A stretch of DNA of 64,000 nt from Methylomonas methanica MC09 (GTDB taxonomy: Bacteria; Pseudomonadota; Gammaproteobacteria; Methylococcales; Methylomonadaceae). The stretch's first letter is position 1. The number at the start of each line of letters is the position of its first letter. This document shows positions 1 through 64,000 of the stretch, one piece after another. The notes beneath the pieces are model-generated. The model was not told the DNA's origin, ran no database searches, and saw only the letters and a program-made list of their open reading frames with translations. The position numbers and the translations under genes were made by a program. The stretch spans positions 4,650,001 through 4,714,000 of the forward strand of contig NC_015572.1 of the NCBI RefSeq assembly GCF_000214665.1. Reading direction: 5' to 3'.

Positions 1-23
1 GCTAAACGCATCCGGCATGGATA

Positions 24-61
24 AAACACGCGTCCACGGAACCTCAAAATCCGTGGACGCG
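24..61 (-). terminator. Rho-independent terminator downstream of the VPLPA-CTERM gene
   Basis: A perfect 12-bp inverted repeat (29-40 pairing with 50-61, 9-nt loop) is followed on the minus strand by the U-rich run TGTTTTAT. It lies about 110 nt after the stop codon of the VPLPA-CTERM gene and would end its transcript. Confidence 0.75.
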
Positions 62-170
62 CGGCTCTGACTAACGAGGCAACAATAAAAGGTCTTCTAA
101 CCAAAACCCGCTGATCCGATTAAAAACCGGTCAATAGGCCTTATTGCCGCCAAGCCTTTGTTAAGCCTTC

Positions 171-938
171 TTAAGCGGGCAAAACGCTTTTACGACGGTT
201 TGCGCCGAACAAGCTCAGCAAAGCACCACCGAACAACCAAACCGCTCCAGGCAACGGCACGGCGGCCACTTCAGTGATGCTAAGTGACAGAGGTGCCCCC
301 CCCATTGAGCCTCCACCGAGGAATGCAGTCATACCCATAGCACCAGTCAGCATAGGCCCCATCAACCCCAAAGAAGTCATGTCACCGTAGACGATTTGGT
401 CTGCAGTTGCCGATGTATCGGTTACGTTAGTGGAGTCAAACACTAAGGTAAAAAAGGCGTTGTAATTACGGCTGTTACCATCGCCCATAGTGCCGTAGGC
501 CATCGGAGTAGCTGTCACGTCATAACCGCCCCCAGTCACAACATCAGTGCTATTTTGCAAAAATGTACTGACTGTCACCAAGCTGCCGGAGGTACTGCTA
601 GCTAGTTGATTGGTCAGATTCAGTAACGGTGCTTCGTTAAGGGCATATCCACCGGGCTGGGCAAATACATTTGTCGAATAAGCGGCTCCGTTCATACCCC
701 CTGCTGCGCTACCATTCGAATCGAAAGCGGTTCCATTCCAACCAAACATGGATTCAGACAGCAAACCCGAGAAATTACTAACAGTGGAGCCGTCCCAGTC
801 GAAGCTACCATTGAACACGGTTTGTCCCTGCACGCCACCGTCTGTAAAGGCCGCAGATACATTGTAGGTAGCCGCCTGCGCCATGGATACGTTGGCAGCC
901 AATACCATGGCGGCAGCCAATTTGGATTTCAAATTCAT
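171..938 (-). CDS. VPLPA-CTERM sorting-domain surface protein
   Basis: A 255-residue secreted protein with a Sec signal peptide (about residues 1-22, ending AQA). The mature part is low-complexity, rich in Ser, Thr, Gly and Asn, and almost without Lys or Cys. The C-terminus has the three-part sorting tail of the PEP-CTERM superfamily: the motif VPLPG at about 227, a hydrophobic helix, and a basic cluster NRRK near 247. In this family the tail is recognised by an exosortase; the VPLPA variant matches XrtD, which is encoded 3 kb away. An AAGGAG Shine-Dalgarno sits 5 nt before the ATG. The mature function is unknown; a structural or adhesive matrix protein is likely. Its leader carries a GEMM-like riboswitch (1022-1110). 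Confidence 0.88.
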   Translation of the reverse strand: MNLKSKLAAAMVLAANVSMAQAATYNVSAAFTDGGVQGQTVFNGSFDWDGSTVSNFSGLLSESMFGWNGTAFDSNGSAAGGMNGAAYSTNVFAQPGGYALNEAPLLNLTNQLASSTSGSLVTVSTFLQNSTDVVTGGGYDVTATPMAYGTMGDGNSRNYNAFFTLVFDSTNVTDTSATADQIVYGDMTSLGLMGPMLTGAMGMTAFLGGGSMGGAPLSLSITEVAAVPLPGAVWLFGGALLSLFGANRRKSVLPA

Positions 939-966
939 AAAAACTCCTTAAAATAATAGATTAATG

Positions 967-1006
967 TTCGGGCGATCCAACCGACGCGCCGGGCGTTGCG
1001 CCCGAA
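967..1006 (-). promoter_or_regulatory. Putative riboswitch expression platform (mutually exclusive stems)
   Basis: On the minus strand TTCGGGCG (complement of 999-1006) can pair either with the adjacent CGCCCG across a 3-nt CAA loop, or with CGCCCGAA (complement of 967-974), giving a longer 8-bp stem followed by a moderately U-rich stretch. Two competing stems between an aptamer and a start codon are what a switching platform looks like. The assignment is inferred, not proven. Confidence 0.45.
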
Positions 1007-1021
1007 GCACCAGCTCTCCAT

Positions 1022-1110
1022 CACCCACGGAGGCGGCCCGGCTATCTGGCATCCTAACCAGACCCTAGGCTTTCCGACGCCGCCTCACGACGGCTGTGGC
1101 AAATTGGGTA
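1022..1110 (-). ncRNA. GEMM-I-type cyclic dinucleotide riboswitch aptamer
   Basis: Read on the minus strand, the parts of a GEMM-I aptamer appear in order. A closing stem pairs TACCCA with TGGGTG. A six-pair helix GCCGTC/GGCGGC is capped by the GNRA loop GTGA. Next comes CGGAAAGCCTAGGGTCT, then a second helix GTCTGG/CCAGAT, then AGCCGGGCCGCC. From memory, the Geobacter GEMM-Ib element has nearly the same strings (CGGAAAGCCTAAGGGTCT and AGCCGGGCTGCC). GEMM-I elements bind c-di-GMP, and the Ib variant binds cGAMP; I cannot settle the ligand by eye. The gene downstream encodes an exosortase substrate, which fits c-di-GMP control of matrix proteins. A covariance-model search was not possible here. 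Confidence 0.72.
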
Positions 1111-1365
1111 GTAAGGGCTTATGCCCTATCCGCGGTCTTTCATCCAACTACGGTATCCTCATCCCTGTCATTCAGCCGGTAAATGCCTTCTACCCCCCGA
1201 TTAATTAGGCGCTCTGTCCTAACGGCCACTCCATTGCATACTGCCATTCCCATTAAGCTAATAAACCTTCAGTTCATTTACGACTACCTTTAATTAAGCA
1301 TTAGTCATGCCAATTATTTGTTCAATAAAATCAATGCTAAACCAGTATCTTATAAAATAATAATA

Positions 1366-1407
1366 AGGCATATCCCCTAATATAACTAAGGGTTTCAGGC
1401 ATATCCC
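1366..1407. repeat. Phased direct repeat AGGCATATCCC (two copies)
   Basis: Identical 11-bp copies lie at 1366-1376 and 1397-1407. Their start-to-start distance is 31 bp, close to three helical turns. They sit upstream of the riboswitch, where an activator or repressor of the VPLPA-CTERM gene could bind. No known factor is recognised. Confidence 0.4.
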
Positions 1408-1440
1408 ATAACCGCTCACCTGGGACCGCAAGCCGGAATA

Positions 1441-1462
1441 AGCCGCCAGGCGTTCGGCGGCT
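1441..1462 (-). terminator. GC-rich stem-loop after the PrsT gene, possible weak terminator
   Basis: AGCCGCC (1441-1447) pairs perfectly with GGCGGCT (1456-1462) about 75 nt beyond the PrsT stop codon. No real U-tract follows on the minus strand, so it may be a weak or Rho-assisted terminator, or only an mRNA 3' structure. Confidence 0.35.
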
Positions 1463-1537
1463 GGGGCTGCGTTATAACGCCGGAAACACTGTATTTATTT
1501 GTGCCAGCCAAGTATTTCGACCTACGGAGGGAGAGAC

Positions 1538-3940
1538 TTAACCAGCCATCTGCTTCAGCAACTCTTTGGCGCGATCGATACCGGCAAACTCATTTTGCTT
1601 GCCGTCCGATGATATTGATTTTTCAAGTGCCTGCCTGGCAGCGTTTTTGTCGCCGGCCGCGAAATAGGCTTCGCCCAGATGATAGTGAAACTCGGCATTA
1701 TTCGGCACGACAGCAACCGCTTTCTTGAAGATATCAACAGCCGCCTCTGCCTTACCGGATTTGAACAATGCCCAGCCGTAAGTATCCAGAAAGTAGGGGT
1801 TAGGCGATTCCTTGAAACGTTCCGCCAGGGTTACCGCGCGTTTGAGAGTGTCTTGAGCACCGCCAAACTCGACCAACAGATAGGACAGGTTGTTGGCCGC
1901 CTCATCATTGTCAGGGTATTTTTTCAGCAAATCGTCGTAGGCTGCGATGGCAGCCGCGTAATCCTTACTACCGTCATAATACTTAGCCAATTCCAGCATT
2001 AGTTCCGGGTTGTCTGGCGATGCCATCAAACCATTACGATATAGCATCACCACGTCCGCAGCCTTACCTTGCTGTATCAAAACTTTCGCCAATAGCTTGT
2101 AGGTAGCGATAGACTTCGGGTCATGGCTCAAAGCTTCTTGCAGGGTTTTACCCGCATCAACCCATTTCTTTTCCGCCGCGTAGGCCATACCGAGCGTGTT
2201 GTAAGCGACGGTGCTGCTCGGATTCTGTTGAATGAAGGCTTTCAGGAAAGTAAAGAACTCGCTACGCAGACCCGCCGCTTCATAGGAGCGCGCCATTGCG
2301 ACCAAAGCTTCCGCGGCACTGGGACGTTGCGCTAGAATTTCTTGGTAAATCTTGATGGCATCGGCGTGATGCCCCTGGCTTGCGGCCAGCATGCCGTCCA
2401 GCAGTTGTGCGGCAAGCACAGCCTGCGGCTGCATCTTGAGCTCATTCACCGCAGCCTCGGCGCCTGCCCAGTTCTTTTGCGCTGCGCGTGCTTGCACCAG
2501 CAATTCCAGCATAGTCGGGTTAGCAAGACTAGCTTTGAGCGATTTGCTGATTAATTCTTCCGCGCGCACAGCATCGCCACGACTAAATAAGGCCGAAGTC
2601 AATGGCGCAAGCGCCGCCAAGTTACTCGGATTAACTTCGAGCGCCTTGCGCCAGTGACTCTCGGCCACTTCAGGCTCGCCTTTCATGGCATAGGCCTGCC
2701 CTACCATGACCATGGCTTGATCTGAGTTGGGCTGATCACGTAATACGATGCGCAGATCTGAAATTACCCCATCCATATCCCGCTTGGCCAGACGCATGCC
2801 GGCACGAAACAATAAGGCGCCGCTATTGCCAGCATCGACCTTAATAACCTCTTCCGCTAGCCTTTCCGCAGTCGCTGCGTCGTTCTGTGCCCAGGCAAGT
2901 TCCGCCAGACGCACTTTTGCGGTCAAGCCATCCTTACCTGTTGGGTCAGCGTCCGCGATTTCCTTTAAAAGCGCTTCCGCATCAGAAGTGCGCTTATGTC
3001 CTATGTAGTATCCAGCCAGACGAGTCTTTAGCTTGACATCGCCGGGACTGGTCGCAATGAAATCCTTTAAGACAGCTTCAGCCTTTGCGGCGTCACGAGG
3101 CTCAATGAAATTCACCAGCATAAGCTTTAGGTCGGAGTTAGTCGGGTCGTTACCGACCCCCTCGCGAAGCACCTGTTCTGCCTGGTCCAACTTGCCAATT
3201 TGAGTCAGGACTTGAATTTGATCCTGCCGCAGATTTTTGTCATCCGGATGTGTTGCAATCAACGCTTGATAGTCAAGCACCACTTCATCGAATTTTTTTT
3301 GCTCTCTATGTATGCGGACCCTCAACAAACCCAAGCCGGAATCGTCGGGGTGCGCATCGATCCCACGATTCAATGCGGCCAACGCTTCATCGTAATGCTT
3401 ATCGGAAGCCAGAATAAACGTCTGCAACCGAATAGCATCAGCATTGATCGCATCTTTAACAAGAACTCGCTCGACTTGTCGCAAAGCCTCGGCTTTATCG
3501 CCCTTTCGAAGTAGTAATGTGGCATTGAGCAGGATAGCATTTATGTTTTCCGGATCCAGCTTATTCACAATAGCCAATTGCGCTTTAGCCTTGTCCAATT
3601 GATCGGCAAACAGTAAACCTAATTTTGCCTGCGCGTCCACATGACTGGGATTGATGGCAACCACCTCCTGTAGATTCTTTCTCATTGCCTGTAAATCCGG
3701 CTTCTTCTCATCGAGCATTGCAAGCCCATAGTAAGCCTCGGCGAACTTAGGATTGATTTGCAATGCATTTTTAAATTGCACCCGAGCGCCGTCCATGTCG
3801 CCCTTCTCAAAAAGAGCACTGCCTTCCTGAATGAATTGCCGAGGATCTTCTTCCGCGCAGGCGGTCAACAAAACAAGCAGGCAAATCACTAGCACTTTTG
3901 GTAAGCGCAAGGTTGGGGTGAAGTTAAATCTGTCTGTCAC
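1538..3940 (-). CDS. prsT: PrsT-type TPR lipoprotein of the PEP-CTERM/exosortase system
   Basis: An 800-residue lipoprotein. The signal peptide ends in the lipobox LLTAC with lipidated Cys at residue 28. Nearly all the rest is tetratricopeptide repeats, with helix pairs recurring about every 34 residues (for example ALFEKGDMDGARVQFKNAL near 40). This architecture is the PrsT family found beside exosortases and exopolysaccharide genes. TPR scaffolds of this kind usually organise polysaccharide synthesis and export in the periplasm. The exosortase gene lies 57 bp upstream on the same strand, so the two are probably co-transcribed. A longer paralogue with an internal duplication is at 10631-14074. 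Confidence 0.87.
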   Translation of the reverse strand: MTDRFNFTPTLRLPKVLVICLLVLLTACAEEDPRQFIQEGSALFEKGDMDGARVQFKNALQINPKFAEAYYGLAMLDEKKPDLQAMRKNLQEVVAINPSHVDAQAKLGLLFADQLDKAKAQLAIVNKLDPENINAILLNATLLLRKGDKAEALRQVERVLVKDAINADAIRLQTFILASDKHYDEALAALNRGIDAHPDDSGLGLLRVRIHREQKKFDEVVLDYQALIATHPDDKNLRQDQIQVLTQIGKLDQAEQVLREGVGNDPTNSDLKLMLVNFIEPRDAAKAEAVLKDFIATSPGDVKLKTRLAGYYIGHKRTSDAEALLKEIADADPTGKDGLTAKVRLAELAWAQNDAATAERLAEEVIKVDAGNSGALLFRAGMRLAKRDMDGVISDLRIVLRDQPNSDQAMVMVGQAYAMKGEPEVAESHWRKALEVNPSNLAALAPLTSALFSRGDAVRAEELISKSLKASLANPTMLELLVQARAAQKNWAGAEAAVNELKMQPQAVLAAQLLDGMLAASQGHHADAIKIYQEILAQRPSAAEALVAMARSYEAAGLRSEFFTFLKAFIQQNPSSTVAYNTLGMAYAAEKKWVDAGKTLQEALSHDPKSIATYKLLAKVLIQQGKAADVVMLYRNGLMASPDNPELMLELAKYYDGSKDYAAAIAAYDDLLKKYPDNDEAANNLSYLLVEFGGAQDTLKRAVTLAERFKESPNPYFLDTYGWALFKSGKAEAAVDIFKKAVAVVPNNAEFHYHLGEAYFAAGDKNAARQALEKSISSDGKQNEFAGIDRAKELLKQMAG

Positions 3941-3997
3941 AATATTTTCCTTTGTTAAAAAATGCGTAAAAAAACGGCAATAGACAAGCCGCAGACC

Positions 3998-5626
3998 TTA
4001 CTTCGGCACATAGTCGGTCAGCAAAGGCAATGCCCCAGCCAGAAAGTCGGCGATGCGTTGGTCGGCCTTTTCTTCAGGTTCTCCAGGCACCATCGGCGTC
4101 GTGAGCCTGACCAAAGCCCCATCGGTTCTGTTTTCCAGCAAGGCATCGCGAAACAAATGCCACTTGACTTGATATTCGTCTGCTATCACACGGCCACGTT
4201 CTTCAAACCAGTAATACACTAACTGACTTTGATTGCCCTTGCGGATCACCACCCGATTAAATTCAAACGGCACTTCCGTTGCAGTTTCCGGAAACGTCCG
4301 CCGATTCAAGTCTATGATTTGCCAACCACCGCCGGGCATACAGACTGTCGGCGAATGCGGCGAAGCACCTTTACGCTGCGATTCATAATACGCAACATAA
4401 AAATTGACCGGCACACCGGTTGGTTTACTAAAATCCGCAAGAAAATAGTCGGTCAAATCCAGGGTTTTTAACGCCTCCGCTTCCAGCGTCCCCGTCATAC
4501 CCTGCCATTCCCCGATTGTTTTAGGAAAAGCTGAAAAATACGTCCTTTCGGGCTTGATTTCCTCGCGCGCTTCAATCGACGACATCGCGACAGCCGTGAC
4601 GGCAATCAGCCCGGTACAAACTAACAGCGGTCTCGGTAATGGGCGAATGGCAATTTGTTCCGCTGGAACTTCAGGAATGGGTTCTAACTTCAGACCGAAA
4701 ACTTGGTTAAACGGACGCCGGTCCCGACCAACGAAAGTCAACAGCCAAATTTCCAAAAACAATATGCCGACACAGACCATAAATACGGCAAATCCCTCAA
4801 AATCGTGCAGGAAACCGCGCGCCTGTTCGCCCCCAAAATACTTCACTAAAAATCCGATCATGCCAATGCGAAAACTGTTGAGCAAAATCGCAATCGGTAT
4901 CGTGGACAGCACAATCAGTACCCGCTTCCAGGTCTCGGTGCGGTACATGTAAGCGCAAATTGCCCCAAATCCCAGCAAGGGATACAAATAAGTCAAACCG
5001 CTACACGCTTCGATGACCTCTAGCTTGAACACGCCCAAATCGATGAGATTTCCCTCTCTGAATACCGGAATGTTACAAAACCGAATCAGGTTTACTCCGA
5101 ATTTCGAGGAAAGTAACTGTAGCTTCGAGGTAATCGTCGCTTCCAGAAAATAGGGAATGGGCACCGCAAATACCAGAATACCGATCGCCGCAAACGTGAG
5201 CATTGTTCCAGCCCAACCGACCATCGCCAGGGATAACGCAAACAACAGCAAGATAAACGAATAATGAATCAACAGATAAATCGCGCTAAGTTCGCCAACG
5301 ATAAACATCAGCAACGCGGCACACGCTAAAGCCAAGGCCCCCCAGGCCGGCTGAAACGATTGCGTAATAATCTGCGGTCGCAATTGCCAAAGAAACAACA
5401 GCGTCATTAACGGTAAAAAATAGCCGTGGTTGTATTCTTCCTCCACCTCCCAACGATGCAGCAAATTCGCCAATCCGTCCCAATACGCCCACAGCATCAA
5501 CGCCAGCGCAGCCCCCAATACTAACCACGTCGAATGGCTAAAATACCAATAACAGTTAGTCTGGCGATTAGCGAATTGCCCATGGTTTTGCTGCAAGGGC
5601 GAATTTATTTCATTGTCTATTTGCAT
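3998..5626 (-). CDS. xrtD: Exosortase XrtD fused to an EpsI domain (VPLPA-CTERM specific)
   Basis: A 542-residue polytopic membrane protein. Residues about 30-300 form the exosortase domain with several transmembrane helices and the catalytic triad of the family: Cys208 in EACSG, Arg253 in NSFRIG and His274 in GFLHDFEG. After a further hydrophobic segment near 335, residues about 355-542 form an EpsI (DUF3485) domain with the typical motif PTVCMPGGGW around Cys429. The exosortase-EpsI fusion and the VPLP-tailed proteins nearby point to XrtD. It should cleave VPLPA-CTERM proteins at the inner membrane and probably transfer them to a surface acceptor. It is upstream of prsT in the same transcription direction. 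Confidence 0.9.
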   Translation of the reverse strand: MQIDNEINSPLQQNHGQFANRQTNCYWYFSHSTWLVLGAALALMLWAYWDGLANLLHRWEVEEEYNHGYFLPLMTLLFLWQLRPQIITQSFQPAWGALALACAALLMFIVGELSAIYLLIHYSFILLLFALSLAMVGWAGTMLTFAAIGILVFAVPIPYFLEATITSKLQLLSSKFGVNLIRFCNIPVFREGNLIDLGVFKLEVIEACSGLTYLYPLLGFGAICAYMYRTETWKRVLIVLSTIPIAILLNSFRIGMIGFLVKYFGGEQARGFLHDFEGFAVFMVCVGILFLEIWLLTFVGRDRRPFNQVFGLKLEPIPEVPAEQIAIRPLPRPLLVCTGLIAVTAVAMSSIEAREEIKPERTYFSAFPKTIGEWQGMTGTLEAEALKTLDLTDYFLADFSKPTGVPVNFYVAYYESQRKGASPHSPTVCMPGGGWQIIDLNRRTFPETATEVPFEFNRVVIRKGNQSQLVYYWFEERGRVIADEYQVKWHLFRDALLENRTDGALVRLTTPMVPGEPEEKADQRIADFLAGALPLLTDYVPK

Positions 5627-5935
5627 AACGGTTTAAAAATGCGGGAAAAATAGCCTCGCACAGCAAAGCGGCGCTGCAGGCGACACAAGCGCGAAAAACT
5701 CACATTGAAAATTTATTTTTTGCGAGGTATCCAAATGATTCGGTATTAATTTGAAAAAATGCGGACTCACCTGAACCGATAAAACCACTAAGCCGAGTTA
5801 CAACCAATTTTGTATTCCCAACACTTTTAGTACCGCCCCTTTGAGGGTTAACCCGTAACGGAAATCAGACGCGTAAAACCTCCTCGCCGGAACCGGCACA
5901 TCACTCGGCCGGAGAGATGTGTGCTTATTCAATTA
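5627..5935. other. Intergenic region, probable promoter of the xrtD-prsT unit
   Basis: 309 bp between the GH5/PA14 gene and the exosortase, both on the minus strand. It is AT-rich near the exosortase start and has small inverted repeats of CCGG near 5890-5915, just downstream of the GH5 stop. I see no gene, no clear terminator U-tract and no confident -35/-10 pair. Confidence 0.5.
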
Positions 5936-7849
5936 TTATTCAGGAAATAAGACGCATGACGGCACCAGCTGGCGCTCGAATTGATTACTTCCCCAATATA
6001 ATGCCATGCTGGCACTATTGTCCCACTCCCTATACTCCACCAAAATGGAGTGCTTCTGTTTGGCAGATAAATTCACTTTCCCAACCGCCCAACCGTTAGC
6101 GAATGCCCCCGAGTTGTCCAGTATCTTAACGCCGTCGATCCAAACCGTAGCGAAGTCATCGCTATTGGTATAAAAGGTATATTCGCCATTCGCTGGCGGC
6201 TGAATGCTTCCGTACCAAGCTACCGCGAAATGATCTTTTGGCGCTGTTGGATCGGATGGGTTAGGCGACCCAGTCCCCCAATCGAAATCGATTTGAGGAT
6301 CGATTGTGGTAAAACCCGGCCAAGAGTATCTTGCGTCGAAATATTGCGCATAAAGGCCGGAACCGCTGGAGTTATTGGCACACATGCCGGAAGCCGAGTT
6401 TGTTGTTATTTTTATCGGCGTCGAATACGCCACCGCATTTGACGCCCGGTATGCACCTACACGCACCCAATAGTCAGTCGAATAATTCAAACTGGGATCA
6501 TAACCATGGTTTGGATCGAGATATTTGGACCTATCTAGCGTGTAGATGTATTCCTTTGCGGCACCGATTGCTACCTTTTGGGAATCGGGGCCCAAAACCT
6601 TGACCAATTTCCAGGTTTGCTGATTGTCGCTCGATACTTCGATATCGAAATTTTTTTCATTACTGGCGATGATTTGCCAATACAGAAGCACCTCAGCGCC
6701 TTTCATTACTCTAGCGCGTAGCATTTTCGGCCGATTGGGCGTCGATTCAACTTCAAGTTGAGTACCGGGCGCGCAGCTCCCACTGCTCAGGTAGTGCGTA
6801 CGTTTGGCCGTTGCGTTAATGCCATAAGGGCTGGTCATAGCCACTTCTTCACCGACGTTCGCCCAGCTCCCAAAAGCGCCATTCGTTGTCAATGCATGCT
6901 TGTCTGGCGTCGCGCCGGACGACCACCACCACCACAACCAGCCGACGTTATGAGTATCGGCATATTCCATCATGTATTGATAGGGTACGTGGCCCGTTTC
7001 CTGAGCGCCTACACTGGAAAACTCGCCAACCAACAACGGAATGTTATTGGCCGCAGCGGCATCCACAGTGGCTTTAAAGCGTTGCTTTAACTGGTTAGCT
7101 ATAGCGTCGTCCGGCGCCGCACTCTGATCCCACGGATGCCAGCTAAACAGCAGATTATGATCGGGATCCGATTCGATCAGAGCATTTGCATTCTCCAATA
7201 AATAGTTTTCACCTCGCCCCCACGCGGCGGCATCGACCACCAGCGGCATATGTAAGCCCGCGTCTCTGATTTTCTGCACGGCCTGCGCATAACGTGCCGT
7301 AAACTCTTCAAAGCTTACGTCGCCGCCGCCTATCTCGTTACCGATATTTAGCAGCAGGTTATCTTCATATCGTCTTAACACGGCAACCATTTCCGGCTGC
7401 GTCCAAAAGTTCACCGCAAAATCGAGTTTATTCATATCTCCGCTGGCATCCCAAATGGACGGAATGGCCAACAGGTGGTTTTCGGCAGCCTTTTGAAGCG
7501 CGTTGTTCACCAAATCAGGGTTGCTTCTGTTAATACGCCACCGGAAAGTCAATCTCACGGCATTTGCCCCAGTCCGAGTGATTTGCTCCAAGCTATCGGC
7601 GTTATTATCAACAGGAAAAGCTATACCGGCGTTTACACCTCTGACCACAAACGGTACTCCGCAGGGATCTAATAATGCGGAACCGCTAGTATGGAAAGTA
7701 TGAGCATTTGCCGACTGAAACGCGATTAATGCCAATAATGCAATCCGGGTATTTCGATTAAAAATAGAAACAGATTCAAATTTAGACATCAGCGTATGGG
7801 CACTAAAAAACAACAATGCAGGTACATTAAGCAACTTGTATGCCCACAT
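5936..7849 (-). CDS. Secreted GH5-like glycoside hydrolase with C-terminal PA14 domain
   Basis: 637 residues. A TIM-barrel of the GH5/cellulase superfamily spans about 55-345. The probable acid/base Glu172 lies in NIGNEIGG and the probable nucleophile Glu276 in LLVGEFSS. A beta-sandwich linker region follows, then a PA14 carbohydrate-binding-type domain at about 490-637, starting at GLYAQYFD. Two starts are possible: the first ATG, or Met21 (7789), after which an ordinary signal peptide ends at about SANA. The enzyme is exported and may trim or remodel beta-linked glucan or mannan, perhaps the cell's own polysaccharide. Its location beside the exosortase supports a matrix role. The exact substrate cannot be read from the sequence. 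Confidence 0.82.
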   Translation of the reverse strand: MWAYKLLNVPALLFFSAHTLMSKFESVSIFNRNTRIALLALIAFQSANAHTFHTSGSALLDPCGVPFVVRGVNAGIAFPVDNNADSLEQITRTGANAVRLTFRWRINRSNPDLVNNALQKAAENHLLAIPSIWDASGDMNKLDFAVNFWTQPEMVAVLRRYEDNLLLNIGNEIGGGDVSFEEFTARYAQAVQKIRDAGLHMPLVVDAAAWGRGENYLLENANALIESDPDHNLLFSWHPWDQSAAPDDAIANQLKQRFKATVDAAAANNIPLLVGEFSSVGAQETGHVPYQYMMEYADTHNVGWLWWWWSSGATPDKHALTTNGAFGSWANVGEEVAMTSPYGINATAKRTHYLSSGSCAPGTQLEVESTPNRPKMLRARVMKGAEVLLYWQIIASNEKNFDIEVSSDNQQTWKLVKVLGPDSQKVAIGAAKEYIYTLDRSKYLDPNHGYDPSLNYSTDYWVRVGAYRASNAVAYSTPIKITTNSASGMCANNSSGSGLYAQYFDARYSWPGFTTIDPQIDFDWGTGSPNPSDPTAPKDHFAVAWYGSIQPPANGEYTFYTNSDDFATVWIDGVKILDNSGAFANGWAVGKVNLSAKQKHSILVEYREWDNSASMALYWGSNQFERQLVPSCVLFPE

Positions 7850-8157
7850 AAACCACTCATACCTACTTTCGCTCCATCCATTACTGTAAATGCCATTCAG
7901 ATTAACCTGGACACACCTATTTTTGTTTTCGCAGCACGGAAAGAGCCTGAAAAAACTGTGTGAAATGGCTCAGGCGACGGCAAATACCACAATTTATGTA
8001 CGCACTTCTTCCGGATATATTTTCAAAAAACCCGAATCGGCCATCAAAAGACAGTTGGCTTTAAAATTGCTTGGAATTAGATTGTTTTTGGCCTAGAAAA
8101 ACTCAGCCAGTCCGTTAAAAAACGACCATGGCGTTATTTACATATAAGGAATTAATA
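7850..8157. other. Divergent intergenic region
   Basis: 308 bp between divergent genes (GH5/PA14 leftwards, VPLPA-type protein rightwards), so it must hold both promoters. A stem GAGCC...GGCTC lies near 7945-7975. A 68-codon plus-strand reading frame (7890-8096) has no ribosome-binding site or recognisable domain and was not accepted. Confidence 0.5.
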
Positions 8158-9117
8158 ATGGAAAAGAAAAAGTACCTTATCCCGATCGCCCTAGTGGCCA
8201 TGGGATTTACAGTTAGCGCCGAGGCGACTCTGCTTGGCGTGACTCAGGCATCTCAATATCCCTATGTCAATTTCGAAAACGCTTATCTGATTTACGATCA
8301 TAACGGCGTAGACAATTCAACAGGTTTGCTGACCATTGCGTCGTTCGATTCCAGGTTGCATTCGCCGTCTGGCGCCAATGTATCCCAGTCTTATATGGGG
8401 GGCAGCGATAGTACGCCGGACGCGATGCTGACCATCGCCATCAACAAGTCTAACGGTTCGTGGAACTCTATCAGTGCTGCTGGAGTTAATCAGGTTACGA
8501 TCAATTTTGGGAATTCCGTTAGCCGAAACAACCCGAATACAAACACGCCGGGATTCAGCTGGACTGGCGATATTACAGGATTCGGCTGGTTAGAAGATAA
8601 CAGCTTCACCTCTCAGTATGAGTTCGGCACTAAATTCGACGCCACGTGGCAAATGACCGGCGACGCTTATGAAGATATGCCAAGCAATATGAGCTCGTTT
8701 ATCGACGACTATTTGACCAGCCTGATGTCTGGCTACCAAGGCGGCATTGTTATCAACAACACGGCCGGTTTTATCGACCCGGACAACGCTGTTACCAACG
8801 GTGCGAACCAAAATCCCGGCGAAGTTTCTAATCCGAAAGCTTGGCAACGCGACTGGGTATTTGGCGCCGGTGCCGCAACCGACTCCAACTTACTGGCCGC
8901 GTTAAACCCGCTTTTAGGCGGCCTAGCAACCACCAGTTGCAGGAAATTCGATTCGACTAATTGCGTAAGCTACATAGACTCCAATGTGTATGCCAACGTA
9001 TTCGTACCCATCCCGCCCGCCTTGTTATTATGGGGCGGCGCATTAGCATCGCTTTTTCCATTCGTAAGACGCATCAAAAACAACGTTGCCGCAAACGCTC
9101 TTACAAACACAGTGTAA
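8158..9117 (+). CDS. VPLPA-type (VPIPP) sorting-domain surface protein
   Basis: A 319-residue exported protein. The ATG at 8158 is preferred because AAGGA lies just upstream and it gives a clean signal peptide (MEKKK, hydrophobic stretch, cleavage near SAEA). The mature region is Asn, Ser and Gly rich and has no domain I recognise. Two Cys (near CRKF and NCVS) could form one disulfide. The C-terminus has VPIPPAL, a hydrophobic helix, and the basic anchor RRIKNN, so it is a variant exosortase substrate. Unusually, about 14 residues follow the basic cluster. It probably shares XrtD with the protein at 171-938. A second secreted-protein gene follows 241 bp downstream. Confidence 0.82.
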   Translation: MEKKKYLIPIALVAMGFTVSAEATLLGVTQASQYPYVNFENAYLIYDHNGVDNSTGLLTIASFDSRLHSPSGANVSQSYMGGSDSTPDAMLTIAINKSNGSWNSISAAGVNQVTINFGNSVSRNNPNTNTPGFSWTGDITGFGWLEDNSFTSQYEFGTKFDATWQMTGDAYEDMPSNMSSFIDDYLTSLMSGYQGGIVINNTAGFIDPDNAVTNGANQNPGEVSNPKAWQRDWVFGAGAATDSNLLAALNPLLGGLATTSCRKFDSTNCVSYIDSNVYANVFVPIPPALLLWGGALASLFPFVRRIKNNVAANALTNTV

Positions 9118-9358
9118 AGGCTTTTTCAGATGTCAATTTGTACGCCGCGCTGGTTTTTCAAATCGGCAAAATCCAGCGCGGCGTTAACCGGACATTTAGC
9201 GCATTACCCACTCGGACCACGGCCCCTCGACAGCGCAGGCATATCGAATCGATTAAGAAACGGCTTAGCCTCACCGCCCACCAATACATACAACTTCCGA
9301 TAACTCGAGTAGGCGGGCCGCCAAAATTTAACATTCATCTTGAAAGGAGCACTGAGTA

Positions 9359-10507
9359 ATGGAACGAAACAAACGTCTGCCACTACTACCGGCATTATAT
9401 TTAACCGCCCTTTCGGCGTTGTCCTCGACAGTCGTTCAAGCGGACTTATTGGGATTGACCGCTAACCTTCCTACCGTCACCTTCGGCGCCACAGGCGTTA
9501 TTGAATACAATGCGAACACGAGCACGGTCACGGTTTCCGGCGATCCGTCCAAATTATTTTCGCTTTTCCCTGTTATCGACGCCGAAGTCATAGACACCAG
9601 TACAGAAGATATCAAAGATATCGCCATTACATTTCAGATTGACGCCACCGGCAACATAGTACCGAACGACGCCGCGACGCCCGACCTAATCGTTACAGGG
9701 GCTATCGACGTGGATGGCGACGGAATTGTTGACTATAGCGGCACCTTGTTATCGGCTGAAGTCAGCCAGTTTGGCTTCCAGAACGGCACTTCAGGTGGTG
9801 ACGACGTTTTCGACTTACGATTGAACCGGATCGGCGGCGATTTAGCTTATCTTTACAGTGGCCGGGATTTGGCAATTAGCATTCTCAGCGCGGCAAATAA
9901 TGAATACGCGACGCCGTTCGATGGCGGTTTCAACACAACTTGGCAGAGCCAGGCTAGCGGAAAGATCGGTTCAACCCCATCATCTAGCTCCGTACCACCC
10001 GCAAGCGACAACTGCCATTTGAAAATGGTCGCAAAATGCTCGGTAGACGGTGGACCGTATCGAAACAAATGCCGCATCAAGGTGACCAAGTCTGCTAACC
10101 ATTGGGAGCGTTACGAATACGCCTATAACGGGCAAACATTTCAAATGTCCAAATACGGTACGCACGGTTACAGTATTCCCGCCTGGGCAACCAGCTTCCC
10201 AACCACTCAAGTGACGTTCAAATATAACGTCACCAACGATGGCGACAACCCGGTTAGCAATATTTTGATCGAAGACTCGTTTGATACGCCCATTTCCGGC
10301 TATCAAACATCGCTTGCGCCAGGCACTTCTTTATCGACCACTCGTACCGTAGAGCTAAGCGAAGGAATAGAAAACGATGTAACCGTCTTGGGTAACCATG
10401 GCTCCGAAATGTGCGCTTCAACCGATATCGTTGTTGTCCGCGACAAACGTCGCGAGCGAAAACCCCACGATAACGACGACTTCAAGAACAAAGGAAATAC
10501 CAATTAA
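9359..10507 (+). CDS. Secreted protein with DUF11-like domain, no sorting tail
   Basis: 382 residues with a signal peptide cleaved at about VVQA (residue 28). The N-terminal half (30-205) resembles the secreted beta-rich proteins that often carry PEP-CTERM tails. After a Ser/Pro linker (SSSSVPPAS) a Cys-containing segment (CHLKMVAKC, NKCRIK) leads into a DUF11-like beta-sandwich at about 265-360, with the pattern YNVTNDGDNPVSNI and LAPGTS. The end is basic and hydrophilic (RDKRRERKPHDNDD), with no hydrophobic helix. It is therefore released or held by binding rather than by exosortase. An AAAGGAG site precedes the ATG. A strong terminator follows. Confidence 0.75.
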   Translation: MERNKRLPLLPALYLTALSALSSTVVQADLLGLTANLPTVTFGATGVIEYNANTSTVTVSGDPSKLFSLFPVIDAEVIDTSTEDIKDIAITFQIDATGNIVPNDAATPDLIVTGAIDVDGDGIVDYSGTLLSAEVSQFGFQNGTSGGDDVFDLRLNRIGGDLAYLYSGRDLAISILSAANNEYATPFDGGFNTTWQSQASGKIGSTPSSSSVPPASDNCHLKMVAKCSVDGGPYRNKCRIKVTKSANHWERYEYAYNGQTFQMSKYGTHGYSIPAWATSFPTTQVTFKYNVTNDGDNPVSNILIEDSFDTPISGYQTSLAPGTSLSTTRTVELSEGIENDVTVLGNHGSEMCASTDIVVVRDKRRERKPHDNDDFKNKGNTN

Positions 10508-10527
10508 AACCGAACCCGATGATTGAT

Positions 10528-10556
10528 AAGCCGCCCGCGCCTAGGGCGGCTTTTTT
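10528..10556 (+). terminator. Rho-independent terminator
   Basis: AAGCCGCCC (10528-10536) pairs perfectly with GGGCGGCTT across a 7-nt loop and runs into TTTTTT. It lies 20 bp after the stop of the DUF11-like gene. It also separates the convergent exopolysaccharide operon. Confidence 0.9.
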
Positions 10557-10630
10557 GCGAAAATACCGTCTCAGCCTTGGGTTATGCAAAGAGGGCTTCA
10601 CAGATTTTACAGCCGCAATCACCAGAATCG

Positions 10631-13600
10631 TCACAAACTGTTTAGCAAGGTTTGCGCCGCTTCAAGCTCCATGAAGCCGTCCTTATCCTGAATTGCAAAC
10701 AGCCGCTCAAGCTGAACGCGTGCCGCAGTTTTGTCACCGGCCTGGGATAAGGCTTCCGCCAAATGGTAGAGAATTGACGAATTCTTGGGTGCACTGTTGG
10801 CGGCACGCTGAAGCACTGGCAATGCGGTAGCAACACTACCCGATTTCAACTGCACCCACGCAAAGGTGTCCAGTAAGGCAGGATCGTTCGATTTACGCAA
10901 TGGCTCAACTAAATTTAAAGCACGCCGAATATCATCCTGGTTATGCCGTCGTTGATTGACCAGCAAATTGGCCAAATTGTTTATCGCTACGACATTATCG
11001 GGAGATATGCCTAAAATCCGCTCGTAGACAGAAACTGCCTTATCGAATTGCCGCCTAACCACATAAAATGCTGCCTGATCAGCCATTAATGCCGCATCAT
11101 TCACCGTCGCCGTCAAACCGGCTTGAAAGGTTTTCTCTGCTTCAAGATCCTTGCCCTGATCCGCATACACCTTTCCTAAAAGGCCCCACGAATGACCATC
11201 GCCGGGCATACGCGATAGCTTGTCACGCAGCAGCTGCTCTGCCGCAGCCCAATTTTTATCCGCCGCATACGATTGCGCCAGAAACCAATACGCTTCATCG
11301 AAACCTGGCGCCTTGTGAATTTGCGATTCCAGGTAAGCAATCAATTCCTTTGACTGGCCAGCCCGCTGAAAAGCATGAGCCAAACCTGTTAGCGCCTCGC
11401 TATTGGTCGGCCGCTGTTCCAGCCACTCGCTGTAGATTTTTATTGCTGCCGAGTAGTTTTCTCGGCGCATTGCCAATTTTGCCTTCCAACGCATTAGTAG
11501 ATCCGTAAACCTTGGCTGTTTACTCGCCCGAGCAATTTCCGATTCGACGGCAGGCCAATCTTCGCGGCCAGCTAATAACCGGATCCGTAATTCAACATAT
11601 TGCGGATTCCCCGGATTAGCGTCGATAGCCTTGTCAATATATTGAAACGCTTGCTGCCAATCGCCTTTGGCTACCAGTTGTTTGACCGTAAACTGCAATC
11701 CGGACATATTGCCTGGGTGTACACCTAAAACTCTGCGCCAAGTTTCCTCCACATTTTGGACTAAACCCTGTTGCATATAGACCTGAGCCATCAAAGCCAA
11801 AGCTTGCTCGGATTCCGGCTCCACTTCGAGCACCTTCCGCAAATCGACCAAGGCCGCCAGATAGGCCTGCTCGGCTACTGACAATGCCGCCCGAAGCATC
11901 AGAGCATCGGTATTATCAGACTCGCTCACTAAAATTTGATTAATTCGGGTTTTTGCTTCAAGTAGATCGTGTCTAGCCCATGCCAACTCGGCCAGTTTTA
12001 CTCGGGCGTTGATAGCATTCCGGTTGCCATGATTGTCATTGGCAAAAGCTTTCAATAGCGTTTCGGCCTCGGGGTATCGCTGGCGTTCTTGATAGAACCT
12101 CGAAAAACGAAACACCAAGCGAGCGTCATTCGGGGCGCTTTTTAGCAATTCTTTTAACTGAGCCTCGGCCCGATCAGCGTTTCTTACTTCGATAATGTCG
12201 ACTAATTTAAGCTTGAGGCCAAGATCCTCCGGGGTCAGTTCAACAGCCTTGCGCACCTTGGCTTCGCCTTCGGCCCAGCGCTGATCCAGAATATAAGTTG
12301 CCGCTAAGACACTCAGCAAAGGAACCGAATCTGGAAATTTATTGAGCTGGCTCTGCAAATACTCAATCAATTCGCGTCTGCGCCCATTGGTTTCGTAAAT
12401 TTGAACCAGATCCGTCAACGCTTTTGTATAGCTTGGTTGTTGCTGAAGCAGTGCTTGGTATCCCTTTATAGCTGAGTCCGTATTACCTTGCAGCGAAGCC
12501 AGACGAGCAGCCCAATACCGGGTTGTTGACTGAGCGCCAGGCAACTTTTCGAGCTTTGCCAGCGCCTCTGCAGCCCCTTTCCAGTCGCCTCGCAATGCTC
12601 TCACCTGTATCAGCATTTCCAACGCTACCGTATTATTCGGACTGGCCTGTACCTGTTTGCGTGTTATTTCCTCCGCACTTGCCAAAGCCCCACGCTTGAG
12701 AAGCTCTCTCGCTAACGAAGCTAACGCGGCGGCATTATCGGGGTTAGACTCCAACGTTTTGCGCAAATAGCCCTCAGCCACCTCGGGCTGTCCTTTCACC
12801 AAACTGGCCTGGGCAAGTAAAAGCATAGCGTGCTCAAGATTTGGCCGGTCTCTAAGCACTATTCGCAGATCAGATATTGCCCCATCCGCATCCAGCTTAT
12901 TCAGACGTATGCCCGCTCTAAGCAGTAACGCATCGCTCTGATTGATATCGATCTTCAAGATCTCGTCCGCCAACTGCTCAACTCTGGCGAGGTTTTGCTG
13001 CTTCGAGGCAATTTCAGCCAGCTTGATATTTCTTTTGACCAGGTTTTCCTCGTCCGCTATATCCCTGTCGGCAGCATCTTGCAATAAACGTTCGGCACCG
13101 GCAAATCGTTGTTGAGCTATATAAAGATCCGCCAGCTTGAAAGTCAGCCCAGATTCCCTTGGGTAGTCTTTGATAAATTTAATCAATAAGGCTTCGGCCT
13201 TTTTTTCATCTCGCTGTTCAACAAAATCAACCAGTTTGTATCTATAAACCATTTGACTGGGGTATTGCTTGCTCGCATCATCGATTAACTGCTCGGCCTG
13301 GTCGGTTCGTCCTATACGATGATACAAATCAGCAAGATCCAAGCGATATTCCGCGTTTTCTGGAAAGCGCTCTATTAACGCCCGGTAATCGCGTATTGCC
13401 TCTTCAAACTGCTCTAAATCAACTTCAAGACGAATTTTTTGCGTCCAAAGCTCAGCATCGTCCGGATTATGTAAGACGCCAATTCTCGCTAACGAAAGAG
13501 CTTCGTTGTTTCGCTGCAAAGCCGTCAATATATTTACTTGCAAGCCAATAGCATCGGCCAGAAACGGTTCTGCCGCTAAAACGTACTCGACCTCTTGGAA

Positions 13601-14074
13601 CGCTTCTGCGTTTTTTCCTTGTCGAAACTTTATCGCGGCAGCCAAGAGCAAAGCCGTTGGATAATCAGGAGACTGTGTCAATACACTTTGAACATATTCC
13701 GAAGCTTGATCTAACTGCCCGCCTAATAAATGGAGTTGCGCGAGTTTGACTTTTGCGTCGATATGATCGGAGTTAAGCTCTAAAACAGCCGTCAAATTAG
13801 CCAACATCCCTCGCCAATCTTGTTTTTGTTCGTCGACCAGAGCCAGCCTGTAATAAACCTCAGCTAATTTTGGATCAATTTGCAACGCGTTTTTAAATTG
13901 TACCCGCGCACTTTCCAGATCGCCTTTTTCATATAACGATTTCCCTTCCGCAATATAGTATTGTGCGTCCTCCGCCTGACAACCCGTTATAAGCAGCACC
14001 GCGCAAATAGCAGAGAGTTTCGCAATGCGGTAAAACACTTTATATTGAGAAAATATAGTAATCAACTTGTCCAT
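10631..14074 (-). CDS. prsT: Enlarged PrsT-type TPR lipoprotein with internal duplication
   Basis: The ATG at 14074 is chosen because it gives a normal lipoprotein signal: MDKL, hydrophobic stretch and lipobox LLITGC with Cys at residue 32. In-frame starts up to 14152 would put an odd extra segment in front. The body is all TPR helices. Two blocks of about 343 residues are clearly homologous to each other: one starts at VDFVEQRD, the next at VDIIEVRN. The shared C-terminus (TPR ending in LLDTFAWVQLKSG) aligns with the 800-residue PrsT at 1538-3940. It is the last gene of the exopolysaccharide cluster and probably a periplasmic scaffold for the synthesis or export complex. Confidence 0.85.
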   Translation of the reverse strand: MDKLITIFSQYKVFYRIAKLSAICAVLLITGCQAEDAQYYIAEGKSLYEKGDLESARVQFKNALQIDPKLAEVYYRLALVDEQKQDWRGMLANLTAVLELNSDHIDAKVKLAQLHLLGGQLDQASEYVQSVLTQSPDYPTALLLAAAIKFRQGKNAEAFQEVEYVLAAEPFLADAIGLQVNILTALQRNNEALSLARIGVLHNPDDAELWTQKIRLEVDLEQFEEAIRDYRALIERFPENAEYRLDLADLYHRIGRTDQAEQLIDDASKQYPSQMVYRYKLVDFVEQRDEKKAEALLIKFIKDYPRESGLTFKLADLYIAQQRFAGAERLLQDAADRDIADEENLVKRNIKLAEIASKQQNLARVEQLADEILKIDINQSDALLLRAGIRLNKLDADGAISDLRIVLRDRPNLEHAMLLLAQASLVKGQPEVAEGYLRKTLESNPDNAAALASLARELLKRGALASAEEITRKQVQASPNNTVALEMLIQVRALRGDWKGAAEALAKLEKLPGAQSTTRYWAARLASLQGNTDSAIKGYQALLQQQPSYTKALTDLVQIYETNGRRRELIEYLQSQLNKFPDSVPLLSVLAATYILDQRWAEGEAKVRKAVELTPEDLGLKLKLVDIIEVRNADRAEAQLKELLKSAPNDARLVFRFSRFYQERQRYPEAETLLKAFANDNHGNRNAINARVKLAELAWARHDLLEAKTRINQILVSESDNTDALMLRAALSVAEQAYLAALVDLRKVLEVEPESEQALALMAQVYMQQGLVQNVEETWRRVLGVHPGNMSGLQFTVKQLVAKGDWQQAFQYIDKAIDANPGNPQYVELRIRLLAGREDWPAVESEIARASKQPRFTDLLMRWKAKLAMRRENYSAAIKIYSEWLEQRPTNSEALTGLAHAFQRAGQSKELIAYLESQIHKAPGFDEAYWFLAQSYAADKNWAAAEQLLRDKLSRMPGDGHSWGLLGKVYADQGKDLEAEKTFQAGLTATVNDAALMADQAAFYVVRRQFDKAVSVYERILGISPDNVVAINNLANLLVNQRRHNQDDIRRALNLVEPLRKSNDPALLDTFAWVQLKSGSVATALPVLQRAANSAPKNSSILYHLAEALSQAGDKTAARVQLERLFAIQDKDGFMELEAAQTLLNSL

Positions 14075-14266
14075 TATTAATTTTCCATATAAAGGCATGC
14101 GAAACAACGCGCCCTCAATAAAAAAACCCAACCATTGAAATAAGCCAGACACTTTTAAGACATTCAGAACTAATATTTAACACTTAAATATTAATAGCCT
14201 GATATTATATATTACCGATTGGGTGCTCTACGCATCTGCAAGTGACAAATCTAAACCCTAGCCTTA

Positions 14267-15499
14267 CTACGAAAGAGATCGACATCTAGAATAAATTAGA
14301 TCGCGAAGCATCAGCGTGTTCGCGGTTAAAGAAAACTCGGTTTTAATCTTGTTGGCTGCGTTCTGAATTAACCGAGCCCGCAAGGATCCCTCTTTTGCCA
14401 GCGCCATCATTGCCGTCACTAATCCATCGATATCATCCGGTTCTGTCAGCAATCCGGTTTCCCGATCATCAATTAATTCGGGTATACCGGAGAGAACAGT
14501 GGAAATCACAGGTATGCCAATCGCCATTGCCTCCATCAACGCTACAGGTATTCCATCCATATCGCCATTTTTATCGCGACGGCAAGGTAAAATAAACATA
14601 TCCAAAGAATGAATAAAATCCGAAACTTGGCCGTGCGGCAGAGCGCCTAAAAAACGGACATCGTCTTTCGTCAAGCCTAACTCGTTCGTTAACTGATAAA
14701 GCTGTGCTTCCAAAGGCCCTGAGCCAGCTATATATAAACTAACATTAATCTCGGCTTTCTTTAAAATAGATACCGCTCGAATTAAAGTATCTATGCCTTT
14801 TTTCTCGACAAGACGACAAACTGCGCCTATTTTAATTACCTGGCCCAATGCCGAGTCTTTTCTGTTGGGAAACGCTTGAAAATCGATACCACATCGAATA
14901 ACTCTTATTTTCTCTGCAGCGCCCCCTAAACGGACTAGAAATCTTTTATTGAATTCTGAAATAGTGACTAAGAAGACAGCGCGATGAATCTTTTCGCGCA
15001 ATAACCAGCCTCTTTCAAATAAGTCATTGGCATGCGCCGTAATGCTAAATTTCACGCCCGCCATTGTAGCGGCATACATTGCCAAATCGCCCGGCACGTG
15101 CGCGAAATGCGCATGTATATGTAGGCATTTGTGTTTCAAAAGCTGATCAGCAATACAAGCCGCATAGAAATATCGATAGACTAGACCTAGGGCGTTACGG
15201 GTAAATATTCCTACAGTAATTATGTCTTTTATTAAAAATCCAAATGCTTTAACATAAAATACCGGTTTTTGTATTAACAAAGCGATGTGATTAATTATTA
15301 CTTGATATTTTTTATTTTCATAAACAAATACAACATTTTTCTTTAAGCGATCAAGTGCTACATCCTCTGCTATCGGATTGGGGCGCCGAACGGAAAGCGG
15401 CAAGATATCATCGCCCATTTTTTCCAATTGCAGAATTTCGTTATAAACAAATGTTGCTGACAAAGCTGGAAGCTCAGGGGCCAAATATGCAATTTTCAT
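14267..15499 (-). CDS. GT4-family glycosyltransferase (colanic-acid type)
   Basis: 410 residues with a GT-B fold. The N-terminal domain starts MKIAYLAPELP and holds HIHAHFAHVPG near 127 and TAHANDLFE near 153. The C-terminal domain carries the nucleotide-sugar region GSGPLEAQL, then DGIPVALMEAMAIGIPVIST, with the E-x7-E motif of retaining GT4 enzymes. Best resemblance is to the colanic-acid WcaL/AmsK group, which adds a sugar to the undecaprenyl-linked repeat at the cytoplasmic face. It precedes the long prsT and follows a GT2 gene with an 8-bp gap, so it belongs to the operon. Its sugar specificity is unknown. Confidence 0.85.
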   Translation of the reverse strand: MKIAYLAPELPALSATFVYNEILQLEKMGDDILPLSVRRPNPIAEDVALDRLKKNVVFVYENKKYQVIINHIALLIQKPVFYVKAFGFLIKDIITVGIFTRNALGLVYRYFYAACIADQLLKHKCLHIHAHFAHVPGDLAMYAATMAGVKFSITAHANDLFERGWLLREKIHRAVFLVTISEFNKRFLVRLGGAAEKIRVIRCGIDFQAFPNRKDSALGQVIKIGAVCRLVEKKGIDTLIRAVSILKKAEINVSLYIAGSGPLEAQLYQLTNELGLTKDDVRFLGALPHGQVSDFIHSLDMFILPCRRDKNGDMDGIPVALMEAMAIGIPVISTVLSGIPELIDDRETGLLTEPDDIDGLVTAMMALAKEGSLRARLIQNAANKIKTEFSLTANTLMLRDLIYSRCRSLS

Positions 15500-15507
15500 T
15501 ATTTTAG

Positions 15508-16458
15508 CTATCCCTTAGCCACGTCAGAATATCGACTTTGCCAAACTGCTGCTTGACGCGCATTTAACTCATTTGTTGCTCTATGTTTACCTTTCAACAA
15601 ACAATCCCATTGATATTGATTAATAAACTCAATTAACTCCTTATCTTCCAACTGAGGCAGTTTTTGGAACCAACTTTTCAAATATCCCCACATCATGGCC
15701 AACCCACCAACCACAAAAGGGCGTTTGCTTAACCTGTATACAGCGGAGGCGAGCATAAACACAAAACCTGTCCCCATAAAATACTGACCAAATCCGTGCC
15801 TTATTCTGCCCGTGATAATCCCTTTATCACTTGACCCCATGGGTCGTAAATGGGTGAAACGTAGCTCAGGCACATCCCAACTTCCCGCAATCCAGCCTAA
15901 TTGCCGACAGCGATGACCGTCGATGCCATCCCACATAACCTGCCTCACAAAGCCGCCAATGTCTTCAAAGCATTTACGGCGATAAAATTTCGATGCTCCG
16001 ATAGCGTTTTCATCGCTAATACCCTCGCTGACAAAATCACCAAAACTATCAATGTAATAAGGCTTTCCGCTACAATTTCCTAATCTGGGGTTTTCATTCA
16101 TCTTATTAATAAGAATTTCGAAATAGCGATTGGGCATTATCAGATCAAGATCGAGCTTGCAAATAAAATCGAATTGCTTGATGTCGACAGTAGCAAGGCC
16201 AAAATAAAATGCCTCGATCACGCCTGGGCCAACGCTTCTGTGACCTCTATTTGCTCGGGTGACTATTCTTATAAACGGATATTTTGCGGCATATTCCCGC
16301 AATATCACCGGCGTATTATCTGTTGAGCCATCATCGACGATCACCCACAATGTCGGCAATTTCGATTGCGCCGCGACACTATCCAGCGTGTTGCGCATAT
16401 ATTTCTCTTCATTGCGGCAAGGAGAAATGATTAAGTATTTGTGTGACATATAATCCAT
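15508..16458 (-). CDS. GT2-family glycosyltransferase
   Basis: 316 residues with a GT-A fold. The entry strand is YLIISPCRNEE, followed by VDDGSTDNTP (UDP-sugar binding) and the acidic motif DLDLI near residue 99 in the DXD position. The region FEDIGGFVRQVMWDGIDGHRC matches the acceptor/base part of GT2 enzymes. Met4 (16449) is an equally good start. It probably extends the lipid-linked repeat unit of the exopolysaccharide. The gene is 30 bp after its upstream neighbour in a tight minus-strand series; donor and linkage are not predictable. Confidence 0.83.
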   Translation of the reverse strand: MDYMSHKYLIISPCRNEEKYMRNTLDSVAAQSKLPTLWVIVDDGSTDNTPVILREYAAKYPFIRIVTRANRGHRSVGPGVIEAFYFGLATVDIKQFDFICKLDLDLIMPNRYFEILINKMNENPRLGNCSGKPYYIDSFGDFVSEGISDENAIGASKFYRRKCFEDIGGFVRQVMWDGIDGHRCRQLGWIAGSWDVPELRFTHLRPMGSSDKGIITGRIRHGFGQYFMGTGFVFMLASAVYRLSKRPFVVGGLAMMWGYLKSWFQKLPQLEDKELIEFINQYQWDCLLKGKHRATNELNARQAAVWQSRYSDVAKG

Positions 16459-16488
16459 TTTTATCCAAATAAATTTCGCGTAATTTAT

Positions 16489-17478
16489 TTACTTATATTC
16501 AATGATCTGAAAGCTTCCGTTTAAATTGTTCTTATAAAATTTGAGCAAGCCAACGGCTTCCGGAAATTTACTCAGCGTAATAAAACCGGAATAGAGTCGG
16601 GAATCCTCTCTGCCAATACCCAGAGACCTGCAATAGCGGTAAATCCTCACGCCAAGCAGCGGATACCCCAACAACAAACCCAGACTCCAACCGCCAGTAG
16701 GTACGACTCCCGTTAATACCACCAGCGGTAATAAACCTCCCCAAAACAAAATACTTCGGCGCTTGCGAACATCGTTACGCTTGATAGCGTTGCCGTAAAG
16801 CTTGACGCTCTGGCCAATAGCGTGGCCGCTGCGAACCGCACGGTTCCACCATTGCCGAAATCGATGGATGTCGGCATCGTGGAGCGCCATCGACACATCC
16901 AGTTTGACGATTTTGTATCCGGCCCGCCCCATTCTGACACCCAATTCGCGCTCTTCGCCGGCGATGACGCGGGCGTTAAAGCCGTTCAATTGCCGGAATA
17001 CGTCTGCCCTGACCAACGCAATGCCACCCAAGCCCGCGCGGTCGGTGAGATCGCCTGTCGGCAAAGATGCCCATTCCAAGGCGCACAGACGGTTGTAGAT
17101 CGATGCATCTGGATGCATCTCGCGCAGATGTCCGACCACCGCCGCATAATCGCCATGTTCGGCAAATGTGTTGCGCGCTACGGTCAGCCACTCGGCAGCC
17201 AATTCGCAGTCGCCATCGATAAACTGAACAAACGCCATACTCGACAGGCGTTGCTGTAAATAAGCAAAGCCCTCGTTGCGGGCTCTGGCGGCGGAAAACG
17301 GCTGGCTAGCGTCCAGTTCATGCACGTCGATCCGCATGTTTCTGGCAATGGCAACCGAGTCGTCGGTTGAGCCGGAGTCTACATATACGATGCTTCGGGT
17401 CAACGCCGCTACACTCCGCAAACATTTCTCCAGACGGCGACCTTCATTGCGGCCAATGACCACCACACCGACATCCAT
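16489..17478 (-). CDS. GT2-family glycosyltransferase with C-terminal membrane segment
   Basis: 329 residues from the ATG at 17478, chosen because GGGAGG lies just upstream; a longer frame starts at 17502. GT-A signatures are VVVIGRNEG at the N-terminus, VDSGSTDDS, the acidic motif FIDGDCE in the DXD position, and GEERELGVRMG. A hydrophobic stretch at about 255-285 (LPLVVLTGVVPTGGW) suggests membrane attachment. It is probably one of the repeat-unit glycosyltransferases. Exact sugar unknown. Confidence 0.82.
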   Translation of the reverse strand: MDVGVVVIGRNEGRRLEKCLRSVAALTRSIVYVDSGSTDDSVAIARNMRIDVHELDASQPFSAARARNEGFAYLQQRLSSMAFVQFIDGDCELAAEWLTVARNTFAEHGDYAAVVGHLREMHPDASIYNRLCALEWASLPTGDLTDRAGLGGIALVRADVFRQLNGFNARVIAGEERELGVRMGRAGYKIVKLDVSMALHDADIHRFRQWWNRAVRSGHAIGQSVKLYGNAIKRNDVRKRRSILFWGGLLPLVVLTGVVPTGGWSLGLLLGYPLLGVRIYRYCRSLGIGREDSRLYSGFITLSKFPEAVGLLKFYKNNLNGSFQIIEYK

Positions 17479-17539
17479 CGTTCCCTCCCGATTGTTGACC
17501 ACTTATAAATTCTCCAGGCATGCAGGCAGCCATGCCAGG

Positions 17540-18538
17540 TCAATCTGGCTTGACGTGGGGCGCAACGACCACCGGCAGCCTATAACCCTTGGCGAACACG
17601 CTATTGCGCATGAAGTCGCCCAACATGCACACCGGGTCGGTTTCGGGCTTGCGCTGAATCCGTCGCCGCAGTCGCCATGTCGCAAAGGCCACCAAAAACA
17701 GGGCATCGACAAGCGAGGCTGTCCATTTGCCATGATGTTTTAAGAAATATCGTCGACGGGCTGCAAACCAAAACGACGGACGCCGCTTTGCTATGTGACT
17801 GCTGATGCCGCTCGATGCGCCTTCCAGATGTATCACCTGGCTTGCCGGGACGTACCAAACGCCCCAACCGCTCCGATGCGCGCGCCGACATAGGTCTACG
17901 TCCTCGAAATAGGTAAAAAAGCCTTCATCCAGAAGCCCGATTTGTTCAAGCATTTTCCGGCGCAACATCATGCTGGCCCCGGAAACCCAATCCACCTGGG
18001 TTTCATGTGACGGCGGCGGCATGGCGGCAGCCCTGTTTGACAGCAAACGCGACACGACGCCCAGTTTCAAGCCGCGATCGAATTCAGAGGCGATTCCCGG
18101 AAACCGAAACGGCGAACATTGATGTTCGCCATTCACCGTCAGCAGCCGGCTGCCAGCGATCCCTGCCTGCGGATGGTTATCCATGAACGCCAGCAGACTG
18201 ATCAACGAATCGTCGGTCACCAGCGTGTCGGAATTGAGCAGCAGGAAATACTCTGGCCGATCGCCGGCTAGCATGGCCCGTTCAATCACCCGATTGTTCC
18301 CGCCGGTAAATCCCAAATTAACAGGGGAAATCAATAGCTCCGCCCAGGCCTCCCAATGATTCAATGCAATCGCGCGCTCTAAAGTGGCGACTGCTTGTTC
18401 GCCGGTACCGTTTTCCCATACCACGACCCTGGCCTCGCCTCCGGTAACGGCCGGGCAGTTGGATAGCGATTGCAAGCAATCCAAGGTAACCTCGGTGGCG
18501 ATGTAGTTAAGAATGACGATCAGTAAGCGATATTCCAT
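17540..18538 (-). CDS. GT2-family glycosyltransferase (rhamnosyltransferase-like)
   Basis: 332 residues. Starts LLIVILNYIA and has VVWENGTG, NLGFTGGNN, LLLNSDTLV (acidic motif), DWVSGASMMLRR and FFTYFEDVDLCRR. This series of motifs is typical of the WbbL-like rhamnosyltransferase subgroup, though many members use other sugars. It acts on the cytoplasmic side to build the repeat unit. The next gene downstream starts 61 bp after its stop. Confidence 0.83.
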   Translation of the reverse strand: MEYRLLIVILNYIATEVTLDCLQSLSNCPAVTGGEARVVVWENGTGEQAVATLERAIALNHWEAWAELLISPVNLGFTGGNNRVIERAMLAGDRPEYFLLLNSDTLVTDDSLISLLAFMDNHPQAGIAGSRLLTVNGEHQCSPFRFPGIASEFDRGLKLGVVSRLLSNRAAAMPPPSHETQVDWVSGASMMLRRKMLEQIGLLDEGFFTYFEDVDLCRRAHRSGWGVWYVPASQVIHLEGASSGISSHIAKRRPSFWFAARRRYFLKHHGKWTASLVDALFLVAFATWRLRRRIQRKPETDPVCMLGDFMRNSVFAKGYRLPVVVAPHVKPD

Positions 18539-18555
18539 AGCGGCGAATTATTGAG

Positions 18556-19674
18556 TCAAGTGGGTATATGAAAACTGCTTCCAATTTTCGCATCGGCGGC
18601 ATGCGCCAGAACCTGTTCGAATTGCTGAATGGAGTTTTCCCAGGAGTAAGCAGCCGCCGTTTGGTAGGCCTGATCGGAAACCACGCGCCAGTCTGTCTCC
18701 GACAGCGAAATGATCGCGGCAATGCCTTCGGCAAGCCCCTCCACATCGTCAATGTCGACCAACACGCCATTTTTGCCGCTGACCACGCCTTGTTCCGGCC
18801 AGCCCGTGCGTGTCGCGACAACGGGCGTTCGACAAGCCATGGCTTCCATCGCCGGCAGATTGAACCCCTCCGAGCGGCTTGCGGTAACCCAGACATCGCA
18901 GCGGGCGTACAAGTCCCTTAATTCGGCTTGGGGAGGCGAATAATGAAACTCTATTTCCGTATCAAAATACTCATCCGGCTGGTAAATACCGAACGCAATC
19001 ACCTGCAATTCCGGAAATCGTTGCCGAACCAATCGAACGGCAGCCATCACCACATCGACGCCCTTAACAGGCATTGCGGAATACAAAAATCCAACCGTGG
19101 GTTTGCTTTGCTTGGTTCGTGGCGGCGCAAAAAATTGCTTGTGATCGACGGCATTGCTAACCAATTGCGCCGATTCGTCGCCGTATTCCTCGCGCATCAG
19201 GTCTTGTAGCCATTTTGCAATCACTATTTTTTGCAAAGGCAGCCGGTATGTGGCGCGAACGCGTTCGACCGGCAAATGGGGGAAAACTTCATGTCCTTGA
19301 ACAAAATACATTTTGGCACCTTTGGAATCATCGAGCTTCGCTACCCATTCAGCGGTTTCCCACCAAGTCGCGATCACCACATCACCGTCCGGCACGTCTT
19401 GGTCTGTTACGGGCCGGCATTCCGGCAAAATCCGGCTATCCAAACCCAGGCCGTCCAGATGCGAGGGCGTGCGACTCGGCTGTTTTCGCCAGCCCTTGCC
19501 CTTGAGCAAGGCTTTGACGCGTTGCTTGGTGGTGACCGCGGGTTGAGCCGGCGATATCACGATCACCCGGTGGCCGCGCTCGGCCAGGGCCTTGGCATAA
19601 ATCGCTATTACCTTGATGCCGCCCGACATGTTCAGTGGCGGCGAGATAATGCTAATGCGCAGGCGCTCACTCAT
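18556..19674 (-). CDS. GT4-family glycosyltransferase
   Basis: 372 residues from the ATG at 19674; a TTG four codons earlier is the alternative. The GT-B fold shows ISPPLNMSGGIKV at the N-terminus (glycine-rich loop) and, in the C-terminal half, VGFLYSAMPVKG and SRSEGFNLPAMEAMACRTPVVAT with the E-x7-E pattern. The start overlaps the end of the methyltransferase gene by 8 bp, so the two are translationally coupled. Confidence 0.84.
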   Translation of the reverse strand: MSERLRISIISPPLNMSGGIKVIAIYAKALAERGHRVIVISPAQPAVTTKQRVKALLKGKGWRKQPSRTPSHLDGLGLDSRILPECRPVTDQDVPDGDVVIATWWETAEWVAKLDDSKGAKMYFVQGHEVFPHLPVERVRATYRLPLQKIVIAKWLQDLMREEYGDESAQLVSNAVDHKQFFAPPRTKQSKPTVGFLYSAMPVKGVDVVMAAVRLVRQRFPELQVIAFGIYQPDEYFDTEIEFHYSPPQAELRDLYARCDVWVTASRSEGFNLPAMEAMACRTPVVATRTGWPEQGVVSGKNGVLVDIDDVEGLAEGIAAIISLSETDWRVVSDQAYQTAAAYSWENSIQQFEQVLAHAADAKIGSSFHIPT

Positions 19675-20398
19675 GATGGATTCCAATATCCATGCGCGGC
19701 TGGCTTGCGGTTTTCCTGACTCGGTAACAGGCGATTTCGCCAGTCAATTTATTCAGCGGCAGCAGATTGAGCAGTTTTCTGCGCAGACCTAAGTTACCGT
19801 CATAGCGGGGAATGTCGTTGGCTCGCGACCAATCGACTCGCGAATAGCGAATGTCAACGACTTCGGCGCTGGTGGTTCGGCAACAGCGCTCGACAGACCA
19901 ACTGGGGATGGGTGTGACGTGGTAACAGCCCACGAAGGATTCTTCCCGGAAATAGGGCAAAAGTCCCTGCCGAAAATAACACCACCGGCTAGGCAAGGAT
20001 TCGACGTTCGGTGTTGAAAAAATCAAATCTCCACCGGGTTTAAGAACGCGTAATGCTTCGCGGAAGAATAACCAGGGATTTTCTAAGTGCTCGATAACTT
20101 CGATCGCAATAACCCGATCGAAACTGTTTGAATCAAACGATAACGGCGCATTCAAATCCGCGAAGGTACAGGCCATGCCTGGAATCTTGAAGTGTCCGGG
20201 ATGTAAGTCGATACTGCTTACCTGAAAACCCGCGTTGGCCAACACCCATGACAATCCCCCCCGGCCCGCGCCGGCGACTAACGCGTTGCCTCTGGGGTTT
20301 CCTAACAAACTCAAGGCGGTTTCCCAGACGCCAGGCGCGGTTTGCGGGGAAGCATACTTGGGGCAAGCGCCAACTAATTCATCAATACTCATATCCAT
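19667..20398 (-). CDS. Class I SAM-dependent methyltransferase
   Basis: 243 residues. The SAM-binding motif I is ALVAGAGRGGLS (about 39-50) with SSIDLHPGH as motif II, and IAIEVIEHLENPWLFFREALRVLKPGG is the UbiE/COQ5-type signature (Methyltransf_11). It probably O-methylates a sugar of the repeat unit or caps the chain, since it is sandwiched between the flippase and a glycosyltransferase. Small-molecule methylation cannot be excluded. Confidence 0.83.
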   Translation of the reverse strand: MDMSIDELVGACPKYASPQTAPGVWETALSLLGNPRGNALVAGAGRGGLSWVLANAGFQVSSIDLHPGHFKIPGMACTFADLNAPLSFDSNSFDRVIAIEVIEHLENPWLFFREALRVLKPGGDLIFSTPNVESLPSRWCYFRQGLLPYFREESFVGCYHVTPIPSWSVERCCRTTSAEVVDIRYSRVDWSRANDIPRYDGNLGLRRKLLNLLPLNKLTGEIACYRVRKTASQPRMDIGIHHE

Positions 20399-20412
20399 TG
20401 CTTATTCTCGTT

Positions 20413-21786
20413 TTACAGTACTAGCTCGCTGGCAATCCAGGAAAAGGTTGATCCCAATACAGCTCCCAAAATCAGCGCCGGCAAATACTTGATTTCATCG
20501 GCCAGCTTAAATAGGCCATTCTTGATATTAAAATAAAATAATAGGGGTAGGCCCACCGTATAATTGATTGCAATTACCCAGATGGCCTGGGAAAAATCGT
20601 AGAATTGAAACGCCAACGGGACCAGTAAATACAGCCCGACAACTCTGGCAAAAATAATAATCGTAAGAAGCTTGGGTTTACCCAAAACCAAATAGCACAA
20701 GCCGGCAACGTCAAAGCGAATAAAGAATAGGGAAACCCCCAGTATTTCCAGCATCGGGCCTGCCGAAACATAACGGTCGTCATAAAAAATGTCGATAATC
20801 TCACGACCGCCGGTAAAAATAACGCCAACCAGGAATAAGGACACCAAATCGATCGGCCGGCGGAATTGATAATAGTATTTCACCAAGCCATTCGGTTCTC
20901 TGCGATATATTTCACTCAAAGCCGGAAATGAAACGTTGGCAACCAACTTGCGTAGCAGGGTTTCAACGGCCGAAACCATCATGAATGCTATAGAATAGAT
21001 ACCCAGGTCGTTACTGTTTAAATAAAATCCAAATAACAACCGATCGCCATTATTTAATAAAAACCCCAGAATTGACGACACGAATATCCATTTGCCGAAA
21101 TGGTAAAGGCTTTCCAGGCTTTCGCGATCCCATCGCAAGCGATTGCGAATGCCCGGCAAATAACTATGGCTAAGCATCATCCGGGTTAGACTGACCGTGA
21201 ACCAACCGGCCACCAATGCCCAAACACTTCGATCGAAATAAAAGCACCAGGCAATAATCACAACCGGCCCAGCAATTTGCGAGAGCACTTCGATTAACGT
21301 CAGCCGCCCCAAAATCAGATTGCGATTGGCGGTCGCCATATTGGTCGATTCCAGGCCTTTCAGGAGCGGGGTAAGCGACAGCGCCGCGATTACCCAAGGT
21401 AAATTTTGGTCGGCATAAGCAGAATCCTTCGGCAGCCAGCCCAGCCAACCCAAGCCATACAACAGTGCGCTGAGCGCCAGTACGATGAGGCCGAGCAACA
21501 GACCGCGCACGATCTGTAACGACCAGGCGGTATTCAAAAAGGTTGGATCATCGCCGCGTCGGCTTTGGATAATGTTTTGCCGGATACCCAGATCGGACAG
21601 CATCTCGATACCGATGAACAGCACATTGGCGATCGCCATGACGCCAAACATCTCTGGCAACAGTAGCCGGGTGGTGATCAAATTGCCGCCTAAACGAATG
21701 CCCTGCGAAACAAAGTGGCCGGCGACACTCAAAATACTGCCGCGAATGACCCTTTGCCGTAGCGAAGTTTGCTGAACCGCCACCAT
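20413..21786 (-). CDS. Wzx-type lipopolysaccharide/exopolysaccharide flippase
   Basis: 457 residues with about 12-14 predicted membrane helices of the MATE/MVF-like polysaccharide exporter family (WzxC/Polysacc_synt group). The N-terminus RQRVIRGSILSVAGHFVSQGIRLGGNLITTRLL is characteristic. It should flip the undecaprenyl-diphosphate-linked repeat unit across the inner membrane. Its ATG begins one base after the stop codon of the ligase/polymerase gene (TAAcATG), so the two are coupled. Confidence 0.87.
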   Translation of the reverse strand: MVAVQQTSLRQRVIRGSILSVAGHFVSQGIRLGGNLITTRLLLPEMFGVMAIANVLFIGIEMLSDLGIRQNIIQSRRGDDPTFLNTAWSLQIVRGLLLGLIVLALSALLYGLGWLGWLPKDSAYADQNLPWVIAALSLTPLLKGLESTNMATANRNLILGRLTLIEVLSQIAGPVVIIAWCFYFDRSVWALVAGWFTVSLTRMMLSHSYLPGIRNRLRWDRESLESLYHFGKWIFVSSILGFLLNNGDRLLFGFYLNSNDLGIYSIAFMMVSAVETLLRKLVANVSFPALSEIYRREPNGLVKYYYQFRRPIDLVSLFLVGVIFTGGREIIDIFYDDRYVSAGPMLEILGVSLFFIRFDVAGLCYLVLGKPKLLTIIIFARVVGLYLLVPLAFQFYDFSQAIWVIAINYTVGLPLLFYFNIKNGLFKLADEIKYLPALILGAVLGSTFSWIASELVL

Positions 21787-21787
21787 G

Positions 21788-23197
21788 TTACGCCGCCTGT
21801 ACTGTTTGAATTTTATGCCGGGAATCGGCGGGGGTGACGCGTTGTTTTCGTGCGCTCAATCTAAGTTGTTCGATTCGTCCCAGCAGTGCACCGGCTAATA
21901 ACCAAGTCCAGGGCGATACCGACGCGTTGGGTAGTAAGTCGAACATGCTGATGGCGAGCAGGGAGGTTATGGCCGCAAACACTCGACGCTCTCTAGTGTC
22001 GGTTATCATGCGGATGGCCTTGCTCGCCCGCAGTACCGGCAGGGCGAGTAATCCAAACTCGGCTAGATATCCCACCCAGCCGAATTCACCCATGACGATG
22101 ATCCAGCGGCCGTCGGTGACGCTAAGGTCCTTACCCGAGTTCGGGTCATAAACCCGGTTACGCCCCCAAGACCCCCAGCCGAAAAAACCTCGTTCCCTGG
22201 CATGGTGCAGCAAGATTTCCTCGTTGTCCAAGCGGTACCGCAACGATTGTGCTCTGAGTTCACTGACTTCGGCGGCCATAGCCACCAATTCGTTGGTCGG
22301 GAACCAGTCGGTTGCGCGGCACAGCGGGTAGACCACAACCATCATCACCAACACCCGCGCAAACTTGATCTGGCCGGCAGGACTCACGATTCGGCTTCCC
22401 CCCACCAAAAGCAGCGCGTAGATCATCGATGCCATGCTCTTGCAGAGTATCAGCACCACGCCAAGGTAAAAAGAGACCATACCGGCGCCGATGCCGCGGA
22501 CAGTCTTGCGCAACTTCGCCAACGTGCTGGCGGCAAACAGCGCGGACATGGTAAAGAAAGCCACCAGGAGACCGTGCTCCATGAATACTACGGGGCGAAA
22601 GCCGTCGCCGCGTTTCTGTTGTCCGAAGCTGTGCGGAAAAAAACCGTAAAACCAGCGATGCAACTGCGGACTCATTCGGACTTCAAACAGCATCGGTAGC
22701 GAATAGGCCAACGCCGCCACTACAAGAATACGCAACACATCCTCGTGGCTTTTGGCATCGCGAACAAACGCTATCCCCAATAAGAACGGCAAAATAAACA
22801 ACGATTGCCGTATTGCCGCGGACAACGCGTCGTAGGAATTCATGGCTTTTATCTGCAACGGACCGGCGATGATCGGGTCCGCGTTTAACAGGGCGGTGAT
22901 AAATGGGCTGGTGACATAGATCAGCAACAGCCCCCGCAGCCAACGAATATTGGGAAGCAGAGAAATGCGCTTGCCCAAAGCAAACCGGCATATTAGAAAA
23001 GCTGATAGATTGGGTATTGTGGCCTTATCCATGGGCGGAATCATCGGCAAATCGACTTCTGTGGCCGAAGGCAACAGCAGATAGGCGGCCAAAATCGACC
23101 ACAACGTGGCGCGCGCCACTGGCAGGCGCTGATACAGTACAAAACTGACGAGCGGCCATGAGAACAGCGCCAGATAAGCAAACCAGTTCGGGTTAAT
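21788..23197 (-). CDS. O-antigen ligase/polymerase-like membrane protein (Wzy type), possible ATT start
   Basis: A polytopic protein with about 10-12 hydrophobic helices and the extracellular-loop pattern of the O-antigen ligase/Wzy family (FGWGSWGRNRVYDPNSGK). It would polymerise flipped repeat units in the periplasm. The first standard start is GTG at 23119, but the frame stays open to a TAG at 23218-23216. The added 26 codons encode a membrane-helix-like segment (NPNWFAYLALFSWPLVSFVL) that completes the N-terminus. The only suitable start there is ATT at 23197, 7 nt after GGAG. I therefore give the longer form; if the GTG is used, the gene is 21788-23119. Confidence 0.7.
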   Translation of the reverse strand: MNPNWFAYLALFSWPLVSFVLYQRLPVARATLWSILAAYLLLPSATEVDLPMIPPMDKATIPNLSAFLICRFALGKRISLLPNIRWLRGLLLIYVTSPFITALLNADPIIAGPLQIKAMNSYDALSAAIRQSLFILPFLLGIAFVRDAKSHEDVLRILVVAALAYSLPMLFEVRMSPQLHRWFYGFFPHSFGQQKRGDGFRPVVFMEHGLLVAFFTMSALFAASTLAKLRKTVRGIGAGMVSFYLGVVLILCKSMASMIYALLLVGGSRIVSPAGQIKFARVLVMMVVVYPLCRATDWFPTNELVAMAAEVSELRAQSLRYRLDNEEILLHHARERGFFGWGSWGRNRVYDPNSGKDLSVTDGRWIIVMGEFGWVGYLAEFGLLALPVLRASKAIRMITDTRERRVFAAITSLLAISMFDLLPNASVSPWTWLLAGALLGRIEQLRLSARKQRVTPADSRHKIQTVQAA

Positions 23198-23288
23198 GGG
23201 CGTTCTCCAGAAGTACTAACGTAATTAACTTTGCGTCAGGCATAGAACGTTGCCTGGCGAATAAAACATGCTGCATTCGGCTCACCCC

Positions 23289-25667
23289 CTACTCTTGCCC
23301 GGACACATAATCCAAAACGGCCTGGTATTTTGGAACTTTGACCGGATCTTGGTAAGTCGATTGCAGCAACCCCCAATACCCGGATTTACCGTAGCGGCCA
23401 ACATCGTAATATTGTGTCCATACCCCGATCGAGTCTGCGCCATATTCTTGATACAGCTCCGACCATTTCTGAAACATTGCGTTATAGACCACATGCATTC
23501 CCTGGTCTTGATTGAGTCGGCCGGCTTTAATGATCAAATCTTTTCGATGTGCCGGGGCAACGATACCTGCCCCCGCTTCATAGGTAATGAATTGCATCCC
23601 ACGAGCGTTAGCCTCTTGGAACAACTGGCGAAGTATTCCCGGTTCGGACTTAGTGCCAAACATCGAGTTAATGTCGTCGAGTTGCAAATCAATTAATTCG
23701 TCAAAAGATGAGCGTTCCAGCAACGTACCGTCTTTATCGTCCTTGAATCCAAAATACGCCGTACTTGCCCAGGCATCCGCGAATTTATAGGCTGGCAGCC
23801 CGTCGGTAGGCTGAGCGTTGCCTGGCATTTTCCAATCCATAACCGATTTAGCGCGCTTGAAATAAGCCGTTTGCGCTGTTAATACCCGTACCAAGCGACT
23901 GTTCTGTCTGGCTTCGGGTAAATCGGCTTCGCCGAAAACCCGATTAAAAATCTTGAAGATCTCGGTAGCACGGTAAGCGTGCCATGCGTCGGCCGGAATT
24001 AAAGCGCCCTGCAATTCCAATTGCCGGGTTTTGGCTTCCGAATACGCATACCCCGGATAGATAAAATTCCAGGTTTCGTTGGAATACTCGACGTAACACT
24101 TCAAGCCGGGCTTTAATCGGTTTTTGATGGTCGTAGCCAGATTAACTACAAAATCATCATCGGCAGCCGTTGGAACACTGATCCATGGATCCGCTTCCAA
24201 CAAGTTGGCAAGTTGAATCATGGTTTCAAAAGCAAGGCCTTTGCTGGACGCCTGAGTCAGGGTTGACGGCCTGGCACGCTGTTCCCAGGTTACATTCACA
24301 AAATCGTAAATTGTTAATTCAACTTGAGCGCCCGCACTGACCGAATCGATTGGCGTTTTTAAATGAAGTGTTCGCGTCGATGCATCGTACCGCTCCACAA
24401 ATACTCGAGAGATTTTGCCGCCAATATTCACTTTCGCGACCATTGGATACCTGAACGCGGTATTTTCGCCAGACGCCGAGGGCAAGCGTAAATCCGTCGC
24501 AGAATCAACCATTACCAAATCATGATAGATATCCACTAGTTCATCCATGCGCCCCCAATCCTTGAACCGGATTACGCTAAATGGCTCTAACAGACTTAAC
24601 CATTTTTCATTGAAAGGCTGCTGTTGGTAGGTCGCTTCATCCGTAATATGAACCAGGTGCATATCCTTAACCGGATTGTTCGGGTCAATATCACTGACTT
24701 CAATTTGAATCCCCCTATACGGCTGGATAATGTCGAACTCGATACGCCCTTCGGCTTTCTTGACAGAAGTTGTGGCATCCCAACCCAATCGGATGTCGCC
24801 TTGCCCCTGATAAGTCAATACATAACGCCCGGACGGGTAAGGATGTATATCTTTCGGCCCTAGCTCCTCGTCCGGAATGTGAAAAACGCTCCAAATCCGA
24901 AACACGCAGCTTTTCGGCAGGCTGGTGGGATAACCTTCGACATCAAACTTGATCGCATGTTTACATTGATCCTTTGTGCCTCGCTGATAAACGCCCACTT
25001 CTCCGTTTTGCATCAGCAAATCCTTGAATGGTACGGACGAACTCCAATAGTTAAATGGCGATAAGTTGATGCCCAATGGCGCCTTGTTGCCCCGATGAAT
25101 CTTACCCGCCCCGAAAAATGCCGGCTTGGGTTGGTTGATTGCGTATTTAGGGTTAATTATTGCTTTGTTTTTTGGCCGTTGCGTTTGGCCTGCCATGACG
25201 TTTTCAGCTTTTACCGATTTCCAAGACACTTGCAGTAGCGCGTTGCCGGTCGCTTCATAATATTCAACCTCAACCAAATGAGTTCCCGCCCCGGGAGAAA
25301 CCTGGACGCGATCTTCCGCTCCGGCACTACCGTCCCAATGGTCCAGAACGGACTGTCCATCCAGCATGATGCGCACACCCTCATCGGCTAAGGCACGAAG
25401 CTCGTAGGGGCCGTCTTTAAACTCAAACCAGCCTCGCCAGCGGGCGGAAAAATTATCGTAAGGTATATGGCGCGCCGGGCTGCGATTTGCCCAATTGTAT
25501 TTAATGAAAGGCGCTTTTCTGGTGGCTAACGGTTTACCGGCGAGATGCGCGCCCTTGAAAAAATCCACGCAAAAGCTGCCGACCGGCGCGTCGCAAGCAT
25601 ACCCGGCTGAACTCGCGGCAATTGCCAGTATGCCGATACCCAAACGTAACGATTGCAGATGGTTCAT
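23289..25667 (-). CDS. Secreted PA14-domain protein with glycosidase-like TIM barrel
   Basis: 792 residues from the ATG at 25667, preceded by a strong AAGGAGG site. A signal peptide (to about AGYA, residue 24) is followed by a PA14 domain at about 27-150. A linker and beta-rich region then lead to a large C-terminal catalytic-like domain. That domain has VEYSNETWNF with NE at 530-531 (acid/base position of clan-A glycosidases) and FITYEAGAG with Glu697 as the candidate nucleophile. It may hydrolyse or edit the nascent exopolysaccharide, a role often found for glycosidases inside such clusters. The family assignment is only partial; no GH number is claimed. Upstream gap 33 bp. Confidence 0.75.
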   Translation of the reverse strand: MNHLQSLRLGIGILAIAASSAGYACDAPVGSFCVDFFKGAHLAGKPLATRKAPFIKYNWANRSPARHIPYDNFSARWRGWFEFKDGPYELRALADEGVRIMLDGQSVLDHWDGSAGAEDRVQVSPGAGTHLVEVEYYEATGNALLQVSWKSVKAENVMAGQTQRPKNKAIINPKYAINQPKPAFFGAGKIHRGNKAPLGINLSPFNYWSSSVPFKDLLMQNGEVGVYQRGTKDQCKHAIKFDVEGYPTSLPKSCVFRIWSVFHIPDEELGPKDIHPYPSGRYVLTYQGQGDIRLGWDATTSVKKAEGRIEFDIIQPYRGIQIEVSDIDPNNPVKDMHLVHITDEATYQQQPFNEKWLSLLEPFSVIRFKDWGRMDELVDIYHDLVMVDSATDLRLPSASGENTAFRYPMVAKVNIGGKISRVFVERYDASTRTLHLKTPIDSVSAGAQVELTIYDFVNVTWEQRARPSTLTQASSKGLAFETMIQLANLLEADPWISVPTAADDDFVVNLATTIKNRLKPGLKCYVEYSNETWNFIYPGYAYSEAKTRQLELQGALIPADAWHAYRATEIFKIFNRVFGEADLPEARQNSRLVRVLTAQTAYFKRAKSVMDWKMPGNAQPTDGLPAYKFADAWASTAYFGFKDDKDGTLLERSSFDELIDLQLDDINSMFGTKSEPGILRQLFQEANARGMQFITYEAGAGIVAPAHRKDLIIKAGRLNQDQGMHVVYNAMFQKWSELYQEYGADSIGVWTQYYDVGRYGKSGYWGLLQSTYQDPVKVPKYQAVLDYVSGQE

Positions 25668-25700
25668 TACCTTCCTCCTTGTCAACGCAAACTTAAGCCG

Positions 25701-26579
25701 CTATTCCTGCCGCGCCGCCATGAACTCGTCGATCAAGGCTTTGGTTTGCCGAATATTGCCGCGACCGGAGGCGCCAAATACGATGGACTGCAGTTTCGGT
25801 AACTTGCAGACATATTCGATGGCTTCGCGCGGCGGAATTGCACCGGACGCCAACACGGACATGGCAATAGGGCGAAATTGCCGATGCGCCAGTGTCTCTT
25901 GGTACAGATCGATACCGCCGGACATACGGAAACCGATTTTGTTGATGTTGGTGCACACGATAGGATTCTCCACCCCCACTTCCTCCAATACATCCAATAG
26001 CCTGGGCATGTTCATGCTAAAAAAGCCAGGCTCGGCGTTGTATTTAGTTTTGATATGATCGGCAAATATGCGAAATGCGTCTTTCATGCCCAAGCCGAGC
26101 AGAAAGTCGGTCACTACGTTTTGCAGAAAAATGACTGGCGTGGATAAGCCCGCAAACATCTTCATTTCGGCATCGATCAGCAAGGTGGCAATACCGTCGA
26201 TTTCCTTTTTGGCCACCGCGCTGCCGCCACGCACGACAGCATCGAAAAGCCCATCATCCGGCAGGAAGCGCTTGATGGTGCCGGCGATACCGTGGTCGGT
26301 CACCGCGTTGGCGTATTTGTGGGCATAGGGCATACCGGGATAAAACTTAAAGCCGGGGTAGCTGTCGGCATGCTTGCGAAAATAATCGCAGACCTCACTG
26401 ATACGGTCGTGCGTCGTGCACATGAACGTCCTAATACCTGCTTCATAAGCCATGTCCAATACTTCGATCATCGCCTGGGTATCGCGGAAACGCATGCTCT
26501 GGGCGCGCGCCTTTTCTTCCGACATGTGGTTTACGCCAAAAAACTGATTGTCGCCAAATAAAACCTTATCCATTGTCAT
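25701..26579 (-). CDS. Aldo/keto-reductase-like TIM-barrel protein of unknown function
   Basis: 293 residues from ATG 26579 (or Met at 26573, MDKVLFGDN); a GTG at 26621 is an alternative that would overlap the previous gene by 11 bp. The C-terminal string IVFGASGRGNIRQTKALID matches the cofactor-phosphate loop of aldo/keto reductases, and the AGIRTFMCTTHD region fits a barrel strand. The usual Asp-Tyr-Lys-His tetrad is not obvious. Its position after a Gfo/Idh oxidoreductase in the exopolysaccharide operon suggests sugar or precursor metabolism; I cannot name a substrate. Confidence 0.6.
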   Translation of the reverse strand: MTMDKVLFGDNQFFGVNHMSEEKARAQSMRFRDTQAMIEVLDMAYEAGIRTFMCTTHDRISEVCDYFRKHADSYPGFKFYPGMPYAHKYANAVTDHGIAGTIKRFLPDDGLFDAVVRGGSAVAKKEIDGIATLLIDAEMKMFAGLSTPVIFLQNVVTDFLLGLGMKDAFRIFADHIKTKYNAEPGFFSMNMPRLLDVLEEVGVENPIVCTNINKIGFRMSGGIDLYQETLAHRQFRPIAMSVLASGAIPPREAIEYVCKLPKLQSIVFGASGRGNIRQTKALIDEFMAARQE

Positions 26580-26610
26580 TTGCTTGTTGGTTATCGAAGT
26601 GGGGAAGTCA

Positions 26611-27708
26611 TCAGGAAGCACGAGCTAAGCGCTGCCACCATGAAGGCGGGTTTTGTTCCGTAACCACGCGGGGGTTAAGCAATTCGCGAGATTTTTGCTC
26701 GCTATCGACAATCAGCATCTGCATAACCCGGTCGGTTTGCAGTGCGCTTGCAAACGAGTTGACATTGTCGCTTTGTCTGAATTTGATACGTTGCACGAAG
26801 TAATCCAGCTGAGCCGAATACTCCTCGCCGCGGACATAGAACCAGACGTCTGATGTCAGTTCGGTGGTGTAGCTTACATTCCAGCCAGGCAAATAATCGG
26901 CAGGCATTTTCTTACCGTCTCGCAGATATACCTGGCATTCCTGGCGATCCGCGTAAATCTTGCCCTGTGTTCCGGCTATCGTGATTTTTGTGGTCATCCG
27001 TCGGTAGGATTCGTCGCTCCAGTTAACCGACAATTGCCCACTAAGTCCCTTGCCAAACCGCAATGTGGCGTAAATCTCATCTTCGGAGTCGGCCGAAAAG
27101 ATTTTATTCATGACGGTACCAGACACCATAGACGGCATGCCGAAGTACCAGTTTAAAAGGTTGATCGGGTGCGCCGCGTAATCGTACAAGCAACCGCCGC
27201 CCTCGCTACGTTGGTTACGCCAACTGGCCCCCGACGGCCGCAGTACCACCGGACCGTACGCTTCGGCTTTAACATGTGTGACAGTACCGATGGCACCGAT
27301 CTCCAGCAGCCGCTTGACCTCTTGAAAGGCGCCGACGAAACGATAGTGGTAACCCACCTGGTTAATCAGACCGTTTTGTTCTGCCAAAGCGGTCAATTGT
27401 CCACCTTCTTCGGTATCGAGGCAAAATGGCTTTTCGCAAAACACATGCACGCTGTGCTCCAGGCATTGCCGGACCATTGGGCCGTGCAGTTTTGAAGGTG
27501 TAGCGATGATCACCGCATCCAGCGCTTCACTTTCCAGCATTTTGCCTAAGTTAGTGTAGGTACGCACCCCCGCATACTTTTCCAGCATATCCAGCACGAA
27601 ACGGCTGCTATCGCAGACCGCGACCAATTCGACATCGGGGTGCATGTTGACGATGGAGTGATGGGACAGGCCCATTTTGCCTAACCCTATAACGGCTACT
27701 TTAATCAT
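26611..27708 (-). CDS. Gfo/Idh/MocA-family oxidoreductase
   Basis: 365 residues. The N-terminal Rossmann fold begins VAVIGLGKMGLSHHS (GxGxxG) and holds IIATPSKLHGP and the signature CEKPF at about residue 91. The C-terminal domain is the usual alpha/beta dimer domain. Family members oxidise or reduce sugars and nucleotide sugars with NAD(P). Here it probably makes a modified sugar for the repeat unit. The ATG has AAGAAGG upstream. The spacing to the WecG-like gene is 92 bp, the largest gap in this part of the operon. Confidence 0.85.
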   Translation of the reverse strand: MIKVAVIGLGKMGLSHHSIVNMHPDVELVAVCDSSRFVLDMLEKYAGVRTYTNLGKMLESEALDAVIIATPSKLHGPMVRQCLEHSVHVFCEKPFCLDTEEGGQLTALAEQNGLINQVGYHYRFVGAFQEVKRLLEIGAIGTVTHVKAEAYGPVVLRPSGASWRNQRSEGGGCLYDYAAHPINLLNWYFGMPSMVSGTVMNKIFSADSEDEIYATLRFGKGLSGQLSVNWSDESYRRMTTKITIAGTQGKIYADRQECQVYLRDGKKMPADYLPGWNVSYTTELTSDVWFYVRGEEYSAQLDYFVQRIKFRQSDNVNSFASALQTDRVMQMLIVDSEQKSRELLNPRVVTEQNPPSWWQRLARAS

Positions 27709-27800
27709 TCGGATACCTTCTTGTCCTTAATATGTTTGAGATGCTATACCTTAACTACAGGTGTCTGCTTTGGGGCGTTCCGCTGCGCCAACTGCAAACA

Positions 27801-28649
27801 TCACGCTCTTCGGGTAAGCAGTTCTTTAAAAAACATCGGGAAAAACAGCGGAAACCTAAGTAGTGTTCTTTTCCAATACTGACGCGGACTCATAAACAGT
27901 CGCCAAAGCCATTCCATACCGACGCGAACCACCCATGGCGGCGAACGTTGGATTTTTCCGGCGGCAAAGTCGATGACGCCGCCAAAGCACAGTGCAACAC
28001 CGATATCCAGATTGTCGATATTGGCGGCTATCCAACGTTCCTGTTTCGGAATCCCCATTCCCAACACCAGAATATCGGGTCGAGTTTGATTACAAAAAGC
28101 CACCATTTTGTCGTTACTCTGTTCCGAGAATTGCGCTTCCATCGGCGGACAATATGTACCTACTATGTTCAGCTTCGGATAACTCGCTGTCAGCCGGCGC
28201 GCAGCTTCCTCCGCCACACCCTCCGCCGCTCCCATCAGGGCCATGCTCAACCCTTGTTGGGCCGCACGCCGGCAAATTAGCGGAAACAAGTCAGAACCCG
28301 CGACGCGCTCAGGTAAGCCTCGCTTATGCAATCTTTTACTGGCCCAAACGATGGGCCAGCCATCGACAAACTGAAACAAGGCCCTATTACTGATCTCGCG
28401 CAGATCGGGTTCGAAAGGCAACAAAGTCAGCATATTGACGTTTGGCGTCACCACAAAACCGCAGCGCCGGACTCGCGCGGCCTTCGTTATTTGATCGACC
28501 GCTTCATGAATACTTGCTTGGGTAAAGCGCAATCCGAACAGATAAAGGGAGTCGACGGTGTGTGAAATACCCTTTTCCGCACTACCTATGCCATCGATGC
28601 TTTGTATTAACTGATCTTGAAATTCCTGGCCTCTTGCTGGAGAACTCAT
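27801..28649 (-). CDS. WecG/TagA/CpsF-family glycosyltransferase (GT26)
   Basis: 282 residues. Family marks are TPNVNMLTL near 65, VDGWPIVWASK (catalytic Asp region) near 90, and LGMGIPKQERW near 197. The enzymes transfer the second sugar (for example ManNAcA or glucose) onto an undecaprenyl-linked first sugar and attach to the membrane through the C-terminal helices, here rich in Arg, Trp and Phe. It therefore needs an initiating transferase, which is not in this window. Confidence 0.86.
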   Translation of the reverse strand: MSSPARGQEFQDQLIQSIDGIGSAEKGISHTVDSLYLFGLRFTQASIHEAVDQITKAARVRRCGFVVTPNVNMLTLLPFEPDLREISNRALFQFVDGWPIVWASKRLHKRGLPERVAGSDLFPLICRRAAQQGLSMALMGAAEGVAEEAARRLTASYPKLNIVGTYCPPMEAQFSEQSNDKMVAFCNQTRPDILVLGMGIPKQERWIAANIDNLDIGVALCFGGVIDFAAGKIQRSPPWVVRVGMEWLWRLFMSPRQYWKRTLLRFPLFFPMFFKELLTRRA

Positions 28650-28718
28650 AACTAATTCACTCTGGTTGTTAAACGGTTTTATTAAGGATGGGAATCCGTT
28701 TCCTATTTCAATTTCGCT

Positions 28719-29468
28719 CTAGCTCGATACTGCACGTTGATAATGCGGAAGAGCTGCGCCCCTGGCCTTGTTCAAAACAGTCCCGACTAAATTGGTTTGT
28801 TCAAGCAGGGCCAGCGAACGCCTTACTTCATCAGGACTGGTTTTGCCGTCCTCCACGACCAATAAGGCTGCATCAAAGTGGGGCATGAATAACAGCGCAT
28901 CGTCCGAGCTCAGCAATGGCGGTAAGTCGAACAGGACGATGCGCGATTGGTAGCGCGTTTTTAACTCGTCCACCAGTGCAGTCATTTTGGGCAATGAGAT
29001 CAGCTCAGAGGATTTTGATGTGGTATGTCGACCGGGCAATACCACCAGCCGATCAAAACCCGGGTTGACTAGTAGTTCCTCAACCGGCACGTCGGTTTGC
29101 AAATAGTCGAGTAAACCTTTTTGCACATCCAAACCGAAATACCAGCCTATTTGCGGATTACCCAGGTCCGCATCTACTATCAAAACGGTTTGATTGACCT
29201 CCATTGCCAAGGCAATACCTAAATTGGCGGTTACAAAGGTTTTCCCGCATTCCGGCGTCGCGGCAACAACCGCGATGCTGGTCCAGTTTTTTTCCCGCAA
29301 CTGCATCAAAATGTTGGAGCGGAGCAAGCGGAACACGCCAATGTGGGGGTCGCCCTTCAAGCCCATGACTAGGCGCCGTTCTCGCATCACGTCCGGAGCA
29401 ACCGAAACGGTGCGGGTACGCGTGTACTGTATGGTTGAAAAAGCGGGCGGTTGTTGATTAGTCGTCAC
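28719..29468 (-). CDS. CpsD/CapB-type BY-kinase-like ATPase
   Basis: About 250 residues from GTG 29468 (TTGGG upstream); TTG 29480 is possible. The P-loop is AATPECGKTF, Walker A' VLIVDADLGNPQIG and Walker B VLFDLPPLLSSDD, as in bacterial tyrosine kinases controlling polysaccharide length. The C-terminal tyrosine cluster that is autophosphorylated in Wzc/CpsD is missing: only one Tyr lies near the end (PHYQRAVSS). It may act as an ATPase partner of the GNVR protein encoded just upstream. The two are separate genes, as in Gram-positive and exosortase-type clusters. Confidence 0.82.
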   Translation of the reverse strand: MTTNQQPPAFSTIQYTRTRTVSVAPDVMRERRLVMGLKGDPHIGVFRLLRSNILMQLREKNWTSIAVVAATPECGKTFVTANLGIALAMEVNQTVLIVDADLGNPQIGWYFGLDVQKGLLDYLQTDVPVEELLVNPGFDRLVVLPGRHTTSKSSELISLPKMTALVDELKTRYQSRIVLFDLPPLLSSDDALLFMPHFDAALLVVEDGKTSPDEVRRSLALLEQTNLVGTVLNKARGAALPHYQRAVSS

Positions 29469-29556
29469 AGCGAAACCCAATAATCGTTAAGGTGTTCATG
29501 AAGAATATTTGGTAACGGATCGTTGCCGATTTGGTGGCGTCTTCCAGCGCTGGTAT

Positions 29557-31302
29557 TCATAGCCGCCCCAATTTCATTAGCGTTATTGACCACACCAGTT
29601 CCAGTGGCATCACAAAAAAGTGCGCCAATGCGATCAGCAAAAGGAATGTAGCCGCCGAAATTATCCAAATCAGCTTTAAACGTTGTTTTTGCGCCAACCG
29701 GTCTTGCGGCGTTTCTATATAAGGAATTACGACAATGGGCGGCATACCGGTAACGCGCTCCAAAGCCTTGGTGCCACGGATAGTTTCATGCATCAGTTCC
29801 AATAACACGGTAAGCCCCAAGCCTAAACCTATCCCCAGACCGAACCCCAGTATGATGATTTTTTTACGGTCGGGTTTTTCGGGCTTATCCGGTGCTATCG
29901 GCGGTTCAATCAGGGTAAAGGTTTCGCCTTTTTGTTCTTCCTCCAAGGTCTGCGCCAGTTTGGCCCCCCTATATTTGGCCTCTAGCTCAGCGTATTTATT
30001 TAGGCTGGTTTGGCGCATTCGCATAAGATCCTGGTATTCCTTTTCCACTAACGGTGTTTCATCTATATTTTCTTGGAGCTCCTGAATGGTTTGTTGGTAC
30101 TTATCCTTTAGCTCCATTAAATGTTCCAGCTCATGTTCAGTGGCCCGGAGTTGGCCGGATAAGGAGATATACAAGGTATTGCCCTGATGCGTATCATCTT
30201 CCGAGTTAGCTGCCGTGGCGGCTATCCCACTTAGTGCTTCGCTCAGTTTGGCGACCCGTTTTTCTTGCTTGAGCACATCGGGATGCGTTTCGGAATACTT
30301 CTTTTTCAGCTCGACAAGCCCATTTTCAGCCTCGGCTAGTTCTTTACGGGCCCCCGCTTCGTCGACTTCGCCGTTAAAGCTTGAATCCAGACTTTGGATT
30401 TGCCGTTTTACCCGTAGCACATCCGGATGGGTGGGCGTATAACGCGCGCTGAGACGGATGAATTCCGATTTCAACAGACGCAGCTGTTCGTCCTTGTTAA
30501 GAGGCTTGCCTGCTTGAGCAGCAGGGACCTCGTCTTCGGCCTGGCGTAGCGAATCTGTTAAATAAATGATGCGGTCCTTGGCAATTCTGATATCGCTGTC
30601 GGTTTGTCTTAAGGCTTCTATGGCCCTATCCATAGCCGAGAGGTTGATTTGCAGCATTTCCGGCAAGCTCTTTCCATGCTTCGCCTTGTAGTCCATGATT
30701 CGGGTTTCAAAGCCATCCATCTCTTTTCTGAGTTTTTCGGCTTCGGCACTCAGAAAGTCAGTGGTTTTTGCAGCTCTCTGAGCGCGCACCCGCGTGTTTT
30801 CATCTAAAAACAAGCTGACTAGTTCGTTGGCAACAGACTGCGCCAAAACCGGATCCCGGTCACTAAATGAGATGGTGAAGGCGATAGTCGCCTTACCGAC
30901 GCCACGATTCGGGTCCAACACATCGGCCGATATCATTTTGATTTCAGCATCTTCCTGGAAGCGCTTTACCAATTCGCTGGGTACCAGTTTATTTCGTTCA
31001 TCGAGATATACGTTGTATTTCTGGATGATGGACAAGATGCGGTCGCGCGTCATAACCCGCTGTCTGATCAGCTCTATACGCTTATCGGCGAAATCGGTAA
31101 TCGTTGTCTCAACCATGCTACGCGGTATCTGCTGGTCCTCGATCAGGATGGTGGCGGATGACCGATAGACCGGCGGCAATTTCATGGCCAGCACGAAACT
31201 TAAAAAGCCGATTGTTAAAAATGAAATCAGCAGTAGACTCTTACGCCTGACGAGCACTTCAAGGTACTCGCTAATGGTCTTACCGTTCTGTTCTTCTTCC
31301 AT
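29557..31302 (-). CDS. Wzz/GNVR-domain chain-length determinant protein
   Basis: 581 residues from Met 31302 (MEEEQNGKTISEYLEV); the frame continues to 31392 but into the previous gene. Two membrane helices flank a long periplasmic part: LLLISFLTIGFLSFVLA near 24, then one near 475 (IIILGFGLGIGLG) plus a further hydrophobic segment near 545. The middle is coiled-coil rich (LAEAENGLVELKKKY...). Pro-rich PPIAPDKPEKPDRKK before the second helix is the GNVR/Wzz signature. It sets polysaccharide chain length and links to the export pore. No kinase domain is fused; the separate ATPase follows 88 bp downstream. Confidence 0.86.
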   Translation of the reverse strand: MEEEQNGKTISEYLEVLVRRKSLLLISFLTIGFLSFVLAMKLPPVYRSSATILIEDQQIPRSMVETTITDFADKRIELIRQRVMTRDRILSIIQKYNVYLDERNKLVPSELVKRFQEDAEIKMISADVLDPNRGVGKATIAFTISFSDRDPVLAQSVANELVSLFLDENTRVRAQRAAKTTDFLSAEAEKLRKEMDGFETRIMDYKAKHGKSLPEMLQINLSAMDRAIEALRQTDSDIRIAKDRIIYLTDSLRQAEDEVPAAQAGKPLNKDEQLRLLKSEFIRLSARYTPTHPDVLRVKRQIQSLDSSFNGEVDEAGARKELAEAENGLVELKKKYSETHPDVLKQEKRVAKLSEALSGIAATAANSEDDTHQGNTLYISLSGQLRATEHELEHLMELKDKYQQTIQELQENIDETPLVEKEYQDLMRMRQTSLNKYAELEAKYRGAKLAQTLEEEQKGETFTLIEPPIAPDKPEKPDRKKIIILGFGLGIGLGLGLTVLLELMHETIRGTKALERVTGMPPIVVIPYIETPQDRLAQKQRLKLIWIISAATFLLLIALAHFFVMPLELVWSITLMKLGRL

Positions 31303-31321
31303 TGCTCGTAAATCAGTTTGC

Positions 31322-32548
31322 CTAGCGTGATGTACGCCAGCCATCCCAGTTATAGTTAAGGTGAAACATAATCGCATTCGAGTCGCGCGCACCGGCCAGC
31401 AACGAATTAGTTTGCCCTGCGCCGGTGCTTGCGTATTCCTGCATGCGATAGCGATAGCTGGCGCTCAAACGCCATTCGCGTGCGAATTTCCAGGCCAGTT
31501 CTGCCGAGGCATCGTAATAATTCCGCTTTTGGCCTAGCTGGGTGATACTTTGACCAACTGCCTGACTCTCGGAATAACGGCCATTGACGCCGAACGATAA
31601 CTTGCGGTTTAGTTCGTATTCGTACCTCATCGCGAGTGACTTGACATCTTGTATCTGGCCAAACGCACTCGGACTCACCGATCGCGAGAGATTTAACGAG
31701 AAATTGTCTCTCCGGCCTTTGTAATCGACCGCGACATTAAAAGTTTCACCGAAATTTAATCCGCTGCCGCTTCCGGGTGATTGCACCCATCGGCCACCGC
31801 CATTCGCATTAATAGTCCAATTGTGGCTTAACACATATTGTCCACCTACTTGAAAGCCGAACACGTTTTGGCTGGACGTGCCGGCGCTTGAAACGCTATT
31901 GGAACCGCTGAATATGGAATGGGAGAAGAACATACTGCTTGTAGACGCAAGGTGCCTATTCCATTGATGTTCTTCCGATAAATTGACGCCGAAACTCTGG
32001 TTATCTCGCAAATTTATGCCGCTTACACCATTAGGACCTGCAACAGTAGAGGTAAACGCGGTTTGCGAGTAATTTGGGCTCAAACTCAAGCTATCACGCC
32101 GCGTCATTTGCCAAGACCAGTTCGGCGATAGCGTTTTGCTATCCGATTGGTTGCTCGGAAGCAATATGCCTGTATCGCTAACTTGCTGGGAATAACTACA
32201 GCTTTGCCCATAACTACCGGTGACGGAAAACGCGTTGCGCTTCCGAACATAGCGTAGATTCAATCCCAAAGTTACGTTATCGCAGTTCCACCGCTCGTCA
32301 TCATAACGGCGAATATCTCCTCCAGCACTAATGCCGGCTGCCATGCTTGCTGTCTTCCAATCTAACCGAAAACTCGGTCGCAACAAGTAGCCAAACGCTG
32401 ACGCAGGTTCGGACCGCAACGAAATATTGTCGTCGTACTCCACACCTTGGTCTACGTTGCCCGCTACCTTCAGCTCGGCCGCAACAGTCACTTGTCCCAG
32501 CATAATCCAAACCAGATTGGCAAACAAAACTCTCCCATGGCATTGCAT
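31322..32548 (-). CDS. Outer-membrane beta-barrel protein of exosortase/EPS clusters
   Basis: 408 residues with a signal peptide ending near VTVAA (24). The remainder is alternating amphipathic strands rich in Ser, Asn, Tyr and Arg (for example LSFGVNGRYSES, WRLSASYRYRMQEY), typical of an outer-membrane barrel. The family (PEP-CTERM system-associated barrel) repeatedly lies next to Wza-like genes and may help polysaccharide secretion. The C-terminal Trp-rich strand is compatible with a barrel end. Upstream gap to the export protein is 16 bp. Confidence 0.78.
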   Translation of the reverse strand: MQCHGRVLFANLVWIMLGQVTVAAELKVAGNVDQGVEYDDNISLRSEPASAFGYLLRPSFRLDWKTASMAAGISAGGDIRRYDDERWNCDNVTLGLNLRYVRKRNAFSVTGSYGQSCSYSQQVSDTGILLPSNQSDSKTLSPNWSWQMTRRDSLSLSPNYSQTAFTSTVAGPNGVSGINLRDNQSFGVNLSEEHQWNRHLASTSSMFFSHSIFSGSNSVSSAGTSSQNVFGFQVGGQYVLSHNWTINANGGGRWVQSPGSGSGLNFGETFNVAVDYKGRRDNFSLNLSRSVSPSAFGQIQDVKSLAMRYEYELNRKLSFGVNGRYSESQAVGQSITQLGQKRNYYDASAELAWKFAREWRLSASYRYRMQEYASTGAGQTNSLLAGARDSNAIMFHLNYNWDGWRTSR

Positions 32549-32564
32549 GTTGGTGTTGCTGATA

Positions 32565-33152
32565 TCAAGGGATAATCACTGTGTCGCCGCTTTTCAGCAG
32601 AAAGTTGCTATCCAAGTTGACGCCATCCTCTATATCGCCATAAGCAAAGGGCATTGACTCTACGCGGCCGTCTGCCGCGCGACGCACAACATGGATATCA
32701 TTCTTTGCCGCAAAAGGCGTCAAACCGCCAGCCATGCTCAAAGCTTGCATGACATCCAAATTTGCAGTCATAACATAGGGGCCCGGCCGAGCGACCTCGC
32801 CTATGACGAAAACCTGATTTCCTTCCACCGTTAAGAGCGAGATATTGACCTCTGGGCCCGGTATGTATTGCTCCAATTGCTCTCGCAAAACGTTTTGCAA
32901 TTCATCTGTGGTTTTTCCGGCAGCTTGTACAATACCCACCAGCGGAAAGGAGATTGTGCCGTCCGGCGACACCATGACCTCCGCATGCAGATTCTCCTCC
33001 TGCCAAACATCGATCCTTAGTTTGTCCCCCTGGTTGATGCGATAACCTGCACCAGTTGCAAAGGATGAATTTAATACGCACAGCGTAATCATGAACAAGA
33101 GGGCAACAGCCAAACGCTGACCGCCACCCCGTAAAAAATCAGGAGTTCTCAC
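32565..33152 (-). CDS. Wza-like polysaccharide export protein (SLBB domain)
   Basis: 195 residues, starting at GTG 33152 with AAGG 6 nt upstream. A signal peptide (to about FATGA) precedes a polysaccharide-export (Poly_export) domain YRINQGDKLRIDVWQEENL and one SLBB-type repeat FVIGEVARPGPYVMTANLDV. No lipobox Cys is present at the cleavage site, so it is probably a periplasmic or non-acylated form, shorter than E. coli Wza. It would form or join the outer-membrane export channel. It is the first gene of the 22-kb exopolysaccharide operon. Confidence 0.87.
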   Translation of the reverse strand: MRTPDFLRGGGQRLAVALLFMITLCVLNSSFATGAGYRINQGDKLRIDVWQEENLHAEVMVSPDGTISFPLVGIVQAAGKTTDELQNVLREQLEQYIPGPEVNISLLTVEGNQVFVIGEVARPGPYVMTANLDVMQALSMAGGLTPFAAKNDIHVVRRAADGRVESMPFAYGDIEDGVNLDSNFLLKSGDTVIIP

Positions 33153-33551
33153 TATTAACCTTAAGAATTTTAAATAGTTAGGACGCTTTCTAAGTTACCG
33201 GTAAATTCCTAGGGATATTTACCTAAGACTACTGCTACCCATTTACCGGAAGATTGTGATGGCGTTGTTTAGAATACGATTTTATTTTTTTCACGATTTC
33301 TCACTTCATTGAGACCTAAAGATCGGACACGATTCCCTCGAACACCTAAATTACAAAGCATTATTTAGGCCAACCTTCTTGAACACCACATCATCGCGCC
33401 TCGCCCTAAACGAAAACATATTTTTCACATTAAAAATAAGGGATATACCTCACCTTATGCGCCATATAACCCACTCCTATTCGCTGGCCAGCCAAAACCC
33501 CAGGGATCGTTCTGCGCGCTGACTAACATCAAGGCCACACTAAACCTGAAA
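33153..33551. promoter_or_regulatory. Upstream region of the exopolysaccharide operon
   Basis: About 400 bp without a gene. It contains the perfect palindrome TTACCGGTAA near 33196 with a related TTACCGG at about 33243. GGGATATACC at 33440-33449 differs by one base from the GGGATATGCC repeat upstream of the VPLPA-CTERM gene. The operon promoter must lie here, but I see no convincing -35/-10 or -24/-12 pair. Confidence 0.45.
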
Positions 33552-33855
33552 GCTGTTAGATTTCCCGTTTGCCTTGTTTGAGCGCGAGTCACTGGCCGAT
33601 GACGCCAGAGTCCCACCCGTTGGATCAGGGTTTCCTGGCTTTTCCATTTCACATAACGTTGGCTCCGAAAGCGAGGTTGATTCAATCTTACGAGAAGCCG
33701 ATAGAGCCGGAGGACAGCGGCTGCGTCCCGGCGAGAAAGCGCCGTGGGGTGGTTTTAGAGGCTACTTTACCGACCCCGACGGTTTCCTCGGGGAAGTCTG
33801 TTACAACGCCTGCTTTCCATTGAATGAGCAGAGGTTCGTGCAGCTGCCTAAATAA
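33552..33855 (+). pseudogene. Truncated VOC/glyoxalase-family protein remnant
   Basis: The frame reads LFERESLADDARVPP, FSISHNVGSESEVDSIL and YFTDPDGFLGEVCYN, then FPLNEQ. This is the C-terminal half of a vicinal-oxygen-chelate (glyoxalase-like) protein, including the usual DPDG turn. The frame is closed upstream by TGA near 33549, and no N-terminal half is seen before it. It is therefore a decayed gene. Translation could begin only at TTG 33574. Confidence 0.65.
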
Positions 33856-33984
33856 CCTGTTTTTTGTCAGATTGCGATTTACTGTATCCGTGTTTATTGC
33901 CGCGCTTCATGAACATCTTCACGGAATTGTTTTCGCGAATTCGCTACCCTTACTCCACAAGCAAATAAATCGGAGGTCTGTGTC

Positions 33985-34281
33985 ATGTCCGCTACCACAA
34001 TTGATAGAAATGCCTTAAATGGCTTATTCGATAACCAAAGAAAACTGGATGACTTGTTTGATTCCATATTTGACGACGACAACTACTTCATCAGTAGTGT
34101 TAGTCCATCGCCATCGAGAAATCGTTGCGCGACGTCAAGTGCGGATGGTTCATTCACGCAAAAGCAAAACAAGGTAAAAGAATCCTTGCTGACCATAAAA
34201 GAGCAATCCCCCTACTTTTTCATGCTGCCAATCGTGTTGGAAATTGCGGTGATTTATTTTGTGGTAACCAATGTGTTGTAA
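33985..34281 (+). CDS. Small protein with C-terminal membrane helix, unknown function
   Basis: 98 residues. GGAGG lies 8 nt before the ATG, a good start. The N-terminal part is acidic (KLDDLFDSIFDDDNYF) and may be helical; a Ser-rich linker follows; the last 22 residues are a hydrophobic helix (FFMLPIVLEIAVIYFVVTNVL). It resembles a tail-anchored inner-membrane protein. No family is recognised. It stands alone on the plus strand between the exopolysaccharide operon and phosphoketolase. Confidence 0.6.
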   Translation: MSATTIDRNALNGLFDNQRKLDDLFDSIFDDDNYFISSVSPSPSRNRCATSSADGSFTQKQNKVKESLLTIKEQSPYFFMLPIVLEIAVIYFVVTNVL

Positions 34282-34556
34282 CGTGTTTGCATGTGATTGG
34301 CTACCGTGGCGCGCAAGGGTGATCGACAGCTAATACCATGGGCTTTCTGTACGCACGAATTCGCAATAGAAATACCCATTGTCAAAACGCTCAGACCAGT
34401 CTTGCGGCGCGCGGTAAGCGATAATCCAGGCGTTTCACTGATCGTGTGCCACTCGGCCGATCAAATCGACTAACACAGGCGCAGGGCTAAGTGCGCCAAC
34501 CTACTCAATCCAGCGAGCTCCGCGAATAGTCGCCGGACTTGCGGGGCCAAAATCGC

Positions 34557-36923
34557 TCAGTATGGCCAAACCCAGCTATCCGCCGCCGGCAGATCCGCGC
34601 CGTATTCGTAGGCGTAATTACGGCATTCGATCTGCATATCGCGCATTTTTTCTTTGACATGCGCACCCGCCACCTTTAGTGACGGCACCCGGTCGATAGC
34701 GTCGATCACCAAACTAAACCGGTCGATTTCGTTTTGAATCGCCAATTCCAGCGGCGTATTGATACTGCCTTTTTCCTTGTAGCCGCGCACGTGCAGGTTT
34801 TTGTGATTATTGCGCCGGTATGCCAGACGATGGATCAACCAGGGATAGCCGTGAAAATTGAACAGAATCGGCTTGTCCAGCGTAAACAGACTATCGAAAT
34901 CGTTATCAGACAACCCGTGCGGATGCTCGGCAGCAGGAGTCAGTTTGTACAAATCCACGACGTTTACGAACCGTACTTTCAAATCCGGAAAATGCTCCCG
35001 CAACATCACCGTTGCCGCCAAAGCTTCCTTGGTGGGAATATCGCCGGCGCAGGCCATTACCAAATCCGGCTCGACGCCGTTGTCGTTGCTGGCCCATTCC
35101 CAAATGCCTATACCCTTGGTGCAATGCTTGATCGCCGCGTCCATGTCCAGAAACTGCAAGTGTTTTTGTTTGTCGCAGACGATGACGTTGATGTAATCGG
35201 TGCTTTGCAGGCAATGGTCGCTGATCGCCAACAGGGTATTGACGTCGGGTGGCAGGTAAATGCGCGTCACAGCCGGGCTTTTATTCACCACGACATCCAG
35301 AAAGCCGGGATCCTGATGAGTAAAGCCATTGTGATCCTGCCGCCAAACCGTAGAGGTAATCAATAAATTCAATGACGAAATCGGCGCCCGCCAAGCTACG
35401 GCCTTGGACATTTCCAGCCATTTGGCATGCTGATTGAACATCGAATCAATCACATGTACAAACGCTTCGTAAGTCGAAAAGAAACCGTGTCGACCGGTGA
35501 GCAGATAGCCTTCCAGCCAGCCTTCCAAGGTATGTTCCGATAGCATTTCCATAACCCTGCCGTCGACCGCCAATTGACCACCATCGGCATCCTCCGGCAA
35601 ATAATCGGCCAGCCAGGTTTTCTTACTGACTTGATAGATGTCGTCCAGTTTATTGGAAGTATTTTCATCCGGGCCGAATACCCGAAAATTCTGCATGTTT
35701 TCCTGCATGATATCGCGCAAAAACTTGCCTAGCGGCCGAGTATTTTCGGCGCTGGTGGTACCGGGTTTGGTCACTTCGATGCGGTAATTCCGAAAGTCCG
35801 GCATGCACAGCGCTTTGCGCAAACGCCCGCCGTTGGCATGCAGATTGGCGCTCATTCGACGTTGTCCCTGCGGAGCCAGGGCTTTTAGTTCGGGTAACAG
35901 ACTACCGTTAGCGTCGAATAATTCTTCCGGCCGGTAACCGCGCAGCCAGGCTTCCAATTGCGCCAGGTGGGCGGGATTTTCCCGCACACCGCTCAGAGGT
36001 ACTTGATGGGAGCGCCAAAAACCTTCCACTTTGTGGCCGTCGACTTCCCTAGGGCCTGTCCAACCCTTGGGCGAACGCAACACTATCATCGGCCAACGCG
36101 GCCGCACTGCCTTGCCGCTGCCGCGCGCCTCCTGCTGTATCCGACGAATCTCCAATACACAGGCCTCCATGGCATCGGCCATTTTGCCGTGCATCTCCAT
36201 GGGATCACTGCCTTCCACGAAAAACGGCTGCCATCCGTAACCTTTGAACAAGCTTTCCAACTCTTCATGACTGATGCGCGACAGCAACGTGGGGTTGTTT
36301 ATCTTGTAGCCGTTCAAATGTAGGATCGGCAATACCGCCCCATCGCGAATAGGGTTGAGGAATTTATTGGAATGCCAGGAGGTAGCCAGCGGCGCGGTTT
36401 CGGATTCGCCGTCACCGACAACGACGGCAACCAACAAGTCAGGATTGTCGTAGGCGGCACCGAAAGCATGGGAAATGCTGTAGCCCAACTCACCTCCCTC
36501 ATGTATGGATCCCGGCGTTTCCGGCGTGCAATGGCTGCCGATGCCGCCCGGAAAGGAAAATTCTTTAAAGAAGTTCAACAAACCTTCTTCGTCTTCGCTT
36601 TTGTTGGGATAAATCTCGCTGTAAGTCCCTTCCAGATAAACCGGTGCCAAAACTCCCGGCGCGCCATGCCCGGGACCGGCCAGAAAAATGGCATTCAGGT
36701 CGTATCGATTGATCAAGCGGTTCAGATGGATATAGGTAAAGCTCAGACCCGGACTGGCTCCCCAATGCCCCAGCAGGCGTTGCTTGATATGCTCCGGTTT
36801 TAGCGGCTCTTTTAGTAAGGGATTGTCCCGCAAATAAATCATGCCGGCGGCCAGATAATTGCAGGCGCGCCAGTAGGCGTTCAGGACTTCGGTTTCTTGC
36901 ATGGAGAGAGGCGTGTTCGTCAT
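34557..36923 (-). CDS. xfp: Xylulose-5-phosphate/fructose-6-phosphate phosphoketolase
   Basis: 788 residues from ATG 36923 (AGGATG upstream); Met at 36932 is an alternative. It is a thiamine-diphosphate enzyme splitting xylulose-5-P or fructose-6-P with phosphate into acetyl-P plus glyceraldehyde-3-P or erythrose-4-P. Signatures: [19 protein letters not shown] near 82, [11 protein letters not shown] (ThDP-binding GDG) near 172 and [19 protein letters not shown]. In a ribulose-monophosphate methylotroph it offers a direct route to acetyl-CoA. No acetate kinase or phosphotransacetylase gene is adjacent. Confidence 0.95.
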
Positions 36924-37067
36924 AGCAGGCATCCTGGTCGGTAAAACATATACAACTAGCTAACAGCTAGGCTACAGTAAAAAAAGTATGCCGTCACTGT
37001 AGCTTATCCGCTTGTCAATTTGATGAACATTACAAGGTCTTAACCCATCCGTCCAAGCGGCGGACCT

Positions 37068-38204
37068 TTAGTCTTGTTCCGCCGGCTCGGCGGAAACGTT
37101 GCCTTGGTCTGCGCAACTGACGGCACAAAACACCCAGCGGCTGCAGATCAGCATTAACGGCAATGCGACAGCCATCACCCAAAATAAACTTTGCAACGTT
37201 ATTCGGCTGGCGCTGCTATCCCAAATCGTCAGCGAACTGTTAAGGGAAATGTTCGACGGCAACAGAAACGGAAACATAGACACGCTGAACGTCAGCACGG
37301 TCATGGTTACGCAAAGCGCACTGGCAATCATCGCGAAATAAGCTTTGTCCCACTTGGAAAACCCCAGCACGGCAAAGCCGGCCAGAAAAGCCAATACCGG
37401 CACGCACCAAAGCAGGGGTTCGTGTTCGTAATTATCCAGCCATAAGCCCTCGCCCCGTTTGACGAACTTGGCCAAGGGATTGGAAGCGGCGTTCGGCAAA
37501 ATATCGGAACTGATGTGATAACCCTCAAGATGGGTTATCCATAATCCGGCCGCGGCAAACAACACCAAAAAAGCCAAACCGGCCCTTAGTACGATGGCCT
37601 TGGCTTGCGATTGCATCGCCTCCCCGGCTCGTAACTGTAAAAACACGGCACCGTACATTGCCAACAATGCCAGACACACTGCAGCTATTAACAGCGAAAA
37701 CAGATTGAACAACCCGGAAAAATCGCCTAAAAATAAAATGCGCATGTCGCTATCCAAATGAAACGGGATGCCTTTTAACAGATTGCCAACCAATATTCCC
37801 AACAACGCGGCAGGCACCAAGCCGCCGGCCGCCAGTATGTTTTTACCGTAGCGCTGCCACAGGGCGAGGTTGCAGTCGTCCAGAAAATACAGGGCTAATG
37901 GCCGCAACAACAGCATCAACAATATCGGCAACAGTAGCGTATACAAACTCGCCATGGCCACCGCGTATGCAATGGGCCAAGCGGCAAACAGCAGCGCTAC
38001 CAACACGACCAACCAAGCCAGGTTCCCCATACTGGCGGGCGCGATACTATTGATTAAATTCCGGCCATGCCGATCGTCTGTTCCCAGCACGGGCAGCAGC
38101 AGGGTCACACCCAATGTCAGGCCTTCGCATAAGACCAGCATCACCATTATCAGGCCAAGCAATGCCCAGCCAAGTAAGCGTAAACTTTCCAAATCCACCG
38201 GCAT
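37068..38204 (-). CDS. cydB: CydB-like subunit II of a divergent bd-type oxidase
   Basis: 378 residues with 8-9 membrane helices, aligned along its full length with E. coli CydB (NSIAPASMGNLAWLV, FRP-like RPLALYF, GNLLKGIPFHLD, SNPLAKFVKRGEG, MFPFLLPS). However, the E. coli Trp57-Asp58 pair is replaced by Ser58-Met59, and TDGFD near residue 25 is CEGLT here. Asp58 belongs to a proposed proton path in the E. coli enzyme, so coupling may differ. The gene begins 3 bp after the cydA stop. Confidence 0.85.
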   Translation of the reverse strand: MPVDLESLRLLGWALLGLIMVMLVLCEGLTLGVTLLLPVLGTDDRHGRNLINSIAPASMGNLAWLVVLVALLFAAWPIAYAVAMASLYTLLLPILLMLLLRPLALYFLDDCNLALWQRYGKNILAAGGLVPAALLGILVGNLLKGIPFHLDSDMRILFLGDFSGLFNLFSLLIAAVCLALLAMYGAVFLQLRAGEAMQSQAKAIVLRAGLAFLVLFAAAGLWITHLEGYHISSDILPNAASNPLAKFVKRGEGLWLDNYEHEPLLWCVPVLAFLAGFAVLGFSKWDKAYFAMIASALCVTMTVLTFSVSMFPFLLPSNISLNSSLTIWDSSASRITLQSLFWVMAVALPLMLICSRWVFCAVSCADQGNVSAEPAEQD

Positions 38205-38207
38205 CCC

Positions 38208-39599
38208 TTAAACTCCCGACTGACTAACGTTACGGTTTAGCACGGTTTGCCTTAGCAAATACAGCCCTACCACCAACAAAATACTGTAAGCCAGGGCATA
38301 GGCTAGCGCACTGACGACCAGTTCCGACACAGACAAAGACGATATACCCATAAAAGTCGGCAACACGCCGGCAATTGCCCAGGGCTGTTTCCCGGCCTCG
38401 GCGACAAACCACCCGGCAATGCAGGCCAGCCAGGGTATGGGCGCCAAATAAACACTCGTCTCTACCAACCAGACCGGTAAAGCATTTGCAACAAGGCTAT
38501 AAAACCCGGCCAATATAAACCAGAGCAAACACAGCACTCCCGCTGCGATCATGAAACGATAGCCCCAACACAGCAAGTCCGGATAGGCCGGCAATGCCGA
38601 TTGAGCGGCTTGGCTAATGTGCTTGTCCTGGGCATCCAATATGGTTTTATGAAAAGGCGTTAACAACATGGCATAGCCCAGATCGGCTTTATGCTCTTCA
38701 AATTCCGCTAACAATTGCGGGTCTTTTTTATCGTCGCGCAGCTCTTGCAACAACGTGTAAGCCGTGATTCCGCTGCGGATGCGTGTTTCGATTTCGGGCA
38801 ACAGGCTGGAAACGGGACGCCCCTGCATAGCCGCCAGCTTCGCCCGCTGGGTCAGCTGTTCCGAATCCGGTGTTGCATCGCCTATACCGACGGTGACGCC
38901 CAACATGACCACGCCGATAGCAGCCGCCCAATTGAAACTCCGCAAAGCTATTGGATCCTGCGGCTGTTTGCGCAACCAATAGCCACTAATGCCCATTATG
39001 GTGGCCATGGCGGTTACATAACAAGCCGCCACAGTGTGCACATATTTGGCCAACGCGGCGGGGTTGGCGATAAGTAAGCCCAAATCGGTCAGTTCCATCC
39101 GATAAGACTGATAGTTAAAGCTCGCGGCAACCGGATTTTGCGTCCAACCATTGGCCAGCAACACCCAAAACGCGGAAACATTGAGGGCTAGCGCCATCAG
39201 CCAGGTCAGCAGCAAATGCTGCTTTTGACCCATTTTTTCCAAGCCGAACCAATACGGCCCGAACAATACGGCCGCCAGAAAGAAACCGGTGAATGCTTCA
39301 ATAGCCAGAGGTAGTGCGAATATATCGCCGACATAATGCGAAAAATACGAGCCGGTCATGCCAAACTGAAATACCACAACTATTCGGGTTGCTACGGCCA
39401 ACACAAAATTAATCGTGAATATTTTGCCCCAGAACCGGGCCATGGTTTTGTATACCGGCTGCCCCGTGACGGCGTACGTCGACTCCAACAATGCCAAAAA
39501 TACAGCCAACCCCAAAGTCAACGGGATGAATAAAAAATGCAGCATCGCGGTTATCGCAAACTGCCAGCGCGATAATTCGATAACGGTTTCCGAAATCAT
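38208..39599 (-). CDS. cydA: CydA-like subunit I of a divergent bd-type oxidase
   Basis: 463 residues, shorter than E. coli CydA (522) mainly because the Q-loop is cut. Kept: His21 (E. coli His19), Glu101 (Glu99), His188 (His186), Met350 (Met393) and Glu401 (Glu445), so all main haem ligands appear present. Changed: Glu107 is Ala109, the Q-loop Glu257 is Gln259, and GRQPW is GKQPW (Lys404). The protein should still bind haems, but quinol oxidation and proton delivery may differ. E. coli numbering is from memory. It forms an operon with cydB; AAGGGG precedes the ATG. Confidence 0.86.
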   Translation of the reverse strand: MISETVIELSRWQFAITAMLHFLFIPLTLGLAVFLALLESTYAVTGQPVYKTMARFWGKIFTINFVLAVATRIVVVFQFGMTGSYFSHYVGDIFALPLAIEAFTGFFLAAVLFGPYWFGLEKMGQKQHLLLTWLMALALNVSAFWVLLANGWTQNPVAASFNYQSYRMELTDLGLLIANPAALAKYVHTVAACYVTAMATIMGISGYWLRKQPQDPIALRSFNWAAAIGVVMLGVTVGIGDATPDSEQLTQRAKLAAMQGRPVSSLLPEIETRIRSGITAYTLLQELRDDKKDPQLLAEFEEHKADLGYAMLLTPFHKTILDAQDKHISQAAQSALPAYPDLLCWGYRFMIAAGVLCLLWFILAGFYSLVANALPVWLVETSVYLAPIPWLACIAGWFVAEAGKQPWAIAGVLPTFMGISSLSVSELVVSALAYALAYSILLVVGLYLLRQTVLNRNVSQSGV

Positions 39600-39633
39600 T
39601 CCAGCCCCTTAGTTACTGTTTCAAGTGGCGGCA

Positions 39634-39639
39634 ATTATA
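39634..39639 (-). promoter_or_regulatory. -10 element (TATAAT) upstream of cydAB
   Basis: A perfect TATAAT on the minus strand lies 35 nt before the cydA ATG. At the -35 spacing the sequence is GCCGGC-like, not TTGACA. Two copies of GCCGGCGATT (read on the plus strand, about 39657 and 39675) surround it. Activator-dependent transcription is a possible reading. Confidence 0.4.
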
Positions 39640-39705
39640 GTGACATCGGTTTGGTTGCCGGCGATTTTTTACGGCCGGCGATTACAGAAAAAATACGGCT
39701 GCGGA

Positions 39706-40980
39706 TTAGCAGGCGCGCAAGGCAGGAAACAGACAGCGGAAACGACTCCCCTTACCCTGCTGGCTCTCCACTTCCAGCTTGGCATCATGCCGAACCAATA
39801 CATGTTTGACGATGGCCAAGCCCAACCCGGTTCCCACCACTTTGTGATTGCGTTTGACCTCGGCGCGATAAAACCGCTCGGTAATACGGGGAATATCCGC
39901 CGAAGCAATGCCTTCGCCAAAGTCCTCGACGTCCAGGTATAGCACTCCATCGGTCTTTTGATGCCAACCAACTTTGACCGGCGATGTTGCCGGCGAATAT
40001 TTCAAGGCATTAACCAGCAAATTGGTGAAGGCGCTTTGCAGCTCCTGGCTGTCGCCTTTCAGATTACTCTCGGTGGTAATGGTCAATTCTATCCGTCGCT
40101 CATCTTTTTCCAACAAGTCGCTTTCGTGGCAGATCTGCTCCAATAAGTCGCGCATCGTCACACATTCGAATTTCTTCGCTTTGGTTTCCAACTTGGCCAG
40201 CATCAATAGATCATCGATGAGATGTTGCATGCGCTCGGTTTGAGTGGCCATGCTTTCGAACGAGCGGGCCAACCCCTTGGGCACATCGTCCATGTCCAAC
40301 AAGGTTTCCAGATAACCTTTTAAAACGGTTAACGGCGTGCGCAATTCGTGCGATACATTCGCCACAAAGTCTGTCCGCATCCGCTCCATGTTTTTTATCT
40401 GCGTCACATCTTGTGCCAATAGCAGGCGCAAGCCGGCCCCATAGGGCACGATGCTGATTTGCAGAATAATGCTGTCGTTAACAGGCGAGGTGATACAGAT
40501 TTTTTGCTGATAATCCTGAGACTTCAGAAACTGCACGAACTGGGGCGCCCGGATAAGATTCGGAATGCGTTGACCTTTGTCGGATCGTTTCAAGCCCAGC
40601 ACTTCACGGGCCGCTTTGTTGGTCCATTCAATCTCGGCATATTCGCCTAACACCACGGCTGCGTCCGGCAACGCATTGGTCGAAGTGCGGAACTGGTCTA
40701 TCATCCGACTGAGTTTTTTCTTACGCTTTTTGTCGGTTTTTTTGATCTTCCAAAGATGGTAATAAATATCGGCCCAGATACCTTTACGGTCGCGGTAATC
40801 TCTGAACGCACCCCGGCTCAACCAGCTTTCCAGTTCATTGATTGCTATTGTTTGCTTTATCAATAACAGCACACTAATGCACAGCAGCATCAGGCTCAAA
40901 TGTCCGATAAAATAACTTAGCAGTAACGCCGGTAAAACGAGGGCAATAACAATCTTGATTTCTCTTTGCCATCGATCCAT
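39706..40980 (-). CDS. phoR: Phosphate-regulon sensor histidine kinase PhoR
   Basis: 424 residues. Two N-terminal membrane helices (about 9-45), a basic linker, a PAS domain (about 95-190), then the HisKA domain with phospho-acceptor His in FVANVSHELRTPLT near 215. The HATPase domain follows (NLLVNALKYS, DFGEGI, GTGLGLAIVKH). It senses phosphate through PstSCAB-PhoU and phosphorylates PhoB. The gene starts 5 bp after phoB. Length and layout match gammaproteobacterial PhoR. Confidence 0.93.
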   Translation of the reverse strand: MDRWQREIKIVIALVLPALLLSYFIGHLSLMLLCISVLLLIKQTIAINELESWLSRGAFRDYRDRKGIWADIYYHLWKIKKTDKKRKKKLSRMIDQFRTSTNALPDAAVVLGEYAEIEWTNKAAREVLGLKRSDKGQRIPNLIRAPQFVQFLKSQDYQQKICITSPVNDSIILQISIVPYGAGLRLLLAQDVTQIKNMERMRTDFVANVSHELRTPLTVLKGYLETLLDMDDVPKGLARSFESMATQTERMQHLIDDLLMLAKLETKAKKFECVTMRDLLEQICHESDLLEKDERRIELTITTESNLKGDSQELQSAFTNLLVNALKYSPATSPVKVGWHQKTDGVLYLDVEDFGEGIASADIPRITERFYRAEVKRNHKVVGTGLGLAIVKHVLVRHDAKLEVESQQGKGSRFRCLFPALRAC

Positions 40981-40985
40981 TTATC

Positions 40986-41684
40986 TCAACCTGCCATGGA
41001 AAAACGGTAGCCGAAACCACGCACGGTTTGAATCAAATCTTCCCGATCGAACTCAGCTAATAATTTACGCAAACGGCGGATATGTACGTCCACGGTGCGC
41101 TCTTCGATATAGACACTGCGCCCCCAGACTTGGTCCAGCAAATGAGTTCGGCTATACACCTTGTCCGGATGCGTCATAAAAAACTGCATCAATCTGAATT
41201 CGGTGGGGCTGACATCCAGGGTTTTACCGCTGATAGTGAGCCTGTGCTGCTCGGCATCCAGCGTCAGATCGCCGACACTCAATTGCCCGGACTCACTGAG
41301 TTTGCCGCTACGCCGCATCACGGCTTTAATCCGGGCAATCAGCTCCTTGGGGGAAAAAGGCTTGGTAATGTAATCATCCGCACCAATTTCCAATCCGCGA
41401 ATTTTATCCTCTTCTTCGCCTCGGGCAGTGAGCAATATGATGGGCAAATCCTTAAAGCCGGGCTCCCGTTTCAGGCGTCTGGCTAATTCAACGCCGCTGA
41501 TGCCGGGCAGCATCCAATCCAATACCAATAAATCGACTCGATTTTCCGCCAATGACTGCAAGGCATCTTCCGCGCTGGCAGCCGCCGTCACCTGAAAGTC
41601 GGCCTGCTCCAGTACCATCACCAACATTTCCCTAATGGCGTCTTCATCTTCCACAACCAGGATATTTAAATTCGACATAATCAT
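40986..41684 (-). CDS. phoB: Phosphate-regulon response regulator PhoB
   Basis: 232 residues; Met3 (41678) is an alternative start. Receiver domain 5-120 with the acidic pocket EDED, phospho-acceptor Asp in LLVLDWMLPG near 56, and Lys in ITKPFSPKEL. The winged-helix OmpR-type DNA-binding domain is at 130-232 (RLMQFFMTHPDKVYSR, ERTVDVHIRRLR, IQTVRGFGYRF). It activates pho genes during phosphate starvation. Together with phoR it forms a two-gene operon with a candidate Pho box upstream. Confidence 0.94.
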   Translation of the reverse strand: MIMSNLNILVVEDEDAIREMLVMVLEQADFQVTAAASAEDALQSLAENRVDLLVLDWMLPGISGVELARRLKREPGFKDLPIILLTARGEEEDKIRGLEIGADDYITKPFSPKELIARIKAVMRRSGKLSESGQLSVGDLTLDAEQHRLTISGKTLDVSPTEFRLMQFFMTHPDKVYSRTHLLDQVWGRSVYIEERTVDVHIRRLRKLLAEFDREDLIQTVRGFGYRFSMAG

Positions 41685-41727
41685 TTTACGTTTTAGCCTA
41701 ATTAACCTGGAAATTTAACAATGCCAT

Positions 41728-41745
41728 ATTACCCTTTTATGACAA
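41728..41745 (-). promoter_or_regulatory. Candidate Pho box upstream of phoB
   Basis: On the minus strand TTGTCAT is followed by a 4-nt A spacer and GGGTAAT, 44 nt before the phoB ATG. The first half matches the PhoB repeat CTGTCAT at 6 of 7 positions, the second at 4 of 7. The spacing fits, so autoregulation is plausible but not proven. Confidence 0.4.
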
Positions 41746-41809
41746 ACACCCTGCTTACCGCAAATTGAACATTGCGGCCCTAACAAAATTAGTAATCTAT
41801 AGGCTCCGG

Positions 41810-42346
41810 CTAACGCATTCCAGTCAAATCCGCAATCGCGTCCACGACCATCCCGGAACCAATCGTTATCATCAATATGTCCGAGGCCACTCGAACATAA
41901 CGATAACCCGCTGGCGGATAACCTATTCGACTAATAACCCTGTCAGGCAAATCATAAAAAACCACGTCGCGCGGCAAAGGTCGCCCCATCTCCCAGCGCT
42001 TTGCCTGTCCTGGCGGTAAACAGCCATTATGCTTCTTGGCTAACCCGGGAGGACAATGGCCGGAACTGAATTCATTGGCATAATATTCACGGATAGTGGT
42101 GCGCTGATGCTCTTGAAAGCCACCCTGCGGATGATATTGATCCTGGAAGTTCCGCGGGCGAGAATGGTATGACTCTTGGTCATGCCGATAGTCATCGTGC
42201 TTTTCATGCTGCTTAGATTGATTCGCTTTCTGCTTGTGCCCACCACCGGCATGAGCGGGCTTTTCTGCCAAAGCCGGCCCTGCAACCATTGATAAAGTAA
42301 ACAGACCTATTAGAAAACTGCGTAAGGGCATTTTGAATTTCGCCAT
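41810..42346 (-). CDS. RcnB/CigR-like secreted or periplasmic protein
   Basis: 178 residues from ATG 42346, preceded by GGAG 6 nt upstream; the frame extends upstream to 42385. A signal peptide ends at about PALA. A His-, Lys- and Gln-rich segment (KPAHAGGGHKQKANQSKQHE) follows. The conserved part CPPGLAKKHNGCLPPGQAKRW, then RPLPRDVVFYDLP, then YRYVRVASDILMITIGSGMVVDAI matches the RcnB/CigR family. The final hydrophobic stretch is likely a membrane helix. RcnB in E. coli affects metal export; the role here is unknown. The His-rich region could bind metal. Confidence 0.75.
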   Translation of the reverse strand: MAKFKMPLRSFLIGLFTLSMVAGPALAEKPAHAGGGHKQKANQSKQHEKHDDYRHDQESYHSRPRNFQDQYHPQGGFQEHQRTTIREYYANEFSSGHCPPGLAKKHNGCLPPGQAKRWEMGRPLPRDVVFYDLPDRVISRIGYPPAGYRYVRVASDILMITIGSGMVVDAIADLTGMR

Positions 42347-42531
42347 AGTAAGCTCCAAACTCACATTAAAACGAAAGCCTAACATTAATTGCGAATATTC
42401 CAGCGATATTTATAGCGCTATGGTTTAACTGATGTCCCGGATATCAGCCCGGTTCACTACCATGCGATACTGAACCGGACATATTGACGACCATCCTAAA
42501 GCCATTACCACTTTAATTTGGGTGAAATCGA

Positions 42532-44397
42532 CTACTGGGCTGCGCGAATACGAATATCGGCATCGGCCTGCAATTGATTTAATACCGCTTCGAATTGCGC
42601 CCGGCCAAACGCAGTCGCCATATTTTTTTCGATCAGCGCCTGTTTGGCTTTGTCTGCTTCCGTCATTTCACCTTCAGTGACACGATTAACACTGGCCACT
42701 ATCTTGCCACCGTTCGGTTCATCGATGACAACGATGCTGGGCTGATTTGCCTGTGGCTTGGCCGCGCGAAAAATGGCTTGATTGACAAGCGGTTCAATAT
42801 CGGTACTTGTACGCGCCAAGCCATCCAGTTTTTTTACCGATAACTTTGCTGCCTGCGCGACTTCGGTGATTGATTTACCTGCCGACAATTCATCTTTGAG
42901 TTTATTGGCTGTTTCGGCCGTTTGTTGTCGCGCCCGTTCTTTTTGCAACGCAGCGATCACCTCGGTTTTGACATCCTGCAATTCTTTATTCGCCGCCGGC
43001 ACATGCGCTTTCATCCGCAATACCACCAATTTATCGCTGCCTACCTCAACCGGCTCACTATTCATACCTTTCAGCACATCTTCGGAAAAGGCGGCCAAAC
43101 GAACTTTTTCATCCGAGGCAACACCTTCTCCGGAACCCCGGGTAAATAACGGCGTTTCCTTGACGCTATCCCCCAACAAGGCGGCCGCCGCATCCAAACT
43201 ATCCGGATTTTCGTAACTGACTTCGCTGAGTTTCTCGCCCAACTCACCAAATTTACTTTCGGCTTGGGATTTTTTATAAGCCTTGGCCAGCTCAGGTTTA
43301 ACCGCTTCGTAAGATTTAACCTCGCCCGGAACCAACTCGGTCACTTTAATCAGATGATAACCAAAAGCCGATTTCACCGGCTCGGAAACTTCATCCAACT
43401 TTAACTGGCTGGCCGCGTCTTCGAAGGCCTTTTCCATGACACCCACATTAAACAGCCCCAAGTCGCCACCGTTTTTGGCGGAAAGCTTGTCGTCCGAGAG
43501 CTCCTTGGCCAAAGTAGCAAAATCTTTAGTCGCCAACTCTTGTTTGGCTTTTAAGGCTTTTTGTAAAGCTTGCTCTTCACTTGCGGCGTCTTTGTCGAAT
43601 GCAAATAGGATATGACTGATTTTGCGCCGTTCAGGGGTGCTGAATTGCGCTTTTTGCTCGTCATAATACGCTTTCAACTGATCTTCCGTGGCGTCTACAT
43701 CGTTCGCCAGCGCATCCAGGCTTAATTCAACATACTGGATAGAAACCTGCTCCGGCGTTTGGTAGGCATCTTGATGCTGCTGGTAGTACGCTGTAATGTC
43801 TTCTTCGGATGGCGCCTGATTTGAGACTAATAACGGCACCGGAATATATTCCACATCCCGCTTTTGATTTTGAATTTTATAAAACGCCGTTACTTCGGCC
43901 GGCGTCACGAAACCACTATCCACGATAGCCCGTTGCACTTGCTCCATCATCAACGCTTTTTTGATCCGGCCGACAAACTCTTCGGAAGACATGCCTTGCG
44001 AACCCAATAAGGCTTGATATTGGGTTTTGTCGAATTTGCCGTCTTTTTGAAAATATTCCAACGATTGAATGAAGTCCCTAGCGGCGTCATCCGTGACAAT
44101 CAGCTTTTGCTCCTGCGCATATTGCAACAAAACTTCATCCCGAATCAATTTCTGCAAGGCCTGTTTTTTCAGCGTGTCTTCATCGAATTTCATCCCTGCT
44201 AAATTTTGAGCAAACTGCTGATAAGCCTGGTTCACATCGCGTTGAAAAAACTCCTTGTCGCCCACGGTAATTTCAGGTGTCTCCTTGCCGCCGCCCAAAT
44301 AATTCTGGATACCCCACAAGCCAAAAAGCACGCAAATCAGCACTAAAATGATCGACGCAAAAACACCTTGCACCTTTTCTCTAATCTCTAATAGCAT
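42532..44397 (-). CDS. ppiD: PpiD-type periplasmic folding chaperone/PPIase
   Basis: 621 residues, close to E. coli PpiD (623). One N-terminal membrane helix (about 15-35, VFASIILVLICVLFGLWGIQ) anchors a SurA-like N-terminal chaperone domain. A parvulin domain follows at about 260-360 (KISHILFAFDKDA, GGDLGLFNVGVM, FGYHLIKVTE), then a C-terminal parvulin-like domain. It helps newly exported proteins fold at the Sec translocon. It follows hupB and lon in the usual gammaproteobacterial order, here separated by two tRNA genes and a terminator. Confidence 0.9.
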   Translation of the reverse strand: MLLEIREKVQGVFASIILVLICVLFGLWGIQNYLGGGKETPEITVGDKEFFQRDVNQAYQQFAQNLAGMKFDEDTLKKQALQKLIRDEVLLQYAQEQKLIVTDDAARDFIQSLEYFQKDGKFDKTQYQALLGSQGMSSEEFVGRIKKALMMEQVQRAIVDSGFVTPAEVTAFYKIQNQKRDVEYIPVPLLVSNQAPSEEDITAYYQQHQDAYQTPEQVSIQYVELSLDALANDVDATEDQLKAYYDEQKAQFSTPERRKISHILFAFDKDAASEEQALQKALKAKQELATKDFATLAKELSDDKLSAKNGGDLGLFNVGVMEKAFEDAASQLKLDEVSEPVKSAFGYHLIKVTELVPGEVKSYEAVKPELAKAYKKSQAESKFGELGEKLSEVSYENPDSLDAAAALLGDSVKETPLFTRGSGEGVASDEKVRLAAFSEDVLKGMNSEPVEVGSDKLVVLRMKAHVPAANKELQDVKTEVIAALQKERARQQTAETANKLKDELSAGKSITEVAQAAKLSVKKLDGLARTSTDIEPLVNQAIFRAAKPQANQPSIVVIDEPNGGKIVASVNRVTEGEMTEADKAKQALIEKNMATAFGRAQFEAVLNQLQADADIRIRAAQ

Positions 44398-44454
44398 AAG
44401 CTCTGTCCTTAAACAGCATTTAGCCCGACATTTCAGGCCTTAAAATTAATACGC

Positions 44455-44488
44455 AAAAAAAAACCTCGAACCATTCGGCCCGAGGTTT
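44455..44488 (-). terminator. Rho-independent terminator after tRNA-Asp
   Basis: On the minus strand AAACCTCG pairs with CGAGGTTT across a 12-nt loop and is followed by a long run of T. It ends the tRNA-Val/tRNA-Asp transcript and separates it from ppiD. Confidence 0.88.
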
Positions 44489-44494
44489 CTGTTT

Positions 44495-44571
44495 TGGCGG
44501 AGCGGACGGGGCTCGAACCCGCGACCCCCGGCGTGACAGGCCGGTATTCTAACCAACTGAACTACCGCTCC
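44495..44571 (-). tRNA. tRNA-Asp (GTC)
   Basis: 77 nt including an encoded CCA. Acceptor GGAGCGG pairs with CCGCTCC, D-arm GTTC...GAAT, anticodon loop CTGTCAC with GTC, T-arm GGGTTCGAGCCCC. Anticodon GTC reads GAC and GAU. Confidence 0.96.
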
Positions 44572-44577
44572 TAAGTC

Positions 44578-44653
44578 TGGTGGGTGCTGAGGGGTTCGAA
44601 CCCCCGACCCTCGCCTTGTAAGGGCGATGCTCTCCCAGCTGAGCTAAGCACCC
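44578..44653 (-). tRNA. tRNA-Val (TAC)
   Basis: 76 nt including an encoded CCA. Acceptor GGGTGCT pairs with AGCACCC, and the anticodon loop CTTACAA gives anticodon TAC, which reads Val codons GUA/GUG and possibly more. It is 6 nt upstream of tRNA-Asp and 13 nt after hupB. Confidence 0.96.
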
Positions 44654-44666
44654 GACTAAAGAACCG

Positions 44667-44939
44667 CTAGTTTACAGCATCTTTTAAAGATTTACCAGCT
44701 TTAAATGATGGAATTTTCGCTGCCTTAATAGTAATTTCTTCGCCGGTTTGCGGATTACGGCCTTTACGCTCCGCTCTTTCTTTTACTTCGAATGTTCCAA
44801 AACCTACCAAAGCCACTGAATCGCCTTTTTTAAGCGCTTCTTCAACAGACTTGATAAAACCATCTAAAGCGCGGCCGGCATCGGCTTTAGTCAATTGAGA
44901 TGCTGCAGCTATCGCATCAATCAGTTCCGATTTATTCAT
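44667..44939 (-). CDS. hupB: DNA-binding protein HU-beta
   Basis: 90 residues, the usual HU size. It starts [21 protein letters not shown] and has [28 protein letters not shown], the DNA-bending arm with RNPQTG and the conserved Pro. A clear AAGGGG precedes the ATG. It bends and compacts DNA as a dimer. It lies between lon and ppiD, as in E. coli, and is followed 13 bp later by tRNA-Val with no terminator between. Confidence 0.97.
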
Positions 44940-45054
44940 TTATTTCCCCTTAGGATTTGGTTTTATTAATTATTACTCAAACAAACAGTTTTATTCGGCA
45001 CAAATAGGCTCACCCCTCCCATATAAACGCCGCCTTCCCGCAAGAAGGTGGGAC

Positions 45055-45084
45055 TTTATATCAATGGGCAGCGAGCCCTGTCAA
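45055..45084 (-). promoter_or_regulatory. Strong sigma70 promoter of hupB
   Basis: Perfect -35 TTGACA (45079-45084), 18-bp spacer and -10 TATAAA (45055-45060) on the minus strand. The predicted start near 45048 gives a 5' UTR of about 108 nt before hupB. Confidence 0.85.
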
Positions 45085-45143
45085 GCACTCAAATAGCCGC
45101 ATCCCACGGTTTTCATGGATTGGAGCGCAAACAACAGCCAATT

Positions 45144-47558
45144 TTAATGTGCAACCACCGCTTGCGACTTGCCATCATTTTTTCCGTTTGCCGCATCAGC
45201 CCGCTCTCCACTCTCGATAACAATAGGCACCGGCATTTTTTGCAGCGCGATCTCAAGCACTTCATCGATCCAACGCACGCATTTGATGGTCAAATTGCTT
45301 TTGACATTGTCGGGTATCTCAGTCAAATCTTTTTCATTTTCAGATGGAATCACCACGGTACGGATCCCACCGCGATGCGCGGCCAATAATTTTTCTTTCA
45401 GACCACCGATAGGCAGCACCTCGCCACGCAACGTAATCTCCCCTGTCATGGCCACATCGGCCCTGACGGGGATTTTAGTCAACGCGGAAATAATCGCCGT
45501 GCACATACCTATACCCGCACTGGGGCCATCTTTAGGCGTGGCGCCTTCGGGAACGTGAATATGAATATCGTTTTTCTGGAATACTTCGTTATCGATTCCC
45601 AGCACATGCGAACGACTCCTTACCACAGTCACAGCCGCATCGATAGACTCCTTCATCACGTCACCCAGCTTACCCGTGGCTTGCTGCTTGCCTTTACCCG
45701 GCATCACGGCGGTCTCTATGGTCAACAGTTCACCGCCAACCTCCGTCCAGGCCAGACCGGTCACCTGCCCAACTTGATCACTGTCTTCGGCCATGCCGTA
45801 GCTGAAGCGCCGAACGCCCAAATATTTATCCAGATTGTCCTTGCCGACGCAAATTTTGTCCTTATCCTTCTGCAGCAATAAATCCTTAACCACTTTCCGA
45901 CAGATCTTGGATATTTCCCGTTCCAGACTACGCACTCCGGCTTCGCGCGAGTAGTAGCGGATAATATCCTTGACTGCCTCTTCGGAAATTTCGATTTCCG
46001 CCTCCGCCAAACCATTGTTTTTCACCTGCTTGGGAATCAAAAAGCGCATGGCGATATTGATTTTTTCATCCTCGGTATAACCTGCCAGACGAATCACTTC
46101 CATTCTATCCATTAGTGGGGCAGGGATGTTCATGGTATTTGCCGTCGCGACAAACATCACGTCGGACAAATCGAAATCCACCTCCAGATAGTGATCGGAA
46201 AAGGTATGGTTCTGTTCAGGGTCCAATACCTCCAGTAACGCTGAAGCAGGATCGCCGCGAAAATCCGCCGCCATCTTGTCGATTTCATCCAGCAAAAACA
46301 TGGGGTTGCGGGTTTTGATTTTCGACAGATTCTGCAGAATCTTGCCCGGCATCGACCCTATGTAAGTACGTCTGTGACCGCGAATTTCCGCTTCATCCCT
46401 AACCCCGCCCAAAGCCATACGCACATATTTGCGGTTGGTGGCGCGCGCTATCGATTGGCCCAATGAGGTTTTACCCACACCAGGAGGTCCAACCAAGCAC
46501 AAAATCGGCCCTTTCAATTGCTTGACGCGTTGCTGTACGGCCAAGTATTCCAGAATGCGTTCTTTAACTTTCTCCAAACCATAGTGTTCAGATTCCAACA
46601 CCTGTTCCGCCACTTTCAAATCGTGACGTACTTTGGTTTTCTTTTTCCAGGGCACGCTGACCATCCAGTCGATGTAATTGCGCACCACGGTGGCTTCCGC
46701 CGACATCGGCGACATCATTTTCAACTTATTCAGCTCCGCCATGGCTTTGGTTTTGGCTTCCGCCGACATGCCGGCCGTTTCAATTTTCTTTTCCAGCTCT
46801 TCGACTTCGTTGCTGGCCTCATCCATTTCGCCCAATTCTTTCTGAATCGCCTTCATCTGCTCATTCAGATAGTATTCCCGCTGATTTTTTTCCATCTGTT
46901 TTTTGACCCGGCCGCGGATTTTCTTTTCCATTTCCAGAATATCCACCTCGCCTTCCATCAGCGTCATCAAGCTTTCCAGGCGTTTAGCCACATCCACCAT
47001 TTCCAGCATATTCTGCTTTTCCTCGACTTTCAGCGCCATGTGCGCCGCCATGGTATCGGCCAGTCTGCTCGGATCGTCTATGCCTGCCAGGGAATTCAAA
47101 ACCTCGGGCGGGATTTTATTGTTTAACTTCACATACTGATCGAACGAACTGATAGCCGTACGCTGCAATACATCCAGCTCTTGCTCGTCGATGCTCAACT
47201 CGTCTTCCAGCTCCAGAACACCGGCGGCACAGTAGCCTTCAAACTCCTGATATTGAATGACCGAACAGCGCTGAGTGCCTTCAACCAGAACCTTGACGGT
47301 ACCATCCGGCAATTTTAGTAGTTGCAGAATATTGGCCAAAGTGCCTACTTTGTAGAGGTCATCAAACTCAGGCTCATCAACATCCGCCTGCTTTTGAGCA
47401 ATCAACAGCACTTGCTTGTCTTGTTTTATGGCGGCATCCAGAGCATCGATGGACATTCCCCTGCCTACAAACAAGGGTATAACCATATGCGGATATACCA
47501 CTACATCCCGTAGCGGGAGAACGGGAATCAGCTCGTCTTTACTTTTTACGTGAGTCAT
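45144..47558 (-). CDS. lon: ATP-dependent protease Lon
   Basis: 804 residues. The N-terminal substrate-binding domain ([20 protein letters not shown] start) spans about 10-205, a coiled-coil region follows, and the AAA+ domain shows [11 protein letters not shown] (Walker A, about 357) and FLLDEIDKM (Walker B). The C-terminal protease domain has the Ser-Lys dyad in DGPSAGIGM (Ser near 682) and the KxKxxAA-type pattern [11 protein letters not shown]. It degrades damaged and regulatory proteins. The end is a low-complexity hydrophilic tail. A sigma32-like promoter lies upstream. Confidence 0.97.
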
Positions 47559-47603
47559 TTAATTTGTATCCTGTGGCCGGAAAGCAAAATTTACCTTAAT
47601 CCT

Positions 47604-47631
47604 ATATGAGGACGCTCGGTTAGAAAACAAG
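47604..47631 (-). promoter_or_regulatory. Sigma32-like heat-shock promoter of lon
   Basis: Minus strand CTTGTTT (47625-47631), a 13-bp spacer, then CCTCATAT (47604-47611). The sigma32 consensus is CTTGAAA and CCCCATNT with a 13-15 bp spacer, so 5 of 7 and 7 of 8 positions agree. The predicted start lies about 40 nt before the lon ATG. Confidence 0.7.
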
Positions 47632-47648
47632 TATCTTTGCAAAAATGC

Positions 47649-47682
47649 AAAAAAAAAGGGCTTTGCAAGCAAGCCCCTTTTT
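47649..47682 (-). terminator. Rho-independent terminator after clpX
   Basis: On the minus strand AAAAAGGGGCTTGC can pair with GCAAAGCCC and is followed by nine T. It lies 28 nt beyond the clpX stop and isolates the tig-clpP-clpX unit from lon. Confidence 0.88.
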
Positions 47683-47709
47683 CAAACGATAATCTGAACG
47701 ATGACTAAA

Positions 47710-48984
47710 TCACGAATCCGCCGCCACTTTTTTTAGCTCGGACTCGTAAACCAACAAGGGTTCAGACTGCCCGTTAATGACGCTTTCATCGATCACAACC
47801 TTGCTGATATTCTCACTGGAAGGCAACTCATACATGGTATCCAACAAGACGTTTTCAACAATGGTGCGCAAACCTCGCGCGCCGGTTTTTCTTTCCATGG
47901 ATTTCCGGGCAATAGCCGCCAACGAGTCTTCCCTAAACTCCAATTCAGCACCCTCCATTTCGAACAGATGCTTGTATTGCTTGATCAAGGCGTTTTTAGG
48001 CTGAGTCAGGATTTGTATCAACGCTGCTTCATCCAATTCATCCAAAGTCGCCACCACAGGCAAACGTCCGACAAACTCGGGAATTAAGCCGTACTTGATC
48101 AAATCCTCGGCCCTAACGTCAGCAAACACCTCACCGACATTTTGACTGTCATCCTTCGCTTTGACTTCCGCGGAAAAACCAATGCCGCCTTTTTCGGTAC
48201 GACTCCTGATCACCCTGTCCAGCCCGGCAAAAGCACCGCCTACAATAAACAGGATATTGGCTGTGTTGACTTGCAAAAACTCTTGCTGCGGGTGCTTACG
48301 CCCCCCTTGCGGCGGCACGGAGGCGACGGTGCCCTCTATCAATTTCAATAGGGCCTGCTGCACGCCTTCGCCGGATACATCCCGAGTAATTGAAGGATTG
48401 TCGGATTTACGGGAAATTTTGTCTATTTCATCGATATACACAATGCCGGATTCCGCTTTTTCGACATCGTAATCGCATTTTTGCAGAATTTTCTGGATTA
48501 TGTTCTCGACATCTTCACCCACATAACCGGCTTCGGTTAATGTCGTGGCATCGGCAATCGTAAAAGGCACATCCAACAAACGCGCCAAGGTTTCAGCCAA
48601 CAGCGTCTTACCCGAACCGGTAGGACCAATCAACAAGATATTGCTTTTGGCTAACTCGACATCACTTTTTTTACTGTTGCTGCGCAGGCGCTTATAGTGA
48701 TTGTAAACGGCCACCGACAGGATTCTTTTGGCTTTTTCCTGTCCGATAACATAGTTATCCAGCTCTAGCTTGATTTCTTTTGGCTTGGGTAACGCACCAT
48801 TGCCAACCGCTTTCTCATCTTCCAGTAATTCATCGCGAATAATGTCATTACAAAGCTCGACACACTCGTCACAGACATAGACTGACGGACCGGCGATCAG
48901 CTTTCTAACTTCGTTTTGACTTTTGCCGCAAAAAGAACAGTAGAGAAGTTTATCTTCATCCTTGCCTTTTTTGTCTTTACTCAT
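47710..48984 (-). CDS. clpX: ATP-dependent Clp protease ATP-binding subunit ClpX
   Basis: 424 residues, the E. coli size. The N-terminal zinc-binding domain has [11 protein letters not shown] and CDECVELC. The AAA+ module shows GPTGSGKT (Walker A near 120), [11 protein letters not shown] (Walker B) and the pore loop GYVGEDV. The IGF-type loop that docks to ClpP is present as IGFSAE-like sequence near 280. It unfolds substrates for ClpP. The gap to clpP is 97 bp and holds a perfect stem-loop. Confidence 0.97.
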
Positions 48985-49053
48985 GGACAGACCCCGAGGT
49001 AATTCATTGCTTCAGTGACTGAAGAATATTTCAAATTAATCAACTTTTCCAAT

Positions 49054-49078
49054 AAATTCGCCGCAAAGCGGCGAATTT
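49054..49078 (-). other. Perfect 11-bp stem-loop between clpP and clpX
   Basis: AAATTCGCCGC and GCGGCGAATTT pair across a 3-nt loop just after the clpP stop. The minus-strand continuation (ATTGGAAAAG) is not U-rich, so it is unlikely to be a full terminator. It may be an attenuator or an mRNA-stabilising or processing element. Confidence 0.6.
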
Positions 49079-49081
49079 GGA

Positions 49082-49714
49082 TTAGCCGTTACGACTGGTC
49101 AGAACTTTATCGATCAAACCGTAATCAACTGCTTGCTGCGAACTCAGAAAATTATCCCTGTCGGTATCCTGCTGGATTTTTTCCAAGGGCTGACCGGTAT
49201 GGTGGGCCAGGATTTTATTCAGGCGTTCGCGAATAGCCAAAATTTCCCGTGCATGAATATCGAAATCCGATGCCTGGCCTTGAAAGCCGCCCAATGGCTG
49301 GTGAATCATGACGCGTGAGTGCGGCAAACAATACCGCTTGCCCGCCGCTCCGCCTGCCAACAATAACGCCCCCATACTGGCCGCCTGACCTATGCACATT
49401 GTACTGACGTCAGGTTTAATGAATTGCATGGTGTCGTAGATCGACATACCTGCTGTCACGGAGCCACCCGGAGAATTGATATACAAATGGATATCTTTAT
49501 CCGGATTTTCAGATTCCAGAAACAGCAATTGCGCTACCACCAGATTAGCCGAGTAATCTTCCACTTGGCCGACTAGAAAAATCACCCGCTCTTTCAACAA
49601 GCGAGAATAAATATCAAACGAACGCTCACCGCGCGCGGTTTGCTCTACTACAATTGGCACCAAACCGCCTGCGGCTTGGGGAGCCATACTACTCATGCCA
49701 TTTAGATCGATCAT
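49082..49714 (-). CDS. clpP: ATP-dependent Clp protease proteolytic subunit ClpP
   Basis: 210 residues. Catalytic Ser in [12 protein letters not shown] (near 113), His in [11 protein letters not shown] (near 138) and Asp in the DTDRDNF region (near 187) form the serine-protease triad. The N-terminal [24 protein letters not shown] is characteristic. It forms the 14-mer chamber fed by ClpX. AGGAACC precedes the ATG. It starts 8 bp after the tig stop and precedes clpX. Confidence 0.97.
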
Positions 49715-49722
49715 TAAGGTTC

Positions 49723-51024
49723 CTATGCTTGTTGTCTATCCATGACGTCTTCAAAAGCGACACTTTGGTCGACGACTCTAGCACGCTCAATAACCCAGGC
49801 CACGGCTTGGTCTTCCAACACCATTTGCTGGACGTCATTTAAGCGGCTATTGTCCGCATAATACCAGTTAATTACATCCTCTGGCTTCTCATAACTCTTC
49901 GCCATATCCTCAATCGTGGCGCGTACTTTATCGGCATCGATCTTGATGTCATTCTTTTGAATGATTTCGCCTAAAATCAAGCCTAAAGCGACTCTGCGTT
50001 TAGCTTGATTTTCAAACATATCCTGCGGCAAATTCAGGTCTTCCAATTTCAATTTTGCTTTACCCGCGCGCTCCGCATAGGGCTTCATCAACGCTTGTAT
50101 TTCCTGATCGATCAAGGCATTCGGCAGCGTAATTTGCACATGTTCGAACAAGGCATCCATAACGGCTGTTTTCAGCTTGTTTTTCAAGCCTTGTTCCAGC
50201 TCTCTTTCCATATTGTCTTTTACATCGGTACGGAAGCTATCGACATCACCGTCTTCCACGCCATAGGCCTTAATGAACTCGGCATCGAGCTCCGGCAGCA
50301 CAGGCTCTTCAACCTTGACCATCTCGATTTCAAACTCGGCAACTTTACCGGCCAGTTTTTCGCTGTTGTATTTTTCCGGAAAAGTAATACTAAAAGTCTT
50401 GGACTCTCCAGCCGACAAACCTTTCAGCTCGTCTTCAAAACCCGGGATCATTTGCTTGCCGCCAATCTCGATCGCGTAGTTTTCAACTTTACCGTCGGTG
50501 AAGTTTTCACCTTCCGAAACGCCTGAAAAATGGATCGTAACCTTATCACCTTCCTGAGAGGCACGCTCAACCACTGCCCAGCTTTTCTTTTGCTGCTTCA
50601 GCTTATCGATCATATTTTCGACATCGGCATCCGTGACGCTGGCTGTTGGCCGGTTGATTTCCAAACCGTTCACCGCTTCCAACGAAACTTCCGGATAAAC
50701 CTCGAACTCCGCAACATATTCGAAACCTTCGCTTTTCTCTGCGGGCGTGATGCTGGGATGGCCGGCGGGAACCAGTTCCTGCTGTTGCAGTGCCTCAAAA
50801 TAGGTCGACTGAATCAAATCGCCGGCTACTTCTTGCTTTACGCGTTCGCCGTAAAGTTTTTTAACCATACTGGTCGGCACTTTACCGGGACGGAAGCCAT
50901 CCACCTTAACTTCCCGAGCCAGTTTTTTAAAGCGAGTTTCCATTTTCTCCTGAAGCACCGCATCAGGCACACTAACAATCATTTTTCGGCTTAATTCTGA
51001 TGTCTTCTCGACAGAAACTTGCAT
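49723..51024 (-). CDS. tig: Trigger factor (ribosome-associated chaperone)
   Basis: 433 residues. The N-terminal ribosome-binding domain carries the signature GFRPGKVP (about 44-51). The central FKBP-type peptidyl-prolyl isomerase domain (about 155-245) has [10 protein letters not shown] and [11 protein letters not shown]. The helical C-terminal chaperone domain follows. It binds nascent chains at the ribosome exit. GAGG precedes the ATG by 7 nt. tig, clpP and clpX form the standard operon; a tRNA-Leu gene lies 111 bp upstream in the same direction. Confidence 0.97.
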
Positions 51025-51135
51025 TGCTTTACCTCAAAAAAATTAAAAAAGAAGGAATTGAATAGGGGAATCGATCAGCGGGACTCATGAAAATATCGAA
51101 AAAGGTGCTGTATCGCTGTGAATAACAGAAAGAAA

Positions 51136-51219
<84 letters not shown>

Positions 51220-51236
51220 AAACAAAAGAACGCAGC

Positions 51237-51265
51237 ATTATAATCAGCCCACCAAGCAAAAACAA
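51237..51265 (-). promoter_or_regulatory. Sigma70 promoter of tRNA-Leu
   Basis: Perfect -10 TATAAT (51237-51242), 17-bp spacer, and -35 TTGTTT (51260-51265). It ends about 17 nt before the tRNA 5' end. No terminator is visible between the tRNA and tig, so tig may also be read from it. Confidence 0.7.
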
Positions 51266-51287
51266 CTCCATTTCACCTAACTTTGCC

Positions 51288-51749
51288 ATGAATATTCGAC
51301 TAAAACGATTTATCTGCTGCCTTTTACTGTTTCTGGCCTCCGCGCCCGCTTTGTCGACCCCAATGACTAAAGGCGTTGCAACCTTTGCCAATGACTACCG
51401 ACTTGAGGTAGAAATTGCCGACACTACGCCGCTACGTGAATTCGGCCTGATGCATAGAGAACATTTGCAAGAAAACCAGGGCATGCTGTTTGTCTATCCA
51501 GATCAGGCATTGCGCGGGGTCTGGATGAAAAACACCTTGCTGGCATTGGATATATTATTTCTGTCAGAGAAGGGCAGTATCCTTTCCATGCTGCGTAACG
51601 TAGCGCCTTGCCGCCAAGACCCTTGCCCTGTCTACACTTCAATAGTGCCTGCCCAATACATGCTGGAGGTTAACGCCGGATTTATCGACAAGCACCAACT
51701 CAAAATCGGCCAGGAGGTCATGCTGGATTACCAGCCCCACAACCCCTGA
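51288..51749 (+). CDS. DUF192-family exported protein
   Basis: 153 residues from ATG 51288; the open frame starts further upstream inside the tRNA-Leu gene and cannot be real there. A signal peptide (LLLFLASAPALS) is followed by a DUF192 domain: EFGLMHREHL, GMLFVYPDQALRGVWMKNTLLALDILFL, and MLEVNAGFIDKHQLKIGQEV. DUF192 proteins are small exported beta-proteins of uncertain role. Two Cys (PCRQDPC) sit in a loop where related proteins often also have Cys. The gene is convergent with topA, whose stop is 15 bp away. Confidence 0.88.
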   Translation: MNIRLKRFICCLLLFLASAPALSTPMTKGVATFANDYRLEVEIADTTPLREFGLMHREHLQENQGMLFVYPDQALRGVWMKNTLLALDILFLSEKGSILSMLRNVAPCRQDPCPVYTSIVPAQYMLEVNAGFIDKHQLKIGQEVMLDYQPHNP

Positions 51750-51764
51750 TACCAAACGCCTGTT

Positions 51765-54083
51765 TTAACCGGGTCCGTTGACATCCTCCGGATCGCCTTC
51801 ATAAGGCGTTGCGTATTTACACTCCTTTTGCGGACAGACTTTTTCCGTTCCCCGCCGCTTAGTGGTTTTCAAGGTCAAAATCGGCCAGTGGCAGTCGGGA
51901 CAACTTTCCTTGATCGGCGCATCCCACAAGGCGTAACTGCATTTGGGATATTCGGAGCAAGAATAAAAAATCTTGCCGCTGCGCGCTTTACGTTTAAGGA
52001 TCGAACCCTTCTTGCATTGCGGACACTCAACTCCAGTGTCCTGGGGTTTTTCCAACGGCTCGATATGTTTACAGGTCGGGTAAGCGCTACAGCCGACAAA
52101 CTTGCCGTAACGCCCGGTTTTAATCACTAGCGGTGAGGCACATTTCGGACAAACCCGACCCTCAACCACTTCCGGCTCCGCCGTGGCGGCGGCACTATCC
52201 TCACCCAGATTTCGAGTATACGAACACGTCGGATAATTGGTACAACCGACAAATCGGCCGTTACGCCCCAATCTTATCGATAACGGGCTACCGCACTCAG
52301 GGCATTGCTCGTCTATGCTCTCCTGAGTCACGTCCTTACGTTGAACGGACTCCTCTTTTTCACTAATCAGCTGGGTAAAGGGGCGCCAAAAGTCGTTCAT
52401 CAACGGAATCCAATCCTTTTCTCCCCGCGCTACCGCATCCAAATCGTCTTCTAAATTGGCGGTAAAATCGTAATCAACGTACTTGGTAAAATGCTCCGTC
52501 AAAAATTTATTAACTATCCGCCCCACATCGGTCGGATAAAAGCGCTTGCTGTCTATAGTGACATATTCGCGATTCTGCAAGGTTGAGATAATAGTGGCAT
52601 AGGTCGAGGGCCGGCCAATGCCGTGCTCTTCCAACGCTTTAACCAAACTTGCCTCACTGTAGCGCGGCGGCGGCTCGGTGAAATGCTGATTCGCGGTCAC
52701 GTCATTTAGAACCACCGGCCGACCTTCCTCCATCGGCGGCAGCAACCGGTCCTGGTCGTCGGTAGCCTCCTTGCTGTCGTCCACCCCCTCCAGATACACC
52801 ATCATAAAACCGGGATTGGTGACAGTGGAACCGGTGGCGCGAAATACATTTTTATCACTACCGCAATTCAGATCCACCGCAACCAGATTTAAAGTCGCAT
52901 GTATCATCTGACAGGCGACGGTGCGCTTCCAGATCAAGTCATAGAGCTTAAATTGCTCAACAGTCAAACGCTCTTTAACCTGCTCGGGCAGTCTCTGCAC
53001 CGAGGTAGGGCGAATCGCCTCATGCGCCTCCTGGGCATTTTTGGATTTGGTTTTAAACTGCCTCGGTTCTTTCGGGACATTACCGGCGCCGTATTTCTCG
53101 GCAATCAGAGCCCGTATATCGGCCAGAGCCTCATCGGCCAGATTCACCGAATCGGTACGCATATAAGAAATCAAACCGACGGTTTCGCCACCCAGGTCAA
53201 TACCTTCATACAACTGCTGCGCCACCATCATGGTGCGCTTTGTGGTGAAACCCAGCTTGCGCGCGGCCTCTTGCTGCAATGTGGAGGTTATGAAAGGCGG
53301 AGCAGGATTTTTACTGCGCTGCTTTTTCTCCAGTTTGGCGACAATCAATTGGCCGTCGCCTGCATCCAAAAGCGCCTGCTTGACTTGATTGGCTTGCGTT
53401 TCATCGGTAATGCTGAATTGGGTCAGCTTTTCGCCGTTAAAATGGGTTAACTTGGCTTTAAACGGCTGACCCTGCGCACTGGCATCCGCCGTATGCGACC
53501 AATATTCGCGGGTTTTGAATGCCTCGATTTCCAGTTCGCGTTCGACGATCATCCTCAAGGCGGGACTTTGCACGCGCCCCGCAGATAAGCCACGGCGAAT
53601 TTTTTTCCACAACAGCGGCGATAAATTAAAGCCCACCAAGTAATCCAGCGCTCGTCTCGCCTGCTGGGCATTGACCATGGTAAGGGACAGCTCGGTAGGA
53701 TGCTCAATGGCCTCCGTGACGGCTTTTTTGGTGATCTCGTGAAACACCACCCGCAGCACCTGCTTATCTTTTAACAGCTTTTTTTCTTTCAGATGCTCAA
53801 ACACATGCCAGGAAATCGCCTCCCCCTCCCTGTCCGGGTCGGTGGCCAGATATAACGTGTCGGCATTTTTCAGGGCCTTGCCAATTTCCTGCAAATGGCG
53901 TTGATTGCGGTCGATAACCTGATATTTCATGGCAAAGCCATGTTCCGGGTCGACCGCGCCCTCCTTAGGAATCAGGTCACGTACATGCCCATAAGAGGCC
54001 AGCACCTGAAAATCCTTGCCCAAATATTTTTCGATGGTTTTGCATTTGGCGGGAGACTCTACAATGACTAAACTTTTGCTCAT
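51765..54083 (-). CDS. topA: DNA topoisomerase I
   Basis: 772 residues. The Toprim domain begins SLVIVESPAKCKTIEKYL, with DPDREGE for metal binding. The active-site Tyr lies in GLISYMRTDS near 315. The C-terminus has four zinc-ribbon-type motifs (CPECGSPL...GCTNYPTC, CPKCASPL..., CPQCKKGS..., CPDCHWP...). It relaxes negative supercoils. It is slightly shorter than E. coli TopA (865), which has extra C-terminal ribbons. It follows smg by 16 bp. Confidence 0.97.
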   Translation of the reverse strand: MSKSLVIVESPAKCKTIEKYLGKDFQVLASYGHVRDLIPKEGAVDPEHGFAMKYQVIDRNQRHLQEIGKALKNADTLYLATDPDREGEAISWHVFEHLKEKKLLKDKQVLRVVFHEITKKAVTEAIEHPTELSLTMVNAQQARRALDYLVGFNLSPLLWKKIRRGLSAGRVQSPALRMIVERELEIEAFKTREYWSHTADASAQGQPFKAKLTHFNGEKLTQFSITDETQANQVKQALLDAGDGQLIVAKLEKKQRSKNPAPPFITSTLQQEAARKLGFTTKRTMMVAQQLYEGIDLGGETVGLISYMRTDSVNLADEALADIRALIAEKYGAGNVPKEPRQFKTKSKNAQEAHEAIRPTSVQRLPEQVKERLTVEQFKLYDLIWKRTVACQMIHATLNLVAVDLNCGSDKNVFRATGSTVTNPGFMMVYLEGVDDSKEATDDQDRLLPPMEEGRPVVLNDVTANQHFTEPPPRYSEASLVKALEEHGIGRPSTYATIISTLQNREYVTIDSKRFYPTDVGRIVNKFLTEHFTKYVDYDFTANLEDDLDAVARGEKDWIPLMNDFWRPFTQLISEKEESVQRKDVTQESIDEQCPECGSPLSIRLGRNGRFVGCTNYPTCSYTRNLGEDSAAATAEPEVVEGRVCPKCASPLVIKTGRYGKFVGCSAYPTCKHIEPLEKPQDTGVECPQCKKGSILKRKARSGKIFYSCSEYPKCSYALWDAPIKESCPDCHWPILTLKTTKRRGTEKVCPQKECKYATPYEGDPEDVNGPG

Positions 54084-54099
54084 GCTGTCCGTATGAAAA

Positions 54100-54567
54100 T
54101 CAATGTAAAGAAGTGGGTATCAAGTCGTAAACGATATCTTCCATGCGGGAAAAAGCCGCGCTATCACCGGGTTGACTCAACAACACCATTAATACGATCC
54201 ACTTCAGTTTATCCAAGGTAATATCTTCGTCTTTCAGGGCCATGGCCCGATCGATAGCGATTTCACGATTGGCGGCGGTCAAAATGCCGGCATGCTCGAG
54301 AAACATCAAAAAATCGCGACATTCCAAGTCGAACACAGCCTCTTCCTGACTGCTAAATATCCGGAACGAGGGCGTCACGGCAGGAGTTATGCTTTCTATT
54401 TCCGCTAACGATTCCAACCAATCAAAGGCCTTGCTCACATCAGGCTGCTGAAAACCGGCATCCAGCAACTCGCTGGCAATCACGTCGGTGTCGGGATAAT
54501 TGTCGCTGTCGCCATCCAGATAGTTTTCAAACAGATAGATCAGCACATCAAAAATATCTTCTTTCAT
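54100..54567 (-). CDS. smg: Smg family protein (DUF494)
   Basis: 155 residues. Starts MKEDIFDVLIYLFENYLD and has the acidic, helical Smg pattern to the end (LKWIVLMVLLSQPGDSAAFSRMEDIVYD). The function is not well defined; it is conserved between dprA and topA in gammaproteobacteria, as here. It begins 8 bp after the dprA stop. Confidence 0.92.
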   Translation of the reverse strand: MKEDIFDVLIYLFENYLDGDSDNYPDTDVIASELLDAGFQQPDVSKAFDWLESLAEIESITPAVTPSFRIFSSQEEAVFDLECRDFLMFLEHAGILTAANREIAIDRAMALKDEDITLDKLKWIVLMVLLSQPGDSAAFSRMEDIVYDLIPTSLH

Positions 54568-54575
54568 TAGAGCCT

Positions 54576-55691
54576 TTATTGGGTTCGGTAATAGCTACCG
54601 CCGGCGGCCGCGGCGATGTAGCCTTGCAGTTCCAGAACCAGCAGCATCGATGAAACAGTTTCCACTGAAAAACCGCTATCCTGGACCAGATTGTCAACTG
54701 TTATTGGGCTGTACGGAATCAATTTCAATAGATTTTGCTGCTCCAGGTCAAGCGCCGTCTGATGTATTTGTGCGCCAATCGACTTATATACTTGATTGTA
54801 TTGACCTAATTCTTCAAAAATATCCTGTGCCGTTTCGACTAATTTAGCACCTTGCCTGATTAAAGCGTTACAACCGCGTGCCAACGGATTATGAATCGAC
54901 CCGGGAATAGCAAACACTTCCCGGTTTTGCTCCAAAGCCATCCGCGCGGTAATTAACGACCCGCTTTGCTGAGCCGCCTCTACGACCAACAAGCCTTGAC
55001 ATAAGCCGCTGATAATTCGATTGCGCCTGGGAAAGTGTCCGGTTTTGGCTTTTGTACCCGGCGGAAACTCGGACACCAACGCGCCATTAGCCACAATATC
55101 GGTTGCCAACGCCTTATGACAGGCTGGGTACACTCGATCCAAACCGGTACCCGCCACCGCAATTGTAAGCCCCCCCGCATTCAATGCCCCCTGATGACTG
55201 GCGGCGTCTATGCCCAAAGCCATGCCGCTGGTAATCACAAACCCCGCCTCTGCCAATGCCTGAGCAAACTCAATGGCTATTTTTACACCGATACTGGATG
55301 GATTGCGACTACCAACCATGGCAATTTGCGGACTATGCAATATTTCAGGCCGCCCTTTGACAAACAACACCGGCGGTGCATCGGCGATTTCCTTTAGTTG
55401 CTCTGGGTATTCGGGCTCCTCAATCGTTATGGCGCCATTTTCGGGCTGCTCAAGCCAGACTAAATCTTGTTCTACCAATTCCCAGGGAGGGCTTTGCAGC
55501 GCGGCAATGAGTTTTTCGCTAAAACCCGCTCCCTGCAACGTAGCTCGGGATGCTTGAAAGATATGCTCAATTGGCAAGACAGCTAGCAGACGCTGAACGG
55601 CAACAGGCCCGATTCCGGGAATTCGAGCCAGGGCCAACCAAGATTTGATATGAGAATTCAGTGTTTTTGACAATAAAAGGATTTCAGCCAA
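54576..55691 (-). CDS. dprA: DNA-processing protein DprA
   Basis: 371 residues from TTG 55691, with GGAAG about 8 nt upstream. A helix-hairpin-helix part (IPGIGPVAVQRLLAVL) near 24 leads into the Rossmann-like DprA core: MVGSRNPSSIGV, SGMALGIDAASHQGAL, GTGLDRVYPACH and SEFPPGTKAKTGHFPRRNRIISGL. A C-terminal winged helix ends the protein. DprA loads RecA onto incoming single-stranded DNA, so the gene is a mark of possible natural competence, together with pilT/pilU. It sits 38 bp after the LysM gene. Confidence 0.94.
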   Translation of the reverse strand: MAEILLLSKTLNSHIKSWLALARIPGIGPVAVQRLLAVLPIEHIFQASRATLQGAGFSEKLIAALQSPPWELVEQDLVWLEQPENGAITIEEPEYPEQLKEIADAPPVLFVKGRPEILHSPQIAMVGSRNPSSIGVKIAIEFAQALAEAGFVITSGMALGIDAASHQGALNAGGLTIAVAGTGLDRVYPACHKALATDIVANGALVSEFPPGTKAKTGHFPRRNRIISGLCQGLLVVEAAQQSGSLITARMALEQNREVFAIPGSIHNPLARGCNALIRQGAKLVETAQDIFEELGQYNQVYKSIGAQIHQTALDLEQQNLLKLIPYSPITVDNLVQDSGFSVETVSSMLLVLELQGYIAAAAGGSYYRTQ

Positions 55692-55729
55692 TAGTAAGCT
55701 TCCGCCGAAAACCGGCGAAAGCCCGTATG

Positions 55730-56773
55730 CTAAGGTGTTTGCACCCTATCCAGAGTATGTATGGCAGAGGTGGCTTTCATCACCAAAGCATAACTTACCC
55801 GTTCAAAAGGACGAAATACCATTAAAACCCCGGCCAATTCGTCCGGCAATTTAACCGGTTCCGCTTCGTCCGATTGCATCCTGTCGATGACAACACGGCC
55901 TTTTCTGTAAATATCCAGCGTATTCCCGACTTCCAGACCATCCACGGTCCCTTTATCGATCACCACAATATCCCGCTCGCCAATTTGGGTAACGCCGCCC
56001 ATGACCCGAATAATACTACCGGCCACGCGCTGCTCGGGCGGCCTTGGAAAATAATTTAGGGCCATTTCTCCCGCAGAACTTAACATCAACCGGTCTCCAC
56101 GGCGAACCTCTCTAGCGGACTTAGTGATGCGCAATGTTGCCGGATCGCCTGGACTTTCCAGCAGGGTGTCCGCGATATATTCGGCTTCATAGCCGAGTAT
56201 CTCCTGCGTGTCCGGACTGATATAGGGCTTACCCTGCCGGTAAATGGTGTATTCAAGCCCCTCCGGATTTTCGATCGACCGCACATAAACCCGGTCGCCG
56301 GCACCGGCCACCAAATGCTCATCGGCAATTTCAAGCACATAAGGCGCCTGGGGCAGCTCTTCCGCGGAAACCACTTTCGGCGAGCTCAAAAACTGGGCAA
56401 TCGCATCGCTGGGTATCATCGGTATGGCTTGCTCGATCGGCAATACACGGATATGCGGCGTCAAATTAGGCTGTTCACCATACCCGGCATCCGCCGGCCC
56501 CAGACTCAAGCGCGGCTCGCCGTTAACATACGAAAAATACAGTGTGTCGCCCGGATAAATCCAGTGTGGATTTTTGATCTGCGGGTTGTTATGCCACAGC
56601 TGCGGCCATTGCCAGGGGTGCTCGAGGAATTTACCGGAAATGTCCCATAAAGTATCACCCTTAACCACCGTATATTGATCAGGATGGTTGGGATTGATCC
56701 GCAGCGAATCCGCCCAAACAAAAGTGCTAAAAAGCAAGGGAACCAACAATCCCAGCAATATACGTAAAGCCAT
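55730..56773 (-). CDS. LysM-domain secreted protein
   Basis: 347 residues. A signal peptide ends at about FVWA (22). A LysM domain follows (YTVVKGDTLWDISGKFLEHPWQWPQLWHNNPQIKNPHWIYPGDTL). The remainder is beta-rich, with repeated phrases such as RVYVRSIENPEGLEYTIYRQG and RVAGSIIRVMGGVTQIGERDIV. It likely binds peptidoglycan in the periplasm. The gene commonly precedes dprA in this order in gammaproteobacteria. AGGAA precedes the ATG. Confidence 0.9.
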   Translation of the reverse strand: MALRILLGLLVPLLFSTFVWADSLRINPNHPDQYTVVKGDTLWDISGKFLEHPWQWPQLWHNNPQIKNPHWIYPGDTLYFSYVNGEPRLSLGPADAGYGEQPNLTPHIRVLPIEQAIPMIPSDAIAQFLSSPKVVSAEELPQAPYVLEIADEHLVAGAGDRVYVRSIENPEGLEYTIYRQGKPYISPDTQEILGYEAEYIADTLLESPGDPATLRITKSAREVRRGDRLMLSSAGEMALNYFPRPPEQRVAGSIIRVMGGVTQIGERDIVVIDKGTVDGLEVGNTLDIYRKGRVVIDRMQSDEAEPVKLPDELAGVLMVFRPFERVSYALVMKATSAIHTLDRVQTP

Positions 56774-56926
56774 ATAGTTATTCCTGCCCGCTATAAGAGA
56801 AGTCTGTGTGAGAACAAAGTTTAGATGAATTCAGTCATAAATCTAGCCAAAACCCACTACTAGCATCACTTGCCCGAACAAAAACACCCCAACCCTATCA
56901 TTTCAACCGAATTCCGCTTAAAGCAA

Positions 56927-57895
56927 TTACTGGCTTTTAAATTCCGCCTGATGCTGAATAAACCATTGATAGGTCGATCTTAATCCGCTTTCCAAATCGA
57001 TTGTGGGCTGCCAACCCAATGAGCGTAATTTAGCATTATCCATCAGTTTTCGCGGCGTACCATCCGGCTTGGTCCTGTCCCAAATTATTTCGCCGTTAAA
57101 ACCCACCACTTTTTGGATGGTTTCCGCTAATTCGCGGATGGTGACGTCTTCGCCGGTACCGACATTCAAATGCGACAACATTGGCTCGGTGGCAGCTTGG
57201 TAAATCGGCGCGTTCAGATTCAAAACATACAAACAAGCCGCCGCCATATCATCCACATGTAAAAACTCGCGCATCGCCGTACCTGTTCCCCATAGGGTAA
57301 CGGTAGGGGCTTGCGCGGTTTTCGCATCATGAAACTTACGTATCATGGCCGGTATCACGTGGCTGTTTTCCAAATGAAAATTATCGTTTTCACCGTACAG
57401 GTTGGTCGGCATTACCGAACGGTAATCGGTGCCGTATTGGCGGTTATAGGATTCGCACAACTTGATACCGGCAATTTTGGCGATTGCATACGGCTGGTTG
57501 GTAGGCTCCAGTATGCCTGTTAATAAAGCCGATTCCTGCATCGGTTGCTCGGCAAACTTCGGGTAAATACAAGAACTTCCCAAAAACAGCAATTCCCGGC
57601 AGCCGGCAGCCCAAGCCTGATGGACAATATTGGCTTCCATCATCAGATTTTGATAAATAAATTCGGCGGGGTATACATTGTTGGCGTGAATTCCGCCCAC
57701 TTTAGCCGCTGCCAGAATCACTTGATCCGGTTTTTGAGCTTGCATAAACTCGCGCACAGCGGCTTGATCGGTCAAATCCAGCTCGGCATGCGTACGCACC
57801 ACAATATTTTCATATCCCGCTGCCTGCAGTTGCCGCAAAATTGCAACACCTACCATACCGCGATGCCCCGCCAGATAAATCTTCTTGTCCGCCAT
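56927..57895 (-). CDS. fcl: GDP-L-fucose synthase
   Basis: 322 residues of the extended short-chain dehydrogenase type. [10 protein letters not shown] is the NADPH-binding GxxGxxG motif; the catalytic Ser is in [12 protein letters not shown], and Tyr-x3-Lys is YAIAKIAG. It epimerises and reduces GDP-4-keto-6-deoxymannose to GDP-L-fucose. It starts 4 bp after gmd. The fucose is probably used in surface polysaccharide, perhaps by the cluster at 10-33 kb. Confidence 0.96.
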
Positions 57896-57899
57896 GCAC

Positions 57900-59021
57900 T
57901 TATTCCTTACTGACCGATACGCTATAACCCTGATGTTGCAATAATGCGTGTTTTTGCGCTTGTTCCAAATCGTAAGCCACCATTTCGCCGACCATTTCCT
58001 GCAAGGTAATTTGCGGCACCCAACCTAGTTTTTCCTTGGCTTTGGTAGGGTCTCCCAGTAAGGTTTCCACTTCGGCCGGACGGAAATATCGCGGGTCTAT
58101 CGCCACGATTTGTTGTCCCACTTCGACCTTTGGCGCTTTATCGCCGGTTACAGCTGCAATATAGCCTTTTTCGTCTACGCCCTTGCCTTCCCAACGCAGC
58201 GTGATACCCAATTCCTGTGCCGACATTTCGATAAACTGCCGCACCGAGTATTGCACACCGGTCGCGATCACAAAATCTTCCGGCTGTTCCTGTTGCAACA
58301 TCATCCATTGCATGCGCACATAATCTTTGGCATGCCCCCAATCGCGCAATGAATCCATATTCCCCATGTAGAGACACTGCTCCAAGCCCATTGCGATATT
58401 GCTCAACCCGCGTGTGATTTTACGGGTCACAAAGGTTTCGCCCCGGCGCGGCGATTCGTGGTTAAACAAAATGCCGTTGCAGGCATACATACCGTATGCT
58501 TCCCGGTAGTTGACGGTGATCCAGTAAGCGTAAAGCTTAGCCACCGCATAGGGCGAACGCGGATAAAACGGCGTGGTTTCTTTTTGCGGGATTTCCTGTA
58601 CCAATCCGTACAGCTCTGACGTGGACGCCTGATAGAAGCGCGCGGTTTTTTCCATACCTAAAAAGCGCATGGCCTCGAGAATCCGCAAGGTACCGATAGC
58701 GTCCACATCGGCGGTATATTCCGGCGACTCGAACGATACGGCGACATGGCTCATGGCCCCAAGGTTATACACTTCGGTAGGATTGGTCTCTTTAAGGATA
58801 CGGGTCAGATTGGAGCTATCGGTCAAATCGCCGTAATGCAGATAAAACTTAGGGTCTTTAACGTGCGGATCTTGATAAATGTGATCGACGCGTTCGGTGT
58901 TAAACAGCGAAGCCCGCCGTTTGATACCATGCACTTCATAGCCTTTTTCCAACAAAAATTCCGCCAGGTAAGAACCATCCTGACCGGTGATCCCTGTTAT
59001 TAAAGCAACCCGCTTTTCCAT
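57900..59021 (-). CDS. gmd: GDP-mannose 4,6-dehydratase
   Basis: 373 residues from ATG 59021, preceded by AGGAG 5 nt upstream; the frame runs on to 59066 but has no site there. [25 protein letters not shown] is the NADP-binding N-terminus; the catalytic region is [10 protein letters not shown] with [10 protein letters not shown]. Signature [16 protein letters not shown] is also present. It makes GDP-4-keto-6-deoxymannose from GDP-mannose for Fcl. gmd and fcl form a two-gene operon. Confidence 0.96.
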
Positions 59022-59193
59022 ATCAACTCCTAAAGTCTTAAATACAAGTAATCCACATATAAACACCGCCAGTCTAAGCCAGCAAGTTGGACGATATTAG
59101 TGTATGCATAATTAAAATATTAAATGCTACACCATTTTCTTTTAAATCCGTTAGTTACCAAAATATGTCAAAGATTCAATCTCGCCTGGTCCG

Positions 59194-60423
59194 TTAACCG
59201 TGCAAGCTTTTCTCAAGATTGGCTCGCAGGGCTTCCAGAAAAGCCTCGGTACTTAAATAATGCGATTCGTTCACGGCGTCGCCATAGATGCACAGTGCCA
59301 GATCCTTGGTCATTTTGCCGGCCTCCACCGTATCGACACAGACTTTTTCCAGAGTTTCGCAAAACTTAATCAATGCATCATTGCCGTCCAGCTTTCCGCG
59401 AAAGGCCAGTCCGCGGGTCCAGGCGAAAATTGATGCGATAGGATTGGTTGAGGTTTTTTTACCCTGTTGATGCATACGATAATGGCGGGTGACCGTGCCG
59501 TGCGCCGCTTCCGCTTCCATGATTTTTCCGTCCGGCGTTACCAGCGTGGAGGTCATCAGTCCTAACGAACCAAAGCCCTGCGCCACGGTATCGGATTGCA
59601 CATCGCCATCGTAATTCTTGCAGGCCCAGACAAAAGCGCCGTTCCATTTTAAGGCCGATGCCACCATATCGTCGATCAACTTATGCTCATAAACGATACC
59701 TTTGGCTACAAATTGTTGTTTGTATTCAGCCTGATAAATGGCTTCGAAAATATCTTTAAATCGGCCGTCATATTTTTTTAAGATGGTATTTTTAGTCGAT
59801 AAATACAGCGGCCAGCCTCTATCCAAGGCCACATTAAAACAACTGCGGGCAAATCCGGCTATCGATTCGTCCGTGTTGTACATGGCCAGCGCCACACCAT
59901 CCCCCTCGAAATGATAAACCTCGAATGCTTGCTCTGCGCCGCCATCGTCCGGGGTAAAACTGATGCGCAGCGTTCCTTTTCCTTGGGTGACAAAGTCGGT
60001 AGCCCGATATTGGTCACCGAAGGCGTGACGCCCGATACAGATGGGCTGGGTCCAGTTGGGCACCAGCCTTGGCACGTTTTGGCAAATAATGGGTTCCCGA
60101 AACACCGTTCCATCCAGAATATTTCGAATGGTACCGTTAGGAGACTTATACATTTTTTTTAAACCAAACTCGTCCACTCTGGCCTCGTCCGGCGTAATCG
60201 TCGCGCATTTGATGCCGACGCCATGCCGTTTGATCGCATTTGCGGCATCTACCGTGATTTGGTCGTCCGTAGCGTCGCGTTGTTGGATGCTCAAATCGTA
60301 ATAATCTATCGTTAACCCCAAGTAAGGCAAGATCAACTGATCCTTTATGAAATGCCAAATGATGCGGGTCATCTCATCGCCATCGATTTCAACGACCGGA
60401 TTTTCGACGTGTATTTTTTTCAT
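59194..60423 (-). CDS. icd: NADP-dependent isocitrate dehydrogenase, eukaryotic-type
   Basis: 409 residues. It starts with the [21 protein letters not shown] pattern seen in homodimeric eukaryote-like IDH (type II), not the E. coli type. Substrate-binding SPNGTIRN, the Arg residues of [10 protein letters not shown], and the metal-binding [23 protein letters not shown] region fit. It converts isocitrate to 2-oxoglutarate in the TCA cycle. No other TCA gene is adjacent. The promoter side faces the DksA-like gene divergently. Confidence 0.94.
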
Positions 60424-60513
60424 CCCCTACCTCGCAAATTAACTGTTCGACTCAGTATAGCTTGCCAAAGTGTTAAGCGCTTTACGCTTTATTTCCATCA
60501 TTGAACTGCGTTA

Positions 60514-60542
60514 TTGCACAGCTTGCCGGTTCATTGTATAAG
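60514..60542 (+). promoter_or_regulatory. Sigma70 promoter of the DksA-like gene
   Basis: -35 TTGCAC (60514-60519), 17-bp spacer and -10 TATAAG (60537-60542). The predicted start near 60550 leaves a leader of about 59 nt. Confidence 0.6.
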
Positions 60543-60608
60543 AACCTGACACCTCGGCCGGCTTTTAGACTGGCCACCATCTACGGCAGCTAGCCTGCGG
60601 AGACTCAA

Positions 60609-60950
60609 ATGACAGAATATCAAGACGTGCGCAATCATCTCATCAACATGCTCGAAGAACTGGATGACCGACTGGGCAAAATCACCGACGATGTTAAGCA
60701 TATCGACAAACCGCTGGAGCAGGATTTTTCGGAACAGGCGACCGAAGTCGCAAACGATGAAGTTTTAGACGCCCTCGGCAATGCTGCCCGGGATGAAGTA
60801 GAAAAAATCAAACAAGCTATCTCGCGTATCGATGACGGCAGCTACGGTATTTGTCTAACCTGCGGAGAACCTATCAGAAAGGAACGGCTTCTGGCTTTAC
60901 CCTATGCCAACCGCTGCATTCATTGTGCCGAACGCAATGAACATCATTAA
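60609..60950 (+). CDS. DksA/TraR-family zinc-finger regulator
   Basis: 113 residues, shorter than E. coli DksA (151). An N-terminal helical hairpin region (about 5-75) is followed by the C4 zinc finger CLTCGEPI...RCIHC at 81-105. GGAG lies 6 nt before the ATG. Family members bind the RNA-polymerase secondary channel and modulate transcription, often with ppGpp. Because the coiled-coil arm is short, it may be a paralogue of DksA, as TraR is. It is divergent from icd and 113 bp upstream of pilT. Confidence 0.88.
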   Translation: MTEYQDVRNHLINMLEELDDRLGKITDDVKHIDKPLEQDFSEQATEVANDEVLDALGNAARDEVEKIKQAISRIDDGSYGICLTCGEPIRKERLLALPYANRCIHCAERNEHH

Positions 60951-61063
60951 TGGCCCTCTATCAGTAGATTTCAAGCCGCCTATCAAAAACGCCCGGATGC
61001 GATTCGCTTAACAATCTGTACTATCCTTGCCCATATACATTCACTATCGCTGAGACAACCATC

Positions 61064-62101
61064 ATGGACATCGCCGAATTATTGACTTTTTCCGTAAAAA
61101 ACAAAGCCTCGGATTTACATTTGTCCGCCGGTTTGCCGCCCATGATTCGGGTCGATGGCGATATCCGCCGTATCAATATTCCGGCCTTGGATCACAAAGA
61201 AGTTCACGCGTTGATTTACGACATCATGAACGACAAACAGCGCCGCGATTACGAAGAATTCCTGGAAACCGATTTTTCGTTTGCACTACCCGGCGTGGCG
61301 CGTTTCCGGGTCAACGCCTTCAATCAGGACAGGGGCGCCGGCGCCGTGTTCCGGACCATTCCGTCCAAGGTATTAACCCTGGAAGAGCTGGGCGCACCCA
61401 AATTTTTCGAGGAAGTGTGTACCAAACCGCGCGGCCTAATTTTGGTGACAGGCCCTACCGGCTCCGGCAAATCCACCACGCTGGCCGCCATGATCAACCA
61501 TATCAACAATAGCGATTATTCGCATATCCTCACCGTCGAAGATCCGATCGAATTCGTACACGAAAGCCAAAAATCGCTGATCAACCAACGCGAGGTTCAT
61601 CGTGATACCCTCGGTTTTAACGAAGCGTTACGCTCGGCGCTACGGGAAGACCCGGACATTATCCTGGTCGGCGAGATGCGGGATTTGGAAACCATTCGAC
61701 TGGCGCTTACCGCCGCCGAAACCGGCCACTTGGTGTTCGGCACCCTGCATACCACCTCGGCGGCCAAAACCATAGACCGTATCATCGACGTGTTCCCGGC
61801 CGCGGAAAAAGATATGATACGCTCCATGTTGTCGGAATCCTTGCAGGCGGTAATTTCGCAAACGCTGTTGAAAAAAGTCGGCGGCGGCCGGATTGCCGCG
61901 CATGAAATCATGGTCGGCACGGCGGCAATTCGCAACCTGATCCGCGAAGCCAAGGTGGCGCAAATGTATTCTGCAATTCAAACCGGACGCAAAGACGGCA
62001 TGCAGACGCTGGACCAAAATCTGAAAGAATTGGTCGACAAAGGCTTGGTGACCGCCAAAGCCGCCATGGTGAAAGCCGTTAATAAAGACCTGTTCCGTTA
62101 A
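61064..62101 (+). CDS. pilT: Type IV pilus retraction ATPase PilT
   Basis: 345 residues. N-terminal PAS-like part (ASDLHLSAGLPPMIRVDG), Walker A GPTGSGKST near 132, Asp box and Walker B (ILVGEMRDLETI), then the characteristic AIRNLIREAK in the C-terminus. It powers retraction of type IV pili (twitching, DNA uptake). It is followed 14 bp later by pilU. Confidence 0.96.
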   Translation: MDIAELLTFSVKNKASDLHLSAGLPPMIRVDGDIRRINIPALDHKEVHALIYDIMNDKQRRDYEEFLETDFSFALPGVARFRVNAFNQDRGAGAVFRTIPSKVLTLEELGAPKFFEEVCTKPRGLILVTGPTGSGKSTTLAAMINHINNSDYSHILTVEDPIEFVHESQKSLINQREVHRDTLGFNEALRSALREDPDIILVGEMRDLETIRLALTAAETGHLVFGTLHTTSAAKTIDRIIDVFPAAEKDMIRSMLSESLQAVISQTLLKKVGGGRIAAHEIMVGTAAIRNLIREAKVAQMYSAIQTGRKDGMQTLDQNLKELVDKGLVTAKAAMVKAVNKDLFR

Positions 62102-62115
62102 TTACAGGAGGCAAC

Positions 62116-63249
62116 ATGGACTTCAAAGCACTATTGGCCTTGATGGTGGAAAAAAAGGCATCGGATTTGTTCATCACGGCCGGTAAGCCGCCCTGCATGA
62201 AAATCGACGGCAAAGTAGTGGATGTCTCGAAAAACTTTCTAACAGCCGATCAATCGCTAAAAGTGGTGCTCAGCATCATGGAACAACGCCAGAAAGACGA
62301 ATTCGAACATACCAAGGAATGCCAGTTCGCCATGGGCGTTGAAGGCTTGGGGCGTTTCAGGGTCAGCGCATTTACCCAACGCGATGCGGCCGGCATGGTG
62401 TTGCGCCGTATCGAAACCCATATCCCTTCTTCCGAAGACCTGCATTTACCGCCGGTCCTGAAAGAGCTGATCATGTACAAACGCGGCCTGGTAATGTTTG
62501 TGGGCGCAACCGGTACCGGTAAATCCACCTCGTTGGCAGCCTTAATTCGTCACCGCAACGAAAACAGCAACGGTCATATCATTACCATCGAAGACCCGAT
62601 CGAATTTGTACATCAGCATAAAGGCTGCATCATCACGCAACGCGAAGTTGGATTGGATACCGAGTCTTACGAGGTTGCGCTGAAAAATACCTTGCGGCAA
62701 GCGCCGGATGTAATATTAATCGGCGAGGTCAGGACCAAGGAAACCATGCAACACGCCATTACCTTTGCCGAAACCGGCCATTTGTGTTTATGTACTTTAC
62801 ATGCGAATAATGCCAATCAGGCATTGGACCGAATCCTGCATTTTTTTCCAGAAGAAATGCACGGGCAAATCTTTATGGATCTGTCGCTGAATTTACGCGG
62901 TATCGTCGCTCAACAGCTCGTCAAGCGCGCCGACGGCAAGGGCCGTTATCCGGCAATTGAAATTTTATTGAATACGCCGCTGGTTTCGGACTTGATTCGC
63001 AAGGGCGAAGTGCATAAGCTAAAAGAATTAATGAAAAACTCCCGCGAGCACGGCATGCAGACCTTCGATCAGGCCTTATACGACCTGTATACCGCCGGGA
63101 AAATCAGCTACGAAGACGCATTGAATGCGGCCGATTCCCGTAATGAGGTCCGCTTGATGATCAAACTCGGTGCCGAAAATGCCGATTTCGATGACGGCGA
63201 CATGAAACTGTCCGAGACCGATGAAGACAACGGCAGTCTTTACCGATAA
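62116..63249 (+). CDS. pilU: PilT paralogue PilU
   Basis: 377 residues. Walker A GATGTGKST near 134, Walker B-like ILIGEVRTKETMQ, and the Asp/His boxes are present. The C-terminus is acidic (NADFDDGDMKLSETDEDNG), longer than PilT, which is the PilU pattern. AGGAGG precedes the ATG. PilU works with PilT in pilus retraction. Confidence 0.95.
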   Translation: MDFKALLALMVEKKASDLFITAGKPPCMKIDGKVVDVSKNFLTADQSLKVVLSIMEQRQKDEFEHTKECQFAMGVEGLGRFRVSAFTQRDAAGMVLRRIETHIPSSEDLHLPPVLKELIMYKRGLVMFVGATGTGKSTSLAALIRHRNENSNGHIITIEDPIEFVHQHKGCIITQREVGLDTESYEVALKNTLRQAPDVILIGEVRTKETMQHAITFAETGHLCLCTLHANNANQALDRILHFFPEEMHGQIFMDLSLNLRGIVAQQLVKRADGKGRYPAIEILLNTPLVSDLIRKGEVHKLKELMKNSREHGMQTFDQALYDLYTAGKISYEDALNAADSRNEVRLMIKLGAENADFDDGDMKLSETDEDNGSLYR

Positions 63250-63262
63250 GCACGTTTAAACC

Positions 63263-64000
63263 ATGAAACATGTAGTTAATTTTTCAAGCCGTCTTTGTCT
63301 TGGCCTGAGTCTGCTGATATTTAGCGGTTGCGCCAATCAGCCGGAAAAATCGCAGGATTTCAGCCGGCACGCTCGAACACCGACTCAACAAATTCCTCCC
63401 AATCAGTCCAGATCGGCAACACCCGACTTGCGTCCATTGGCCGGAGTTGGCGGTTATAGAGCGGAAACGGTTTCAGGTGATTACGCCGGCTATCAAGCTC
63501 TAAATCATTTCATTGATTTCATGGCGCAAAAACACGGCTTTGATCCTTACTATCTGGCCGGCCTTTTTTCGCAAGCCAAGCGCAAACAATGGACCTTGGA
63601 TTATCTTGCCAAATCCGATAAAAGCTTAAAAGCCCAACCCGGTAAAGGCAGCTGGTCCCGTTACCGGGCAAAATTCCTGGATACCCGGCATATCAACAGC
63701 GGTGTGAGTTTTTGGCATAAACACCATAACGCCTTACAACGCGCCAGCCGTGAATATGGGGTACCCGCCGAATATATTCTGGGCATCATGGCGGTCGAAA
63801 CCACTTTTGGCAGCTATGTCGGCAGCCACCGCGTCATAGATGCGTTGACTACTTTAGCCTTCGATTACCGACGGCGCGGCGAATACTTTCGTGGCGAACT
63901 GGAAAACTTTTTGGTCATGGCGCGTAGCGAGCATATCGACCCAGCCAAACCGGTCGGCTCCTTCGCCGGCGCAATGGGACTTGGACAATTCATGCCCAGC
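63263..64000 (+). CDS. mltB: Membrane-bound lytic murein transglycosylase B (partial)
   Basis: The window cuts the gene after 246 codons. A lipobox LLIFSGC gives lipidated Cys at residue 23. The transglycosylase region (YQALNHFIDFMAQKHGF, GILGIMAVETTFGSYVGSHRVIDAL) includes the catalytic Glu in MAVETTFG. It cleaves peptidoglycan glycan strands to leave 1,6-anhydro ends. It follows pilU by 13 bp. The 3' end is outside the window. Confidence 0.92.
   Translation, partial: MKHVVNFSSRLCLGLSLLIFSGCANQPEKSQDFSRHARTPTQQIPPNQSRSATPDLRPLAGVGGYRAETVSGDYAGYQALNHFIDFMAQKHGFDPYYLAGLFSQAKRKQWTLDYLAKSDKSLKAQPGKGSWSRYRAKFLDTRHINSGVSFWHKHHNALQRASREYGVPAEYILGIMAVETTFGSYVGSHRVIDALTTLAFDYRRRGEYFRGELENFLVMARSEHIDPAKPVGSFAGAMGLGQFMPS

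Follow-up and report, generated by a model that had tools for sequence, protein, structure and literature searches.

A c-di-GMP-I (GEMM-I) aptamer upstream of a VPLPA-CTERM gene in Methylomonas methanica MC09 and its recurrence before exosortase-substrate genes of the genus

The closest described counterpart of the locus reported here is found in Methylophaga nitratireducenticrescens GP59, in which seven c-di-GMP riboswitches are recorded, one of them by a VPLPA-CTERM gene and three by PEP-CTERM genes (PMC12530212). The aptamer class is known, and its pairing with VPLPA/PEP-CTERM genes has already been tabulated for Methylophaga in that report, the one publication with this pairing that our literature search found, as far as the available text of the sources goes. 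No publication joining riboswitch, Methylomonas and c-di-GMP was found. Other systems share parts of the arrangement: the exosortase-substrate gene pepA of Aquincola tertiaricarbonis is RpoN-dependent (PMC9850573), and the cGAMP riboswitches (GEMM-Ib) of Geobacter have the same aptamer architecture (PMC8835794). Relative to the literature found, what is new here is a genus-wide bias, a promoter link and two candidate expression platforms.

The stretch analysed (hereafter the window) comprises 64,000 nucleotides of the M. methanica MC09 genome. Its riboswitch class and gene type are the same as in Methylophaga GP59, for which the available text of the report (PMC12530212) gives no structure, covariation, promoter or multi-genome analysis, whereas a bias in many genomes is shown here for the window's genus. 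The features on which the argument depends are the following.

1297..1312, minus strand: sigma54-type promoter site TGGCATGACTAATGCT, score 13 of 15, by GG/GC doublets at -24/-12 spacing and consensus
1029..1110, minus strand: c-di-GMP-I (GEMM-I) aptamer, RF01051, 44.6 bits, full length
1105..1110, minus strand: 5' strand of P1, UACCCA, by sequence, pairing with 1027-1022
1088-1085, minus strand: GUGA (GNRA) loop of P2, by alignment to RF01051
1022..1027, minus strand: 3' strand of P1, UGGGUG, by sequence, overlapped by the anti-P1 strand
1020..1026, minus strand: 5' strand of the candidate anti-P1 helix, GGGUGAU, 7 bp in five of five orthologous leaders
970..976, minus strand: 3' strand of the candidate anti-P1 helix, AUCGCCC, 7 bp in five of five orthologous leaders
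944..949, minus strand: Shine-Dalgarno sequence AAGGAG, by sequence
171..938, minus strand: VPLPA-CTERM (exosortase-substrate) protein, 255 aa, by ORF and sorting-tail profile
1538..3940, minus strand: PrsT-like TPR protein gene (context), TIGR02917, 305 bits, just below the cut-off of 312.2
3998..5626, minus strand: XrtD, VPLPA-CTERM-specific exosortase (context), TIGR04152, 540 bits, cut-off 400

The first-pass annotation had proposed a GEMM-I aptamer in the minus-strand leader, to be checked with the corresponding Rfam covariance model, and the aptamer is borne out. When the whole window was searched with cmscan (Rfam 15), positions 1029-1110 of the minus strand matched RF01051 with 44.6 bits against a gathering score of 35 (E 1.8e-5 for 64 kb) over model positions 1-87 of 87, that is, over its full length. 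All of the named elements are present, including, by sequence, CGGAAAGCC and a second helix with the end AGCCGGGCCGCC. The leader element is thereby confirmed, at the level of sequence and model, as a genuine c-di-GMP-I (GEMM-I) aptamer. It shares with RF01051 the helices, the specificity bases, the leader position and a full-length match over the cut-off, but differs in its docking: the Rfam consensus has GAAA with a CUAA/UAUG internal loop, whereas the window has a GUGA loop on P2 with a helical CU:AG step for docking. GUGA loops prefer CU:AG pairing as docking step, and in the aligned set GNGA loops occur with U-A 68 to 3 and GNAA loops 18 to 5 (Fisher p 0.02, uncorrected for relatedness).

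Covariation was assessed on an alignment of 97 matches (96 distinct rows), with P1 taken as part of the structure. Of all cells, 84.3% are paired, P1 included, and cells changed on both sides number 331 against 144.9 in shuffles, a double-change count that leans towards the structure, as the alignment was fitted to it; none of 500 shuffles reaches 331, and slid controls give 128 at most. The covariation expected of the proposed helices is found in the four core helices, 93.6-99.5% of whose cells pair. The closing stem has six base pairs in the window (1110-1105 with 1027-1022) and pairs in 46.6% of cells across the set. When P1 was sought in any register, the mean best helix was 4.47, with no excess over the 4.39 (sd 0.11) obtained with swapped flanks. 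On these figures a closing stem shared by the whole set is not supported, and P1 counts as weakly supported.

A more specific comparison is provided by the orthologues of the window protein. In the order, nine loci hold an orthologue that includes the N-terminus (own locus counted), and five of their leaders carry the aptamer: the window, L234 (the place of L009), L235, L236 and L243 (which overlaps L219). Comparison with related genomes, as had been suggested, gives the aptamer in four other orthologous leaders and no significant match in the remaining four, where Rfam finds none at E up to 5; one of these, L242, has a weak 12-bit match directly before the gene. The five aptamer leaders have a mean column identity of 79%, across genera. 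All ungapped 7-column helices were scanned in their alignment, and two are complete in all five, the more variable being 1026-1020 with 976-970. The other, of little variation, joins the 3' side of P2 to the aptamer's own 3' end (GAGGCGG with CCGCCUC), a pairing that may be an alternative fold of the unbound RNA.

The helix 1026-1020/976-970 uses the 3' strand of P1, and P1 and anti-P1 are therefore mutually exclusive. Counted in its 8-pair form, the anti-P1 helix has two pairs with changes on both strands, three with a change on one strand and three that are invariant; 97.5% of its cells pair, and slid controls do not exceed 45%. None of 200 trials with shuffled downstream columns produced a helix common to all five leaders, and a pairwise column shuffle matched anti-P1 in 68 of 500, a test that is weak with only five rows. 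Complementarity of tail and downstream sequence is not unusual in the window alone (0.21); 40 longer leaders taken singly average 14.61 against 13.30, six of them at 0.05 or below. When 45 nt of coding sequence were included, anti-P1 was in the lowest-energy fold of all five leaders, with P1 plus aptamer 9.6-13.5 kcal/mol higher. Folding was then repeated for the five at five lengths and two temperatures. The mean pair probability of anti-P1 was 0.92-0.99 in L235, 0.83-0.98 in L236 and 0.81-0.97 in L243, but 0 there at the longest stretch; it was 0.04-0.84 in the window and 0.02-0.80 in L234. The best fold contained anti-P1 almost throughout in L235 and L236, in most cases for L243, in 4 of 10 for L234 and in 3 of 10 for the window, where strand 976-970 lies outside the helix in several length/temperature cases and one predicted fold has a competing local hairpin, UUCGGGCG/CGCCCGAA. 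Because predicted folding varies with the stretch folded, anti-P1 was rested on comparison and not on energy. By that comparison, anti-P1 against P1 can form a candidate switch in the five orthologous leaders.

How such a switch might reach the ribosome was considered from several sides. A scan for consensus features found no intrinsic terminator in the window leader, and this expression platform was rejected. Constrained folds of the five leaders showed no consistent difference in Shine-Dalgarno exposure between the modelled states, and a prediction of ON or OFF from that exposure was likewise rejected. Short leaders of the genus (27, nonredundant) have an aptamer 3' tail that can pair with the Shine-Dalgarno region, with a complementarity of 11.52 compared with 9.99 when partners are swapped (reached in none of 500); examples of tail and target are ACCUUAUGU/ACAUGAGGU (L159), CCUCGUGU/ACAUGAGG (L099) and CCUUGUGU/ACAUAAGG (L118). 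Because a tail of this kind would mask the ribosome site except when the bound aptamer retains it, this complementarity suggests translational ON control in the short leaders. For longer leaders, the class to which the window belongs, an anti-Shine-Dalgarno tail was rejected, being not enriched in 45 leaders (9.50 against 9.62, with 328 of 500 shuffles as high). An ON direction for the window leader is our best guess, by analogy with its kin.

The gene behind the leader is as had been claimed. The ORF 171-938 starts 90 nt downstream of the aptamer, has by eye an N-terminal signal and a C-terminal VPxP, hydrophobic stretch and basic end, and terminates in VPLPGAVWLFGGALLSLFGANRRKSVLPA; a profile of 16 related tails, the window's own among them, matches its sorting tail with E 8.1e-15. 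It is absent from the 31 genome matches to TIGR03370 at E up to 1, and the NCBIfam scan of the ORF likewise gives no match to that model. The PrsT-like TPR gene and XrtD lie upstream of the aptamer leader on the same strand. Ten more ORFs between 8128 and 33152 were searched with NCBIfam; one exceeds the PrsT cut-off, with 366.4, and four have exopolysaccharide-type best matches, all below the curated cut-offs (glycosyltransferase EpsE 178.6 of 400, tyrosine kinase 162.2 of 230.65, chain-length determinant 269 of 278.85, export protein 130 of 180). The claim of control apart from the remainder of the polysaccharide locus is borne out insofar as the search of the window gave no second riboswitch at the gathering score, the other matches at that level being three tRNAs.

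Some further features of the neighbourhood may be recorded. At 8128-9117 on the plus strand, a 329-aa ORF has no NCBIfam match, and the tail profile matches it weakly, with E 0.04 at genome 4659004-4659072. Just past window position 1, a second VPxP-CTERM gene (L232, 265-957) is a tandem paralogue downstream on the same strand, and a long inverted repeat seen by eye at window 29-61 lies between it and the VPLPA gene.

Upstream, the comparison with Aquincola becomes relevant, since pepA is, like the window gene, an exosortase-substrate gene with a -24/-12 site (PMC9850573). The elements are TGGCAC and CTGCTT in pepA, and TGGCAT and ATGCTT in the window. PrsK/PrsR are reported from the Aquincola genome, and PrsR is encoded in the window's genome (679.5 bits, cut-off 502.6). 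For pepA the start site was determined, whereas the window site is a sequence match alone; the available text on pepA mentions no riboswitch, whereas the window leader has one. By eye, the sigma54-type site is kept in three of the five orthologous leaders. Of 93 nonredundant leaders, 20 have an upstream site scoring at least 13, where 0.6 would be expected and 100 shuffles give no more than 4; the reverse strand and the coding control have none. At a score of at least 12 there are 28 against 3.7 expected, but the coding control rises as well, to 12 against 5.4. Another promoter-like sequence, a sigma70-like site at 1340-1313, is of a kind found at chance frequency (3 found, 1.7 expected). It is plausible from these sequences that the window gene has two inputs, sigma54 and c-di-GMP.

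Starting from what was computed, namely the aptamer and its place, its specificity bases, conservation in orthologues, the sorting signal, the promoter-like site and the anti-P1 complementarity in five leaders, we infer ligand binding, a P1/anti-P1 switch, ON direction and an output in translation or in the transcript. Transcription would probably begin at the sigma54 promoter (1312-1297), some 350 nt ahead of the start codon. First to be made would be the aptamer, and c-di-GMP, if present, would bind it and steady P1. Without c-di-GMP, AUCGCCC (976-970) would take the 3' strand of P1, so that P1 opens and the leader is reshaped before the ribosome site. As a best guess, c-di-GMP would thus turn the VPLPA-CTERM protein on, and the protein, after export and processing by the neighbouring XrtD, would be displayed while the biofilm matrix is being built. 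That the leader is a class-I c-di-GMP riboswitch, with the ligand binding and switching predicted for it, appears to us quite probable.

Several other readings have to be weighed against it. The annotation had named c-di-GMP or cGAMP as the ligand, and the two fare differently. The bases that we take to be G20 and A47, placed through the RF01051 alignment, are G at 1100 and A at 1073 on the minus strand. G20A has been linked with cGAMP (PMC6274999), and the Geobacter riboswitches have cGAMP as ligand (PMC8835794), whereas the window has G, not A, at position 20. As specificity base 20 is G, cGAMP is unsupported, and a cGAMP riboswitch (GEMM-Ib), which requires A at that position, was rejected. 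The strongest point for a variant aptamer with another ligand, either cGAMP or that of the c-di-GMP-I-GGC class, is that RF03167 (GGC) is the best match in clan competition by E-value when 641 bases are searched. Its 39.7 bits are far below the GGC cut-off of 59, while the 44.6 bits of RF01051 exceed theirs; the GGC class needs G at position 47, where the window has A, and it too was rejected. A variant ligand is accordingly the least probable reading weighed here, and c-di-GMP is likely the ligand of the window aptamer. Across the genus, position 20 is G in 148 of 151 leaders; the three with A (L100, aptamer 1579-1501, minus; L124, 301-379, plus; L162, about 1378-1301, minus) are possible cGAMP sensors in Methylomonas, and the gene behind the L124 aptamer has no Pfam match.

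A decayed aptamer that has lost switching, with the promoter alone in control, might be read from the four of nine orthologues without a significant match, from two non-standard pairs at the base of the second helix in the window, and from the aptamer's rank, fourth of the seven in its genome. Yet the specificity bases, the tetraloop and the docking step are all kept, the outer pair of P2 has been swapped (G-C in place of the usual C-G) and not broken, and the five leaders keep their identity across genera; we regard decay as very improbable. More weight, though still on the unlikely side, goes to an OFF switch, in which the bound aptamer would lower expression and the VPLPA-CTERM protein would be made at low c-di-GMP. 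In its favour, neither direction is fixed by the analyses, one predicted fold gives strand 976-970 another local partner, and GEMM-I aptamers are described in both ON and OFF switches (PMC9262584). One conceivable route is that strand 976-970, once freed, binds the adjacent UUCGGGCG, with an effect on the ribosome site or on the stability of the transcript. Against an OFF switch, short leaders of the same genus resemble ON switches, and 10 of 11 Methylophaga riboswitch transcripts, c-di-GMP ones included, are given as higher in biofilm, a transcript by a PEP-CTERM gene being the one that is not (PMC12530212). A c-di-GMP riboswitch that acts as an ON switch remains our preferred reading.

The notion that a single secreted matrix protein is gated in this way is not supported in that form when the whole genome is considered. 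Its single contig of 5,051,681 bases gives seven RF01051 matches at E up to 0.001, all but one of them (34.8 bits) above the cut-off; a further match, at E 4.3, was discounted. Six of the seven, the 34.8-bit one included, precede VPxP-CTERM genes, for which the probability by chance is 2e-12 if 4600 genes are assumed. The seventh and strongest stands before a giant two-partner-secretion protein (PF05860, 81.2 bits), an adhesin whose gene adjoins a ShlB/FhaC-type transporter gene (PF03865, 73.5 bits). With the 16-tail profile (150 of 183 candidates scored), the genome has at least 41 sorting tails at E up to 0.01, the six included.

The bias extends beyond this genome. In Methylomonas, 30 of 37 genomes have matches, 182 altogether, and VPxP-CTERM ORFs follow 112 of the 150 leaders fetched. 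In 107 of these the tail was found by pattern in the picked ORF, at a distance of up to 130 nt in 91, 131-250 nt in 6 and farther (up to 678) in 10; five more (L094, L097, L132, L153, L155) have a VPxP-like tail clipped by the locus end or by the pattern. The rest comprise one PEP tail, 22 ORFs that are adhesin-like by their N-termini (by eye) and 15 others or unreadable ones. In the nonredundant set, VPxP follows 65 of 93 leaders. Within the family, matches are present in 103 of 201 genomes, and among 20 high-scoring ones (one per genome, all from other genera) eight lead to VPxP by pattern, one (L251) by eye and three to adhesin-like ORFs.

Aptamers also occur close together. In one locus of the M. 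methanica genome (L231 2194-11999, genome 984000-996000), two c-di-GMP-I aptamers are separated by about 4.5 kb, one preceding a VPLPG-CTERM gene and the other the giant adhesin, with the ShlB/FhaC-type transporter gene between them, and pairs like this recur in other genomes of the genus. A 3 kb locus (L093) has two matches on the minus strand, at 447-338 and 1595-1489, with 57.0 and 73.3 bits, and four of the matches listed for another genome (G029) are on one contig.

On this basis we tentatively propose, as a possibility still short of our favour, that Methylomonas and related methanotrophs have a dedicated RNA-level c-di-GMP regulon. It would comprise a subset of exosortase-sorted proteins (6 of at least 41, about a seventh) and a giant adhesin; its members would often have a sigma54-type promoter, so that both signals would be needed, and would use at least two evolved platforms, the short leaders having an anti-Shine-Dalgarno tail and the window's orthologues a distant anti-P1 helix. 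The bias in one genus makes this a testable regulon: there is a single ligand, the leaders form a defined set, and isolates of the genus are on record. If the proposal is true, the biofilm second messenger would be tied directly, by RNA, to exosortase-processed surface proteins, and the role of VPxP-CTERM proteins would be narrowed to something that is needed, alongside an adhesin, when c-di-GMP changes.
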